A DNA stretch of 64,000 nt from Candidatus Poribacteria bacterium. Lineage in GTDB: Bacteria > Poribacteria > WGA-4E > WGA-3G. The first letter of the stretch is position 1; each line of letters opens with the position of its first letter. Location: positions 1 through 64,000 of the forward strand of contig JAPOQK010000024.1 in assembly GCA_026710795.1 (NCBI GenBank). Reading direction: 5' to 3'. The notes under the pieces were generated by a model. It saw nothing but the letters and a program-made list of their open reading frames with translations. It did no database searches and was not told the origin of the DNA. Positions 1 to 64,000 of the stretch are shown here, in pieces. The translations under genes were made by a program, and so were the position numbers.

Positions 1-28
1 AATTGTAAGGTGTATTAGTCTGTAAAAC

Positions 29-164
29 TATAGTAAACATTGAAATTAAAGAGACACATTTCTGTAGGAGCGATCTCTGAATCGCGACAAAACTCACTGA
101 TAGTCGGGAATCGGAGTTCCCTCCTACAACTCAAAATGTCCCATTAATTCAAAAGTTTACTATA
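29..164. mobile_element. MITE-like element, ~136 bp, TA-flanked inverted repeats around a TGTAGGAG...CTCCTACA palindrome
   Basis: Left end TATAGTAAACATTGAAATTAAAGAGACA; reverse complement of right end TATAGTAAACTTTTGAATTAATGGGACA; internal TGTAGGAGCGATC...GGAGTTCCCTCCTACA. Confidence 0.6.
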
Positions 165-312
165 AATGCAAAACCTTCTGCATATCAGTCATATTATTTT
201 CCGATTCGTTACTTTGATTAGACGCTGTTATTCCTGTTCTCTTTTTCCTTCCTGACTAAAATTGTTATAAATAAACCGAAAACCCAGTATTGGTAAGGAG
301 TTGTAGAACTTT

Positions 313-381
313 ACAATAATTGAAAAAATTATGATTGACTCTAAAAACTCTAAAGTTTTACATTTAATACCAGTTAATTGT
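313..381. repeat. Dispersed intergenic repeat, copy 1 (second copy 38139-38207)
   Basis: Shared ACAATAATTGAAAAAATT(A/G)(T/C)GATTGACTCTAAAAACTCTAAAGTTT(T/G)ACATTTAA...CAGT(T/C)AATTGT. Confidence 0.75.
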
Positions 382-572
382 TAAGAACATTTCATAAAAT
401 AGCACTTCACATATTGTGCTTTTTGGGTTGATATTGGACAGGGTGGATAGAGGTGTGCCTTGTCTGTTAAACGTCTGATTCTGTAGTATTTTTACTTGAC
501 AGAATACGCAACAGGTGTTAAGATACTTAAGACTTTACTTTGACAAAAGAATTATGGAGAAATGACCGAGGT

Positions 573-1166
573 ATGTCAAAACCAAAAAGAAAACGCAAAA
601 ATAGACAATCTGAAGACATAGATGAAATACCACGTTTAGCAAAAACAGAACCATTACAACTGCGTTACTACGGTGATCCTGTTCTCCGTAAAAGAGCAGA
701 ACCTGTTCAGGAAATCACAGAAGCAGAAGTCAAACTTGCTGATGATATGTTGATGACACTTTACGCTACGGGTAATGGCATCGGTCTTGCCGCAACACAG
801 GTTGGGGTTTTAAAGAGATTTCTCATTGTTGACATAGGCGACACAGAAGAAGAAAAATTTGAACCGTTGCTTTTATTCAATCCCGAAATATTAAGTGTTG
901 AAGGGGAATCCATCGCTGAAGAAGGTTGCCTGAGTATACCCGATGTCCAAGCAGATGTGAAACGACCAGAGAAGATAGTCGTTAAAGCAATGAACCTAAA
1001 GGGTGAAGAAATTGGGATTGAAACGGATGGACTTATTGCCCGTGTACTTCAGCACGAAATTGACCACCTCAACGGAACACTTTTTATTGACAGAATTAGT
1101 GGCTTGAAAAGACAACTACTCAGGAGTGAATTGAAGATAATCCAGCAATCCGAACACCCTAAGTAG
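573..1166 (+). CDS. def: Peptide deformylase
   Basis: Motifs GIGLAATQVG, EEGCLSIP, LQHEIDHLNG; ATG at 573 preferred over the TTG at 540. Confidence 0.95.
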   Translation: MSKPKRKRKNRQSEDIDEIPRLAKTEPLQLRYYGDPVLRKRAEPVQEITEAEVKLADDMLMTLYATGNGIGLAATQVGVLKRFLIVDIGDTEEEKFEPLLLFNPEILSVEGESIAEEGCLSIPDVQADVKRPEKIVVKAMNLKGEEIGIETDGLIARVLQHEIDHLNGTLFIDRISGLKRQLLRSELKIIQQSEHPK

Positions 1167-1185
1167 ATCGTAAGGATATGAACAG

Positions 1186-2019
1186 ATGTTATCGATACCT
1201 TTACAGACAAAAGTAGACCAACTTTATGAATGCCTAAGCGATTACCAAAAGGTTATTGTTGCATTTTCGGGTGGTGTGGACAGCACATTTCTTGCCGAAG
1301 CTGCACAACACGCGTTAGGTGATAATGCCCTCGCTGTTACTGCTATCTCCGATTCCTATCCTATCCGAGAGATGAAAGCTGCACAGGATATTGCTAAACA
1401 GATAGGTATCCGTTTTGAAACGGTCAATACTGAAGAGTTAGAACAAGAAGGATACGCAAGCAATCCGACAAATCGATGTTTCTTCTGTAAATCAGAGTTG
1501 TTTGATAAGCTACGTCCGATTGCTGATAAATACGATGTCGGAACGATCATCTACGGCGCAATTCCTGATGATGTTGGCGATCACCGTCCCGGTATGGATG
1601 CTGCGAAACAGATGGGTATCCAAGCCCCTTTAATTGATGTTGACCTGACAAAAGTAGAGATACGTGAGATTTCAAAAGCGTGGGATCTTCCGACATGGGA
1701 TAAACCCGCGTTTGCATGTCTATCCTCAAGATTTCCTTACGGGATGCGTATTACACGTGAATTGCTACGTCAGGTGGATGCTGCAGAGCAATTCCTATAC
1801 GATTTAGGTATTCGTCAATTCCGTGTTCGCCATCACGGTGAACTTGCACGTATTGAACTGGAAGCAGAGGAAATTACGCGGTTGCAGCAGAAAGAAAGAC
1901 GTAGTCAAATCAACGATCACTTTAAAACCCTCGGATATGCACACGTTACACTTGATCTGCAGGGGTATCGCTCTGGAAGTCTGAATGAAGGGATTACCAA
2001 AATCATTGCTGGAAAATAG
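1186..2019 (+). CDS. larE: ATP-dependent sacrificial sulfur transferase LarE
   Basis: PP-loop FSGGVDSTFLA, NRCFFCKSELFD, ACLSSRFPYG. Confidence 0.9.
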   Translation: MLSIPLQTKVDQLYECLSDYQKVIVAFSGGVDSTFLAEAAQHALGDNALAVTAISDSYPIREMKAAQDIAKQIGIRFETVNTEELEQEGYASNPTNRCFFCKSELFDKLRPIADKYDVGTIIYGAIPDDVGDHRPGMDAAKQMGIQAPLIDVDLTKVEIREISKAWDLPTWDKPAFACLSSRFPYGMRITRELLRQVDAAEQFLYDLGIRQFRVRHHGELARIELEAEEITRLQQKERRSQINDHFKTLGYAHVTLDLQGYRSGSLNEGITKIIAGK

Positions 2020-2060
2020 TTTGATTGGTTAATTTCAACATACAATGCAAGGGTGACATT

Positions 2061-2390
2061 ATGAATGATCTATATGGAGTTTTAACAGTCATTGGAGCAT
2101 ATCCTGTCCATATATTGACTTTTTTTGGTTGTATTCTACTTCTTATTCTTGTAATTCCTAAACGGAAAAGACGACATAAACTATTGTCAATTTTTCCTGA
2201 TTCCGTAGCTAAAAGTGTCGAGTATACAGTGAACGAAAAACATCTACTTGCGGAAAAAATAAATGAAAGCAGAAGTAATAATCTAAAGAAGAGTTTGGCA
2301 GGTTCAATGAGTTCAAAAGGTATGCTCTTTTCCACTCTCGGATTTATTGTGCTTACAATCTTATTCGTTCTTGGTATGATCTTGTTGTAG
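2061..2390 (+). CDS. Small hypothetical membrane protein
   Basis: Two hydrophobic segments; internal ATG at 2061 more plausible than the TTG at 2025. Confidence 0.5.
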   Translation: MNDLYGVLTVIGAYPVHILTFFGCILLLILVIPKRKRRHKLLSIFPDSVAKSVEYTVNEKHLLAEKINESRSNNLKKSLAGSMSSKGMLFSTLGFIVLTILFVLGMILL

Positions 2391-2450
2391 TTCCAAAAAT
2401 ATTAAACTGTCACTATTGAAATTTACTATCACTAAAGTAATACACTTTAT

Positions 2451-3779
2451 ATGTCCAACCAACAAACACAGCCATTAATCGGCATGGAGACCTTCAGTTG
2501 GAAAAAATGGGATGCATGTACCCATTGCGGTCTCTGCCTACCTACTTGTCCAACCTACCGAGAATTAGGTTTAGAAACCGACTCCCCCAGAGGACGATTA
2601 TATCTTATGGGAAGTGCGTTCAAACCGCAAGATGCTACACCACTCAATGAAGATTGGGCAGAATACATCTACCGTTGTTTAGATTGCAGAGCATGCGAAA
2701 CCGCTTGTCCCTCTGGTGTTCAGTTTGGAGAACTTCTCGAACAGGCACGTGCAATTTATGAACAAAACGTCCACAGATCAACAAGTCACAGGTTTTGGAG
2801 CGACCTCGTTTTCAAACAAATACTACCGAACAGAGAAAGATTAGATCTTATCTTTGAACTAATGTGGCTTTACCAAAAGCTCGGTATTCGTTGGTTAGTT
2901 CAGAAATCAGGGATACTGAAATTGATGGGACAACTTGGACAAATGGAATCGTTACTTCCGACAATCCCACCACCCAGTCTTAAATATACAATCCGTGATG
3001 TCACCCCTGCCATAGGGGAAACCCGTTATCGCGTCGGTTTTATTCCTGGCTGTATCATGAACCAAGTGTTTACTGAAACAAATTTGGCGACTATACGCGT
3101 GTTAGCAGAAAATGGGTGTGAAGTTGTTACACCGAGAAAACAGACCTGCTGTGGTGCGTTACACCTACACAACGGTTCTCGTGATCTCGCTTCAGAACTT
3201 GCTAAACAGAATATTGATGCATTTGAGGAAGAGCAATTAGACGCTATTATCATTAACTCTGCGGGATGTGGAGCGACACTCAAGGAATATGAGGCACTGC
3301 TTGAAAACGATGATGTTTATGCAGAGAAAGCAGAACACTTTAGCCACACGATGCGCGATATCAGCGAGTTCTTAGCTGAAATTGAGATGATACCCCCACA
3401 AGGTGAAATCTCTCGACGCGTCACTTATGATGAACCGTGTCATTTATTACACGGGCAACGCGTTAAATCACAACCTCGTAAGGTCTTACAAACGATACCA
3501 GAACTTGAGTTAATTGAACTAACAGAATCCGAGTGGTGTTGTGGAAGTGCGGGTATCTATAACATCACCCAACCTGAACTTTCACAGGAGATACTTGAAC
3601 GGAAAATGGTACACATTGCCGAAACCGACGCGGATATTGTTGCTACAGGCAACCCCGGATGCTTACTTCAGATTCAACTCGGAATCAAGAAGCATAACTT
3701 AGATATGAAAGCAATGCATCCTGTGACACTCTTAGACTATGCTTATCGTGGTGTTGCCCCAGAAGATTGGGACGAATAG
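2451..3779 (+). CDS. glcF: (Fe-S)-binding protein, glycolate oxidase iron-sulfur subunit type
   Basis: Two CxxCxxCxxxCP motifs (CTHCGLCLPTCP, CLDCRACETACP), CCG motifs (TCCGALHLHNG, WCCGSAGIYN). Confidence 0.9.
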   Translation: MSNQQTQPLIGMETFSWKKWDACTHCGLCLPTCPTYRELGLETDSPRGRLYLMGSAFKPQDATPLNEDWAEYIYRCLDCRACETACPSGVQFGELLEQARAIYEQNVHRSTSHRFWSDLVFKQILPNRERLDLIFELMWLYQKLGIRWLVQKSGILKLMGQLGQMESLLPTIPPPSLKYTIRDVTPAIGETRYRVGFIPGCIMNQVFTETNLATIRVLAENGCEVVTPRKQTCCGALHLHNGSRDLASELAKQNIDAFEEEQLDAIIINSAGCGATLKEYEALLENDDVYAEKAEHFSHTMRDISEFLAEIEMIPPQGEISRRVTYDEPCHLLHGQRVKSQPRKVLQTIPELELIELTESEWCCGSAGIYNITQPELSQEILERKMVHIAETDADIVATGNPGCLLQIQLGIKKHNLDMKAMHPVTLLDYAYRGVAPEDWDE

Positions 3780-3893
3780 AATCGTTGGTTGAGTAAAATA
3801 ATCCTTGTAAATATCTTAGGTTTAGTAATCTCTACCCAACCACATTCTTTAAATTACGTGACATCATTATGAATATATGGTAACCTTTAAAAT

Positions 3894-4487
3894 ATGATTT
3901 TATCCGATGTAGACATTAAAAGATATATACGCGAAGAGAAAATTAAAATTACCCCTGAACCAGATTCAGATACACAGTGGGGTAGTTGTTCAATTGACTT
4001 CAGATTGGGTAATATTTTTCGAGTTTTTGAGCATAGCAAATATCCGTTTATAGATTTAAAGACTAAGGTTGACGCTGATGATCTGATGCGTAAAGTTGAG
4101 GTATCTGATGGAGAGGGTTTCACGATGCAACCGGGTGAGTTTGTTCTTGCAGCAACCCACGAAAAACTGGAATTAGCAGACGATGTGATGGCACGGCTTG
4201 AAGGTAGAAGTAGTCTCGGTAGACTCGGTATCATTGTCCATAGTACTGCTGGGTTATTTGATCCTGGATGGGTTGGGAACGCAACTTTGGAATTGGGCAA
4301 TCTCGGACGCATGCCTGTCAAACTCTATCCGGGTATGCGTATTTGTGCCTTTACCTTTGAACAACTTTCATCACCATCAAGTACACCTTACAGTCTGAAA
4401 CCGTCGAACAAATATGCTGGTCAAGATGGACCTGAAACCAGTCGTTTTGCTGAAGATGTTGAATTAAAGCAAAAGAATGAATCCTAA
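3894..4487 (+). CDS. dcd: dCTP deaminase
   Basis: GSCSIDFRLGN, LEGRSSLGRLGIIVHSTAGLFDPGWVGNATLEL. Confidence 0.93.
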   Translation: MILSDVDIKRYIREEKIKITPEPDSDTQWGSCSIDFRLGNIFRVFEHSKYPFIDLKTKVDADDLMRKVEVSDGEGFTMQPGEFVLAATHEKLELADDVMARLEGRSSLGRLGIIVHSTAGLFDPGWVGNATLELGNLGRMPVKLYPGMRICAFTFEQLSSPSSTPYSLKPSNKYAGQDGPETSRFAEDVELKQKNES

Positions 4488-4672
4488 TTCTGCTGAAAAT
4501 TTGGGCAAATTTATGCCTAATAATTTAGCATATTTTGCCACTTGTTCCCGCTGTTTTTTATAAACATCCCATTACTGTTGGTATTGTTACTATACCAAAC
4601 ATTATGCACTGTGTGATTCTGTCGTCATCAGAGAGTACGTTTAATTGCCGAATTCAGAAAGGCATATACAAT

Positions 4673-4689
4673 TGGCATAGACTTTGCAT
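4673..4689 (+). promoter_or_regulatory. Putative sigma-54 -24/-12 promoter upstream of glnA
   Basis: TGGCATAGACTTTGCAT with the GG-N10-GC spacing. Confidence 0.55.
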
Positions 4690-4784
4690 AGTTTAACCAA
4701 AGAATTCTTGTGAAACATAGTTATGCGCTCAATATGATAACACATCACGAGTTTTGATTACTATATTTGATTCATTAGGAGGAA

Positions 4785-6206
4785 ATGCGAATGACACCAA
4801 GTGAGGTGGTTGCACTTGCAAAAGAGAATAATATAAAAATAGTTGACCTAAAATTCATGGACCTACCGGGGATGTGGCAACATTTCTCTATTATGGTTGG
4901 TGAATTGAACGAGGACTTGTTCACAGATGGTATCGGTTTTGATGGGTCAAGTATTCGCGGTTTTCAGGCGATTAACGAGAGTGATATGTTGCTCTTTCCA
5001 GATCCAGCGACAGCCCTAGTTGATCCTGTCTGCCAAATCCCAACGTTGAGTATTACCTGTAATATCAAAGATCCGATTACTTTGGAGAATTACACTCGTG
5101 ACGTGCGGTATATTGCACAGAAAGCGGAGGCTTATCTTCAATCAACAGGAATTGCTGATATCAGTTATTGGGGACCTGAGGCAGAATTCTATCTGCTGAA
5201 CGACATACGTTATGGTCAGACACAGAATTCAGGATTTTATCATGTTGATTCTGTTGAGGGTAGTTGGAATTCAGGTCGCGAAGAAAATCCGAACCTTGGT
5301 TACAAACCTCGCTATAAAGAGGGGTACTTCCCCGTTCCACCGTCTGATACACTTCAAGACATCCGGTCAGAGATCTGTCTAAAGCTTATTGAATCTGGCG
5401 TTGATGTAGAAGTTCATCACCACGAGGTAGGCACAGCAGGACAAGGTGAAATTGACATTCGCTATGACACTTTGACCACTGTTGGTGATAAAATTGCTTT
5501 GTATAAATACATTATCAAGAATATTGCGCGTTCTCACAACTTGGTAGCGACCTTCATGCCGAAGCCGCTCTTCCAAGATAATGGTTCAGGAATGCACGTT
5601 CACACAAGTTTGTGGAAAGACGGTAAGAATGTATTTTTTGATCCACAAGGATATTCCCTGTTGAGTGAAACAGCACTCTATTACATCGGTGGTTTGCTCG
5701 CGCATGCCAAGTCATTATGTGCAATCATTGCCCCGACAACGAATTCCTATAAACGGTTAGTTCCCGGTTATGAAGCACCAGTTAATATTGCTTACTCACA
5801 GAGAAATCGTAGTGCTTGTGTCCGCATTCCCGTATATTCTAAGAGTGAAAAAGCTAAACGTGTTGAATTCCGAACGCCGGATCCTTCTTGCAACCCGTAT
5901 CTTGCCTTCAGTGCTTTGATGATGGCTGGCCTTGACGGCATACAGAATCGAATTCATCCAGGTGATCCTCTGGATAAAGACCTATACGACCTTGAACCTG
6001 AGGAACTTGATGAAATTGAATCAACACCTATTTCACTTGGTGATGCCCTTGATGCCCTTGAGGATGATCACGAATATCTCCTCAAAGGCGATGTGTTTAC
6101 GGAAGATGTCCTTGATGTCTGGATTGAATACAAACGTGAAAATGAGGTAGATGCTATTAATATGCGTCCACATCCGTATGAGTTCTTCCTCTATCACGAT
6201 ATTTAG
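4785..6206 (+). CDS. glnA: Type I glutamine synthetase
   Basis: GFDGSSIRGFQAINESDMLL, NGSGMHVHTSLWKDG, APTTNSYKRLVPGYEAPVNIAYSQRNRSACVRIP; AGGAGG ribosome binding site. Confidence 0.97.
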   Translation: MRMTPSEVVALAKENNIKIVDLKFMDLPGMWQHFSIMVGELNEDLFTDGIGFDGSSIRGFQAINESDMLLFPDPATALVDPVCQIPTLSITCNIKDPITLENYTRDVRYIAQKAEAYLQSTGIADISYWGPEAEFYLLNDIRYGQTQNSGFYHVDSVEGSWNSGREENPNLGYKPRYKEGYFPVPPSDTLQDIRSEICLKLIESGVDVEVHHHEVGTAGQGEIDIRYDTLTTVGDKIALYKYIIKNIARSHNLVATFMPKPLFQDNGSGMHVHTSLWKDGKNVFFDPQGYSLLSETALYYIGGLLAHAKSLCAIIAPTTNSYKRLVPGYEAPVNIAYSQRNRSACVRIPVYSKSEKAKRVEFRTPDPSCNPYLAFSALMMAGLDGIQNRIHPGDPLDKDLYDLEPEELDEIESTPISLGDALDALEDDHEYLLKGDVFTEDVLDVWIEYKRENEVDAINMRPHPYEFFLYHDI

Positions 6207-6220
6207 GGTATAATTATTGC

Positions 6221-6322
6221 GTTGTAGAACCCCGTTCTAAGACATCATATTAGTCCGTGTGTTTATATAACATAAATTTGCAGGTAGAATAATCGTCTAT
6301 TTGCCTGACGGGGTTCTACAAC
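6221..6322. repeat. Inverted repeat between glnA and glnB
   Basis: GTTGTAGAACCCCGT ... ACGGGGTTCTACAAC, 15 bp arms with ~70 nt between. Confidence 0.7.
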
Positions 6323-6453
6323 ACATATATCTGAAGATGATCTGTAAAAAACGCGTTAAGTTGATGCCTTTATTTTTACAATAATGGATTACGTATCCGT
6401 TATCAATAAACCTTATTATTATGTAAGGCGAATCTCTGGATCCGCCAAGATAA

Positions 6454-6828
<375 letters not shown>

Positions 6829-6860
6829 TCCCTATTTTTGTTGAATATATTGAATCGTAA

Positions 6861-6898
6861 GTAAGGATAGGTATTTATACCTGTCCTTGCTATTTTTG
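6861..6898 (+). terminator. Rho-independent terminator after glnB
   Basis: AAGGATAGGTATTTATACCTGTCCTTGC hairpin followed by TATTTTT. Confidence 0.75.
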
Positions 6899-6984
6899 TT
6901 CATCTTATGTTACTCAATTCATTGGGATTTTATATTCACCATCTTAATGGGAATTTCAAAATTTCGTATAGTCCCTGCAATAGA

Positions 6985-7428
6985 TTAATAGCGTTGTAGG
7001 TCATGATCTATTTCACTTGCCCACCTATCAATCCCTCCTACAATGCTCAGTACAGATTTAAATCCGAGTTGTTGAAGAAGGCATGCAGCATCAAGACTCC
7101 GCATTCCGTGATGACAATAAACGATTATTTCATCTACCGGTGAGAGTTCGCGAAATCTTCTCGGTAGCTCACCTAATGGAATAGACACTGCCCCTTCAAT
7201 GTGAACCAGTTCATACTCCCATTCATCCCTAACATCAAGCAACACAAAATTTCTACCAGAATCTATCATATATTTAAGTTCATGAGGATGAATGGTATAA
7301 TCCTCTGGATCAAATGGTAGAATTGCCTCTTCTACACTGGGTGCTGCCCGTGGTATAGTATTGTCTCGTAAGTTAATTCTACCAGATTCCCAAATTTTGT
7401 GTAAAAATTCTTTGATACGCTTAAACAT
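6985..7428 (-). CDS. Rhodanese-like domain protein
   Basis: LLDVRDEWEYELVHIEGAVSIPLGEL, VYCHHGMRSLDAACLL. Confidence 0.9.
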   Translation of the reverse strand: MFKRIKEFLHKIWESGRINLRDNTIPRAAPSVEEAILPFDPEDYTIHPHELKYMIDSGRNFVLLDVRDEWEYELVHIEGAVSIPLGELPRRFRELSPVDEIIVYCHHGMRSLDAACLLQQLGFKSVLSIVGGIDRWASEIDHDLQRY

Positions 7429-7447
7429 ATCCAGTTCTCATTTAAAT

Positions 7448-7743
7448 TGACATACTCCCTACTAAAGCGTTGGGGATTCTTAGCTCTTATATTGGCATCA
7501 ATTATTGTTGCCAAACGACTCTTCCTGCTTCTGTCTCTCGTGCCTCAGTGTGAGGTCTTACTTGGACTCCACAGGTGTGACTTTCCGTATGCCCTAAGGT
7601 AGGAAAGTTGTAAAAGGCGATGCAAGTATCTGTACAACTTTATTGCATTGTCCTATATTTCTCTTACAAAGTCAAGGTTTTTTCTTGACAGACAACAGGA
7701 ACGGTGTCTACATCCTCGTGCTAAAGCAACGGGGTTTTGACAC
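7448..7743 (-). mobile_element. Decayed IS200/IS605-type element with tnpB C-terminal remnant
   Basis: Minus strand reads GIRKVTPVESK*DLTLRHERQKQEESFGNNN* (TnpB-like C-terminal TPVE...KQE); flanked by GAATCCCCAACGCTTTAGTAGGGAG and AACCCCGTTGCTTTAGCACGAGG hairpins typical of IS605 ends. Confidence 0.6.
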
Positions 7744-7768
7744 CAAAGAAGTGATAAATTATATTTTA

Positions 7769-9799
7769 CTAAAATGTTATCGTCATACCCAACGTTGGAA
7801 CAATTGGAAAAAGTGGTTCGTCTTCAATGTTGCATTCAATTATCGCGTCTGTTTCTTCATCTCGCACTTCACTGAATGCATACTGATCTATATTGTTGTG
7901 GTTATATAGGTTTAAAATTTGGAAGTACCACGTGAGTGTCCATCGCTTGTATGGACTCCGTTTTGTAATCCGAAAATCTAGACTATGATAAGGTGGTAGT
8001 CGGTCAGAATTTGTTTCTCCGAACTGTCGATTGCAGGCATTCTTGTCATCTGTTAGCTCGTGAAATAACGGTGTTCTCGGATCACCTGTGTGAAAACGCC
8101 AACTGACATACAGATGCCATGTTGAAGCGATCTGTTGACTACTACTCAAAAAAAGAGAATGTCGTCGGTCATATTGTCGAAAGATTGTTGTGTTTCCAAA
8201 TGTTTCTTCTGCAATTCCATAAGCATAGCCGAGTCCCCACGTTAACCTTGAAGAGACTGCTTGTGTTGCGAAGATATCAAATCCTTTTGCCTCTGCGGAT
8301 TCAGGGGAGGTAAAAATCTGTGTCTGCCGACCAAATTCTCTAAGTCTACCCACAAGATTGTCAAATTTCTTGTAGTAACCTTCCACTTTGACAAGGAAAT
8401 TGTTGCGGTTATATTCACCACCAAGAATGTAATGTGTAGACTGTTCCGCTAATCCAACGGTTTGAATACCATCCTCAACTGGCACTGACATCAGATCAAC
8501 AGGTTGATGGTATATGCCCCATGCGCCTCGAAACACTAAGTTTTTCTTTGGACGTACTGCAATTGCAACCCGAGGTCCAATCTCGTAATGTTTAACATCT
8601 GGCTCTCGATAGTTTTGAACGATATAACGACCTCCTAAGTTGACAGCGAGTTTCGGATGAATTTGCCATTCATCTTGCAGAAACATTTTAATGTCACTTC
8701 CATTATCGTCAATATCTGCGAGGATCTGATTATATTGATTTACACCTGCCATTCGTTCTGACACGCCGTAATCATATTGCGCAGTTAACCAACGCCACTC
8801 AATTCCGCTTTGAATGGTGTGTTTCTCTAAAATGTTTGCAGTATATTCTACTTTTGTGCCAACAAAACGGAAATCGCGGTTGTCAAAATCAGTTTCTCTT
8901 GTAGTCCTTTCTTGACTTGATGTACCGGCAAAGAGATATACATCTGTCCATTGTGAAGTTCCGAAGGTATGTTTCCATTTTATCCACGCGGTAGAATTAT
9001 CATATAGAGAATCTAAGTTGTTATCTACATCTTCTATGCGTATTCTGTTCTTGTCCCAACCGTACAAACCATTGAGCGTGAGTGTATCGGAATCTGTCAA
9101 ATTATACACAAGTTTTCCATAGATATCAGCGTATTGTGGTTTGTATTTTTCATCTATATCCATGAGCGTGAGAATGATGTCCACATAACCCCTTCGTGCT
9201 GACAGGAGCCACCTTCCTTTCTGAGTTAGGGGACCCTCAACCATAGCAGTAGCGTTGATTAGGTCTATCCCAAAATTAGCAGCTACTCTCTCGGTATTTG
9301 GTGTTTTTGTTGAAATGTCAAATACTCCTGACATCTTTTGACCATATTTTGCTGGAAATCCACCCAACAGCAAATCCGCACGATGTATTAGACCGAGTCC
9401 AACTAATGACACAGCCCCACCAAAATCTTGTAAATGATACGGATTATAAAGTTCCATACCATCTAATCTAACTGCGACCCCATCCTTTTCTCCGCCGCGC
9501 ACACTGAAACGTGCACTATAATCGCTTGCGATGACTCCGGGGAAAACATGTCCTGACCGCATTATATCGTTGTCAATTAATGGAATCCTTTCTATTTCCT
9601 GTTTTGAGAGCGAGATTTGCGGTGTTGCTCCGTCATAAATTGTAAATCGTCCTGGTGTGACAACAATCTTCTCCAGTTCAACCGGTTTTTGGTCCTCCTG
9701 CGCATGAACCCAAAGAAAGCTTGAAATTAGAAAAAAGAGTATATGGAAAATGTGAAACTTGTGGGTGGACATTTTACATCCTAAGGCAGTGATATACAA
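7769..9799 (-). CDS. TonB-dependent outer membrane receptor
   Basis: Signal peptide, plug domain (FSVRGGEKDGVAVRLDGMELYNPYHLQDFGGAVSLVG), beta-barrel ending in an aromatic residue (TLGMTITF). Confidence 0.9.
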   Translation of the reverse strand: MYITALGCKMSTHKFHIFHILFFLISSFLWVHAQEDQKPVELEKIVVTPGRFTIYDGATPQISLSKQEIERIPLIDNDIMRSGHVFPGVIASDYSARFSVRGGEKDGVAVRLDGMELYNPYHLQDFGGAVSLVGLGLIHRADLLLGGFPAKYGQKMSGVFDISTKTPNTERVAANFGIDLINATAMVEGPLTQKGRWLLSARRGYVDIILTLMDIDEKYKPQYADIYGKLVYNLTDSDTLTLNGLYGWDKNRIRIEDVDNNLDSLYDNSTAWIKWKHTFGTSQWTDVYLFAGTSSQERTTRETDFDNRDFRFVGTKVEYTANILEKHTIQSGIEWRWLTAQYDYGVSERMAGVNQYNQILADIDDNGSDIKMFLQDEWQIHPKLAVNLGGRYIVQNYREPDVKHYEIGPRVAIAVRPKKNLVFRGAWGIYHQPVDLMSVPVEDGIQTVGLAEQSTHYILGGEYNRNNFLVKVEGYYKKFDNLVGRLREFGRQTQIFTSPESAEAKGFDIFATQAVSSRLTWGLGYAYGIAEETFGNTTIFRQYDRRHSLFLSSSQQIASTWHLYVSWRFHTGDPRTPLFHELTDDKNACNRQFGETNSDRLPPYHSLDFRITKRSPYKRWTLTWYFQILNLYNHNNIDQYAFSEVRDEETDAIIECNIEDEPLFPIVPTLGMTITF

Positions 9800-9896
9800 G
9801 ACATGAGAATTATATCATTCTATGTGAAGAATGTCAATATTATAGAATTGACATTGGCTATGTTCTATGCTATACTCCAATACAGGAGAACACCCT

Positions 9897-10649
9897 ATGA
9901 TAACACAAACAGATATTCAAGCTACCTGTGATGACATTGTCCGTGAATTTGCTCCACTACAGGTCATACTGTTTGGTTCCTATGCGTATGGCACACCATC
10001 AGAAGATTCGGATGTTGACTTGCTGGTAGTGATGGATATTCCTGAATCAGAAACGAGTCGTCAAGCAGCAGAGATATGGAAACGTATTCCACGCCGCTTT
10101 AGTATGGATCTGCTTGTCCGTTCACCACGAGAAATCGCATACCGGGTTTCTCATAACGACTGGTTTCTTCGCGAGATTATTGAAAGAGGAAAAGTCCTTT
10201 TTGGGAACGTTAGTCTCTATAATATACCTTACAAAAAGAAAGAGGATGGTATGAATCCATTAACATTGGAATGGATAGAAAAAGCTGAAGGTGATTACAC
10301 TACGGTTATGTTGTTACAGCCGAGTCCGATTTCAAGTAAGGATGTCATCTGCTTTCATGCGCAGCAGTGTATAGAAAAATACTTGAAAGCGTGGTTACAA
10401 GAGGAAAATATCCCTGTACCAAGGACTCACAATTTAGAGGATTTGCTGTACCTTACTGTTACTACCCATCCTTCTTGGATTTCTTGGAAATCAGACTTTT
10501 CAACACTTACAAAACATGCAGTGGACTTTCGTTACCCAGGGAAGTTCGCGACTGCAAATGACGCAGAACATGCGGTAAAAATTTGCCTTCAAGTTCGTCA
10601 AGCAGTACGCAAAGCGTTAAAATTACCGCAGAATGAATCAGAAAGCTGA
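9897..10649 (+). CDS. Fused MNT-type nucleotidyltransferase / HEPN domain protein
   Basis: FGSYAYGTPSEDSDVDLLVV (GSx-DxD) followed by HEPN-like CFHAQQCIEKYLKAWLQEE; ATG 9897 with AGGAGA. Confidence 0.85.
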   Translation: MITQTDIQATCDDIVREFAPLQVILFGSYAYGTPSEDSDVDLLVVMDIPESETSRQAAEIWKRIPRRFSMDLLVRSPREIAYRVSHNDWFLREIIERGKVLFGNVSLYNIPYKKKEDGMNPLTLEWIEKAEGDYTTVMLLQPSPISSKDVICFHAQQCIEKYLKAWLQEENIPVPRTHNLEDLLYLTVTTHPSWISWKSDFSTLTKHAVDFRYPGKFATANDAEHAVKICLQVRQAVRKALKLPQNESES

Positions 10650-10658
10650 GTTTAACAC

Positions 10659-11474
10659 GTGAGTTCAGGTACAACAATCAACATCCCAAAATTAGAAATC
10701 TCACCGCAAGAACGCGCTGAAAACAAACCTACACAAGAAACAATTGATTCTGCCACGCGCCTGTTACGCGAGACAGGTTTGGTTGTCATTGAGAATGTGC
10801 TCCCACGCGACTGGATAGAGAAGGTAAACAGCGCGATGCAAGCAGTTCTTGATATGGGAGATGAGGCACATAACGGGGGACACCCAATGTTAGAAATGCC
10901 ATTTATGGATGCCCGTATCATAGACAACCCTTTTGCAATGCCTATAATGAAAGCTGCAATGGGAGATAAGATTTTCGCATATTTACCTTACGGGTGCAAC
11001 TCAACATCCCCCGGTTCTGATGTCCAATGGATTCATCGCGATTCTGGTCAACTCTTCCCAGAATTGCCGTTTGCGCTGCCTGTTTCAACAATCGTCGTAA
11101 ACATCCCACTTGTTGATTTTACGGTGGAAAACGGGGCTACGGAGGTATGGCCCGGATCACATCTCATCGTTGATGACGAGGCTGTCCGCAATACACCGTA
11201 TAATGTCTGTGAGGAAGAACGCGCAGCACAACTCCCTTCCTTTCAGTTAGTCATGTCAGCAGGTTCGGTGGTGGTACGAGATATGCGGTGCTGGCACCGT
11301 GCCATGCCAAACCGCACGCAAATTCGTCGCCACATGCTTGCACTCGTCTATTTTCGCAGATTTCATCATTCCCCTGATGCTCCCGGAATATTCAATGCAC
11401 GGATTTCAGATGATATATGGACGAAAATGTCCGAAGATGCCCAAGAGGTGTATCGTTTTCAAGCACACGATTAG
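10659..11474 (+). CDS. Phytanoyl-CoA dioxygenase (PhyH) family protein
   Basis: WIHRDSGQLFPELPF, ENGATEVWPGSHL, DMRCWHRAMPNRTQIRRHMLALVYFRRF; GTG start. Confidence 0.88.
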   Translation: MSSGTTINIPKLEISPQERAENKPTQETIDSATRLLRETGLVVIENVLPRDWIEKVNSAMQAVLDMGDEAHNGGHPMLEMPFMDARIIDNPFAMPIMKAAMGDKIFAYLPYGCNSTSPGSDVQWIHRDSGQLFPELPFALPVSTIVVNIPLVDFTVENGATEVWPGSHLIVDDEAVRNTPYNVCEEERAAQLPSFQLVMSAGSVVVRDMRCWHRAMPNRTQIRRHMLALVYFRRFHHSPDAPGIFNARISDDIWTKMSEDAQEVYRFQAHD

Positions 11475-11494
11475 TCATTATAATAGGAGAAATT

Positions 11495-12388
11495 ATGGAA
11501 CGCACATTACTTATTCATCCAGATATGTCCGATATTGATAGAGAACACGGGTTCAGCAATATCAATGGTCCATCGCTTGTTCGCGTGCCAGATTGGGTAG
11601 ACAATCCTTTGGGTAAATACTATCTCTATTTCGCACACCATCGTGGAGAATATATCCGCTTAGCCTATGCAGATGAAATTGAGGGACCCTATACAATCTA
11701 TCGTTCTGGAACACTGCATCGTGATAATACTGTCTTTAAGGGGTGTGACCACATCGCATCACCCGATGTACATTTAGACGAAGAGAATCGACGTTTCATC
11801 ATGTATTTTCATGGCAATTATCGTGGGGGACAGGCAACCTGTTGGGCTACATCATCTAATGGTATAGATTACACAGCAACTGAAACATTGGAGAAACAGC
11901 AAGGACCGTATTTTAAGGTCTTTTGGTGGAATGGTCTACCTTATGCGACAAACCACAACATGATAAACCGCGGCAAAACACCTGAATGGACAACTGTTTT
12001 TGAAAGGCGTGAAACACCTCTCTTTCAAGGTAAAGGCAGAGATGGTACACCACGTCATACTGCAAACCACCTTGTCGGAAATACGCTTACCGTGTATTAT
12101 TCGCTATATGGTGGGACACCTGAACGGATACTAAAAAGCACAGTAGAACTGACAGAAGATTGGAATGATTGGCATCCATCTCCACCGATTGAGGTTATCG
12201 AACCTAAATATGATTTTGAAGGTGTGGATATACCGATTGTCCCTTCAACAAATGGACTTGACCGGGAACGGGTGCATCAACTTCGCGATCCGGATATTTA
12301 TTGTGAAAATGGTGAGACGTGGCTACTGTATTCTGTAGCAGGAGAACAAGGGATTGCAATTACAAAACTTGCTCAAAAAGAGTCATAA
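11495..12388 (+). CDS. GH43/GH32-like five-bladed propeller glycosidase family protein
   Basis: LGKYYLYFAHHRGEYIRLAYADEIEGPY, HIASPDVHLDEENRRFIMYFHG, RDPDIYCENGETWLLYSVAGEQGIAI; ATG 11495 with TAGGAGA. Confidence 0.7.
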   Translation: MERTLLIHPDMSDIDREHGFSNINGPSLVRVPDWVDNPLGKYYLYFAHHRGEYIRLAYADEIEGPYTIYRSGTLHRDNTVFKGCDHIASPDVHLDEENRRFIMYFHGNYRGGQATCWATSSNGIDYTATETLEKQQGPYFKVFWWNGLPYATNHNMINRGKTPEWTTVFERRETPLFQGKGRDGTPRHTANHLVGNTLTVYYSLYGGTPERILKSTVELTEDWNDWHPSPPIEVIEPKYDFEGVDIPIVPSTNGLDRERVHQLRDPDIYCENGETWLLYSVAGEQGIAITKLAQKES

Positions 12389-12453
12389 GCAACTACAATT
12401 AACAGTTATTGCATTCATCATAAGTAAACACCTTCTATCTGAAAGGGATAAAC

Positions 12454-15400
12454 ATGTCAAAAACAGACGACACACTTAACACTTCATATTATTATCCAAA
12501 ACGGATTTCAATTTATCTACTGTATATCCTTCTCGCACACTGTATATTAACATCCATCGGTTATGCGCAATCCCACGTCGTCTTCGTTGTGGGGGAAAAT
12601 GAGTATCGTTCTGAAGTAACGATGCCCGCGTTGGCTAAGGTATTGGCAGACCATTATGGATTCCGCACTACAGTTCTCATTGATGAGGTGCTTCAGGGTG
12701 GAGAAGGGAATAGTATCAATGGGTTGGACACGCTTGAGACAGCAGACCTTCTTGTAATGTATCTGCGATTCCGTCAACTTCCTGATACCCAGCTTGCGAT
12801 CTTACAAAAATACATTGACCGTGGTGGTTCTATTGTTGCCTTCCGTACAACGACACACGCTTTTGACTATGAAGAAGAGGATCAACGAGCAGAGTTTTGG
12901 AACAATTTTGGTGCCCGCGAACTTGGTGCACCGTGGATCTATCACTACGGACATGGGGCAAGTACCGACGCAACTACCGTCGGAGACCACCCAATACTTG
13001 AAGGAGTGAGTCCAGAATTCCACGTCCGTTCATGGACATACCATGTGCGGCCAGATTATCCTCCAAAAGATGCACATATTTTGGTGCAAGGACGACCTGT
13101 ATTTCCCGAAGGGGAGCGCGGGGGAGATGAAACGGTCAACCCCATTGCATGGACACACACACATTCCGGTGGGGGGCGTGTGTTCACAACAACAATGGGT
13201 CACCCAGAAGACTTCAGTGTGAGTGAATTTCGTCGGCTAATTGTCAACGGTGTCTACTGGTGCCTTGAACGCGAAGCACCGCGACGATATGCACCCGGTT
13301 GGCGCGCAAAAACTGGACAACGGTGGCGGGATATGGACTATGGACCTTATCTTTCCACAGCTGTCGCAGCGAATGACAATAACCTAACTTACAAAGGTAT
13401 TGTAATCCCACTCACTCCGGATCTTACAGGTGGGGCAGTAGTTTTTGACACAGACCTATTGCGCTACTCAGGAGGTTGGATAGATGGACTAATTGACTTC
13501 AAAGATGTTGAATATAACGGTTGGCATCAGAGTTATCCATCTATTGAGGGAAAACTCTTGTGGGAAAACAAGGTAGGTCCCGGTTGTGCAAAGGATGACA
13601 GTTTTGAGGACATACGTCCCGTTCCCTTCGGTCCCCTACCCAGAAATTGGGCACACTGGAAAGGTTTGTATCTTCACGATGACAAAGTGGTTTTATCATA
13701 TACGGTAGGCACTCGCTCTGTGCTGGAAACACCATCGATTGAAAGTAGTGAAAAAGGTTATGCATTTGCGCGAACTATCCAACTCGGTCCCGCAGCGTCA
13801 AGCACCCTCGTCCGTATCGCATCAATCACTAATGGGAAAGCATCCATCTTACCTGAATTTTCACGTGGCACTTGTATCGCTTTGTGTCCATCAGATACGG
13901 AACCTGGGGTACCAGAAAGTCTGCTTGCCGCTTTAATTGATGCACCAGAGGGCACACAGTGGGAGACAGCACAAAACGAGATTCGCGTTCGATTTCCACC
14001 TTCTGAGCAAGCAATCTCTGCAAAAATTCTAATTACTCCGGCAATACAGGATACACTTGACTTAGACACATGGAAAGAATTTGTTACAGACTCGCCTCCT
14101 GTAATGGATCTGACGACACTTATTAAAGGTGGACCACAACGATGGGCGGAAAAACTCGTCACGACGGGACACACTGATATACAGCGACAACTCAAGCCTG
14201 AAACTTTGAAAATAGGCGCGCGTACAACGACTTGGAACATTGAAATAGAAGGATACCAACCGAAAGTGTTATCAATGCAAGACCTGTCACCTGCCCCTGA
14301 TAACATCGGTAATGCGGATCAATACATTGGTGTTCTCGTTCCACCTTCAAAGACTGAAAATTCTGCGTCAGTACATGTACAGAAATTCGATCCTGCTTTG
14401 ATCGGGCTCTGGCGTTTTGACGAAGGTGAAGGTATACACACCGCAAGTGCAACACCGCCTAAGTCAACAATCGTCCTTGACGGTGCTAAGTGGGGGACCG
14501 GACAAAAAGGAAATTGTCTCGTATTCGACGGTGATTCCGAGGCGCGTTTTGACGAAGGCATTACTCACGACTTTGACACCACCGACCTTACCTTCGCAGC
14601 ATGGATTGCTACCGAGGAGGATGGAACAATCTTCTCTGAAGCACTTGAGGAACCTGAGTGGGTGCCAGACGGAAAAACCTTTTTTATCAGAAACGGACAT
14701 TTGGCTTTTGATGTCGGTTGGGTCGGTGTTATAACCGGTACTGCGGAAGGTGGAAAAACAGTCACTGACGGTGTTTGGCATCATGTTGGTCTGACGTGGC
14801 AACATCAGACTGGGGCAGTGAAACTGTTTTTGGATGGAGAGAAAGTCGCAGAGGGTGTGCTCAAGCCAACGGATGAATTGGAAAATGACATTTGGCGACT
14901 CGGATTCACTGCAGAGAATTTTCCCGATGAATCACCTTGGTTTGAAGGAAAACTTGATGACATGCATCTATTCAACCGCTCCCTTTCTCCTGAAGAGATA
15001 CAGAATCTGTACCAAGGCTTCACACAACTACCGTTGATCGCAGTGTCCCTTTCAGAGCCGATTAAAGGTGCAAAATGGACTGTCGACTCCAAACGTGTTT
15101 CACTCCACCTTCCCGATGACTCAAACGCATCGGTTTTTAGATGGGTAGGTAGTGAATCAAAACTCTCAGATTTTGCACGTTTAGCCGAAAATAATGGAAT
15201 TGATCCCAGCCAACCGTTCGCGATTGACAAGATAGATTGGCCCTCAGAAAATCCGTGGGAATCGTGGATACGTTTTGGTGGGTTTGATTTCTTCTCAGAC
15301 GGTAATAGTGCTGCTCTTTCCACTTGGAACGGTGATGTTTGGACAGTCACAGGACTCAATGATTCCTTAGACAGACTTGTATGGCAACGAATCGCAACCG

Positions 15401-16572
15401 GACTTAATCAACCACTCGGACTTAAAATTGTAGATGACCAGATTTACGTTGCCGGACGCGATCAGATAACCCGACTCGTTGATCTCAACGGAGATGGGGA
15501 AATTGACCTCTACCAGAATTTTAACAATGACGTTTATAACAGTGAACACTTCCATGAACAGGTTATGGATCTACAGACTGATGCAGCGGGTAATTTCTAC
15601 TTTATGAAATCGGGTCGTCACGCATTACCTGCCCAACATCCACACCACGGCACACTCATCAAAGTGTCCGCAGATGGTGAACAGTCTACAGTGATTGCTT
15701 ATGGATTTCGCGCATCAAATGGACTTGGAATTAGTCCCGGTCCTACATTCTACGGAACAGATCAGGAAGGTTTCTGGATGCCTGCCAACCGACTGAACCG
15801 TATCACAGAACCCGGAAAATTTTACGGAAATCTGTTGGGTTGGTACCCTCCCGGTGAACCACCCAACACCTACGAACCACCACTTTGCTGGGTTGCTCCT
15901 TTTGTTGACCGTTCCCCCGCTGCACTGGTCTGGATTCCCACCGACATGTGGACAGAAATGGGTGAGTCTCTTCTCTCTGTCAGCTACGGCACAGGGAAAG
16001 TATACTCAGTCCTTCAGCATAAAACAGAGGGAATCACACAAGGTGCTCTTACCGAACTCGGTGTGGAACTACCAACAGGAGTGATGCGTGGACGTTTCCA
16101 TCCGAACAGTGGAGACCTTTATCTTGCAGGTCTATTTGGTTGGTCGTCCAACAAGCAAGAGGACACAGGTTTCTACCGAGTTCGTATGACTGGTGCACCA
16201 CTCCGTACTCCCAAATCATTCCGTGCTGTAAATGATGGCTTAGTCATCAATTTTTACGCACCACTTGAACCAGAGTCCGCATCAAATCCAGATAACTGGA
16301 AGATACAAAGTTGGGAGTACCGTTGGACAAAAAACTACGGTTCACCGCAGCTAAAACGTTCAGGTGAGGACGGTAGAGATTCACACCGTGTCCAATCTGC
16401 AACGCTCTCTGAGGATGGCAAATCTGTGTTCCTCAAGATACCGAGTTTGACACCTACGATGCAGTTCCACATCAACATTACGGGCAACTTCGCAGATGGA
16501 ATACCGCTGGATTGCTATCTGCACGGCACAATACACACCCTTGAAGAAAGAAACAACACCGAGGCACCATAG
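12454..16572 (+). CDS. Large secreted protein with ThuA-like, LamG-like and NHL/PQQ-type propeller-like regions
   Basis: Signal peptide; ThuA-like N-terminus (VVFVVGENEYRSEVTMPALAKVL...GGSIVAFRTTTHAF); LamG (GLWRFDEGEGIHTASA...AWIATEEDG...DGVWHHVGLTWQ...LDDMHLFNRSLSPEEIQNLY); C-terminal GLNQPLGLKIVDDQIYVAGRDQITRLVDLNGDGEIDLYQNF. Confidence 0.8.
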   Translation: MSKTDDTLNTSYYYPKRISIYLLYILLAHCILTSIGYAQSHVVFVVGENEYRSEVTMPALAKVLADHYGFRTTVLIDEVLQGGEGNSINGLDTLETADLLVMYLRFRQLPDTQLAILQKYIDRGGSIVAFRTTTHAFDYEEEDQRAEFWNNFGARELGAPWIYHYGHGASTDATTVGDHPILEGVSPEFHVRSWTYHVRPDYPPKDAHILVQGRPVFPEGERGGDETVNPIAWTHTHSGGGRVFTTTMGHPEDFSVSEFRRLIVNGVYWCLEREAPRRYAPGWRAKTGQRWRDMDYGPYLSTAVAANDNNLTYKGIVIPLTPDLTGGAVVFDTDLLRYSGGWIDGLIDFKDVEYNGWHQSYPSIEGKLLWENKVGPGCAKDDSFEDIRPVPFGPLPRNWAHWKGLYLHDDKVVLSYTVGTRSVLETPSIESSEKGYAFARTIQLGPAASSTLVRIASITNGKASILPEFSRGTCIALCPSDTEPGVPESLLAALIDAPEGTQWETAQNEIRVRFPPSEQAISAKILITPAIQDTLDLDTWKEFVTDSPPVMDLTTLIKGGPQRWAEKLVTTGHTDIQRQLKPETLKIGARTTTWNIEIEGYQPKVLSMQDLSPAPDNIGNADQYIGVLVPPSKTENSASVHVQKFDPALIGLWRFDEGEGIHTASATPPKSTIVLDGAKWGTGQKGNCLVFDGDSEARFDEGITHDFDTTDLTFAAWIATEEDGTIFSEALEEPEWVPDGKTFFIRNGHLAFDVGWVGVITGTAEGGKTVTDGVWHHVGLTWQHQTGAVKLFLDGEKVAEGVLKPTDELENDIWRLGFTAENFPDESPWFEGKLDDMHLFNRSLSPEEIQNLYQGFTQLPLIAVSLSEPIKGAKWTVDSKRVSLHLPDDSNASVFRWVGSESKLSDFARLAENNGIDPSQPFAIDKIDWPSENPWESWIRFGGFDFFSDGNSAALSTWNGDVWTVTGLNDSLDRLVWQRIATGLNQPLGLKIVDDQIYVAGRDQITRLVDLNGDGEIDLYQNFNNDVYNSEHFHEQVMDLQTDAAGNFYFMKSGRHALPAQHPHHGTLIKVSADGEQSTVIAYGFRASNGLGISPGPTFYGTDQEGFWMPANRLNRITEPGKFYGNLLGWYPPGEPPNTYEPPLCWVAPFVDRSPAALVWIPTDMWTEMGESLLSVSYGTGKVYSVLQHKTEGITQGALTELGVELPTGVMRGRFHPNSGDLYLAGLFGWSSNKQEDTGFYRVRMTGAPLRTPKSFRAVNDGLVINFYAPLEPESASNPDNWKIQSWEYRWTKNYGSPQLKRSGEDGRDSHRVQSATLSEDGKSVFLKIPSLTPTMQFHINITGNFADGIPLDCYLHGTIHTLEERNNTEAP

Positions 16573-16679
16573 TATATAACATGCCGAATATCGGTAATAA
16601 TTCGTTGTCAGTAACAATATCGATACAGCAATATTAAGCAGTTGATGGGTATTGAGTTTCCCTATAGATAATTTCAATC

Positions 16680-17360
16680 ATGCACAACGTTGATACAGGT
16701 ACATTATATCTTGTGAGTACTCCGATCGGGAATTTAGAGGACATCACTTTACGAGCATTACGTATTCTCAATGAAGTGGATCTCATCGCTGCTGAAGACA
16801 CACGAAAAACACGTGGACTGCTTACACATTACGAAATAAAAACCTCACTCACGAGTTATTTTGAAGGCAACCAACAAAAGAAGACGGAATCACTCATCGC
16901 AAGGTTAAAGTCAGGGGAATCAATCGCTCTTGTATCAGACGCTGGCACCCCAACAATATCTGACCCAGGATATCCCTTACTACAGGCGTGCATCGCTGAA
17001 GAAGTACCGATTGTTCCAATACCGGGTGCCTCAGCGGTACTCGCAGCAGCGACAGTCTCAGGTTTACCTCTACATAACTTTACTTTTGTAGGTTTTCTCT
17101 CTCCGAAATCCGGCAAACGGAAACGTCAATTAGCGCAATTTTCAGATGAGGAACGGACATTGATTTTCTTTGAATCTCCGCACCGTCTTTGCCGCTTTCT
17201 TGAGGATGCACTTGAGGTAATGGGTGAATGTAATATCGTCATTACACGAGAACTGACTAAACGATTTGAAGAGATTTTTCGAGGTAACATCAGCGAAGCA
17301 CTGGATAAATTCCGATCCACAGAACCACGCGGGGAATTTACAATAGTTATTGGAGCATAA
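16680..17360 (+). CDS. rsmI: 16S rRNA (cytidine-2'-O)-methyltransferase
   Basis: GTLYLVSTPIGNLEDITLRALRIL, AAEDTRKTRGLL, LVSDAGTPTISDPGYPLL, VPIPGASA. Confidence 0.95.
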   Translation: MHNVDTGTLYLVSTPIGNLEDITLRALRILNEVDLIAAEDTRKTRGLLTHYEIKTSLTSYFEGNQQKKTESLIARLKSGESIALVSDAGTPTISDPGYPLLQACIAEEVPIVPIPGASAVLAAATVSGLPLHNFTFVGFLSPKSGKRKRQLAQFSDEERTLIFFESPHRLCRFLEDALEVMGECNIVITRELTKRFEEIFRGNISEALDKFRSTEPRGEFTIVIGA

Positions 17361-17362
17361 TA

Positions 17363-18313
17363 TTGTCAGAAATAGATACCAACAACATCAAAAACATAGC
17401 TGTAATCGGTGCAGGACTGATGGGACACGGCATCGCACAAGAATTTTCATGTGCTGGATACCAAGTTCATCTCCACGATATTACAGAAGAACAACTGAAT
17501 AATGCTCGCATTCAGATTAGAAAAAACCTGTCAATGCTCGCCGAAAACAGTGTCATTGAAGAGAACAGTATCACAGATACGATGCAGCGTATTCAGACTA
17601 CAACCGAACTCAGTGTTGCTGTGGCAACTGCTGATTTTGTTGTTGAAGCAGTCACCGAAAATCTACCACTAAAACAGAAGATATTTGAGGAATTAGATTC
17701 TCTATGCCAACCACAAACAATCTTAGCAAGTAACACAACCGCTTTAATGCCAAGTCAGATTGGTGCAAACACGAACCGCAAAGACAAAATACTCAACACA
17801 CACTATTTTAATCCACCCTACCTGATTCCACTTGTTGAACTGATATGCAGCCCCGATACATCCGATGAAACAGTATCGGCAACCTACGACCTTCTGACTG
17901 CTATAGGCAAGACACCTGCGATTATTGAGAAGGAAGCACTCGGTTTCGTTGGACCGAGGTTGCAAGCTGCACTTATCCGTGAAGCATTTGCTATAGTAGA
18001 ACAAGGCATTGCGAGTGCGGAGACAGTTGACCTTGTGGTTCGCAACAGTTTCGGCAGAAGGTTAAGCGTTGCCGGACCATTTGAAGTATTTGAACTCGCT
18101 GGATGGGATTTAGTCGTCGCTGCTTTTGAAGAACTATATAGAGACCTGAACAGTTCTCACGACATCAATCCGCTCCTCCGAGAAATGGTTAATACGGGCA
18201 AACTCGGTGTGAAATCTGGAGAAGGATTTTATGAATGGTCTGATGAACGGCAACAAGCACTCCGAGACAAGATGAGCCAAGCGTTGATTCGTGCTATGCA
18301 GCAGGAAAGATAA
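17363..18313 (+). CDS. 3-hydroxyacyl-CoA dehydrogenase family protein
   Basis: IAVIGAGLMGHGIAQEFSCAGY, ASNTTALMPSQI, HYFNPPYLIPLVELI, GEGFYEW; TTG start with TGGAGC. Confidence 0.92.
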   Translation: MSEIDTNNIKNIAVIGAGLMGHGIAQEFSCAGYQVHLHDITEEQLNNARIQIRKNLSMLAENSVIEENSITDTMQRIQTTTELSVAVATADFVVEAVTENLPLKQKIFEELDSLCQPQTILASNTTALMPSQIGANTNRKDKILNTHYFNPPYLIPLVELICSPDTSDETVSATYDLLTAIGKTPAIIEKEALGFVGPRLQAALIREAFAIVEQGIASAETVDLVVRNSFGRRLSVAGPFEVFELAGWDLVVAAFEELYRDLNSSHDINPLLREMVNTGKLGVKSGEGFYEWSDERQQALRDKMSQALIRAMQQER

Positions 18314-18383
18314 ACGTAGATCTACAAAACTAATGGCTTACACTGTGTGAGAAAGTTGTGCAAACCTGATTTATTGATTACAA

Positions 18384-19064
18384 ATGCCAATTAAACTTCC
18401 CCGTAGAACAATAACATTCCTCTTTGTTGGCATCGTAATCTTATGTCTGATACTTTTCTTTAGACAAATTCAAGCATTTCTCCTTGAACTTATTACCGCT
18501 TTCCAGAGTATTGAGACGATTCGTGAATATATCGCAGGTTACGGTCTTTTCGCTCCGATTATATCTGCGGTTCTCATGATCTTTCAGAGTGTTATCGCAC
18601 CGCTGCCAGCATTCTTGATTACAATAGCGAACGGTGCACTCTTTGGCTTCTGGTGGGGTATGTTGCTATCGTGGAGTAGTGCGATGCTTGGTGCCGCGCT
18701 TTGTTTCTATATTACTCGTTTTCTGGGTGCTAAATATGTTGTTCGGATCGTCGGTGAACCCGCTGTTAACAAAGCCGACCAATTCATTCAGAACTATGGA
18801 AACTACTCGATTCTGATTGCACGTCTTATTCCGTATGTCCCATTCGATGCTGTAAGTTATGTCGCAGGATTGACTCCGATACGATTCATCGGTTTCTGGA
18901 TTGCCACCGGTATCGGTCAACTACCTGCAACCATAGTTTATACCTACCTCGGTAATAGAATATCTACACACATAAATCTGATGCTATTGGGTTTTGGATT
19001 TGTGATTTCTGTGTCCATTGTAATATGGTTGGTCAAGGCTCGGAAGTCCTCAGACGAACAATAG
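18384..19064 (+). CDS. TVP38/TMEM64 family membrane protein
   Basis: SNARE-associated/DedA-like: IANGALFGFWWGMLLSWSSAMLGAALCFYITRFLG, LIARLIPYVPFDAVSYVAGLTPIRFIGF. Confidence 0.9.
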   Translation: MPIKLPRRTITFLFVGIVILCLILFFRQIQAFLLELITAFQSIETIREYIAGYGLFAPIISAVLMIFQSVIAPLPAFLITIANGALFGFWWGMLLSWSSAMLGAALCFYITRFLGAKYVVRIVGEPAVNKADQFIQNYGNYSILIARLIPYVPFDAVSYVAGLTPIRFIGFWIATGIGQLPATIVYTYLGNRISTHINLMLLGFGFVISVSIVIWLVKARKSSDEQ

Positions 19065-19183
19065 ACTGATATTTTGCGTTCCCCTGTTATAGCCAATCAA
19101 ATCCAAAACCAATTGACATCAAGTCTACTTTAAGGTAAAGTCTTACCAAACAACCTCTTAACCTGAATAAAAGGAATATAATT

Positions 19184-20155
19184 ATGATACGGATAGGTGT
19201 TATTGGCGTAGGGGGCATGGGCAATGGACATTGCAATTCCCTCCCCAACGTAGAAAATTGTGAATTTGTAGGTGTTGCGGATTTGCGTCTTGACGCGGCG
19301 AAGGCTGTGGCAGAAAAGCATAACATCCGCGCTTTCCAAGATTACCAAGAACTCTTTCCACTCGTTGATGGTGTTGTAGTCGCAACGCCACCTGTTGCTC
19401 ATACAAAAGTCATGGTTGACGCAGCAGAAGCAGGAATACACGCATTTTGTGAAAAACCGCTCTCTTTGACACTTGAAGAGTCGGATGAGATGATTGAAGC
19501 AGCAGACAAAGCTGGTACACATATCATGGTTGGTCAAGTGCTCCGTTTTTATCCTGTCCACGAACTCGGTAGAAAGATGGTGGACGATGGAGATATTGGG
19601 GATGTGGTGTATATCGAAACCGATTACACAGGTCCATACAATGCCCCACGCGGTCGTCCAGAGAGTTGGTATGGTACTGTTGGTGGTTTGTTAGAAAACG
19701 GTATCCATAAATCTGACCTGATAAACTGGTTCGGTGGCAAACCACTTACCGTCGCCGCGGAAGTAGGTAGTTTCTCTGGACATGACGATTGGGAGGACTA
19801 TACTGTTTCCCTCATCCGTTACGACACAGGTACTGTTGGTATCCTACGTTGGGGTGGTTTCATGGGGGCACGCGGCACAAACGATACTTTCATTGATGGA
19901 ACTGAAGGATCACTCCGTCTTAACATGTCATCAGACCTTGCATATCTTAAAAAGCGAGGAAATAGCGATTGGGAGGAAATAGAACCTGATCGATCCGGAC
20001 CGAGTCATGTTGTCGGGGAACTCACGCATTTTGTCGAATGTATCCGAGACAACAAAACCCCGATGATTGATGGTAGAGGTGGAAAGGATGCTGTTGCAGT
20101 TGTCTTAGCTACCTATGAATCAGCAAAAGAGAAGACAAAGGTATCTCTCAGTTAG
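19184..20155 (+). CDS. Gfo/Idh/MocA family oxidoreductase
   Basis: GVIGVGGMGNGHCNSL, VVVATPPVAHTKVMVDAAEAGIHAFCEKPLSLTLEESDEMIEAA. Confidence 0.93.
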   Translation: MIRIGVIGVGGMGNGHCNSLPNVENCEFVGVADLRLDAAKAVAEKHNIRAFQDYQELFPLVDGVVVATPPVAHTKVMVDAAEAGIHAFCEKPLSLTLEESDEMIEAADKAGTHIMVGQVLRFYPVHELGRKMVDDGDIGDVVYIETDYTGPYNAPRGRPESWYGTVGGLLENGIHKSDLINWFGGKPLTVAAEVGSFSGHDDWEDYTVSLIRYDTGTVGILRWGGFMGARGTNDTFIDGTEGSLRLNMSSDLAYLKKRGNSDWEEIEPDRSGPSHVVGELTHFVECIRDNKTPMIDGRGGKDAVAVVLATYESAKEKTKVSLS

Positions 20156-20229
20156 TTGCGTGTGTCAATCGCGCAATCTTAAAGTTTACACTACAAGAAT
20201 CGTTGCGAATAATGAACCTTCATCAGTTC

Positions 20230-20266
20230 GTAGGTTGGGTTGAACTACAGGTATAACCCAACCTAC
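20230..20266. repeat. Short palindromic intergenic repeat
   Basis: GTAGGTTGGGTT...AACCCAACCTAC. Confidence 0.75.
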
Positions 20267-20545
20267 AGACTGTATTTATCCTCCTTCTATATTTTTTCAT
20301 ATTATGCAACCCTTCCCTATCAGTTTTATGTCTTTATTTTACGAGAGGTATCATATTCTGCTTTTGTAAATAGAAAGAATATACTGTGTAGGTCAAGTGT
20401 CGTGTCTGATATTTAACCATAATTGGTCTATGGTAAACTGTAGAAACGGTACCTCGTTCATTTAGTTGAAAGGTCAATTCATTAATGGACTTACTGACAC
20501 AAAAACGTACAGATACATTATGAATATTTCAACAGGAGACCTCAC

Positions 20546-22825
20546 ATGAAAAAGGTTTTGTTTTCGTTCTTTTTTCCGATTTTTATATTATTAACACTTA
20601 ATCTTCCATACAGTTTTGCCCAAGAATACACCCAATGGGAGTTACCAGAGGGGGTTATAGCCAGACTCGGCAAAGGACGTATCTATGCTATGAAGTATTC
20701 TCCGGATGGTACGGTGTTTGCAGTAGCGACATCAATCGGTATTTGGTTATATGATACCGAAACCTATCAGGAAATAGCATTACTTGCACGGAATAATAAT
20801 GGTGTAGAAAAAATAGAATTCGGTCTTGAAGGAACTATCCTTTCCGGTAAAGAAAGACTTAATGGCATAACATTATGGGATTATAATGCGCGAAAACCAA
20901 TAAAAACAGGCTTAAATGCTTCTTCTCTTTACACCATCACGCAGTTCAGTCCAGATGGAAAGATATATGTCCATGTGAATTATAAAGAGATACATCTATA
21001 TGATATAGTTACAGGAAAGGACAAACATATACTCAAAGGGGATCAGAATTCTATCTCCAGTATATCGTTCAGTCCAGATGGTAAAACCCTCGCAAGTGGT
21101 AGTCAGGATCAGACAATCTATCTTTGGGATGTTGACACAGGAGCACATAAGCAAACTTTAACAGGACATCCAGAGTCTTTCACCAGAGTTTCATTCAGTT
21201 CAGATGGAAACACGCTCATAAGTGTTAGCAAAGATATGACCATCTATTATTGGGATATATCTACAGGAGAACGTAAAAAGACACTGGCAGACAAAGGTAT
21301 GATTACCGATCAACTTGAGAAACCAGAAACGGTAGAAAGAGTCTCTTTTAGTCAAGATAACACCATACTTGCAACTATAAGATTCAACAATACGATCCGC
21401 TTATGGGATACAACTACCGGAACTCTTATCCAGACTTTTCCGAGCCAAGCTACAGATAAACAGGAGAAAGACTTTTCAAACAACATAGAATACGTGCTTT
21501 TTAGTCCTGACAATCGGACAGTTGTTGGTTTAACTGGTGGTGGGAAAATACGTATTTGGGATGTTGTTTCAGGTAAAAGAAAAAGTCTGTCTGAATATCC
21601 CGGTTATGTCTGGAGATTATCCTTTTCTCCTGATGGGAGGACACTTGCGACAGGTATTTCCGGTGGAATAATCCGTTTTTGGGATGTTAGTACCGGTGAA
21701 CACAAGAAGACAATTACTAATCACAGTATGAGTTATTATGGAATGTATGGACATAATTTCAAACCGTTTAGTCCTGATGGAAAAAAGTTCGTTTTTGTAA
21801 CTGCTATTGGAAACCTCTACTTATGGGATGCAGTCACAAAACAGGAACAGCAACTTTCAGGAATAAACTATAACGCTAAAAAATTGCCATATAATACGCA
21901 TGCTTTAATCAGTCCTGATAGCCAAACATTAGCAAGTTGGCAAACACATGAAAATTGGAATATTCGTCTATGGGATACCACCTCTGGGAAACACAAGCAA
22001 ACCCCTAGAGGACATAAGACACGTGTCAAGACCGTTGTTTTCAGTCCAGATAGTAACATGATGGCAAGTTGGAGTTCGGAAGGTGATACAACCATTCGGT
22101 TATGGGATGTTGCTACTGGGAAGCACAAAAGAACTCTAAAAGGACATATAAATCCGATTGAAGACGTTTCTTTCAGTCCGGATGGGAAAACACTTGCAAG
22201 TGGAGGATTAGACGGGATAATCCGTATATGGAATTCGGAGACAGGTGAACAGAAACAAACTTTCATGGAGAACAGTTTTGCCAATAATCTTGCAGCACAG
22301 TCTGCAGCGGTTACTGTTGTAACGTTTTACTCGGATGGGGTTGTACTGGCAAGTGGTCATAAAAACGGTTCTATCCGACTATGGGATTTAGACACCGGGA
22401 AACCTATACAGACTCTCAGGAGACATGCAAGTGCTGTGTCATCTATAGTTTTCAGTCCTGACGGGAAAACCGTAGCAAGCACAAGTAAAGATGCTACCGC
22501 ACGATTGTGGGATGTTGGCACAGGTGAACAAATACATGTACTAACTGGATATGAGAGGACTACGTGGAGTGTATATTTTTACCCTAACGGTTTACCCTTA
22601 GCAACTGGGTTTGAACATATAAACAGCCATAATTATGACAAGAACATACATCTATGGGATTTGCGTACAGGACATCTTATAAAAACACTTACCGGACACA
22701 CATCGCTGATACAATATAGTGGGTTTAGTGGGAATGGAAATACACTTACAAGTCTAAGTAATGATGACACGGCACTTCTATGGGATCTAACACCAACGAT
22801 TAATACGTTTGATATCGTAGAATAA
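20546..22825 (+). CDS. Secreted WD40 repeat protein (array 1, member 1)
   Basis: Signal peptide, WELPEGVIARLGKGRIYAMKYSPDG module, many (F)SPDGKTLASGS...IRLWDVxTGxxxxTLxGH blades. Confidence 0.93.
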   Translation: MKKVLFSFFFPIFILLTLNLPYSFAQEYTQWELPEGVIARLGKGRIYAMKYSPDGTVFAVATSIGIWLYDTETYQEIALLARNNNGVEKIEFGLEGTILSGKERLNGITLWDYNARKPIKTGLNASSLYTITQFSPDGKIYVHVNYKEIHLYDIVTGKDKHILKGDQNSISSISFSPDGKTLASGSQDQTIYLWDVDTGAHKQTLTGHPESFTRVSFSSDGNTLISVSKDMTIYYWDISTGERKKTLADKGMITDQLEKPETVERVSFSQDNTILATIRFNNTIRLWDTTTGTLIQTFPSQATDKQEKDFSNNIEYVLFSPDNRTVVGLTGGGKIRIWDVVSGKRKSLSEYPGYVWRLSFSPDGRTLATGISGGIIRFWDVSTGEHKKTITNHSMSYYGMYGHNFKPFSPDGKKFVFVTAIGNLYLWDAVTKQEQQLSGINYNAKKLPYNTHALISPDSQTLASWQTHENWNIRLWDTTSGKHKQTPRGHKTRVKTVVFSPDSNMMASWSSEGDTTIRLWDVATGKHKRTLKGHINPIEDVSFSPDGKTLASGGLDGIIRIWNSETGEQKQTFMENSFANNLAAQSAAVTVVTFYSDGVVLASGHKNGSIRLWDLDTGKPIQTLRRHASAVSSIVFSPDGKTVASTSKDATARLWDVGTGEQIHVLTGYERTTWSVYFYPNGLPLATGFEHINSHNYDKNIHLWDLRTGHLIKTLTGHTSLIQYSGFSGNGNTLTSLSNDDTALLWDLTPTINTFDIVE

Positions 22826-22884
22826 ACTGGCAATGGACACAACTCCTCTGGTCTGTTATGTTGCCATCAAGGGAGAATAGTTAG

Positions 22885-23940
22885 GTGAGAAGAAAGAAAC
22901 GTACATTATTCATTATTCTTGGAGCAATATTTGGTATTCTCTGCATATTTATTTTTTTTACCGTTGTTAGAAAAATTTATCAGCGAGAGAGTATCCATCG
23001 CCAATCTCGGCAGCATAATCTCTCGGATAATATGAAAACACGGTCCGGTAGGGATAGTGTCAGAGATTTAGAATTCTCCCCAGATGGTACTGTGTTAGCA
23101 GTTGCAACTTCTGACGGGATTTTGCTCTATGATACATCTACGTATGAAACTATAAAGTTGTTAACTGCAGATAACTATGGAATCTCAAGCATTTCGTTCA
23201 GTCCTGACGGTAAAACGATTGCGGGTGGTGGTGCAGATAAAATTGTCTACTTATGGGATTTTCATACAGGTAAGCGCAAGCAGTCCTTTATAGGACATAG
23301 GGGAAACATCATTAATGTGGTATTTAGCCATGATGGAAAAGCACTCGCAAGTGCAAGTATACATGATACCAACCTATGGGATATCAATGCTGGTATCCAC
23401 AAGAAAAATTATAATGGATATACTCGTATGAGATCTACATTATGGCTCAATAACGATGAAATGATCCATGCATCTGCAGAGGGAACAATGACACTCTTGT
23501 CAGATCTTATGACAAGAAAGCAAAAGATGGGACTTGGTGGGCATAAGAAAAGTGTAAAAAGTATATCATTCAGTCCAGATGGAAAAACCATGGCAAGTGG
23601 AAGTTGGGACAACACTATACGTTTGTGGGATCTTCCCGAAGGGAGATATAATAAAACGCTTAAAGGGCATAAGAAAAGTATCAATAGTATGATGTTTAGT
23701 GCAGATGGAAAATTGCTTGCAAGTGCCAGTCGTGATAATACTGCTCGCGTATGGGATGTAACTACAGGAAAACGCATGCGTACCTTTAAGGGGCATGTCG
23801 CAGATGTTAGTTACATAGCACTCAGTCCTGACGGTAAAAAGCTTGCGAGTTGGGGTTTAGATCAAATTCTTGTCATTTGGGATGTTGAGACTGGCAAAAT
23901 TAACAAATCTATCACAGTAAATATTACCCCTATCGGTTGA
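22885..23940 (+). CDS. Membrane-anchored WD40 repeat protein, truncated by TGA (array 1, member 2)
   Basis: GTG start with GGGAGA, N-terminal TM segment, WD40 blades; reading frame continues after the TGA to 24048. Confidence 0.85.
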   Translation: MRRKKRTLFIILGAIFGILCIFIFFTVVRKIYQRESIHRQSRQHNLSDNMKTRSGRDSVRDLEFSPDGTVLAVATSDGILLYDTSTYETIKLLTADNYGISSISFSPDGKTIAGGGADKIVYLWDFHTGKRKQSFIGHRGNIINVVFSHDGKALASASIHDTNLWDINAGIHKKNYNGYTRMRSTLWLNNDEMIHASAEGTMTLLSDLMTRKQKMGLGGHKKSVKSISFSPDGKTMASGSWDNTIRLWDLPEGRYNKTLKGHKKSINSMMFSADGKLLASASRDNTARVWDVTTGKRMRTFKGHVADVSYIALSPDGKKLASWGLDQILVIWDVETGKINKSITVNITPIG

Positions 23941-24048
23941 TTATCATTCAGTCCTGATGGACACACGCTCGCAAGTACAAGTGCAGATGACACAGTGCTA
24001 TTATGGAACATCACATCCATAACCAGTGCAACACATAAAACAGAATAA
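23941..24048 (+). pseudogene. In-frame continuation of the 22885 WD40 gene beyond a TGA codon
   Basis: LSFSPDGHTLASTSADDTVLLWNITSITSATHKTE* in the same frame directly after TGA 23938-23940. Confidence 0.85.
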
Positions 24049-24088
24049 ACCTACATACTGAGATGATATTATCAAGAGGATATTTTAC

Positions 24089-26158
24089 ATGAAAAAGATA
24101 CTGTTTCTTACAGTTTTTATTCTCGGTTTTGTCTCTATTTTCTTATATCCGTCTACTATTTCAAGCAAAGGTGTACCTGATACGACTCGTTGTTACGATT
24201 CGTCACAGTTGCACCTGCCTGAAGGTGTAAGAGCACGTATCGGTAAAGGAACCATCAGCAGCATGCAATATTCCCCGAATGGAAATGTATTAGCGGTATT
24301 GAGTTCTGTGGGAATTTGGATCTATGATGCACACAGTGGTGAAGAACGCACACTACTCGCAGGTCACACCGGATTAATTACAAACATGTCATTCAGTCCG
24401 GATAGCAACCTCATAGCAAGTAGTGGCATGGATGGAACCGCTCGTATATGGGATGTTGCAACAGGCAAACAAAAGCACACACTCACAGTCCCAAGATTCA
24501 GGATTAGGGATGTATCGTTCAGTGAAGATGGTAAAACCTTGGCAAGTGTGAGTATTACTGCTATGTCAACACGTTTTTTAATCGGTCAAGCAGATCCATA
24601 TATCCAGTCACGTGGAATAGCAGGGACAAGTTCTGATATTGAACTATGGGATGTTGCAACAGGTTCGCACAAGGAAACTATTAAGACAGCAGACATGGGA
24701 CACAACATTTTATTCAGTCCAGATGGTAAAACGCTTGCAAGTGTGAATGATAAAGACATCAGTCTATGGGATACTGCAACAGGAGAACATAAAAGGTATC
24801 TATTGGGTTCCAAGTCAAAGATTAGAAGTATATCTTTTAGTCCAGACGGTCACGCAATTGCAAGTGGTGGTTGGTTAGAAATCCATGTATGGGATATTGC
24901 TATAGACAAACCCAATAAGTCTGTCCCATATAGTTACGCAAAGTGGAAATTCAAAGAGGATATGTCGTATGTAAATAGTTTGTCTTTTAGTCCAGATGGT
25001 AAAACGCTTGCAAGCGGTAGTGATGACAAAACTATACGCTTGTGGGATATAGCAACAAGAAAGCAAAAGAAAATCCTCAAGGGACATAGGAATAAGATAA
25101 ACAGTATTACTTTCAGTCCGGACGGAAAATCACTCGCAAGTACGTATTCGCACGGTCCCATCCGCGTATGGGATGTTGCAACAAGAAAACAAAAACAGAC
25201 ATTTACGAATCAAGAGTTGAATCGTAAACAAGCAGGACATGACTTAGATCCTTCAAACGTTGCATTCAGTCCGGATGGACAGACGTTAGCAATCGGGAAT
25301 CAGGACGCTTCAATCCTCCTGTGGGATGCAAATACAGGTAAACACAAGCAAACCCTAAAAAGGTACAGTTTTCTGAAAAAGCATACATGGAAAGTCACCA
25401 CTGTCTCGTTCAGTCCAGATGGAAAAACACTCGCAAGTGGTGCTACAGACAATAATATCCGCTTATGGGATATTGAGACAGGTAAACAAAAGAAATTTCT
25501 CAAAGGACATACGAAGGAGGTCGCTACCGTGTCGTTTAGTCCGGATGGAAAAACAATCGCAAGTGGAAGTAAAGACAATACTGTACGTTTATGGGATGTG
25601 GAGTCGGGTCTACATAAGCATATTCTCAAAGGAAATACATACCATATATATATTGTTACATTTAGTCCGGATGGAAAAACCCTCGCAAGTGGAAGCGAAT
25701 CGGTGAATAAAGAGAAGAGAACCATTCATCTATGGGATGTGGACTCTGGCACACAAAAGCAAGTACTTCAGGCGGATAGCAGAACTCAAGGCTTAGTATT
25801 CAGTCCGGATGGTAAAACACTTGTGAGTGGGAGTTGGAACGGTAAAATACGTTTATGGGATGCTGCTACAGGAGCTCAAATAAAAACGCTCAGATCGCGT
25901 GATTATGATAATGTCACCTCTGTAGTATTCAGTCCAGATGGGAAAATACTCGCAAGTGCAAGTCGGGACGCTTCAATTACCTTGTGGAATGCAGCAACCG
26001 GAGATCAAATTAAAATGTTAGTTGGACATTCGCATACTGTAAATAACGTTGCATTCAGTCCAGATGGAAAAACACTCGCAAGCGTAAGTGATGGTGGCAC
26101 GGTTTTATTATGGGATTTCGCGTCTATTGTTGACAGTATGAGTGAATTAAATCAGTAG
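24089..26158 (+). CDS. Secreted WD40 repeat protein (array 1, member 3)
   Basis: Signal peptide; LHLPEGVRARIGKGTISSMQYSPNG; serial WD40 blades. Confidence 0.93.
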   Translation: MKKILFLTVFILGFVSIFLYPSTISSKGVPDTTRCYDSSQLHLPEGVRARIGKGTISSMQYSPNGNVLAVLSSVGIWIYDAHSGEERTLLAGHTGLITNMSFSPDSNLIASSGMDGTARIWDVATGKQKHTLTVPRFRIRDVSFSEDGKTLASVSITAMSTRFLIGQADPYIQSRGIAGTSSDIELWDVATGSHKETIKTADMGHNILFSPDGKTLASVNDKDISLWDTATGEHKRYLLGSKSKIRSISFSPDGHAIASGGWLEIHVWDIAIDKPNKSVPYSYAKWKFKEDMSYVNSLSFSPDGKTLASGSDDKTIRLWDIATRKQKKILKGHRNKINSITFSPDGKSLASTYSHGPIRVWDVATRKQKQTFTNQELNRKQAGHDLDPSNVAFSPDGQTLAIGNQDASILLWDANTGKHKQTLKRYSFLKKHTWKVTTVSFSPDGKTLASGATDNNIRLWDIETGKQKKFLKGHTKEVATVSFSPDGKTIASGSKDNTVRLWDVESGLHKHILKGNTYHIYIVTFSPDGKTLASGSESVNKEKRTIHLWDVDSGTQKQVLQADSRTQGLVFSPDGKTLVSGSWNGKIRLWDAATGAQIKTLRSRDYDNVTSVVFSPDGKILASASRDASITLWNAATGDQIKMLVGHSHTVNNVAFSPDGKTLASVSDGGTVLLWDFASIVDSMSELNQ

Positions 26159-26279
26159 TTTTACAGGATTATTTAGTTTTAAGAATTCTTTGTTATTGAA
26201 GTTTACTTAATGTTAGGACTTCGAATTGGAATGGATAGATGTTTAATGGATTCACCGTTTATTGTCTGAATCAGTCTTC

Positions 26280-26460
26280 GTAGGTCGGAGCGAGCAAAGC
26301 GACCTACGACATCTTATATTCTGTAGGAGCACCCGGGGAATCATGCAGAATGCCAAACGCGCATTCTGCCAATGGCATTCATACCGTTGATTTGGGGGAA
26401 CGCCTACAGGCGTTCATACCGTTGATTTCTTGATTTACCGGTCGCGATTTCTTATCCTGA
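26280..26460. repeat. Composite REP-like palindromic repeat cluster
   Basis: GTAGGTCGGAGCGAGCAAAGCGACCTACGAC followed by TGTAGGAGCACCCGGGGAAT...TTCATACCGTTGATTT (twice)...GATTTACCGGTCGCGA. Confidence 0.75.
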
Positions 26461-26969
26461 AAATCTTGTAATCCTGATTCAGACAAACACAATTTAATAT
26501 ACACATAATATACCAATATATATCCAATAAAACATTTCATTTTTTAATTTGACATCCACAAAAAGATACTATATAATTAACGTATGTTAGAATAAAGGAT
26601 TATATCTGTGACACGAGTTAAGATTAGGTTAGAAGAAGGTATAAACACAAATTCACCTATTTTGTAGTGAATGATTTCTGTACCTAAGGGACTGTATATG
26701 GGTTTTTTAAGTTTCATATCTTACGAATTATGAAGGTAGGTCAAGATAAGAAAAAGAACAAAAAGGAGCTCCAAAAAAAAAAGCGAAATTCGCGTCACAT
26801 TCCTTATCCTGACTGGATTCTTAACGTCACAGTGACGTGCAAAAGGTCACAATTTATAGCACATACGGATAAACAATGTAAGGGTAAAATAACAGATATA
26901 GATTTCGCTTCTCTCTACCCGACCGACAAGAGATTATATTGAATTGTGAAAAATATATCCAAAAAAACC

Positions 26970-27161
26970 GATTACTGGATTCAACCATTGTTATTGATTG
27001 GAAATCTTTCTTCTGTAGGATCGACCCGGTGAATGCCCAAATGGCATTCCTACCCGGGGAATGCTATATAGCATTCATACCGTTGATTTCTTGATTTACC
27101 GGTCGCGACCAGGAGGTCGCTCCTACAAGTAGTCCTCAGCAAATGGCACTTTATTTATTAG
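26970..27161. mobile_element. MITE-like element family 2, copy A (left end degraded)
   Basis: ATTACTGGATTCAACCATTGTTATTGATTGGAAATCTTTCTTC ... AGTAGTCCTCAGCAAATGGCACTTTATTTATTAG shared with 30505-30696 and 56646-56838. Confidence 0.75.
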
Positions 27162-27265
27162 ACCAATCTGACGTTATAAATATAATCAAACAATGCTTTC
27201 CAATATGATAGATACATGGTGGCAACTTGCATGGTTATTCAATTCCACACATAGAGAGTCAATAA

Positions 27266-29230
27266 ATGAAAAAAGTGCCATCTTATATTCTTTTGCTAAT
27301 GTTGATCATATCAACACATTATCTACCGATTAGCTTCGCGCAAGATTACACCCGATGGGTTCTCCCAAGAGGTGTTAAAGCACGATTCGGTAAAGGCTAT
27401 GTCAATGATATACAATATTCACAGGATAGTTCTTTATTTGCTGTTGCTACATCCATCGGTATTTGGATCTATGATGCAAACACCTTTCAAGAACTTACGT
27501 TGTTGACAGATTATTCGTCTGGTCCGGATAACGTATTCGGTGCGGATAGCATCTCGTTTAGTCCGGATGGACAGACACTCGCAAGTGCTACTTCTGGAGA
27601 TATTTATCTATGGGATATTCCAAATAAACGGTGGAAACTAAGGATGGGCAGAGGAAAAATTAGTTCTGGTTCCAGCAAGATTGCATTCAGTATGAATGGG
27701 AAAACTCTCGTCTACGCGGATCTGGAAGGTATTAAATTGTGGAATGAGGCTATAGATGGAGGTCTCACAAGTGAACGTATGTTTTATAGAGATGCCGAAC
27801 ATTCGATTGACATCAACAGCATATCATTTAGTCCTGATGGAAATATACTCGCCACTGGCAATCAAGATGGCACCATCCACCTGTGGGATAAGGTTAAGAG
27901 AAAACACCTAAAAACCTTAACTGGACATACGGCTGTTGTCACAAGCATCTCGTTTAGTCCGGATGGAAAAACGCTCGCAAGTGGAAGTGTTGACAAAACA
28001 ATCCGTTTGTGGAATGCTGCCACAGGCACACACAGGAAAACACTAAGAGAACACAAAAAACCTATCTATAGTGTTTCATTCAGTCCGGACGGAAAAACGC
28101 TCGCAAGTGGGGGTGACGACAAAATTGTCTACTTATGGGATGCCGAGAAAGGTCAGCATAAGCAAATACTTATGGGAAATGAACTCTGGACAAATAAAGT
28201 GCTGTTTAGTCCAGATGGACAGTCGCTTGCTGTTGTCGGTCACGATCATTCCATCTATTTATATGATACTGCAACAGGTGTTAACAAGCATATCAACATA
28301 GAACATGCACTTTTAGCAAACAACGTTGTATTTACTCCAGATGGACAAACATTTGCAATTGTATGTCGTGACAATTCCATCCATCTATGGGATACTGCAA
28401 CCGGTATCTACATACAAACCCTTACAAGTCAACATTTTCCTAACGAACAAACAGGAAATATCAACCCTTACAGGAACTATTCATTCAGTCCAGATGGATC
28501 TATGTTTGTAGGTGGAAATCAGGACGGTAGCATCAGTGTGTGGAATGTTAACTCAGCAAAGCATAAGTTTCTCATTGGACATAATGATTCAGTGTATAGT
28601 GTGGCATTCAGTCCGGATGGTAGAACACTTGCAAGTGGAAGTAAAGACAAAACCATCCGTCTATGGGATGCTGCAACTGGTAAAAACAAGCATACATACA
28701 CGAATCAAGGATTGAATAGTGAACAAACTGGGAATACGGTTGCTGTCTGTAGTGTCTCTTTCAACCCAGATTCTCGTCTACTTGCAAGTGGAAGTATGGA
28801 CGGGAGCATCAAAATATGGGACCTTGAAACAGGAAACACCAAGCAAATCCTAACGGGACATACACAGAAAATAATTGACTTGACCTTTAGTCCAGATGGA
28901 AGTGTGCTCGCAAGCGTCAGTACTGATGGCACCCTTAGTCTATGGGATGTTACCACTGGTGCACACATGCGGACACTTGGCGCGCGTAAAGGAACTATTT
29001 GGAGTGTATCGTTCACACCTGATGGAGTTCCCTTTGCTGGTGAAATCAATGACAATGTCATCTTTTTGTGGCAGGTAGAAAAGGGTACTCGTAAAAAAAT
29101 TCTTATAGGACAGGGTGCTTCAGTTTCGCATGTATCATTCAGTCCTGATGGACGCACTCTTGCAAGTACAAGTGCAGATGGCACAGTGCTATTATGGAAC
29201 ATCACATCCACAACCAATGCAACACAATAA
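27266..29230 (+). CDS. Secreted WD40 repeat protein (array 1, member 4)
   Basis: Signal peptide; WVLPRGVKARFGKGYVNDIQYSQD; WD40 blades; ends LLWNITSTTNATQ. Confidence 0.93.
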   Translation: MKKVPSYILLLMLIISTHYLPISFAQDYTRWVLPRGVKARFGKGYVNDIQYSQDSSLFAVATSIGIWIYDANTFQELTLLTDYSSGPDNVFGADSISFSPDGQTLASATSGDIYLWDIPNKRWKLRMGRGKISSGSSKIAFSMNGKTLVYADLEGIKLWNEAIDGGLTSERMFYRDAEHSIDINSISFSPDGNILATGNQDGTIHLWDKVKRKHLKTLTGHTAVVTSISFSPDGKTLASGSVDKTIRLWNAATGTHRKTLREHKKPIYSVSFSPDGKTLASGGDDKIVYLWDAEKGQHKQILMGNELWTNKVLFSPDGQSLAVVGHDHSIYLYDTATGVNKHINIEHALLANNVVFTPDGQTFAIVCRDNSIHLWDTATGIYIQTLTSQHFPNEQTGNINPYRNYSFSPDGSMFVGGNQDGSISVWNVNSAKHKFLIGHNDSVYSVAFSPDGRTLASGSKDKTIRLWDAATGKNKHTYTNQGLNSEQTGNTVAVCSVSFNPDSRLLASGSMDGSIKIWDLETGNTKQILTGHTQKIIDLTFSPDGSVLASVSTDGTLSLWDVTTGAHMRTLGARKGTIWSVSFTPDGVPFAGEINDNVIFLWQVEKGTRKKILIGQGASVSHVSFSPDGRTLASTSADGTVLLWNITSTTNATQ

Positions 29231-29254
29231 ACCGAATAAACCACTTAGATTGAG

Positions 29255-30412
29255 ATGGTAATTTCAAAAGCGAGAACAAATATGAATAAAACATCGGTTT
29301 TCATTCTTATATCAATGATTGTTATTTCAACACTACATCTTTCGACAAACCATGCCCAAGATACCGTAGGTCAGGATGAAGAACTACCTGAAGGAGCAAA
29401 AATACGCATTAAAATTAGGCAGACTTTGATCAAACTTGGGGTCGAGAGAAGGTCTGATCTATATATTAATACTGTTGAAAGTGTGATATTTAGTCCAGAT
29501 GGAAAAACGCTTGCTATTACGAGTGACCGTTCACCTATCCATCTGTGGAATGCAACCACAGGTGAGTACATGCAGACCCTCAAAAAGCATACAGCTGAGA
29601 TTACGAACTTATATATAGAAAATAGGCATGCGAATCTATATCGAATACCCCTGAGTAAAAAACCTTACGGATCGAATGTAGCATTCAGTCCGGATGGAGA
29701 TAAATATGCTAATGGGTCTAAGGATAATACTGTCCATGTGTGGGATACCAGATCAGGACTTCCAATACAATTTAAGGGGCATACAAAATTAGTTTCAACC
29801 GTAGCCTTTAGTCCAGATGGAAAAACACTCGCAAGTGGAAGTGTTGACAATACTATTCGTCTATGGGATATTGCCACTGGAAAACAGACGAAAACAATAA
29901 CCGGACATACAGATTATATCTCTGGTGTTGCCTTTACTTCTGATGCAAATATCCTTGCAAGTGGGAGTGGAGATGGCACTATCCGTTTGTGGGAAATGGC
30001 AACAGACAAACACATAGGCACACTCATAGGTCATACTGGCGGAATCTATTATCTATTATTCAATTCGGATGGAACGATGCTTGCGAGTGTCGGTATTGAT
30101 AGCACAGTTCGTATATGGGATATTTCCACGGGTGAACAAAGGCACATACTTGCTGGACGAATAGGAACAACATGGGACGTGTCGTTCAACACAGCAGGAA
30201 GAATTTTCGCTTGTGATAGTGATCATTTTACGATCCGAGTCTGGGATGTCGTTACGGGAAAACAAGTGCAAACCTTCTGGAAAGAAGGATCCGGTATCTA
30301 TAGTTTGGCATTTAGTCCGGATGGACTAACACTCGCATCTGGGAACAGCAGTCGTGAAGTAGTTCTCTGGGACCTAACACCTATATTAAACGGACGGATA
30401 CAAAATAAATAG
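29255..30412 (+). CDS. Secreted WD40 repeat protein (array 1, member 5; start may be 29282)
   Basis: MNKTSVFILISMIVISTLHLSTNHAQD signal peptide; WD40 blades. Confidence 0.9.
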   Translation: MVISKARTNMNKTSVFILISMIVISTLHLSTNHAQDTVGQDEELPEGAKIRIKIRQTLIKLGVERRSDLYINTVESVIFSPDGKTLAITSDRSPIHLWNATTGEYMQTLKKHTAEITNLYIENRHANLYRIPLSKKPYGSNVAFSPDGDKYANGSKDNTVHVWDTRSGLPIQFKGHTKLVSTVAFSPDGKTLASGSVDNTIRLWDIATGKQTKTITGHTDYISGVAFTSDANILASGSGDGTIRLWEMATDKHIGTLIGHTGGIYYLLFNSDGTMLASVGIDSTVRIWDISTGEQRHILAGRIGTTWDVSFNTAGRIFACDSDHFTIRVWDVVTGKQVQTFWKEGSGIYSLAFSPDGLTLASGNSSREVVLWDLTPILNGRIQNK

Positions 30413-30469
30413 ATCAATTACGTGTATGTAAGCTATGTAATACCGTTTCTAACATATAATGTCTCTTTT

Positions 30470-30500
30470 TGTAGCACAAACTGTTAGTTTGTGCCCTACA
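30470..30500. repeat. Short palindrome
   Basis: TGTAGCACAAACTGTTAGTTTGTGCCCTACA. Confidence 0.7.
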
Positions 30501-30504
30501 ATAT

Positions 30505-30696
30505 TATACCAATTCTAATATTTATTGTCCCATTACTGGATTCAACCATTGTTATTGATTGGAAATCTTTCTTCTGTAGGAGCGACCTCCCGTTCGCGAC
30601 TAGGAAATCAACGGTATGAATGCCATTTAGGCATTCACCGGGTCGCTCCTACAAGTAATCCTCAGCAAATGGAACTTTATTTATTAGAAATGGTAT
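30505..30696. mobile_element. MITE-like element family 2, copy B (~192 bp, both terminal inverted repeats present)
   Basis: TATACCAATTCTAATATTTATTGTCCCATT left end; reverse complement of right end AATACCATTTCTAATAAATAAAGTTCCATT. Confidence 0.8.
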
Positions 30697-30767
30697 TACT
30701 ATCCTAACAACCGAAAATGAGACAAATATTAATAGAACTGGCATAAACACTTCCATTCAGTTTTCAG

Positions 30768-32729
30768 ATGGAGTATCATTTTATGAAATTCAGACTAATT
30801 TTCATTATTCTAACTCTAAGCATTGTTTCAGTCATATTGATTTATAGTTTCGTATCAATGCAAAACCAACTGGAGACCATCTCCTACGACTCTCCGCAGT
30901 GGCAATTACCTGAAGGAGCAATAGCACGGATTGGAAAAGGTAGCATCTCTAAGATTAAGTATTCTCCAGACGGCACGTTATTGGCATGCATTAGTTCTAT
31001 AGGTGTATGGGTTTATGATGTGCAAACAGGTGAACCGAGTTCCCTGCTTGCTGGACATACAGACACTATTAATAACATCGCCTTCAACGCGGACGGTAAA
31101 CTACTTGCAAGTGCAAGTGAAGATGGGAGTATCCGTGTGTGGAAAGTTGCCACTGGAGAACATGAGAAGACATTCATAGGAAGTAGATTTGGATTCGACA
31201 GTGTGTCGTTTAGTTCGGATGGGAAAACACTCACAGGTGTGGCATTCCATGAGATTAACCTATGGGATGTTGAAACAAATATACATAAGAAAACATTCCA
31301 AGGACAGTATTATGCCTCCAACGGATACAGTACATTTAGTCCAGATGGACAAATATTCGCTTGTCCGCGTGGTGGTGAACCTATCATCTTATGGGATGTT
31401 GCAACAGGTGAGAATAAGCATATACTTACAGGACACGAACAGGCTGTAAGGTGTTTATCATTTAGTTCGGATGGAAAAACACTCGCAAGTGGTGGATTGG
31501 GAGATATTATTTTCTTATGGGATGTAAAATCTGGCAAACAAGAACAGATTCTCAAAGGACATGAAAAGACTATCTCAACCCTCGCATTCAGTCCAGATGG
31601 AACAATACTCGCAAGTGGTAGCAGGTACAAAACCATATCGCTATGGGATACAGATACTGGCAAACGGAGGAAAACTATCAAAGGACATAACTTATATATC
31701 TCAGGAGTTACGTTCAGTCCGGATGGAAAAACACTCGCAAGTGTGGGTTCGAACGACTCTGTAGGTAATGCTATCATCTTTTGGGATGTAATGACAGGAA
31801 AACAAAAAACAATCATACATCATACCGTCAATCAGTATAGTATGTCATTTAGTCCTGATGGAACGACACTTGCCGGTGGAGGAGCAAACGGGACTGTACT
31901 CATGTGGGATCCGACTACAGGTAAACATAAGAATACACTTAAGGGACACAAGCGAGATGTTTCCAGTGTTACATTCAGTCCAGATGGAAAAACACTCGCA
32001 AGCAAAGGTTGGGACAAGACCGTTTGCCTATGGGATACAGGGACTGGTAAACGCCTAAAAAAGTACCGTGGTAGTGGGTCTATTGCAGGTACTATTTCTT
32101 TCAGTCCAGATGGTGATACGATTGCAGACGTGGGACACAACGGGAAAGTCAACTTATTTGACACTGCTACGGGAAAACTCAAGCAAACTCTAATTGGGCA
32201 TAAGAATCCTGTGAAGAGTGTTGTGTTCAGTCCAGATGGACGTTTCCTCGCAAGTGTGAGTCATAGTCAGGATGGTAAGATCTATATATGGAATATTGCC
32301 ACTGGCACATACAGGCAGAAACCAACATACCAACAGGCTAAGGGGACTTTCTATAACGTGGCGTTCAGTCCAGATGGAAAAACGCTCGCAAGTGCAGAGG
32401 CATTGTGGAAAGATCATGTCTCTGGTGCCGGTATGATACGACTGTGGAATGTCGAATCTGACGGATATAAGAAAACTCTCAGACTTCAACATAAAGTCTT
32501 ATGTGTATCGTTTAGTCCTGATGGTCAGATACTTGCTTGTGGTGATTTAGGTAATAACATTCACCTATGGGATGTCGCAACAGGAAAGCAAATGAAAATC
32601 CTTAAGGGGCATACACATGGAGTAAAGAATGTATCATTCAGTCCAGATGGAAAAATACTCGCAAGTAAAGGTTGGGACGGGACGATTCTCCTATGGGACC
32701 TAACATCTATCGTAAACATAGAAAAATAG
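30768..32729 (+). CDS. Secreted/anchored WD40 repeat protein (array 1, member 6; start may be 30783)
   Basis: WQLPEGAIARIGKGSISKIKYSPDG; WD40 blades; LLWDLTSIVNIEK end. Confidence 0.93.
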   Translation: MEYHFMKFRLIFIILTLSIVSVILIYSFVSMQNQLETISYDSPQWQLPEGAIARIGKGSISKIKYSPDGTLLACISSIGVWVYDVQTGEPSSLLAGHTDTINNIAFNADGKLLASASEDGSIRVWKVATGEHEKTFIGSRFGFDSVSFSSDGKTLTGVAFHEINLWDVETNIHKKTFQGQYYASNGYSTFSPDGQIFACPRGGEPIILWDVATGENKHILTGHEQAVRCLSFSSDGKTLASGGLGDIIFLWDVKSGKQEQILKGHEKTISTLAFSPDGTILASGSRYKTISLWDTDTGKRRKTIKGHNLYISGVTFSPDGKTLASVGSNDSVGNAIIFWDVMTGKQKTIIHHTVNQYSMSFSPDGTTLAGGGANGTVLMWDPTTGKHKNTLKGHKRDVSSVTFSPDGKTLASKGWDKTVCLWDTGTGKRLKKYRGSGSIAGTISFSPDGDTIADVGHNGKVNLFDTATGKLKQTLIGHKNPVKSVVFSPDGRFLASVSHSQDGKIYIWNIATGTYRQKPTYQQAKGTFYNVAFSPDGKTLASAEALWKDHVSGAGMIRLWNVESDGYKKTLRLQHKVLCVSFSPDGQILACGDLGNNIHLWDVATGKQMKILKGHTHGVKNVSFSPDGKILASKGWDGTILLWDLTSIVNIEK

Positions 32730-32899
32730 ATCAAATATATGGAGGAACAAGTTTTTCAGTGTCTCTACAGTGAACGATGAAAAGAAATAGACATTCCACA
32801 TGTAGGTCGGAGTGAGCGAGACGAACTCCGACATTGAAACCAACTGAAATGATACGTGTCGGACTAATACTGTCAAAGTAATTCTAAAATCCGTTATAA

Positions 32900-33880
32900 A
32901 TGGAGCAAAACTTGCAAGTTTCACATATTGTGACAATACTAACAATTATCCTTATGATGACTCCACCTTTAACCGCAATAGCACAAGATACCGCAAAAAC
33001 TCCACCCAAAAAGGTGATATTTGAAACCGACATGTGCTTTGACGTAGATGATGTCGGTGCATTAGCTGTACTACATGCCTTGGCAGATAATGGAGAGGTA
33101 GAAATTCTTGCGATTTCCTACAATGAAATACACCCAAACGGTACTGCTGCTATTGACACCATAAATAGTTGGTATAATCGTAGCGACATCCCAATCGGTG
33201 TCTACAAAGGCGTACTGGACAATCCTGATAAATCAAAATACCTTGATGCAGTTGCCAATTTTCGAGATGTCCAGCAAAACCTTACCGATAATAATGTACC
33301 GAGTTCGCTTGAAATCTATCAGCAAGTGCTAAGTAAGCAACCGGATAACTCAGTGACGATTATCAGTGTCGGTTTCCTCAATAATCTCTACGATCTATTG
33401 AAAGCACATCCTGATCTCATAAAGCAAAAAGTCGTTGAATTAGTAGTAATGGCAGGACTTATCAACGACAATTTTAATACAGTGCGCCATAATTTGGTTG
33501 AGAAGACAGAATATGTCATCCGAAATTGGAACACACCCCTTACTATCAGTCAGCATGGGAGTAGTGTCAGAACTGGAACGAAATTGGCTGAGACATCTAA
33601 AGAAAATCCTGTTCGCGAGGCATATTATCAATGGTTTAACGGGGCATACAAAGGACGTGCGAGTTGGGATCAGGTTGCTGTATTATATGGAGTGCGCGGT
33701 CTTAGCGATATGTTTATTGAAATTACGGAGGGTAAAGGAAGGTTGTTGAATGGATATGAATGGCAGATGAAACCAGGTTTTCGAACTTATTTGGATGTAA
33801 GTATATCCGATGATGAATTTACCCGCTCCATCGAAAATCTGATGATTCAAACCCCTGCAGCGTTAAAACCCGTAGAATGA
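32900..33880 (+). CDS. Secreted inosine-uridine nucleoside hydrolase-like protein
   Basis: Signal peptide; KVIFETDMCFDVDDVGALAVLHALADNGEVEILAIS; VTIISVGFLNNLYDLL. Confidence 0.85.
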   Translation: MEQNLQVSHIVTILTIILMMTPPLTAIAQDTAKTPPKKVIFETDMCFDVDDVGALAVLHALADNGEVEILAISYNEIHPNGTAAIDTINSWYNRSDIPIGVYKGVLDNPDKSKYLDAVANFRDVQQNLTDNNVPSSLEIYQQVLSKQPDNSVTIISVGFLNNLYDLLKAHPDLIKQKVVELVVMAGLINDNFNTVRHNLVEKTEYVIRNWNTPLTISQHGSSVRTGTKLAETSKENPVREAYYQWFNGAYKGRASWDQVAVLYGVRGLSDMFIEITEGKGRLLNGYEWQMKPGFRTYLDVSISDDEFTRSIENLMIQTPAALKPVE

Positions 33881-33882
33881 AC

Positions 33883-34018
33883 TATAGTGGATTATACAAT
33901 TAACTTGACATTACGAATTGTAGGAGGGAACTCCGATTCCCGACTACCTGTCTATTTATTGGGAATCGGAGTTCCCTCCTACAGATGATGTGTCAACTTA
34001 TTTTGATAATTCACTATA
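33883..34018. mobile_element. MITE-like element family 1, copy 2 (136 bp)
   Basis: TATAGTGGATTATACAATTAACTTGACA left end; reverse complement of right end TATAGTGAATTATCAAAATAAGTTGACA; core palindrome TGTAGGAGGGAACTCCGATTCCC...GGGAATCGGAGTTCCCTCCTACA. Confidence 0.75.
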
Positions 34019-34033
34019 AAGTAAGGAGTTTAT

Positions 34034-34834
34034 ATGGACATTATTTGTGCTTCTATCTGCTACCGAGGTTATGCCGATGACGAGGTAGCAGCAACTTTAC
34101 AATATGCACCAAAAATCGGTTATCGCGCAATGGAAATTCACGGACCTCTTATTTGGAGCGTGGATGCTGTTCACGCTTTTGACGTAGAAGCCATGAAAAA
34201 GAGCATTGAAAAGTCAGGTATGAGATGCGCGGGACTCTATCCTCCCGGTTGGGGAGGGAACAACAATACAGATGTAGAAGCACGCGCGGCAGCAATTGCA
34301 AAATGTGTGGATATTGCCGAGAAACTGAACGCAACACATCTGACAACCAGTGGTGCACAACGAAGAACGGAATCCGGTGCATTGGACAGGGTGATCGCTT
34401 GTGTGCGGGAGGTATTGGCGCGAATACCTACAGATAGCGAAATCAAATTGACTCTTGAACCGCATCACGGCAATGTTCTTGAGCAACCGATAGATTTTCA
34501 ACAGGTGTTAGACGCTATTCCAGATGAACGTGTAGGTGTATGCATAGATACAGGACACTTCCATACATCTGGTGTAGATACGCTTGCAGCAATTCGGCAG
34601 TTCGGATCTCGCATCTATGCAGTGCATCTCAAAGACCACATCGGCAGCGTATCTGTCGGTATTGGACGTGGTGAACTCAATCTCCAGCAAATAATTACAA
34701 CACTACAGGAGGTAGATTATCAAGGCGATCTCACATTGGAATTAGAGGTAGAAGACCCTAAGAACCTACCCCGATACACCGAGGAAGCCTATTTTTATCT
34801 AAGCGGTATGTTAGGCTTGCGGTTATACCAATAA
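34034..34834 (+). CDS. Sugar phosphate isomerase/epimerase (xylose isomerase-like TIM barrel)
   Basis: LTLEPHHGNVLEQPIDFQQVLDAI, VGVCIDTGHFHTSGVDTLAAIRQFGSRIYAVHLKDHIG, GRGELNLQQIITTLQEVDYQGDLTLELE. Confidence 0.88.
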   Translation: MDIICASICYRGYADDEVAATLQYAPKIGYRAMEIHGPLIWSVDAVHAFDVEAMKKSIEKSGMRCAGLYPPGWGGNNNTDVEARAAAIAKCVDIAEKLNATHLTTSGAQRRTESGALDRVIACVREVLARIPTDSEIKLTLEPHHGNVLEQPIDFQQVLDAIPDERVGVCIDTGHFHTSGVDTLAAIRQFGSRIYAVHLKDHIGSVSVGIGRGELNLQQIITTLQEVDYQGDLTLELEVEDPKNLPRYTEEAYFYLSGMLGLRLYQ

Positions 34835-34845
34835 ATAGAATGGAT

Positions 34846-36069
34846 TTACTCTTGCCAACTTGCGATGAAATCTGCAACACCATAATTCGACGGCATCTCA
34901 TTGAAATAGTATCGCATCGGTCCTGATTGAAAACCCGGCAAAAAATGCTCTTCATCCGTCTTAAGAAGTGTGTCAAGTGGTGTAAAACGTTCCCAGAGGA
35001 TACCTGCTTCCTCCTGTGTAAAACGTTCCTCGGCAAAGGGAGGTCCCCAATTCAGTGTGATAGAATGAAACCCTCTTCCACGATTTCGCAAATCATCTGG
35101 AATGTCTTCAAGTTCGCACCCATGTGTCAGTGCTACAAAACAAGCAGCTTTACATAAAAAGACTGTAGATAATAATTTCCCTTTCTCACCCCTACTCGGA
35201 TGTATGTTTTCAAGAGCACCATGATATGCAGACGCATCTTTTTCAATCACAGCTCGGAGGGCATTCTCTGTCCACTTCTGCATCTGATGGTTGCGCGCAT
35301 TCCACCGGTCAAACATCTCTTGTGCTTTCGGTGACAGATATTCTACGTAGTCAAGGGTTGGATAGTGCGTAAAGTTAGAAAATCCACCATGTATTGTGCG
35401 GCGCATCTTTGGACTGTAATTACTGCCCCAATGTAAGATAGGTAAAATATAAACTACACCGTCACCCGCATTAAGATGTGTTTGAATACCCTCTTGCAAA
35501 GGTGTTCTCGGATCTGTTAACAATTGTTCGTTTTCCTGTTCTGTATTCACTCTCAGGTGGCTACCCGGTAAAACCCATAAAACATTGTCGTCATAAAGCG
35601 AAAGATTCCATTGTACATACCGCGGACCCGTTTCTAGTATATCGTCAATATAACCTTGTAGCGGTGCAGTATCAATCGGGTGGTGATCACGGTGCCAAGC
35701 AGCAGGTCCGTGTTCTTTCACAGGATTACACATTAGCATCATTTCGGTAACACCCGCATCATCCTCACCGAGTAGTTCACTACTGACATTTTGCATATTT
35801 TCATGCGTCCAAATTTCTACTGTACTCGCAGTTTTATCGTCAACAAGTCCAGAAAGCGGTTCACGACTGAGGTGTAATCGTGGTTGTGCTGAAGTCTCCC
35901 ACGCGCCTCCCGGTGGATCGTGAGGCTGCCGTTCTTTCACCCATATTTCGCTTTGACGTGTCACCATCAATTCGTAACTTTCACGAAGCGAATTCAGTTC
36001 GGCAAGCGGAATTACTTCTCGTAGAACAAGAAAACCTTCTTCCATGAATTGACTTCGATTTACATGCAT
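34846..36069 (-). CDS. Phytanoyl-CoA dioxygenase (PhyH) family protein
   Basis: EEGFLVLREVIPLAELNSLRESYE, AAWHRDHHPIDTAPLQGYIDD, VLWVLPGSHLRVN. Confidence 0.85.
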   Translation of the reverse strand: MHVNRSQFMEEGFLVLREVIPLAELNSLRESYELMVTRQSEIWVKERQPHDPPGGAWETSAQPRLHLSREPLSGLVDDKTASTVEIWTHENMQNVSSELLGEDDAGVTEMMLMCNPVKEHGPAAWHRDHHPIDTAPLQGYIDDILETGPRYVQWNLSLYDDNVLWVLPGSHLRVNTEQENEQLLTDPRTPLQEGIQTHLNAGDGVVYILPILHWGSNYSPKMRRTIHGGFSNFTHYPTLDYVEYLSPKAQEMFDRWNARNHQMQKWTENALRAVIEKDASAYHGALENIHPSRGEKGKLLSTVFLCKAACFVALTHGCELEDIPDDLRNRGRGFHSITLNWGPPFAEERFTQEEAGILWERFTPLDTLLKTDEEHFLPGFQSGPMRYYFNEMPSNYGVADFIASWQE

Positions 36070-36328
36070 AGAATTACTCCTAATGTCCGTATGCCAACGT
36101 GAAACTTATACATAGCGGTTACTATGGAAAAGTTTAGTATTATAACCTGAGTTTGATAAATATAATTATGTATTTGGTGCGGTTAGGAAACCACACTATA
36201 CGCGTCAATTTAGGGCACAAAACCCTCACACATTGTAGGGCAGGGTCTCTGTGCCCCGCCATCCATATTGATGCAGTAAGATTACTTGCAAAATGAGGTA
36301 AATGTTTCTATTTTCAGACTCACGTTAT

Positions 36329-36396
36329 TATACCAATTCTAATAATTATTATCCCATTACAGGATTAATGTCTAATTATTTTCAAAATTCACCATA
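36329..36396. repeat. Short chimeric MITE remnant
   Basis: Left TATACCAATTCTAATAATTATTATCCCATTAC (family 2 end) joined to TCTAATTATTTTCAAAATTCACCATAA (family 1 end). Confidence 0.5.
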
Positions 36397-36400
36397 AATA

Positions 36401-37132
36401 TTACCCGCGTCCAACATAGAGTTGTTCAACGGGTAGCACCGTTGCCTCCAACATATTGACATTAGGTGGCAGTGTTGCCATAAGCACAGCAGCTTGGGCA
36501 AGCGCGTCAACATCCATCATCGGCTCAGATGGGGGTTGTGGACGGTTCTGAACCCGTTCAACATAAGTGTTGCCGGGTTGTAAGCAGCTTGCAGTAATTC
36601 CATGCGGTCTACCCTCCAACGCAGTAACTTGCGTTAATCCCCATATTCCAAATTTGCTTGAACTGTAAGGTGCGCTATTAGGACGAACCCTGTGTGCAGA
36701 GATACTACCAACATTGATGATACGTCCACCATCACCTTGTGCTTTCATAATCCGCATCGCTTCACGGGAACATAGAAACGGCGCGCGTAAGTTCACACTA
36801 ATCACCTTGTCCCATGCTTCAGTGGAGAGTTCGTCTATCGGTCCACCATCAAACGCACCCGCATTGTTCACAAGGATGTCCAAGCGACCATATTCTGCCA
36901 TCGCTTTTTCAAAGAGAGCCTTAATCTGATCCTCATCGGTGACATCGGTTGGCACAGCAACGACTTTTGTTCCCTTATCGCGAAGTTCATCAGCAGTTTG
37001 CGTTAGTAGTTCTGCATCCCTTGCAGCGATTGTCAAACTTGCTCCTTCAGCAGCAAGTCCTTTCGCAATTCCTTTTCCTATTCCCCTATTGCCTCCTGTT
37101 ACAATTGCAACTTTCCCATCTAATTGTCCCAT
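36401..37132 (-). CDS. SDR family oxidoreductase
   Basis: GKVAIVTGGNRGIGKGIAKGLAAEGA, NNAG, SxxxHRVRPNSAPYSSSKFG. Confidence 0.95.
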   Translation of the reverse strand: MGQLDGKVAIVTGGNRGIGKGIAKGLAAEGASLTIAARDAELLTQTADELRDKGTKVVAVPTDVTDEDQIKALFEKAMAEYGRLDILVNNAGAFDGGPIDELSTEAWDKVISVNLRAPFLCSREAMRIMKAQGDGGRIINVGSISAHRVRPNSAPYSSSKFGIWGLTQVTALEGRPHGITASCLQPGNTYVERVQNRPQPPSEPMMDVDALAQAAVLMATLPPNVNMLEATVLPVEQLYVGRG

Positions 37133-37134
37133 AA

Positions 37135-37830
37135 CTAATCCTCCTTTAACATTTCTGTTAACAACTTTTCCGTTCTAACTGCTTGTACGGTTCCTTCTGC
37201 AAACCGCATCGCAGAAAGGTGCGTGTGTAAAAATGATAAATCTTCAGGTGTATCTACATCGTACCAAGGGGGTAGCAGCTTGAGTGAAGAATCTGTAATT
37301 CGAATACGTTCTAATGTCTGTTGAAATACGTGTGCAGTACTCCATGCTATTTCTTCAAAGATGTGCGGAACTATCATTGTAAGGTTTTGCGTTGAAAAAC
37401 CGATAAGGTAATAACCTCCATCCATACTTGGACCGATAACAATTTTGCTTGACACAAGTCCATCTATTGCTTGAGAAATATACGATAAAGGCAATGTGGG
37501 ACTATCGGAACCAACGAACAATATCTTGTCATATCCAATGTCTGCTGCCCACTGCGTTGCCGATGTGAGACGTTCACCAAGATCATTACCCGTTTGTGGA
37601 ATATAAGTAACATCGCTTCCTATCAACGCCTGCATATCGGACAAACTCTCTGGTGGTGTATATGCAACAACCACGTCTATATTTCGAAGTTCTGCAAGTG
37701 CTTCACACCAATCCATCAGGAACGCACAGTACAACGATGCTGCCTGTTCAGGGGATATGCGTGGAAGCAGCCGTGTTTTCACTTGGTTCGGGATCGGATT
37801 TTTAGCAAAAACTATCAAACACGTACTCAC
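37135..37830 (-). CDS. TIGR04282-type (DUF2064) glycosyltransferase family protein
   Basis: CLIVFAKNPIPNQVKTRLLPRISPEQAASLYCAFLMD, ILFVGSDSPTLPLSYISQAI, GPSMDGGYYLIGF. Confidence 0.88.
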   Translation of the reverse strand: MSTCLIVFAKNPIPNQVKTRLLPRISPEQAASLYCAFLMDWCEALAELRNIDVVVAYTPPESLSDMQALIGSDVTYIPQTGNDLGERLTSATQWAADIGYDKILFVGSDSPTLPLSYISQAIDGLVSSKIVIGPSMDGGYYLIGFSTQNLTMIVPHIFEEIAWSTAHVFQQTLERIRITDSSLKLLPPWYDVDTPEDLSFLHTHLSAMRFAEGTVQAVRTEKLLTEMLKED

Positions 37831-38138
37831 TACAGAATCACTCGCTGCTTTGTAAATTAATTTCTGATAACTTTATATATGCTCATTGGCTTCACTTTAT
37901 CAGATAACAGTGATACCGTCAATACAGAATTGTGTGATCCGAGGTATTCAATTGTCTCGAATCGCACTCACTAAAAGGACTTCCAAACTCAATTCACCCA
38001 CACAAATTGTTGTAATAGGCACTTTCAAACCTATCTATCCAACCTATAGCACAACTCTAAAAGTTTTAGAGTCATTTCTGACTAATTATATCATAAATAA
38101 GCTATAAATCCAGTTATGATAAGGGTTTGTAGCCTAAC

Positions 38139-38207
38139 ACAATAATTGAAAAAATTGCGATTGACTCTAAAAACTCTAAAGTTTGACATTTAAAGTCAGT
38201 CAATTGT
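38139..38207. repeat. Dispersed intergenic repeat, copy 2 (see 313-381)
   Basis: Near-identical 69 bp block to 313-381. Confidence 0.75.
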
Positions 38208-38436
38208 CGTGAATATATTGAAAAAATGGTTGCTTATACGTACTTATGTGTGCAGAGGTAATCTTGATTGTCCAACGGTCGTATAACTCCTACATAATAT
38301 CTGTTCACCCTTCAAAATGCGACAACTGAATGTTTCTGATTGTACGGTGAAAACATGTTGACGCAAACAGGAGAAATTGATACATTATGCTAAACTTATT
38401 TGACCGTACGTTCAACAGAATCTAAGGAGACAAAAT

Positions 38437-39504
38437 ATGGCGACGAATCAGACATATCGTATTGGAATCATCGGTTGTGGTGGAATGGGTCGGTCTCATT
38501 CCAGATCATGGCAAAAACAACCGAATACTAAAATCGTAGCAGCAATGGATATATATGAAGAATCCGCAAAACGGGTTGCGGACGAATTCGATGTACCTGC
38601 TACCTATACTGATGTTGATGAAATGTTGGCAAAAGAGGATCTGGACATTGTTAGCATTACGACTTGGCAGGGACCACGTTCTGAAGCCACGGTTGCTGCA
38701 GCGAAGGCTGGTGTGAAGGGAATCATGGGGGAAAAACCGATGTCCGCTTCACTCGGTCAAGCAGATAATATGCTCGCAGCATGTGAAGAGAATGATGTCA
38801 AACTTGTCATCGGACATCAGCGCAGATACAGTCCCGCAAACCTCGAGATTCGTAGGCTTGTCGCAGCAGGAGCAATCGGCGCACCAACAACACTTCATCA
38901 TCGTGGGAAAGCGCACGCTGGTCTACTAAATACGGGAACTCACGCTATTGATAGCTGGCGTTTTCAATTATCGGATCCCGAAACACTCTGGGTTGTCGGG
39001 ACGACATCTCGCACAACAGATCGTTGGGAACGCCGCACGATTTGTGAAGACCTCTGTATGGGATTAGTCTGCTTTGAAGGTGGCGCACGGGCTATCTATG
39101 AAGGCGATCTACCAGATCCGCCAGTATCTATGCCTGTAATAGCAGGTACAGAAGGACAAATTCGCAACGGTGATAACGGAACGGTACTGCTCCAAAACGG
39201 AGATGCAAAAGGATGGCAGACAATTACGCCACCTCCGGAACCCAAAAACCAGTTTCAAGAACTCATTGAGTGGATAGAAGGGAAAATCCCAACTCACAGA
39301 GGCAGAGGCGAACAAGCTCGATACACTATTGAGATTATGATGGCAATTTATGAATCTTTGCGCATTAAAAATGTCGTCAACATGCCGCTTGAAACTAAGG
39401 AATTGCCTTTGGAATTGATGGTAAATGATGGAACCCTCCCTGTCCTTGAAGAAGGAAAATACGACCTACGTACTCCGTTTGAAGGGCAAACTCGAAAGAG
39501 ATAG
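38437..39504 (+). CDS. Gfo/Idh/MocA family oxidoreductase
   Basis: IGIIGCGGMGRSHSRSWQ, GVKGIMGEKPMSASLGQADNML. Confidence 0.93.
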   Translation: MATNQTYRIGIIGCGGMGRSHSRSWQKQPNTKIVAAMDIYEESAKRVADEFDVPATYTDVDEMLAKEDLDIVSITTWQGPRSEATVAAAKAGVKGIMGEKPMSASLGQADNMLAACEENDVKLVIGHQRRYSPANLEIRRLVAAGAIGAPTTLHHRGKAHAGLLNTGTHAIDSWRFQLSDPETLWVVGTTSRTTDRWERRTICEDLCMGLVCFEGGARAIYEGDLPDPPVSMPVIAGTEGQIRNGDNGTVLLQNGDAKGWQTITPPPEPKNQFQELIEWIEGKIPTHRGRGEQARYTIEIMMAIYESLRIKNVVNMPLETKELPLELMVNDGTLPVLEEGKYDLRTPFEGQTRKR

Positions 39505-39554
39505 TCGTGCCTGGATGCCTATCATAAAGACAATTCATCAATCGATTAACACAC

Positions 39555-39589
39555 GCGGGTGCCATAATAATGGTGCCTGCTTCTTTTTA
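39555..39589 (+). terminator. Rho-independent terminator
   Basis: GCGGGTGCCATAATAATGGTGCCTGC followed by TTCTTTTT. Confidence 0.7.
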
Positions 39590-39716
39590 TCATAACCCTA
39601 TACTGCCTGACATAAATCAATATCTTCAAACTTTTGACCGATGAATACCTTCACTATTTATCAGAAATGTGTTATAATTGTCACCAACAAATTTTATTGT
39701 TACTGGAGGATTAGGA

Positions 39717-41081
39717 TTGTTAAAAATATCGAAATTTGGTGGGAGTTCCCTTGCGACAGGTGATCAAGTTCGTCAAGTGTGTGACATCATCACCGCTGAT
39801 CCAACACGTCGGATAATTGTTGTATCAGCACCTGGGAAACGCCATAGCGATGACATCAAAGTAACTGATCTACTGATTGCAGCAGCATCACAGCGGTTGA
39901 TGGGAAAAATTGGTGCATCCGAATGTGCTGAGGCGATCGAACGTTATCGGAATATTGCTACTGAATTGGAACTTCCAACAGGGATAGTTGAATCTATCGC
40001 ACACGATTTCACAGAACGTCTTGAAGACAGCACTGAAAATGCCGATCTCTATATGGACACGATGAAAGCAGGAGGAGAAGATAATTGTGCCCGTTTGATT
40101 GCACAAGTGCTACAGACACGCGGTGTAGAAGCACACTATGTAAATCCAAAAGACGCAGGATTACTCCTCTCAGATGAACCGGGGAACGCACACGCTCTGC
40201 CTGAAGCATATAACCGTCTGAGAAACCTAAAAGAACGACCTGGAATAACAATCTTTCCAGGATTTTTCGGTTATTCAAATGAAGGACATATCGTAACATT
40301 CTCTCGTGGTGGTTCGGATATTACAGGTGCGATTCTTGCAAGTGCTGTTCGTGCAGAAGTGTATGAAAACTTCACTGATGTTGACTCCGTATTCGCAGCA
40401 AACCCGTTTCTCGTAGAGAATCCTGCCCCAATCTCCGAACTAACCTACCGTGAGATGCGAGAGTTATCCTACGCAGGTTTTTCAGTGTTTCACGATGAGG
40501 CACTTGAACCTGTGTATCGTGCAATGGTACCTGTCCACATCCGAAATACTAATAACCCCAAGTCTGCGGGTACATTGATTGTTCCTGAATGCAACACGAG
40601 GGAAACACCTGTTGTCGGTATTGCTGCTATGAGTAATGTCTGTTGTGTCTACCTAAGCAAATATCTTATGAACCGTCAGATAGGATTCGGAAGACGCTTA
40701 CTTCAAATATTGGAAGCAGAGAAAATCTCGTTTGAACATGTCCCATCGGGTATAGACAATATGTCTGTTATCATCCGTGAAGATAATCTGCCGGTTGACA
40801 AAGAGAAAAGGGTTGTTGAAAAAATACGGCAAACACTTGCACCTGAAGATGTTTCTGTTGAACGCGGGTTATCACTTATTATGGTAGTCGGTGAAGGCAT
40901 GCAGCACACTGTTGGCGTTGCAGCACGAGCAACAAGCGCATTGGCAAAGTCAGATGTAAATATAGAAATTATCAACCAAGGTTCAAATGAGGTAAGTATG
41001 ATGTTTGGTGTAAAGTCAACAGATATGGATATTGCAGTTCAAGCACTTTATAAGGAATTCTTCGATGGTCATAACAGTTAA
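39717..41081 (+). CDS. lysC: Aspartate kinase
   Basis: KISKFGGSSLATGDQVRQV, FSRGGSDITGAILASAVRAEVYENFTDVDSVF, ACT domains; TTG at 39717 with GGAGGA. Confidence 0.9.
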   Translation: MLKISKFGGSSLATGDQVRQVCDIITADPTRRIIVVSAPGKRHSDDIKVTDLLIAAASQRLMGKIGASECAEAIERYRNIATELELPTGIVESIAHDFTERLEDSTENADLYMDTMKAGGEDNCARLIAQVLQTRGVEAHYVNPKDAGLLLSDEPGNAHALPEAYNRLRNLKERPGITIFPGFFGYSNEGHIVTFSRGGSDITGAILASAVRAEVYENFTDVDSVFAANPFLVENPAPISELTYREMRELSYAGFSVFHDEALEPVYRAMVPVHIRNTNNPKSAGTLIVPECNTRETPVVGIAAMSNVCCVYLSKYLMNRQIGFGRRLLQILEAEKISFEHVPSGIDNMSVIIREDNLPVDKEKRVVEKIRQTLAPEDVSVERGLSLIMVVGEGMQHTVGVAARATSALAKSDVNIEIINQGSNEVSMMFGVKSTDMDIAVQALYKEFFDGHNS

Positions 41082-41889
41082 GCCAACAGAATTAGCTGCA
41101 GGTCAACTCTCAGATAAACATGTGGAACAAGCCATTGAAGCGATTCGAGTTGAAGGTTATGTTGTTTTGGAGAACATCATTAACCATGATCATTTGGATA
41201 TATTGCTGGAACGTATGGATGCCGATTCGCAGGAGTTAATTAAAGCTAAAAAATGGGGAGGGGCAGGTATGCTCAAAGGTCATTTGCAACAGGGACCACC
41301 ACCGTTTGCCCCTTATATCTTCAAGGACGTTGTTGCGAACCCATACATCGTACAGGTAACGAAGGAACTACTCGGCTCTGGTGTTTATAATAACTTCTAT
41401 AACGGTAACACCAACTGTCCAAGAAGTGGTACGCAACCGCTCCACAGAGATAGTGATCATTTATGGCTAAACCAAGAAGTTGCACATCCCCCAGCCGAGG
41501 TAGTTGTCAATATCTCTCCTCAAGATACAACAGAGGAGAACGGTAGTGTAGAACTGTGGCCCGGATCACATTTGGATGTTAGCGGACGACACATTGATGA
41601 TGACCATGAAGCAGATCGGCGTGAAATCGCACCACCGATCCGAGGCAATGCCAAAAAAGGAAGTGCCCTTATTCGAGATATGCGTCTTTGGCACCGTGGT
41701 GTCCCCAACTTGTCCGATAAACCACGACACATGATAGCTATGATTCACCGCATTGGTTGGCTCCGTTCAAGAAGGCGTTTGAAGTATCAAACAGGGTGCG
41801 AAGCTGCTTTTGAAAACAGTGAACTTGACCATAATGCGGAATTCGTCCAAGAGAAATTGGATGATTATCTTTTCAATCCAAGATTTTGA
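41065..41889 (+). CDS. Phytanoyl-CoA dioxygenase (PhyH) family protein
   Basis: HRDSDHLW, EENGSVELWPGSHLDVSGRH, IRDMRLWHRGVPNLSDKPRHMIAMIHR; ATG 41065, overlaps the end of aspartokinase by 17 nt. Confidence 0.88.
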   Translation: MVITVKPTELAAGQLSDKHVEQAIEAIRVEGYVVLENIINHDHLDILLERMDADSQELIKAKKWGGAGMLKGHLQQGPPPFAPYIFKDVVANPYIVQVTKELLGSGVYNNFYNGNTNCPRSGTQPLHRDSDHLWLNQEVAHPPAEVVVNISPQDTTEENGSVELWPGSHLDVSGRHIDDDHEADRREIAPPIRGNAKKGSALIRDMRLWHRGVPNLSDKPRHMIAMIHRIGWLRSRRRLKYQTGCEAAFENSELDHNAEFVQEKLDDYLFNPRF

Positions 41890-41951
41890 TAGAACACATA
41901 AAACACAGCTTTCGTATATGCCCGATTCCCACACAAAATTTGGAGACCACT

Positions 41952-42788
41952 ATGAAACCTCAATCCGGATGGCTTCCTGCTGAACCTGACCTTAAGACAA
42001 TTTATGAAACCTATAGTAACCCGATATATTCCCTTTCACAAGCAGAAATACCTGCCATTATCCTACGCAACGCGTATTCTCCTGAGCAGTGTCAAGGTCT
42101 TATCAATCGGTTTACAAACATGGGATTGATGCGTGACGAAGCGGAAATCAATTCTGCTGACAAGCGGACACGTATTGACATCGGCACAAGTCTTGGTAAT
42201 CGGGGCAGTGATAAAACTGGTTTTCTGGCACATGCGAAAGAGACACATAACCTTTTCAAATTCCTTTTTGACGGGTTCGACAATCCTGTCGACCTGATAT
42301 ATGAATCTCTTACGGCACTATCCCCTGAAAAAGAGGTAAAGGTTGCGCGTGAAGATGACGACACACTATATGGTCCAGCCATATTTCGCGTTCATTACGA
42401 AACACATAGCTATAAACCGCATATTGACAGTGTCAAATACCGTGAGAATCGAATGGATTATGCAGTTTACCGCTTTGAACATCAGTTCGCAGGTGTATTA
42501 TGTATCCAAAATGCGGATGAAAATGGAAAAGGAACACAAGCCATACTCCATCGGTGCCTATGGTCTGAAGACATTCAACCCTATATTGCTGAAGAAACTT
42601 TTCACAAATATGCAGTTGAGAATAACATAGAGAACTGTCAAGTTGATTTGCAGCAAGGAGATCTATACTTTTTCAACACACGTTGTATCCACGAAGTGCC
42701 AGCTGTTCAAGGCACGCGGGCAAGGATAGTTTTAGCAGTATTTATCGGATACTCCCCTGACGATAACGAAATATATGTATGGTCTTAG
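41952..42788 (+). CDS. 2OG-Fe(II) oxygenase-like protein
   Basis: FRVHYETHSYKPHIDSVKYRE (HxD), YFFNTRCIHEVPAVQGTRARIVLAVFIGY; ATG 41952 preceded by GGAG. Confidence 0.7.
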   Translation: MKPQSGWLPAEPDLKTIYETYSNPIYSLSQAEIPAIILRNAYSPEQCQGLINRFTNMGLMRDEAEINSADKRTRIDIGTSLGNRGSDKTGFLAHAKETHNLFKFLFDGFDNPVDLIYESLTALSPEKEVKVAREDDDTLYGPAIFRVHYETHSYKPHIDSVKYRENRMDYAVYRFEHQFAGVLCIQNADENGKGTQAILHRCLWSEDIQPYIAEETFHKYAVENNIENCQVDLQQGDLYFFNTRCIHEVPAVQGTRARIVLAVFIGYSPDDNEIYVWS

Positions 42789-42958
42789 TCGCATATAAAC
42801 ACGTTTGCCCCCAAAAAATCCCGTATTAAAATAACTTTACCATGTATTACTGTGACATTGACACTACCACAGTCTTATGGTATACTTTAGGAAGAAATTA
42901 TGCCAATCAAATCCTACGAAAATATATCTTCCTATCGCTGAAAAGGAGCATCTTCATA

Positions 42959-45844
42959 ATGAAGAAAACAGTCTATTTATTTTTTATAATCCTATTTTTT
43001 ACTTTTTCGTTATTCCTAAATAACATCTTTGCGCAAACTTCGGCACAATTTAGTTTGCCTGATAATGCAAATGCGCGCCTTGGTAAAGGTAGGATAAGCG
43101 AGCTTCAGTATTCACCAGATGGCACCCGTCTGGCAGTTGTAAGTTCAATCGGTATTTGGCTTTATGACACGCAAACCTATACTGAAACTGCACTGTTAAC
43201 AGGTGATACTGTCGTCTACAGCGTTGCTTTTTCCTCAGATGAACAAACAATAGCAAGTGGCAGTGCTGATGGATCTATACAACTTTGGAACACATCAACA
43301 GGTCAACAATTGCAATCTCTAACGGGACATACGGATGCGGTACTCAGTCTTGCTTTTTCCTCAGATGGACAAACAATAGCAAGTGGCAGTGCTGATGGGT
43401 CTATACAACTTTGGAATGCTTCAACGGGTGATAGTGAGCAAACGCTTTCCGGACATTTTGATGCTGTTACGAGCGTTGCGTTCAGTACAACAGGTGCAAC
43501 GCTGGCTAGCGGTAGTTTGGACGGATCTGTTCAACTATGGGATACTGCAACAGGTGAACAATTACACATTTTATTTGGACATGAAGATTCTGTTTACAGT
43601 GTTGCTTTCAGTCCGACTGAAGGGACACTCGCCAGTGCAAGTCGAGATGGCACTATTCGTTTATGGTATACCGCGTTTGGGGTAATTAAACAGACGCTCA
43701 TCGGACATGAAGGTCCTGTCTATGATGTTGCATTTAGTCCAAATGGGAATACAATTGCAAGCAGTAGTGGGGATGGAACAATTCTCTTATGGGATGCTGT
43801 CTCAGGTCAACCGCAGCAGGTTCTTACAGGACATACACATGTTGTTTTAAGTGTAGCATATAGCATCAGTGGAGGAACAATTGCGAGTGGTAGTGTTGAT
43901 GGGACTGTCCGTTTATGGGACGCTGTCTTCGGTGGACAACGGCAGACACTCACAGGATATACGAGCTATGTGTTAGGTGTTACATTTAGTAATGATGGTA
44001 GTAAAGTTGCCAGTAGTGGTTCCGACAGTGTTATTAATCTATGGGATGCTGTAACAGGTCAACATCAGCAAATGCTGATAGGACATACGGACTGGGTTTG
44101 GAGTGTAGTATACAGTCCAGACGGTATGACTATCGCAAGCGGTAGTGACGATGGCACCATCAGGTTATGGGACAGTACTACAGGTGAACACCAACGAACG
44201 TATGAAGGACATACAGACTGGGTTTGGAGTGTCGCATACAGTCCAGATGGTAATACAATTGCAAGCGGTAGTGAAGATGGAACTATTCGTTTATGGGATG
44301 CAATCTATGGCGGACATATACAAACAATCATTGGACATACAGCTCCAGTACTGAGTGTCGCTTTCAGTATTGACGGTAACACAATTGCAAGTGGTAGTGC
44401 TGACGGCACAATTAGACTTTGGGATGTGTGGACAGGTGAACATAAACAGACATTTACTGGGCATGAAGATTATGTAAGGAGTGTTGCATTCAGTCCAAAT
44501 GGAAATGTCCTTGCGAGTGGTAGTGATGATGGCACTGTTCGTTTATGGGATATTGTTTTCGGTGTTGAACTTGAGATATTTAGAGGGCATACGGATTATG
44601 TTTGGGATGTTGCTTTTAGTAATAATGGAGATATTCTTACAAGCGGAAGTAATGATGGCACTGTTCGCGTATGGGATGCTATTTCCGGTCAACCCCTACA
44701 AACATTTACTGGACATACAAGTGGTATCTTGGATGTTGCATTCAGTCCAAATGGAGACAAAATCGCAAGTAGTAGTTCAGATGGCACTGTACTACTATGG
44801 AACTTCACACCTCCTTCAACAATGTATGCAACAGTGAGTCTTTCTCCATCACCTGTACAATCTCCGGCGATTGGTGGTCAATTAACATTCTCTCTAAATA
44901 TAGAGAATGGTGGAAATGTATTCGGATATCAGGCGACTGTTAGGTATGATGAATCTGCACTCCGCTTTGTAGAAAGTACTAATGCTGATTTCCTACCGAT
45001 GGATGCGTATTCTGTATCCCCAATTATTAATGATAACACTGTTACGGTCGCAGCATCATCTCTTTCAGGGCATAGTGTAGGTGCTGGCACACTTGCTAAC
45101 TTTACCTTTGAAGTTGTCTCTCTTAAGGATTCTACCATAACTGTTTCTAAGGTGCGGTTGACAGACAATTTAGGTAGAGTTTCTTATGCACGCGTTGGTG
45201 CAGCGCAAATAACAAGACCTTTACTCCAGAGAGGAGATCTCAATGGGGATGGTCTTGTTAACATACAAGACTTGACTTTAGTTGCATCAAACTTCGGACA
45301 GGAAGGGGATAATCTCGCGGATGTCAACGGGGATGAAATCGTTGATATCGTAGACCTTACCATTGTTGCAGCTGCTATGGCAAGTTCCACAGGTGCTGCC
45401 CCTACCATCAGTTCTCATGATTTAGAACATGGCTTGACAAGAGCACAAGTACAACAGTGGTTGCATCAAGCACAACAATTACCATTGACAGATCCTACTC
45501 TCCAAAGCGGCATTTTAGTTCTGCAACAACTTTTTGCAGCACTAACCCCACAAGAGACAGTGCTGCTGCCGAACTATCCAAATCCTTTCAACCCTGAAAC
45601 TTGGATTCCGTATCAACTGGCTGAACCTTCAGATGTATCCCTTAGCATCCATTCTGCTAATGGGCAACTGATTCGGACCTTAGTGTTAGGACATCAACCT
45701 GCAGGGTTATACCAAAATCGTGCAAGTGCGGCATATTGGGATGGTAAAAACGAAGCAGGCGAACCTGTCGCAAGCGGTGTCTACTTCTACACGTTGACAG
45801 CCGATAAATTCACTGCATCACGGAAAATGCTCATTCTAAAATAA
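42959..45844 (+). CDS. Secreted WD40 protein with cohesin-like, dockerin type I and FlgD/T9SS-like C-terminal domains (array 2, member 1)
   Basis: Signal peptide; ~13 WD40 blades; cohesin-like VSLSPSPVQSPAIGGQLTFSLNIENGGNVFGYQATVRYDESALRF...; dockerin DLNGDGLVNIQDLTLVASNFG/DVNGDEIVDIVDLTIVAAAM; NYPNPFNPETWIPYQL...GVYFYTL. Confidence 0.93.
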   Translation: MKKTVYLFFIILFFTFSLFLNNIFAQTSAQFSLPDNANARLGKGRISELQYSPDGTRLAVVSSIGIWLYDTQTYTETALLTGDTVVYSVAFSSDEQTIASGSADGSIQLWNTSTGQQLQSLTGHTDAVLSLAFSSDGQTIASGSADGSIQLWNASTGDSEQTLSGHFDAVTSVAFSTTGATLASGSLDGSVQLWDTATGEQLHILFGHEDSVYSVAFSPTEGTLASASRDGTIRLWYTAFGVIKQTLIGHEGPVYDVAFSPNGNTIASSSGDGTILLWDAVSGQPQQVLTGHTHVVLSVAYSISGGTIASGSVDGTVRLWDAVFGGQRQTLTGYTSYVLGVTFSNDGSKVASSGSDSVINLWDAVTGQHQQMLIGHTDWVWSVVYSPDGMTIASGSDDGTIRLWDSTTGEHQRTYEGHTDWVWSVAYSPDGNTIASGSEDGTIRLWDAIYGGHIQTIIGHTAPVLSVAFSIDGNTIASGSADGTIRLWDVWTGEHKQTFTGHEDYVRSVAFSPNGNVLASGSDDGTVRLWDIVFGVELEIFRGHTDYVWDVAFSNNGDILTSGSNDGTVRVWDAISGQPLQTFTGHTSGILDVAFSPNGDKIASSSSDGTVLLWNFTPPSTMYATVSLSPSPVQSPAIGGQLTFSLNIENGGNVFGYQATVRYDESALRFVESTNADFLPMDAYSVSPIINDNTVTVAASSLSGHSVGAGTLANFTFEVVSLKDSTITVSKVRLTDNLGRVSYARVGAAQITRPLLQRGDLNGDGLVNIQDLTLVASNFGQEGDNLADVNGDEIVDIVDLTIVAAAMASSTGAAPTISSHDLEHGLTRAQVQQWLHQAQQLPLTDPTLQSGILVLQQLFAALTPQETVLLPNYPNPFNPETWIPYQLAEPSDVSLSIHSANGQLIRTLVLGHQPAGLYQNRASAAYWDGKNEAGEPVASGVYFYTLTADKFTASRKMLILK
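43226..43478. repeat. 126-bp-period internal tandem repeat encoding WD40 blades
   Basis: GCTTTTTCCTCAGATG(A/G)ACAAACAATAGCAAGTGGCAGTGCTGATGG(A/G)TCTATACAACTTTGGAA at 43226 and 43352. Confidence 0.85.
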
Positions 45845-45857
45845 TCAGGATACACAC

Positions 45858-45915
45858 CGTAGGGCAATGCACCACGATTACTATCATATCATGTGATTGC
45901 GGTGCATTACCCTAT
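45858..45915. repeat. Inverted repeat downstream of the WD40 gene
   Basis: GTAGGGCAATGCACC ... GGTGCATTACCCTA. Confidence 0.65.
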
Positions 45916-46297
45916 TTTATTGCCAATTTCACTCTTTTCCATATCAATCCTTCCTATTGATTACAATGCAGAGAACACACCTTAAACAAAATCCAGAATA
46001 GTATTAAAGCGTTAGAATCCAATGCACAATTTTGGGCATCATGTAAGAAGATGCACAATTAGGTGCAGTTTGTTGAATTTGCTTCAAAACTGAATATCGT
46101 CACAATACTGCAATAACATCTATGTGATTGTTCAAATTGTGGACAGTAGTGTTGGTTTTCTGACAATATAAGAGCAGTTAATCATTGATTTTGCTCAATA
46201 CAGAACATAATTGCTTAGTTTTGACTAATCACTGATTATGGCATAAAAATTGCTCCAACGAATACATAAAGAATTATGGATATGGGAGAACTGCTAC

Positions 46298-48874
46298 ATG
46301 GAATCGGCAAAAAACCTGAAATTAGTACAGAAAACTTGGATAGACTGCTTATTACAGGCATTTCATTTTGTGCCTTCCATACGAAGGTTGATAATCTCGT
46401 TCTGGGTGATTTCCACGATCTTACTACCAAGTGTCTTTGCTCAAGATTGGACACGTTGGGATTTACCTGAAGGTGCAAAAATGCGTCTTGGAAAGGGAAG
46501 TATATACGATGTAAAATATTCACCTGATGGAAATCAGTTAGCAGTAGCAGGTTCTGTTGGGATTTGGATCTATGATGTGAATACCAGGAAGGAATTGTCG
46601 CTACTTACGGAACATAACGCTGGAATTTACAGTATTGCCTACAGTCCTGATGGTACGACACTGGCAAGTACTTCTTATGATGATAGAGTCTGTATTTGGG
46701 ATACTACTAACGGGGAATGCATAACAGAACTCACAGCACACGGAGAGAGAATCCGATCAATTACATTTAGTCCTGATAGCAGCACGCTTGCGGGTGCAAG
46801 TATGGAAGATACAGTCATCCTGTGGGATGTAAAAACGAGAGAACACACCACAACTCTTAGAGGACATAAAAGCTCTGTCACTTCGATTGCTTTTAGTCCT
46901 GATGGTACTACACTTGTCAGTGGAAGTTGGGACGATACTTTGCGTTTGTGGGATGTTGCAACTGGTGAACACAAAGCTACATTATTAAAGCATTCTGATG
47001 GTGTTTCAAATGTTGTGTTTAGTTCTGATGGGAGTACATTCATAAGTAGCGCATACAATCGTGGAGGTATATATATGTGGGATGTTGCTACTGAACAGAA
47101 CATAAAGAAACTCAATGCCCCCTTCTCAACAGAAATCGCTTTAAGTCCGGACGGGAAAACCCTTGCTATAGGAAGTTGGGGAGGATTGCTGCTATGGGAT
47201 GTTGAAAGCAACATACAAAAATATGAACTCATTGGACACTTGTCCAGCATAACATCACTTGCATTCAGTCCAGATGGTAGTACACTTGTTTCTGGCAGTT
47301 ACTCAGATTTACTTCTGTGGGATGTTGCTACTGGTGCACAAAAAGCATCGATTACAGGACATACTAGGGGTGTGAACACTGTTGCATTTTCTCCTGATAC
47401 ACAGACGATTGCCGCAGGAAGTAGAGAGAAAATACGTTTGTGGGATGTTTCCTCTGGTAAACAGAAAACGGTACTCTATGAATATGATGTTGGAAATCGT
47501 AGTTTGGCATTCAGTCCAGACGGTAAAACACTTGCCAGTGAAACCGGATGGTCTATTCGATTATGGAATGTTGATGAGGGTAGACACATAACAACTCTCA
47601 AAGGATTTTTGGGTAATAGTGCATCTGGTTATGGCATTGCTTCTGTTGCTTTTAGTCCAGACGGTAGATTTTTGGCAAGTGGCAGCAGCGATTCCACAGT
47701 GCAGTTATGGTATGCTGGTAGAACATATAAAGGAACACTTATCGGACATAATGCTGGACTTACCTCAATTGCATTTAGTAATGATAGTCGGTTACTCGTA
47801 AGTGGTAGCCGGGACAGAACAATACGACTCTGGGATGTGGTATCAGAAGGAAGTATAAATATATACACCGGACACACAGAAGAAGTAATGTGTGTTGCCA
47901 TTAATCCAGATGCAAGTATCATCGCAAGTGGTAGTATGGACGATACGGTGATTTTGTGGGATGTTGCCACAGTAGAACCGAATCACATTATCACTGCTCA
48001 TAAGAACGGTGTTCAGAATGTTACGTTCAGTCCTGATGGTAAAACGCTTGCCAGTAGTGGAGGGAGGGATGACCCCACCGTGAATCTCTGGGATGTAAAG
48101 ACAGGTGAGTTGAAAACAACACTCAAAGGGCATACAAATTCTGTTACCAGTATTGCATTCAGTTCTGACGGTCGTTTACTAATAAGTGGAAGTTGGGATG
48201 GAACAGTCATGTTATGGGATTATTCTCAAATAGATACAGATGATGTAACCCCACAACTTGTTGAGGATGCGAACCGTGATGGCGTGGTGAATCTCCAAGA
48301 TCTGATTTTTGTAGCAACACAATTTGGGAAATCCGGACCAGATTTGACTGCAGACGTAAACAGCGATGGAGTTGTTGACATCGCGGATTTATTATTGGTT
48401 GCGAATGCACTTGGTGATGGAAATAACGCACCATCTTTAAGGAATATACCTATTCTTGATTCCCTCAACGTTGATGATGTCAAACATTGGTTAATACAGG
48501 CACAGCAAATCAACAACCCAACACCCGCATATCAAAAAGGCATCTCAGTTCTACAGCAACTATTGGAATTATTGACGACAAACAAAACAGCGTTGCTACC
48601 TAACTATCCCAACCCATTCAATCCAGAAACATGGATACCTTTTCAGTTAGCAATACCCAGTGAGGTAACACTACACATTTATTCTTATGATGGAAAGTTG
48701 GTTCGAACATTAACATTAGGACATCGGTCGTCGGGAATCTATCAAAATCAGGACAGTGCAGCGTATTGGGATGGAAAGAATGAATTTGGTGAAGCAGTCG
48801 CAAGTGGCATCTACTTTTATACATTGTCTGCTGGAGAATTTACTGCCACTCGACGTATGGTAATACGTAAATAG
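46298..48874 (+). CDS. WD40 + dockerin + sorting-domain protein (type A1)
   Basis: QDWTRWDLPEGAKMRLGKG; WYAGRTYKGTLIGH atypical blade; DANRDGVVNLQDL/DVNSDGVVDIADL dockerin; NYPNPFNPETWIPFQL. Confidence 0.92.
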   Translation: MESAKNLKLVQKTWIDCLLQAFHFVPSIRRLIISFWVISTILLPSVFAQDWTRWDLPEGAKMRLGKGSIYDVKYSPDGNQLAVAGSVGIWIYDVNTRKELSLLTEHNAGIYSIAYSPDGTTLASTSYDDRVCIWDTTNGECITELTAHGERIRSITFSPDSSTLAGASMEDTVILWDVKTREHTTTLRGHKSSVTSIAFSPDGTTLVSGSWDDTLRLWDVATGEHKATLLKHSDGVSNVVFSSDGSTFISSAYNRGGIYMWDVATEQNIKKLNAPFSTEIALSPDGKTLAIGSWGGLLLWDVESNIQKYELIGHLSSITSLAFSPDGSTLVSGSYSDLLLWDVATGAQKASITGHTRGVNTVAFSPDTQTIAAGSREKIRLWDVSSGKQKTVLYEYDVGNRSLAFSPDGKTLASETGWSIRLWNVDEGRHITTLKGFLGNSASGYGIASVAFSPDGRFLASGSSDSTVQLWYAGRTYKGTLIGHNAGLTSIAFSNDSRLLVSGSRDRTIRLWDVVSEGSINIYTGHTEEVMCVAINPDASIIASGSMDDTVILWDVATVEPNHIITAHKNGVQNVTFSPDGKTLASSGGRDDPTVNLWDVKTGELKTTLKGHTNSVTSIAFSSDGRLLISGSWDGTVMLWDYSQIDTDDVTPQLVEDANRDGVVNLQDLIFVATQFGKSGPDLTADVNSDGVVDIADLLLVANALGDGNNAPSLRNIPILDSLNVDDVKHWLIQAQQINNPTPAYQKGISVLQQLLELLTTNKTALLPNYPNPFNPETWIPFQLAIPSEVTLHIYSYDGKLVRTLTLGHRSSGIYQNQDSAAYWDGKNEFGEAVASGIYFYTLSAGEFTATRRMVIRK

Positions 48875-48885
48875 GAGACGAATTG

Positions 48886-51396
48886 ATGAAAACCGTACGA
48901 TTTTCAGTGATAACATTTATTCTTATAACAATCTTCATTTCACCAAAGGCATTTTCACAAGAATACCAACAATGGGGATTGCCACAAAATGCCAAAATGC
49001 GTATAGGAAAAGGGGGTATATCGGATGTCACATTTTCTCCTGACAACACAAAACTCTATGTGGCAAGTTCTATTGGGATTTGGATATACGATGTCAATAC
49101 AGGTAAAGAGTTAAAGTTACTCAATAACCATTCGGGTACTATTACAAGTGTAGCATTCAGTCCTGATGGTCGTACACTCGCGAGCAGCTGCGCATCTGAA
49201 TTTTATTTGTGGGATGTTAACACTGGGGATCAAAAACTAACTATTTCAGGACACACATCCGACATCAGGAGTGTAACATTTAGTCCGGATGGTAAGACTC
49301 TCGTAACAGGTGGTGGTTGGAAAGACGGAACGCTGCAACTGTGGGATGTCAACACGGGTGCACTGAAGAATACACTTGTAGGACATACGGATAGCTTATC
49401 GTGTGTTACCTATAGTCCAGATGGTAACACAATCGCAAGTTGTGGAGAGGATGATGTAGGCACGATAAAGTTGTGGGATGTTAACACAGGTTTGCTCAAA
49501 ACAACTCTCACTGGAGGAAAATACAAAGTACAAAAAATAATATTCAGTCCAGATGGAGGAACATTAGTAAGTTGTGAAGGCTGGTTTGGAAACGATGTGA
49601 AGCTGTGGAATACCATCACTGGTGAACATATCTTGACGTTCAGGGGACATACAGACGGTGTTAACAGTATCAGTTTCAGTCAAGATGGTAGCATCCTTGC
49701 AAGTGGAAGTTCCGATGGGACAGTAGTTCTGTGGAACGGAACGACTGGAGAATACATAACTACACTTCTTGACCATACAGGACCTGTCCTAAACGTTGTG
49801 TATAGTCCAAATGGTCGTATCTTTGCAAGTAGTGATTGGGAAGGTAAAATAATACTGCGAGATGCAGACAGTCTTGAACATATTACTACTATTGATGGAC
49901 ATATGCCGAATATCTATAGCATTGCATACAGTCCAAACGGAAGCCAAATTGTAAGTGGAGGTACGGATGGGAAGGTGCGTCTGTGGGATACCGATACAGG
50001 AAAAAACATACACACACTCACAGGACATGTTGACGGAGTAGAATCTGTTGCATTCAGTCCGAATGGACACACTATAGCCAGCAGTGGTGATTGGGATGAT
50101 AGGACAGTACGGTTATGGGACGTTACTACGGGTGTACATATCAAAAGCCTATTGGGACACAAGCGGGGTGTATCGGTTGTAATCTACAGTCCAGATGGAA
50201 AAACACTTGCTACTGGGAGTGGAGACGAAAAGGTAGGTGTATGGGATGCCGCAACAGGTAATCACATTATTACATTTACTGGACATACAGATAGCATAAT
50301 AAGTATGGCGTTTAGTCCAAACGGTACTATTTTGGCAAGTGGAAGTTACGGAGATCTACGTTTATGGGATATTCAGAGTAGGCAACTTATTACCAATTTC
50401 ACTAAACATAGTGGTTGGATCGGATCGCTTGCGTTTAGTCCGGATGGAAGAACATTGGCAAGTTGTGGGGGTGATCGTAATGTGTATTTGTGGGATGTTC
50501 CTACGCTAACTCATAAATCCACAATTTCCGGGTTTTTAGATGGTGTTCGGAGTGTTGTGTTTAGTCCAGATGGACAAACGCTTGTAAGCACTGGATCTGG
50601 ACGAGACAGAATAGTTCGTCTGTGGGATCCTGATAGTGGTATGCTTAAATTATCTCTTGCAGGACATACAAATGGAGTTCTTACATCCGCTTTCAGTCCA
50701 GATGGAAAGACCCTTGCTACCGCGGGATATGATGATGTTATTTTCTTGTGGGATCTTGAATCCATAATGAATCCAACAGAAAATTCATTAGATGTTAATG
50801 GGGACGGTATAGTTGATCAATTAGACTTAGTCATCGTTGCCGCAAACTTCGGACAGACAGGACCAAATGATGCCGATGTAAATGGTGACGGAATAGTCGA
50901 TATCGCTGATCTTTTGATAGTTGCTGGCGCGATAGATGATGATGCCGCTGCTCCTTCAACATTAAGTCGAGATATGAAACACCTCCCCTCAAGAACTGAT
51001 GTACAGAAATGGCTTACCGATGCAAAGCAGTTAAACCCAACAGATACAACATTTCAAAGAGGTATCCGTTTTCTTGAACAACTTTTGCTTGCACTAACAC
51101 CAGAAAAAACAACACTTCTCTCGAACTATCCAAACCCGTTCAATCCAGAGACTTGGATACCGTATCAATTATCAGAGGCAGCGGATGTTTCGCTCCAAAT
51201 CTATTCATCTGATGGACAGTTGATTCGTTCCTTCAATATAGGTCATCGATCTGCGGGGCTTTACCAAAGTCAAGGACGCGCAGTATATTGGGATGGAAAG
51301 AATGATATAGGAGAACTTGTTGCGAGTGGCGTCTACTTCTACAAATTTTCTGCAGGACAATTCTCTGCTACACGACGGATGGTAATAAGAAAATAA
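48886..51396 (+). CDS. WD40 + dockerin + sorting-domain protein (type B1)
   Basis: MKTVRFSV...QEYQQWGLPQNAKMRIGKG; DVNGDGIVDQLDL/DVNGDGIVDIADL; NYPNPFNPETWIPYQLSEAADVSLQIYSSDGQLIRSFNIGHRSAGLYQSQGRA. Confidence 0.93.
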   Translation: MKTVRFSVITFILITIFISPKAFSQEYQQWGLPQNAKMRIGKGGISDVTFSPDNTKLYVASSIGIWIYDVNTGKELKLLNNHSGTITSVAFSPDGRTLASSCASEFYLWDVNTGDQKLTISGHTSDIRSVTFSPDGKTLVTGGGWKDGTLQLWDVNTGALKNTLVGHTDSLSCVTYSPDGNTIASCGEDDVGTIKLWDVNTGLLKTTLTGGKYKVQKIIFSPDGGTLVSCEGWFGNDVKLWNTITGEHILTFRGHTDGVNSISFSQDGSILASGSSDGTVVLWNGTTGEYITTLLDHTGPVLNVVYSPNGRIFASSDWEGKIILRDADSLEHITTIDGHMPNIYSIAYSPNGSQIVSGGTDGKVRLWDTDTGKNIHTLTGHVDGVESVAFSPNGHTIASSGDWDDRTVRLWDVTTGVHIKSLLGHKRGVSVVIYSPDGKTLATGSGDEKVGVWDAATGNHIITFTGHTDSIISMAFSPNGTILASGSYGDLRLWDIQSRQLITNFTKHSGWIGSLAFSPDGRTLASCGGDRNVYLWDVPTLTHKSTISGFLDGVRSVVFSPDGQTLVSTGSGRDRIVRLWDPDSGMLKLSLAGHTNGVLTSAFSPDGKTLATAGYDDVIFLWDLESIMNPTENSLDVNGDGIVDQLDLVIVAANFGQTGPNDADVNGDGIVDIADLLIVAGAIDDDAAAPSTLSRDMKHLPSRTDVQKWLTDAKQLNPTDTTFQRGIRFLEQLLLALTPEKTTLLSNYPNPFNPETWIPYQLSEAADVSLQIYSSDGQLIRSFNIGHRSAGLYQSQGRAVYWDGKNDIGELVASGVYFYKFSAGQFSATRRMVIRK

Positions 51397-51410
51397 AAAG
51401 GAGAACAACA

Positions 51411-53933
51411 ATGAAAAAAACACCACTTTTAATCATCAATATTTTATTTCTTTTAACCGTCTTTCTACCAAGTGTCTTTGCTCAAGATTGGACACGTTGG
51501 GATTTACCTGAAGGTGCAAAAATGCGTCTTGGCAAGGGTGGTGTAGAAAATATAACCTTCTCATCAGATAATAATAGGATGATAGTTGAAAGTACCATAG
51601 GTATTTGGATATATGATGCACATACGGGTGTTGAATTAGACCTAATTGCTGAAAGTCCAGACAACATTCTCGGAGTAAGTCCGGATGCCAGCCTTTATGT
51701 TACATCGGATGAAAACAACATAGTCCAATTGCGAGACCTGACTGATAAAAGTGTTAAAGTAACCCTAAATGGTGAAACAGAGGAAATTTACCATATCGCA
51801 TTTTGTCCAGATATGCAGATGCTTGCGGGGACAAGTGAGGAAGATATTCATCTTTGGGATCTCACCACAGGAGAACATAATGCAACTCTCAAAGGACATA
51901 CGAAATGGGTAGGTGCTATTGCCTTCAGTCCGGATAACTCAACCCTTGCCAGTAAAAGTTCAGATGGCACACTACGACTGTGGGATGTTGCCACTGCTAC
52001 ACACAAAGATACTTTATCCGAGTATGCAAGCGGAATCCGTTATCTTATATTCAGTCCAGACGGGAAAACACTCATAAGTGGTGATACATACGACGACGAC
52101 GTACAAGTATGGGATCTTGACACCGGGCAAAGGAAATATGAAATTGATACACTATCCATGAATTCTATAGACTTAAGTAGGGATGGCAAAACACTCGCAA
52201 TCGGTGGTCAAAATGGATTACATCTGTGGGATATTGCCACAGGTACACACATAGCTGAACTCGGAGCATATCTGGGTAGAATAAGCTCTGTTGCTTTCAG
52301 TCCTGATGGTCGTACACTCGCGAGTGGTGGAAGTGACGAACTGTATTTGTATGATGTTACAAGCGGTGAACGAAAGAAGTCTATTACTGGACATACAACA
52401 TCAGTATTTGGAATGGCAATCAGTCCTGATGGAAACACCCTCGCAACATCTACAAGAGAAAAAATACATCTATGGGATCCTAACACCGGTGAATACAAAC
52501 GGTTGATCTTTGGAGGACATTGGTCATCATATATTGATTTAGCATTTAGTCCTGATGGAAATACGCTTGTAAGTCAGGAAATATCGCGCCTTCTCTTATG
52601 GGACGTCGAAAGTGCTACACACATTGTCACTCTCTCAAGGTTTGGTGGATCACCACGACAAGGTGGAGGAAGCATTACTTGGGGATCTTCATCCATTGCC
52701 TTTAGTCCTGATGGGAAATTACTTTTTTGGGGAAATAGATATTCCACAGCAATCCATGTATGGTATGGCGGTAGAACACAAAAAACTGCACTTATCGGAC
52801 ACACAGAAGGCATCAATTCTATCACCCTAAATCATGATGGTAGTAGCCTTGCCAGTGCAAGTAATGACCAGACGGTCCGTTTGTGGGATGTTGCAACTGA
52901 AACAAATATATCAACTTTCACCGGACATACAGGGAAAGTGTTTAGTGTTGCATTTCACCCAAAAGATAACATCATAGCAAGCAGTGGTGAGGATAATACA
53001 ATTATATTATGGGATATAGCAACGGGGGAACCGAGAACCATAGATACTGAATATACCGATGGAGTAGGTTCAATCCGTTTCAGTGTTGATGGAAGAACAC
53101 TTGTTAGTAGAGGTACAGACTATTGGGATGACAATACCGTACAGATTCGGGATGTGGCAACGGGGGAATTAATATCCATCCTTACAGGACATACGTCTGG
53201 TACATATAATATTGCCTTTAGTCCTGATGGTAAAACACTTGCCAGTGCAAGTTCGGACGGAACAGTCCTGTTATGGGATTACACCCCATATTTAGATACC
53301 ACAGAGGAACCAGTACAACTCGCTGAAGATGTGAATCATGATGGCACAGTAGACATACAAGATCTAATTCATGTTGCTACACATTATGGACAGATCGGAG
53401 ATGAAAATGCAGCTGATGTGAATGGTGACGGTATTGTCAATATCGCAGATATTTTGTTAGTGGCTGCTGCACTCGAAAATGGAAACGCTGCTCCCTCAAA
53501 ATATATGCATTCTATAGAATTACTCACTGCAGCAGAAGTGAAACAGTGGTTAGATCAATCACGGCTAATCTTCAATAAGACACCTATTTATCAGAAAGGT
53601 ATTGCCAAACTTGAACAGTTATTGACTCAGTTAACACCAAGAGAAACTGTGCTGCTAACTAACTATCCGAATCCTTTCAATCCTGAAACGTGGATACCTT
53701 ATAAGTTGGCAAAACCGGCTAACGTTATGTTCCACATCTATTCATCTGATGGACAATTAGTACGAACACTAAAGTTAGGACATCAAAATGCTGGTGTCTA
53801 TCAGGACAGGACACATGCAGCATATTGGGACGGTAAAAACGAATTCGGAGAACATGTTGCCAGCGGGATCTATTTTTATACAATGACTGCCGGGAATTGG
53901 ACAGCAACGAACCGAATGGTGATAAGAAAATAG
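51411..53933 (+). CDS. WD40 + dockerin + sorting-domain protein (type A2)
   Basis: QDWTRWDLPEGAKMRLGKG identical to A1; WYGGRTQKTALIGH; DVNHDGTVDIQDL/DVNGDGIVNIADI; NYPNPFNPETWIPYKL. Confidence 0.93.
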   Translation: MKKTPLLIINILFLLTVFLPSVFAQDWTRWDLPEGAKMRLGKGGVENITFSSDNNRMIVESTIGIWIYDAHTGVELDLIAESPDNILGVSPDASLYVTSDENNIVQLRDLTDKSVKVTLNGETEEIYHIAFCPDMQMLAGTSEEDIHLWDLTTGEHNATLKGHTKWVGAIAFSPDNSTLASKSSDGTLRLWDVATATHKDTLSEYASGIRYLIFSPDGKTLISGDTYDDDVQVWDLDTGQRKYEIDTLSMNSIDLSRDGKTLAIGGQNGLHLWDIATGTHIAELGAYLGRISSVAFSPDGRTLASGGSDELYLYDVTSGERKKSITGHTTSVFGMAISPDGNTLATSTREKIHLWDPNTGEYKRLIFGGHWSSYIDLAFSPDGNTLVSQEISRLLLWDVESATHIVTLSRFGGSPRQGGGSITWGSSSIAFSPDGKLLFWGNRYSTAIHVWYGGRTQKTALIGHTEGINSITLNHDGSSLASASNDQTVRLWDVATETNISTFTGHTGKVFSVAFHPKDNIIASSGEDNTIILWDIATGEPRTIDTEYTDGVGSIRFSVDGRTLVSRGTDYWDDNTVQIRDVATGELISILTGHTSGTYNIAFSPDGKTLASASSDGTVLLWDYTPYLDTTEEPVQLAEDVNHDGTVDIQDLIHVATHYGQIGDENAADVNGDGIVNIADILLVAAALENGNAAPSKYMHSIELLTAAEVKQWLDQSRLIFNKTPIYQKGIAKLEQLLTQLTPRETVLLTNYPNPFNPETWIPYKLAKPANVMFHIYSSDGQLVRTLKLGHQNAGVYQDRTHAAYWDGKNEFGEHVASGIYFYTMTAGNWTATNRMVIRK

Positions 53934-53945
53934 GAGACTAAATTG

Positions 53946-56495
53946 ATGAAAACTATGCGACTTTCGGTTTATATTTTAATGTTTTGTATTCTATATTCAC
54001 CAAATACATTTGCACAAGATTATACACAATGGGCGTTGCCAGCGGGGGCAAAAATGCGTCTTGGGAAAGGTGTTATCTATGGAAATATAACCTTTTCTCC
54101 AGATAGTTCTCTGCTCGCAGTTGCCAGTACTATTGGAGTCTGGTTATACAATGGACACACAGGCAAAGAGCAAAATCTGCTCACTAACAATTCCAATTAT
54201 GTGTCAAGTGTAGCATTCAGTCCTGATGGGAACACGCTTGCAAGTTGTAGTGGAAACGAATTCTATCTATGGGATGTTGAAACAGGTAAAATCAAACTTG
54301 GCATTTCGGCACACCTGAAATATATCACAAATATAAGATTCAATCCAAATGGAAAGATTCTTGCTACATGCAGTAAGTACTATAGAGACGGAACAGTCAA
54401 GTTGTGGGATGTGTCAACAGGAGAACTAATAACAACAATAATTGCGCATGAAGATGGTATTGAAACCATCGACTTCAGTCCAGATGGAACCTTTCTCGTT
54501 AGTGTTGGTGAGGATGAGGAAGACTGGACGATGAAATTTTGGGATGTTGAAACTGGTGAACTAAAGACAACTTATATATTAGAAAATAGTAGGAACGTCT
54601 TTCAGCCGAATATCACATTCAGTCCAGACAGTAACACTATAGCAATATGCGGTGGATGGACCAACAAAACGGTCCAATTATGGGATGTGGCTGCTGGAAC
54701 ACTGAAAACCAACCTTCAGGGACACACGGATAGTGTTCATAATATTGCGTTTAGTCCCGATAGCCGCACACTTGCAAGTGGAAGTGATGACCGAACGGTA
54801 TGTCTATGGGACGTTTCTACAGGGAGTTATAAGACTACACTCATAGCACATACTGACGACATCGTGAGTCTTGCATATAGTCCAGATGGAAATACGATCG
54901 CGAGTGGAAGTTCCGATGGAACAATCGTTTTGTGGGATGCAATGAATCTACAACCCAGAGCTACAATTACTGAACATGTCACATGGATTAATGAGATTGA
55001 TTTTAGTCCAGATGGACGTACTATAGTAAGTGGAGGTGAGGATAAATTGGTGCGTCTGTGGGATACATCCTCAGGTAAAAACATCAAAAACTTCGCAGGA
55101 CATATAGCACCTGTTGAATCTGTTGCGTTTAGTACGGATGGAGATACCATAGCAAGCGCAAGTAGTCATATAAATGAAAACTTTTGGTTCGCGGATGACT
55201 ATACGGTAAGGTTATGGGATGCTGTCTCTGGCACACAAGAATCAATCCTATTTGGACATGATCGGCAAGTCTATTTTGTTGACTATAGTCCTGATGGACG
55301 CTATCTCATAAGTTGTGGGGATGATGAAAGGGCGATACTTTGGGATGCGGCAACAGGATTTCCTCTATGGACGATTGATATAGGTCAGAATCAGGCATCA
55401 ATTGCTGCTTTTACACCAGATGGACGTACACTCGCTATCAGAGATGGAACAAAGGTTCGTTTGTTAGATATAACCAATAGACAATCCATAGCAGCGATTA
55501 CCGGATATTCGGTTGGGAATAGTAACATTGTGTTCAGTCCTGATGGAAAAACGCTCACGACAGTTATATCCGAAACCGAGGTGCTTTTTTGGGATATTGC
55601 CACAGGTGAGGAAAAAACAATCCAAACACAACATTATGGTAGAGTTGTTACTCTTGCATATAGTCCAGATGGAGAAACACTCGTGACCGCAACAACACGA
55701 GGAAACGAACCGATGCAGTTTTGGGATCCAATCAGTGGCAAACTCAAAATGAGGTTGGTAGGCATGCCAACTGGCATATATAGTCTAAAGTTTAGTGCTG
55801 ATGGTAACACTTTTGCGACATTAGATAGAGGTGGGACAATCCTTTTGTGGGATTACGCTAACATTGCTAATTCGATAAGACTTAAAGCGGATGTTAACGG
55901 AGATGGAGTTGTTGATGTGCAGGATTTGGTGTCAGTTGCCACAAACTTCGGACAGACAGGTCCAAATGATGCCGATGTAAATGGTGACGGAATAGTTGAT
56001 ATTGCTGATCTTTTGATAGTTGCTGGCGCATTAGATGATGATGCCGCTGCTCCTTTAGCATTGAATCAAGATATGAAACACTTCCCCTCAAGAACTGATG
56101 TACAGAAATGGCTTACCGATGCGCAGCAATTGGATATATTGGATACAACTTCACAGAAAGGTATCCGTTTTCTTGAACAACTTTTGCTTGCACTAACACC
56201 AGAAAAAACAACACTTCTCCCAAACTATCCAAACCCTTTCAATCCAGAGACTTGGATACCGTATCAATTATCAGAGGCAGCGGATGTTTCGCTCCAAATC
56301 TATTCATCTGGTGGACAGTTGATTCGTTCCTTCAATATAGGTCATCGATCTGCGGGGCTTTACCAAAGTCAAGGACGCGCAGCATATTGGGATGGAAAGA
56401 ATGAATTAGGAGAACCTGTTGCAAGTGGTGTCTATTTCTATATCCTAACAGCGGGACAGTTTGCTGCAACACGAAAAATGTTGATAAGAAAATGA
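53946..56495 (+). CDS. WD40 + dockerin + sorting-domain protein (type B2)
   Basis: MKTMRLSV...QDYTQWALPAGAKMRLGKG; C-terminus nearly identical to B1. Confidence 0.93.
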   Translation: MKTMRLSVYILMFCILYSPNTFAQDYTQWALPAGAKMRLGKGVIYGNITFSPDSSLLAVASTIGVWLYNGHTGKEQNLLTNNSNYVSSVAFSPDGNTLASCSGNEFYLWDVETGKIKLGISAHLKYITNIRFNPNGKILATCSKYYRDGTVKLWDVSTGELITTIIAHEDGIETIDFSPDGTFLVSVGEDEEDWTMKFWDVETGELKTTYILENSRNVFQPNITFSPDSNTIAICGGWTNKTVQLWDVAAGTLKTNLQGHTDSVHNIAFSPDSRTLASGSDDRTVCLWDVSTGSYKTTLIAHTDDIVSLAYSPDGNTIASGSSDGTIVLWDAMNLQPRATITEHVTWINEIDFSPDGRTIVSGGEDKLVRLWDTSSGKNIKNFAGHIAPVESVAFSTDGDTIASASSHINENFWFADDYTVRLWDAVSGTQESILFGHDRQVYFVDYSPDGRYLISCGDDERAILWDAATGFPLWTIDIGQNQASIAAFTPDGRTLAIRDGTKVRLLDITNRQSIAAITGYSVGNSNIVFSPDGKTLTTVISETEVLFWDIATGEEKTIQTQHYGRVVTLAYSPDGETLVTATTRGNEPMQFWDPISGKLKMRLVGMPTGIYSLKFSADGNTFATLDRGGTILLWDYANIANSIRLKADVNGDGVVDVQDLVSVATNFGQTGPNDADVNGDGIVDIADLLIVAGALDDDAAAPLALNQDMKHFPSRTDVQKWLTDAQQLDILDTTSQKGIRFLEQLLLALTPEKTTLLPNYPNPFNPETWIPYQLSEAADVSLQIYSSGGQLIRSFNIGHRSAGLYQSQGRAAYWDGKNELGEPVASGVYFYILTAGQFAATRKMLIRK

Positions 56496-56513
56496 TTTGT
56501 AATTCATTTATTG

Positions 56514-56540
56514 AAGGGCAGACATAATGTTGCCCTTTTT
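56514..56540 (+). terminator. Rho-independent terminator after the WD40 dockerin array
   Basis: AAGGGCA...TGCCCTTTTT. Confidence 0.7.
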
Positions 56541-56610
56541 AATTGAAAGTTGACATTTCATCCTCTCTGTGACATACTTAAAAACGTATTACCGTAGAGG
56601 ATGTATCCAC

Positions 56611-57197
56611 ATGAAAAAGTCCCTATTTCCTGTTTTATTAGTATTTATACCATTTCTAATATTTATTGTCCCATTACTGGATTCAACCATTGTGATTGAT
56701 TGGAAATCTTTCTTCTGTAGGAGCGACCTCCCGGTCGTGACCAGTAAATCAACGGTATGAATGCCATTAAGGCATTCACCGGGTCGCTCCTTCAAGTAGT
56801 CCTCAGCAAATGGCACTTTATTTATTACAAAGGGTATAACATTCAGTCCAGATGGAAAAATACTTGCAGGCGGGTGTGATAAAGTATGGAATGAGAGATG
56901 AATGCAATCTATATGTGGGATGTAGGAACGGATAAACCCAAGCATATCCTAAAGGGACATAAAGGAGGTGTCAATAGTGTTGTATTCAATCCAGATGGTC
57001 AAACACTTGCAAGTGGAAGCGCAGATAACACTATCCGTCTTTGGGATGTTACTGGAAAACACATGCGGACATTCAAGGGACATACAGGAAATGTCAATAG
57101 TGTTGCCTTCAGTAAAGATGGGAGAACACTCGTAAGCGGTAGTGAGGATGGTACAATCCTATTATGGAACATCACCTCTACTGATAGTACAAAATAG
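56611..57197 (+). pseudogene. Disrupted WD40 gene (signal peptide start, MITE insertion, frameshift, residual blades)
   Basis: ATGAAAAAGTCCCTATTTCCTGTTTTATTAGTATTTA then MITE; TFSPDGKILAGGCDKVWNER*; then blades MWDVGTDKPKHILKGHKGGVNSVVFNPDGQTLASGS...LLWNITSTDSTK*. Confidence 0.8.
56646..56838. mobile_element. MITE-like element family 2, copy C (~193 bp) inside a WD40 pseudogene
   Basis: TATACCATTTCTAATATTTATTGTCCCATTAC ... AAATGGCACTTTATTTATTACAAAGGGTATA. Confidence 0.8.
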
Positions 57198-57210
57198 TAG
57201 ACATTAGCAC

Positions 57211-57924
57211 TTATTGCAAAGTACCTACCAATTCCGTGAAATCTTCCACCGTCACATCAGGTTGAAACTGTGTATTCTCGTAAGGTAAATTGTAGCGATT
57301 GACAAACGCACCACGATAACCACACGCCCGCGCACCCATGATGTCAAACGAATTGGCAGATACCATCAAGCATTCACTAACTTCAAGATCCAGTTTCCCC
57401 GCTGCACCCCGATAGACAGCAGGATGCGGTTTAAACGCACCAACAGACGTAACCGAAATTACATTATCAAAATCCCACTCAACCCGTTGTGTAACAAGAT
57501 ATTCCAAAAACTCAGGATCCCCGTTTGATAACACAACTAACTGAAATTTTGATTGAAGCCGATCAAGTGCATGTAACACTTCAGGAAAGGGAGATAGATG
57601 TTGCCAACCTTGCATAAACTCTTTTACCGTATCGGAAGAAGCATCAATCAGGTTTCGTTTGAGGGTGTAATGCAGTGCACGTCTTACAGTTTCCAGATAA
57701 CCACTATGTCCAAGCATCATTATCGTATCTTGATACTGCTCAATTCGCTGTCTGTATCTCCACTGTTCCCAAAATTCATCTGCTGATACATTAATAATAT
57801 CACGGGTATCTAACGATTTTTGGATGAACGGCGTAAGGCTACCACCTAAATCCAATATTGTCCCGAAAAGGTCAAAAGTAAGTGCTTTTGTGTTTGCGAA
57901 ATTCGTCATGTCAATCCTTATCAT
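57211..57924 (-). CDS. HAD-superfamily hydrolase, haloacid dehalogenase type II
   Basis: KALTFDLFGTILDLGGS, QLVVLSNGDPEFLEYLV, GAFKPHPAVYRGAAGKL, VSANSFDIMGARACGYRGAFVNR. Confidence 0.9.
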   Translation of the reverse strand: MIRIDMTNFANTKALTFDLFGTILDLGGSLTPFIQKSLDTRDIINVSADEFWEQWRYRQRIEQYQDTIMMLGHSGYLETVRRALHYTLKRNLIDASSDTVKEFMQGWQHLSPFPEVLHALDRLQSKFQLVVLSNGDPEFLEYLVTQRVEWDFDNVISVTSVGAFKPHPAVYRGAAGKLDLEVSECLMVSANSFDIMGARACGYRGAFVNRYNLPYENTQFQPDVTVEDFTELVGTLQ

Positions 57925-57947
57925 ATTACATCCAAAATGGTAGTCTT

Positions 57948-58039
57948 TGTAGGTCGGAGCGAACTTGTGACCTCCGACACGTATTATTTATTTCATTGGG
58001 GTTCACATGTCGGAGGTCGCAAACTCGCTCCGACCTACA
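57948..58039. repeat. Long near-perfect palindrome (REP/BIME-like)
   Basis: TGTAGGTCGGAGCGAACTTGTGACCTCCGACA ... TGTCGGAGGTCGCAAACTCGCTCCGACCTACA. Confidence 0.85.
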
Positions 58040-58064
58040 AGAGACTCCAACACTAAATTGACAG

Positions 58065-59093
58065 CTATGATTTTACCGCAACTGTTTTACCAGTTGCCAT
58101 TGCCTCAAATGCAGCGTCAATAACGCGCATCTGATTTATGCAGCTTTCGGGTGAGATCCGGTGAGGTTGTCCTGTTTCCAAACATTCGCACATGTGCTCA
58201 AGTTGCATTGCAAACTGATTAACAGGATCAATATCAATCACTTTACGACCATCTCTGTTCTGTAGAACAATATTAACCGGAGAACCTCCATTATTCCACG
58301 CGGCATCAATTCTAAGCATGCCACCTAAACCTGCCATTTCAGCATACTGACCACCAGCACAATTAAAACCTGTAGAAATCTGTGCAGTCTTTTCACCGGG
58401 GAATTCTAATAATAGATATGAACCATCGTCCACTTCTAATCCCGCTTGAGACACACCAGATACCCGAAGCGGTTCAGCACCAAACATAAACCGCGCATGG
58501 TGGATATTGTAGCACGCCAAATCGTAGATACTACCACCACCTTTTGCTTTGTTAAATCGCCAGTTCGCTTCAGGTTTACGGGATTCAGGACCGCCGCCAC
58601 CGCCACCTGTACAGAAGGTGCTGCGGAGTGTCATAAACTCACCAATTGCACCAGAATCCACTAACTCCTTCGCTTTGATATGCATAGGATGGTGGCGAAA
58701 CTTAAACGCTTCTGCAACAAGAATATCGTTCTCCAAGGCAGCACCAACGAATGCCTCTGCTTCTGCTGCTGTTGATGTGAACGGTTTTTCACACAATATC
58801 GCTTTAACCTGACGGGATTCGGATATTTGTATACCTACCTTTGAGTGAAACGCACCCCACGTGCAGATGACTGCAATATCCAAATCTTCTGATTCTAACA
58901 TTTCATCTAAGGAGAGATAACGATTCTCCTCCGGAACATTGAATTGCTCACCGAAGCCTTTTAATGCACCTTCTGACACATCATGAATTGCTGCCAACTC
59001 AACACTCGGAGCATGCTGACAGGCACCACCATGGGCACGAGCAATTCCGCCTGTCCCAACCAAACCGACTTGGTATTTTCCATTTTTTGGCAT
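58065..59093 (-). CDS. Gfo/Idh/MocA family oxidoreductase
   Basis: VGLVGTGGIARAHGGACQH, VKAILCEKPFTSTAAEAEAFV, GGGSIYDLACYNIHHARFMFG. Confidence 0.93.
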   Translation of the reverse strand: MPKNGKYQVGLVGTGGIARAHGGACQHAPSVELAAIHDVSEGALKGFGEQFNVPEENRYLSLDEMLESEDLDIAVICTWGAFHSKVGIQISESRQVKAILCEKPFTSTAAEAEAFVGAALENDILVAEAFKFRHHPMHIKAKELVDSGAIGEFMTLRSTFCTGGGGGGPESRKPEANWRFNKAKGGGSIYDLACYNIHHARFMFGAEPLRVSGVSQAGLEVDDGSYLLLEFPGEKTAQISTGFNCAGGQYAEMAGLGGMLRIDAAWNNGGSPVNIVLQNRDGRKVIDIDPVNQFAMQLEHMCECLETGQPHRISPESCINQMRVIDAAFEAMATGKTVAVKS

Positions 59094-59115
59094 ATCTGTT
59101 CCTCACTAATATAGA

Positions 59116-59859
59116 TTATTGGGGTTCTGATGTTAATGTATAACCGTTTTTAACTATTGCCTCTCGTAAAAAATCAAAAGGAAGTTCACAAGGTTCTTCA
59201 ACTCTCTTCCAACGTTCTACTGCCTCTGGTCGCACAATTATTCGTCCTAATGAAAAACCTAAAAATGATTCAAGACGTTTGAGTGTTTCTTCCTGTTTAA
59301 GCACAAAATCCTCAAAACGGATTTGGATAATATGTTTAGGTATGGGTGTTGCTTTCATCAATTGATATTGATAATACCAAGAAATTGCACGTCTTTCGTA
59401 TATATCATCTGTCTGTTGATAATCAATACCAAAGTCGCGTAAATTATCCGTTTTGTGGCTACCAAGGATACAATCTCTCGGATCACGAATCCAATGTATG
59501 TATCGAATATCGGGAAACATACGCACTATCCAAGGATATACGAGCGTTGTCTCAGGTATCTTCCATCCTTTGTATGCTGATGTGTCTTTCATCACATCAG
59601 CAAGATAAGTGTTGATAAGTTGTTTAAACTCAGGGTCAATCGGCATCGTAAACAGAGGATCGAAATTCCAAGTTAATCCACCTTTCCATTTGACATATTT
59701 TGCCAACACTCGGCAGGCATCGTACATTGCAAATGGGGGGATCTTATCGCCAGATGGATTTAGTTGGCTGCCCATATAAACGCCACTGGCATACAACGTA
59801 TGTGAAATAGCTCGTGTGCCAGAATGCCCGCGACCAATTACTGTGATTAAGGTTTCCAT
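59116..59859 (-). CDS. Sulfotransferase family protein
   Basis: N-terminal GRGHSGTRAISHTL P-loop-like motif; YIHWIRDPRDCILGSH 3'-PB-like; IQIRFEDFVLKQEETLKRLESFLGF. Confidence 0.85.
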   Translation of the reverse strand: METLITVIGRGHSGTRAISHTLYASGVYMGSQLNPSGDKIPPFAMYDACRVLAKYVKWKGGLTWNFDPLFTMPIDPEFKQLINTYLADVMKDTSAYKGWKIPETTLVYPWIVRMFPDIRYIHWIRDPRDCILGSHKTDNLRDFGIDYQQTDDIYERRAISWYYQYQLMKATPIPKHIIQIRFEDFVLKQEETLKRLESFLGFSLGRIIVRPEAVERWKRVEEPCELPFDFLREAIVKNGYTLTSEPQ

Positions 59860-60104
59860 ATATTTTTTGACCTAAAACGAACATAGAAATAACTTGCTTA
59901 TTACGGAAATTAATGATAATAATTATAGAAGTTCATTGTGCTGAACGAATCTTATCCTCGTTTTTACTTATGTAAGATAACAAGATGGTGCTGCCGTCAG
60001 CATAAGTTTTTTCATTTTAACAGAAATCTAAAACTAAGAAAAGGTATTTTTGACATTAGAAAAGGAGTATGTATGCTCCTATACCGAAAAAAGGAATATT
60101 ATAT

Positions 60105-61262
60105 ATGCAGAAATCAGCGGTTAAATTATGTTTTATTTTCTCAATGTTGTTAATAATTGTCGGATGTGATAATGTCCAAAAAGTGCTTACACCCAAACCT
60201 GAACCGTCTGTGAAGATCGGTTTTATCGTTGCTGGGGAAAGAGTCACCTATCCGAATGGGGCACAGTTAGCAGTGGATGAAAAAAACCAACAAGGTGGAC
60301 TATTTGGCATGCAGGTTGAATTAATTGGTCATATTAATTCCGAGGCAATTTTGGATACCTCTGTACAATTGACTGAGTCGTTGATTGTTGAAGATGGAAT
60401 TGTTGCGTTGATTGGTCCAAACCGATCCTCACATGCTGCAGTGGTAGGTCCTGTAGCGCAAAAACATCAGATACCTATGGTTACCACAACTGCTACGAAC
60501 CCTAATGTTACCCAAGCTGGTGATTTCGTTTTCATGGCATCCTTCACCGATAGTTTTCAAGGTGCTGTAATGGCACAATTTGCCAAAATGGAACTCGGTA
60601 TCTCAACCGCTGCAATTGTAACACGAAGTGGCGACCTATACACCGAGGGAATATCTGAATTCTTCTCTTCTAATTTTCTCGGACTGGGTGGAAATGTAGT
60701 TTCCCATTTATTCTTTGAAGGTGGTACGGACGATTTCACAGAACAGTTAACGCAGATCGCTGAAATGAAACCAGATGTGCTTTTTACTGCAGGTTTCGCA
60801 CAAGATATTGTCAATATAACTCAACAGGCACGCGCAATTCCTTTGGTAAATTCAAATGGTGAACCAACAGTTTTCCTTGGAGCAGATTCATGGGACAGTG
60901 AACTCGTTTTTGGCGACGAAAATGCCGAAGTTGAAGGAAGCTACTTTAGTGGACACTTCTCACCAGAGACAAATGAACCGATGGCACGCGCTTTTGTGGA
61001 AACTTATGAAGCAATCTACGAATCTACACCAACTGGGGGAGTTGCTGTGAGTTACGATGCTGTAAAACTACTTTTTGAAGCGATTGAACGGGCTGGAAGC
61101 TTAGAAGCGGATGCTATACGCGATCAACTTGCTGCGACAGAAAGCTATATCGGTGCGACAAGTATTGCAAGGTATAACGAAAACCGTCATCCTACGAAAA
61201 GTGCAGTCATATTCACCATCAAAGACGGTAAAAAGCAATTTTATCAACAGATTGATCCATAA
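60105..61262 (+). CDS. ABC transporter substrate-binding lipoprotein (branched-chain amino acid/LivK type)
   Basis: Lipobox LLIIVGCDN; KIGFIVAGERVTYPNGAQLAVDEKNQQGGLFGMQVELIGH; ALIGPNRSSHAAVVGPVAQKHQIPMVTTTATNP. Confidence 0.9.
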   Translation: MQKSAVKLCFIFSMLLIIVGCDNVQKVLTPKPEPSVKIGFIVAGERVTYPNGAQLAVDEKNQQGGLFGMQVELIGHINSEAILDTSVQLTESLIVEDGIVALIGPNRSSHAAVVGPVAQKHQIPMVTTTATNPNVTQAGDFVFMASFTDSFQGAVMAQFAKMELGISTAAIVTRSGDLYTEGISEFFSSNFLGLGGNVVSHLFFEGGTDDFTEQLTQIAEMKPDVLFTAGFAQDIVNITQQARAIPLVNSNGEPTVFLGADSWDSELVFGDENAEVEGSYFSGHFSPETNEPMARAFVETYEAIYESTPTGGVAVSYDAVKLLFEAIERAGSLEADAIRDQLAATESYIGATSIARYNENRHPTKSAVIFTIKDGKKQFYQQIDP

Positions 61263-61329
61263 ATGTAGCAGGCATAATCCGTATGCCGTTATCTATGGTG
61301 ATTTTTGAAATTAATTGGACATTTTACAT

Positions 61330-61413
61330 GTAGGAGCGACCCGGGGAATGCCAATAGGCATTCATACCGTTGATTTCTTGATTTACTGGTCGCGACCCGG
61401 ATGATGCTCCTAC
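61330..61413. repeat. REP-like palindromic repeat (core of MITE family 2, stand-alone)
   Basis: TGTAGGAGCGACCCGGGGAATGCCAATAGGCATTCATACCGTTGATTTCTTGATTTACTGGTCGCGACCCGGATGATGCTCCTACA. Confidence 0.8.
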
Positions 61414-61832
61414 AGTATTTATGAGATGCCCAAAAAGGTGCTTCCATCAAAATCATTAACAGTACCAATGTAGAATAATTTCTAAACTTTACCATATATA
61501 AGGTAATAGGCATACTCCTCTACCGTTACTTATTCTATATGCAGCTTTGCAAGAACAAGGTTTCATGGTAATTGGGTAATTTCTTTTTTCAGAAGAATAC
61601 CGAAACAGTTTACAACAAAACACTGTTAAAAAAGAAATCAACAGGTTTGTGAAAATGGGGTGTGTAAATATTTTTGCATCAATTAAACCAACTTTCATGC
61701 TGGCATGCTTATTTTTTCGATGCTGACAAAAAACTGAAAACTGAAAACTACATAAAACATATTGGATATATATTGTTCCAAAATCCACAACCCCTTCCAA
61801 CCCTCAATAACACGTGTTATAATACTATCACT

Positions 61833-61874
61833 ATGAAAAACACAACAACCCACAAATCCAACATCGCCGTATTC
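61833..61874 (+). repeat. Truncated copy R0 of the leader module
   Basis: ATGAAAAACACAACAACCCACAAATCCAAC resembles ATGAAAACAACCCATAAATCCAG in R1/R2; abuts a REP-like repeat. Confidence 0.5.
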
Positions 61875-61905
61875 GTAGGTCGGAGCGAGCAAAGCGAACT
61901 ACGAC
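61875..61905. repeat. REP-like palindrome
   Basis: GTAGGTCGGAGCGAGCAAAGCGAACTACGAC. Confidence 0.75.
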
Positions 61906-61943
61906 ATCTTACATTCTGTAGAAGCGACCTCGGACAAATAGCT

Positions 61944-62100
61944 AAAAACAAAAGATACAGTTTTTCAAATTTTTTAAGACACAGTAACCCTGTGAAAACA
62001 ACCCATAAACCCAGACAGACACAACAACGAGATCACAACACAGTAAAGATACAGTCATGTAAAAAAAGGCGCAAAACTGTATCTTTTTTTACGGAGGAAA
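61944..62100 (+). repeat. Duplicated leader module, copy R1
   Basis: Aligns almost gap-free with 62281-62436. Confidence 0.8.
62045..62090 (+). terminator. Terminator-like hairpin in R1
   Basis: AAAGATACAGT...ACTGTATCTTTTTTT. Confidence 0.65.
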
Positions 62101-62112
62101 ATAACACAATTC

Positions 62113-62143
62113 GTAGGTCGGAGCAAGCGAAGTGACCTACGAC
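62113..62143. repeat. REP-like palindrome immediately after R1
   Basis: GTAGGTCGGAGCAAGCGAAGTGACCTACGAC. Confidence 0.75.
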
Positions 62144-62150
62144 AGTATAT

Positions 62151-62247
62151 TAACCCAAGTTGCTACCTAAAAAATATTAGACAGGTGGGATACTATTTTA
62201 ATCAAAAAAAGGCATTATTCTCGAAAATATTGTAGCAACTTGGGTTA
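62151..62247. repeat. 97-bp element bounded by a perfect 16-bp inverted repeat
   Basis: TAACCCAAGTTGCTAC ... GTAGCAACTTGGGTTA. Confidence 0.8.
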
Positions 62248-62280
62248 TATTAGACAATTCAAAAATAGACAAAATCAAGC

Positions 62281-62436
62281 AAAACAAAAGATACCAAATT
62301 TAAATTTTTTCATAGTGAAAAAACCGATGAAAACAACCCATAAATCCAGTCTGGGACTACCACTAGATCACAACACCAAAAAGATACCGTTATGTAAAAA
62401 AAAACACCATACGGTATCTTTTTTATGATGGAGAAA
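62281..62436 (+). repeat. Duplicated leader module, copy R2
   Basis: AAACAAAAGATACC...GATGAAAACAACCCATAAATCCAG...AGATCACAACACCAAAAAGATACCGT shared with R1. Confidence 0.8.
62380..62424 (+). terminator. Terminator-like hairpin in R2
   Basis: AAAGATACCGT...ACGGTATCTTTTTT. Confidence 0.65.
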
Positions 62437-62440
62437 TTCA

Positions 62441-62560
62441 ATGAAATTACAAGATAAACAATTCACAGTCAAATATGATGTCCGAAGTCTTGGGCATGGT
62501 GTTTCCATCTCTTCTTTATGCAAAAAACTTTACACACCCGTGAAAATGAACTGTTTTTAA
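62441..62560 (+). CDS. Possible 39-aa small ORF after R2
   Basis: ATGGAGAAATTCA then ATG; MKLQDKQFTVKYDVRSLGHGVSISSLCKKLYTPVKMNCF*; too short for the supplied ORF track. Confidence 0.35.
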   Translation: MKLQDKQFTVKYDVRSLGHGVSISSLCKKLYTPVKMNCF

Positions 62561-62582
62561 TCACATAAGGAGATATACCGCC

Positions 62583-64000
62583 ATGAAATCCTCACGTTTC
62601 TTGATATTCACAGTAATTTATGTTTTAATCTGCTGTTTTACATCAATTGCACAAGATAACGCACAAATAGGATTACCTGAAGGGGTTATAGCACGACTTG
62701 GCAAAGGTTCGCTGGGTGAAATCCGCTTTTCTCCAGATGGAAGTAAACTTGCAGTTTCAACTTCTCTCGGAATCTGGTTCCACGACCCACAAACTGGGAA
62801 AGAGTTGGAATTGCTGCGACATCCTAACATAAGATATCCATACGCTTTTGCATTTTCTCCTGATGGCAACACAATCGCTATAGGTGTTAGAGAGAAAAAG
62901 CAAAAGTCAAGCGGAAGTATTAGGTACCCAGTAGCATTATGGAATGTCACTACAGGAAAAGAAAAAGAAATGCCTCTTGGACACTTGCACAGAGTTAGAT
63001 CCATTGCATTTTCTCCTGACGGAATTTATGTCGCTTCTGTTGGAGGGTTTGCAAACACCGGTCACTTATGGAACACACAAACAGGAGAAAGCATAGCCAT
63101 AAAAAGAATGCATGCAAAAGGCGTGAGTTTAGTTCTGTTTTCTTTGGATGGACCAACTTTTGTTACCAAGGGGTACGACAACGCAGCATATCTGTGGGAT
63201 GGAAAAACGGGTAATCATAAACTCACACTTACTGCACATTCAGAGCAAGTTTCTTCTGTTGCATATACTCCAGATGGTAAGAATATTGCAACAGGAAGTA
63301 GGGATGGAACGATTCGGTTATGGGATGCCGCCACTGGAAAACATAAAGACACACTGACGTCCGACAAAGGAAGTGCCAGGTCTCTCGTATACTCTCCTGA
63401 TGGAAAGACAATCGCCAGCGGAACAGTAAGCGGTGATGTGCAATTATGGAACACACAAACATCAACACTAAAATCCACTCTCTCTGGACATACAGGAAGA
63501 GTTGAATCTGTTGCTTACTCTCCCGATGGAAATACTATTGCTTCTGCCAGTAGAGATACAGTGCGATTGTGGAATGCTGCCACTGGCAAAACTAAAGCCA
63601 TACTAACAGGATATATGCGTATCAACTCCGTCGCATATTCTCCCAATGGAACTACGATTGCTACTGGAAGTGGAAATAACACGGTGCGATTGTGGGATAC
63701 AAAATCAGGGAGAATAAAAAACACTTTTACTGCTTTTTCCGGTTACGGAAGAATTACCAAAGTAACCTATTCTCCCGATGGAAAAACAATTGCTGTGGCA
63801 AGACCTTTTAGTACAGTTTTCTTGTTAGATGCGCAAACCGGAAAACGTAAAGCCACACTCAAGCATTTCGGTTTGATTGATGAGATTTTTAATGTAATTC
63901 AGGATCGTGAGTATGATATAACTACTCTGACGTATTCCTCTGATGGCAACACAATCGTTACAGGATTAGATTGTTATACTCATGAAAAAGGAACGGTGTT
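62583..64000 (+). CDS. Secreted WD40 repeat protein, runs off the window end
   Basis: AAGGAGATATACCGCC ATG; MKSSRFLIFTVIYVLICCFTSIAQDNAQIGLPEGVIARLGKGSLGEIRFSPDG...; frame open to base 64000, absent from the supplied ORF track because no stop is reached. Confidence 0.92.
   Translation, partial: MKSSRFLIFTVIYVLICCFTSIAQDNAQIGLPEGVIARLGKGSLGEIRFSPDGSKLAVSTSLGIWFHDPQTGKELELLRHPNIRYPYAFAFSPDGNTIAIGVREKKQKSSGSIRYPVALWNVTTGKEKEMPLGHLHRVRSIAFSPDGIYVASVGGFANTGHLWNTQTGESIAIKRMHAKGVSLVLFSLDGPTFVTKGYDNAAYLWDGKTGNHKLTLTAHSEQVSSVAYTPDGKNIATGSRDGTIRLWDAATGKHKDTLTSDKGSARSLVYSPDGKTIASGTVSGDVQLWNTQTSTLKSTLSGHTGRVESVAYSPDGNTIASASRDTVRLWNAATGKTKAILTGYMRINSVAYSPNGTTIATGSGNNTVRLWDTKSGRIKNTFTAFSGYGRITKVTYSPDGKTIAVARPFSTVFLLDAQTGKRKATLKHFGLIDEIFNVIQDREYDITTLTYSSDGNTIVTGLDCYTHEKGTV

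Follow-up and report, generated by a model that had tools for sequence, protein, structure and literature searches.

The locus and its MITE-like element

The window, a stretch of 64,000 nucleotides from a Candidatus Poribacteria bacterium (contig JAPOQK010000024.1, assembly GCA_026710795.1), carries two repeat modules, R1 and R2, inside an 882-bp MITE-like element (61658-62539) that lies upstream of a WD40 gene. The features identified at the locus are as follows.

61649-61657, no strand: left target-site duplication GTGAAAATG, identical to 62540-62548
61658-61682, plus strand: left terminal inverted repeat GGGTGTGTAAATATTTTTGCATCAA of 25 nt, with 88% complementarity to 62515-62539
61795-61823, plus strand: predicted sigma-70-like promoter, with TTCCAA (weak -35), 17-nt spacer and extended -10 TGtTATAAT (61815-61823); from sequence, kept in the copies of the same genome
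61833-61870, plus strand: ATGAAAA...ACAACCCA(C/T)AAA segment in a third, incomplete copy, where the transcript presumably begins (repeat comparison)
61945-62109, plus strand: module R1 (at least 43 relatives in the same genome at E<1e-10)
61951-61961, plus strand: R1 arm1 AAAGATACAGT (sequence)
62045-62055, plus strand: R1 arm2 AAAGATACAGT, a direct copy of arm1 (hairpin pattern search)
62076-62086, plus strand: R1 arm3 ACTGTATCTTT, complement of arm1 and arm2 (pattern search and covariation)
62093-62097, plus strand: R1 Shine-Dalgarno (SD)-like GGAGG, with no start codon 3' of it (sequence)
62281-62445, plus strand: module R2 (repeat alignment, relatives in the same genome, covariance-model matches)
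62287-62295, plus strand: R2 arm1 AAAGATACC (sequence)
62380-62390, plus strand: R2 arm2 AAAGATACCGT (hairpin pattern search)
62411-62421, plus strand: R2 arm3 ACGGTATCTTT, then a T run (hairpin pattern search)
62430-62433, plus strand: R2 SD-like GGAG, with start ATG at 62441 (sequence)
62441-62560, plus strand: relic ORF MKLQDKQFTVKYDVRSLGHG... of 39 aa, a truncated HKEFAV protein start that crosses the right end of the element (full-length relatives)
62515-62539, minus strand: right terminal inverted repeat TTTATGCAAAAAACTTTACACACCC (repeat comparison)
62540-62548, no strand: right target-site duplication GTGAAAATG (sequence)
62583-63998, plus strand: WD40 gene, running off the window, with its start codon 43 nt past the element (ORF list, neighbour-gene survey)

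R1 (61964-62089) and R2 (62299-62424) align over 126 nt without gaps at 76% identity, as expected from the preliminary description of a nearly gap-free duplicated leader module. Each module follows the same plan of two direct copies of a word (arm1 and arm2) and one reverse complement (arm3), and A and C predominate in the stretch separating arm1 from arm2, which has one small hairpin at most. The distal hairpins (62045-62086 and 62380-62421) and the compensatory A-T to C-G change between them are as originally described; zero chance matches to the hairpin pattern are expected in the window, and the feature is not due to chance, given the copies in the same genome and the recurrence of this change with many other words. 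A second upstream left arm was indeed found in both modules, but that of R2 matches over only 9 nt. Similarly, both copies have the SD-like site, but only that of R2 is followed by a start codon. The feature is wider than first described, comprising the element and its 9-bp target duplications.

The element has terminal inverted repeats of 25 nt (88%) that open with GGGTGTGTAAA, is flanked at the window copy by a perfect 9-bp duplication, and is multicopy without a transposase gene, its sole ORF being the relic. Its left end is also present in other copies of the same genome. In the two other complete copies there, the target duplication matches at 7/9 positions in one and is absent in the other, which counts against the element explanation. 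No autonomous relative was found in this genome (94% complete), as neither an IS256-type nor the ISKra4 transposase of the type seen in genome G008 was detected; the IS256 transposase (PF00872) was rejected as mobiliser on account of its absence. In G008 (locus L103), an ISKra4-family transposase (NF033572, E 2.3e-73) lies behind the same end GGGTGTGTAAAG, 40 bp after a module, and judging from these ends a transposase of this type may have moved the element. The GGGTGTGTAAAG end and the 9-bp duplication are shared with ISKra4-family MITEs, a likeness that comes from the ends only, and the matching transposase stands beside a module in G008 whereas the genome of the window has none.

Correia elements, which are MITEs of Neisseria, have terminal inverted repeats, lie mainly immediately 5' of genes and carry sigma-70-like promoters (PMC10969869). 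The Poribacteria element is likewise non-autonomous, with terminal inverted repeats, gene-upstream sites and a predicted sigma-70-like promoter, but it is longer (882 bp), carries one or two modules of in-step words before the SD site, is strongly one-directional and descends from the leader of a specific protein gene.

Between R1 and R2, a perfect 16-nt inverted repeat (TAACCCAAGTTGCTAC/GTAGCAACTTGGGTTA, 62151-62166 and 62232-62247) encloses about 65 nt; the R1-R2 gap holds similar insertions in other copies, and this is probably a nested small mobile element. A REP-like palindrome, ATTCGTAGGTCGGAGCGAGCGAAGCGACCTACGACA, occurs at 61871-61906 and 62109-62144 and around many other copies.

Covariation and folding of the words

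The words covary strongly in both pairings. In a 33-row alignment, double changes were found at 7 of 11 pairs for arm2:arm3 (52 cells versus 13.6 when shuffled) and likewise at 7 of 11 for arm1:arm3 (45 versus 13.0), and a wider set of 100 modules gave 181 double-changed cells against 69.5 expected. The covariation in both stems, which the preliminary description had proposed to check with further genomic copies, is real. In the R2B copies, arm1 pairs with arm3 at 11/11 positions and arm2 with arm3 at 10/11. Moreover, in 61 of 160 modules the arm2 6-mer is also present in the arm1 region of that module, versus 4.0% for the arm1 regions of other modules. Among nine copies of one G008/G014 module, which differ by 6-13% elsewhere, four word sites read either C,C,C,G (five copies) or A,A,A,T (four copies) with no intermediate, and this four-site switch is one event on the tree. 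The words seen include AAAGATACAGT, AAAGATACCGT, AAGGTTACCGT, AAGGTTACGGT, AACCGTACC, AACCGTCCC and AACTGTACC, with TGTTACA and CTGTACA elsewhere.

Two properties of the words count against a pure stem view. Across 42 distinct hairpins there are 7 G-U pairs versus 29 A-C mismatches, a pattern not expected of a helix maintained solely at the RNA level. Some sister-genus modules have an inverted arm1, and extra inverted word copies occur 3' of the hairpin there, orientations for which a simple switch of three arms has no use.

In folding calculations, the two pairings of R1 are near-equal (arm1:arm3 at -22.9 and arm2:arm3 at -20.4 kcal/mol), while R2 favours arm2:arm3 (-29.7 versus -21.5 kcal/mol for arm1:arm3); z was -2.2 for R1 and -4.3 for R2. 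As R1 prefers arm1:arm3 and R2 arm2:arm3, the two modules might work one after the other, the first bistable and the second terminator-like. An alternative, antiterminator-like pairing is present inasmuch as arm1:arm3 covaries and the R1 energies are near-equal. The terminator-like hairpin with a T run reported previously stands at this locus, but is probably not general in the family: the run at the stem end is at least 5 in 73 of 151 hairpins and at most 4 in the other 78, so intrinsic termination would not be general. With transcription attenuators the modules share a 5'-leader hairpin, followed by a U-run in part of the copies, and an alternative upstream partner; they differ in that a single word, repeated directly and covarying, supplies the competing strands, that some hairpins lack the U-run and that no sensor was found. 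A riboswitch was rejected, as no aptamer-like core was seen between arm1 and arm2.

Family range, downstream genes and the associated protein

R1 and R2 belong to a family of short mobile cassettes, not described before, in sponge-associated Poribacteria. These cassettes set a predicted promoter and a self-complementary leader before dozens of unrelated genes, and in them one short word, present at least three times, changes in step between copies. The copies in the genome of the window, found by blastn, follow the order R1-type then R2-type where the assembly allows, with contigs often stopping beside modules; many are degraded with truncated ORFs, and in an extra subfamily the relic ORF is intact over 24 codons. 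Of the 73 genomes searched in the order, 35 have modules that the covariance model matched, all in just two genera of Candidatus Poribacteria, which are sisters, and several genomes have at least 40 copies. Nothing relevant was found in the literature on Poribacteria repeats. Rfam gave no module match at gathering score, only weak chance microRNA matches, and sequence and fold searches of Rfam, PDB and PHROGs returned nothing convincing for either module or protein.

A position upstream of a gene and in the same direction, noted at the outset for the window, holds genome-wide. The next gene is co-directional for all 29 copies of the same genome, for 38 of 40 among the matches listed in a complete genome (G009), and for 149 of 157 modules from 33 genomes among the matches listed (tandem modules being entered separately), with the gene start at a median distance of 212 nt. 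The downstream genes are functionally unrelated. Some leaders are common to orthologues in different species, including those before a MetH-like gene (G000 and G009), gltB (G008 and G009), an oxidoreductase gene (G000, G009 and G024) and Hen1 (four genomes). In the sister genus, the word is GATACC or GTTACC in related leaders at the Hen1 locus.

This Hen1 gene is of the RNA-repair type, and the four genomes in which it has a family leader belong to the sister genus (L130, L138, L142, L153).

The 3' tail of the element, opening with ATGAAATTACAAGATAAA, corresponds to the beginning of a gene, cut short here but complete at other loci, which encodes a protein of about 155-280 aa with the signature MKLQEKHKEFAVKCFARFMTRAEVVEAFMEEF...FPxKYRxLFNxTRxEY. 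The intact gene was found in 42 of the 73 genomes of the order and 42 of the 85 of the phylum, both times in the two module-bearing genera, and the 45 loci from a GTDB scan are all named Poribacteria. Most intact genes have a module directly upstream, and in 25 aligned genes the distal hairpin lies 13-31 nt 5' of the ATG; the gene is kept together with its leader at a protein identity of 29-47%. By sequence comparison, the module originates from the leader of this Poribacteria-specific gene and not from the WD40 gene, upstream of which the preliminary description had placed it.

Of the 25 members, 24 have an N-terminus that resembles DUF2280 (best E 2.4e-6; the first four scanned were below the Pfam cut-off). 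The predicted model is confident (pLDDT 84) and all-helical, with two N-terminal helices, a helix of 92 residues (56-147) and a C-terminal bundle, and fold searches returned no structural match to it. The protein is, as modelled, a Poribacteria-only, DUF2280-like helix-turn-helix (HTH) with a long coiled coil. A prophage of A. baumannii has a DUF2280 gene ahead of that for the terminase large subunit (PMC7760358); the likeness to such phage proteins covers the N-terminal ~40 residues, whereas searches by sequence and by fold gave no match for the remainder of the Poribacteria protein.

A type III toxin-antitoxin system was considered because of the layout of RNA repeats, terminator and gene. 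The toxin fold known for that type differs from the helical HTH/coiled coil modelled here, and this candidate was rejected.

In REPIN-RAYT systems, many dispersed hairpins share ancestry with sequence flanking a gene of which each genome has one or few copies (PMC8049555). The modules are likewise dispersed hairpins related to the flank of a low-copy gene, but the elements carry a predicted promoter, are co-directional with genes and much longer, and the protein gave no profile match to the Y1 tyrosine transposase, only the DUF2280-like N-terminus.

The single intact HKEFAV gene in the genome of the window (L263:3058-3744, minus strand) is closely followed, in the same direction, by a Wza-like exopolysaccharide export gene. 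Tandem HKEFAV genes were seen in G024, G007:C16 and G011:C187, the second G024 copy with its own leader module.

Proposed mechanism and rival explanations

That R1 and R2 form a cis-regulatory leader is well supported. The reading that we prefer, at a probability of roughly one half, is that tandem leader modules are carried on a non-autonomous element, that the pairing choice of arm3 sets downstream output and that the protein may read the word. The 882-bp element would have inserted just upstream of the WD40 gene, and since it carries its own predicted sigma-70 promoter, transcription could be driven through both modules into that gene. Pairing of arm3 with arm2 would form a short hairpin that resembles a terminator in those copies with a U-run behind it, while pairing with arm1 would form a long-range stem, and the choice would set the amount of RNA or translation reaching the downstream gene. 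The factor involved may be the HTH/coiled-coil protein, which would recognise the word. We infer promoter activity, control by pairing or binding and the role of the protein from the sequences. The missing start codon after the SD site of R1 counts against the switch explanation. Ribosome-mediated attenuation would be no more than a candidate mechanism, given the U-run found in only part of the family, the leader frame devoid of a coding signature and the scarcity of wobble pairs relative to A-C mismatches.

Alternatively, though with rather lower probability, the word could be a binding site, in DNA or nascent RNA, for the HTH/coiled-coil dimer or another factor in either orientation, with the leaders forming a regulon and the word drifting with the recognition surface. 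The scarcity of G-U pairs, the U-run that is not general and the sister-genus orientations make such a protein-recognised word a serious rival. It would suit words kept in direct and inverted copies (three to five or more per module), the agreement of direct copies where arm3 diverges (first G008/G014 module, arm1=arm2' 10/11), and the DUF2280-like N-terminus and helical model. It would also suit residue 11 of the protein, which is V with TGTTA words and A with other words across 25 aligned loci, an association confounded with phylogeny. However, the words lie just 5' of the SD, far from the promoter, and the protein gene of the genome itself has TGTACC words while the dispersed copies have GATAC or GTTACC.

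That the modules are selfish leftovers is unlikely. Under this explanation the words would be kept in step by templated mutation (quasipalindrome correction, direct-repeat conversion) with no host function, and orientation would reflect insertion preference. The MITE-like ends with target duplication, the many degraded copies and the strict Watson-Crick pairing that templated copying would give are consistent with it, whereas the co-directional placement among the modules listed, the different words in leaders of orthologous genes from different species and the joint conservation of protein gene and leader are not. Very improbable is a coding origin of the R1/R2 conservation, either as decayed coding sequence, named in the preliminary description as a refutation, or as the overlapping leader peptide suggested there. 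Many copies do keep the frame open and the 3' tail is a truncated gene start, but substitutions among R1 copies (33/66/32 by codon position) lack a third-position excess and thus indicate no coding constraint on the overlapping frame; moreover, frames are cut at different points, and arms in different frames of one module nevertheless covary.

A broader picture is offered as tentative. In it, protein and leader would constitute a hitherto unknown regulatory system that acts across the whole genome in Poribacteria, the word being a reprogrammable address that drifts in step and is spread by transposition as a promoter-plus-switch before dozens of genes per genome. A transposable element, a leader with a concerted direct-direct-inverted word and an orphan DNA-binding-like protein gene as source are seldom joined. 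The modules offer a natural series of many already solved 'compensatory mutation experiments', make the rewiring of dozens of bacterial genes by moving one leader testable, and draw attention to 5' leaders as a large class that lacks annotation in Poribacteria, a phylum for which we know of no cultured model.

Further repeat arrays were also observed. At L098 and L108, additional tandem modules with the words CGAACC and CGTACC lie 5' of the first module, with a strong TTGACA/TATAAT promoter ahead of each array. A second chain of in-step words (CGTCAC/GTGACG, for example ACGTCACATGTGACGT) was seen at L319-L330, L126 and L135-L138, placed either beyond codon 24 in the relic ORF or behind modules of the sister genus, and is possibly a second module type.
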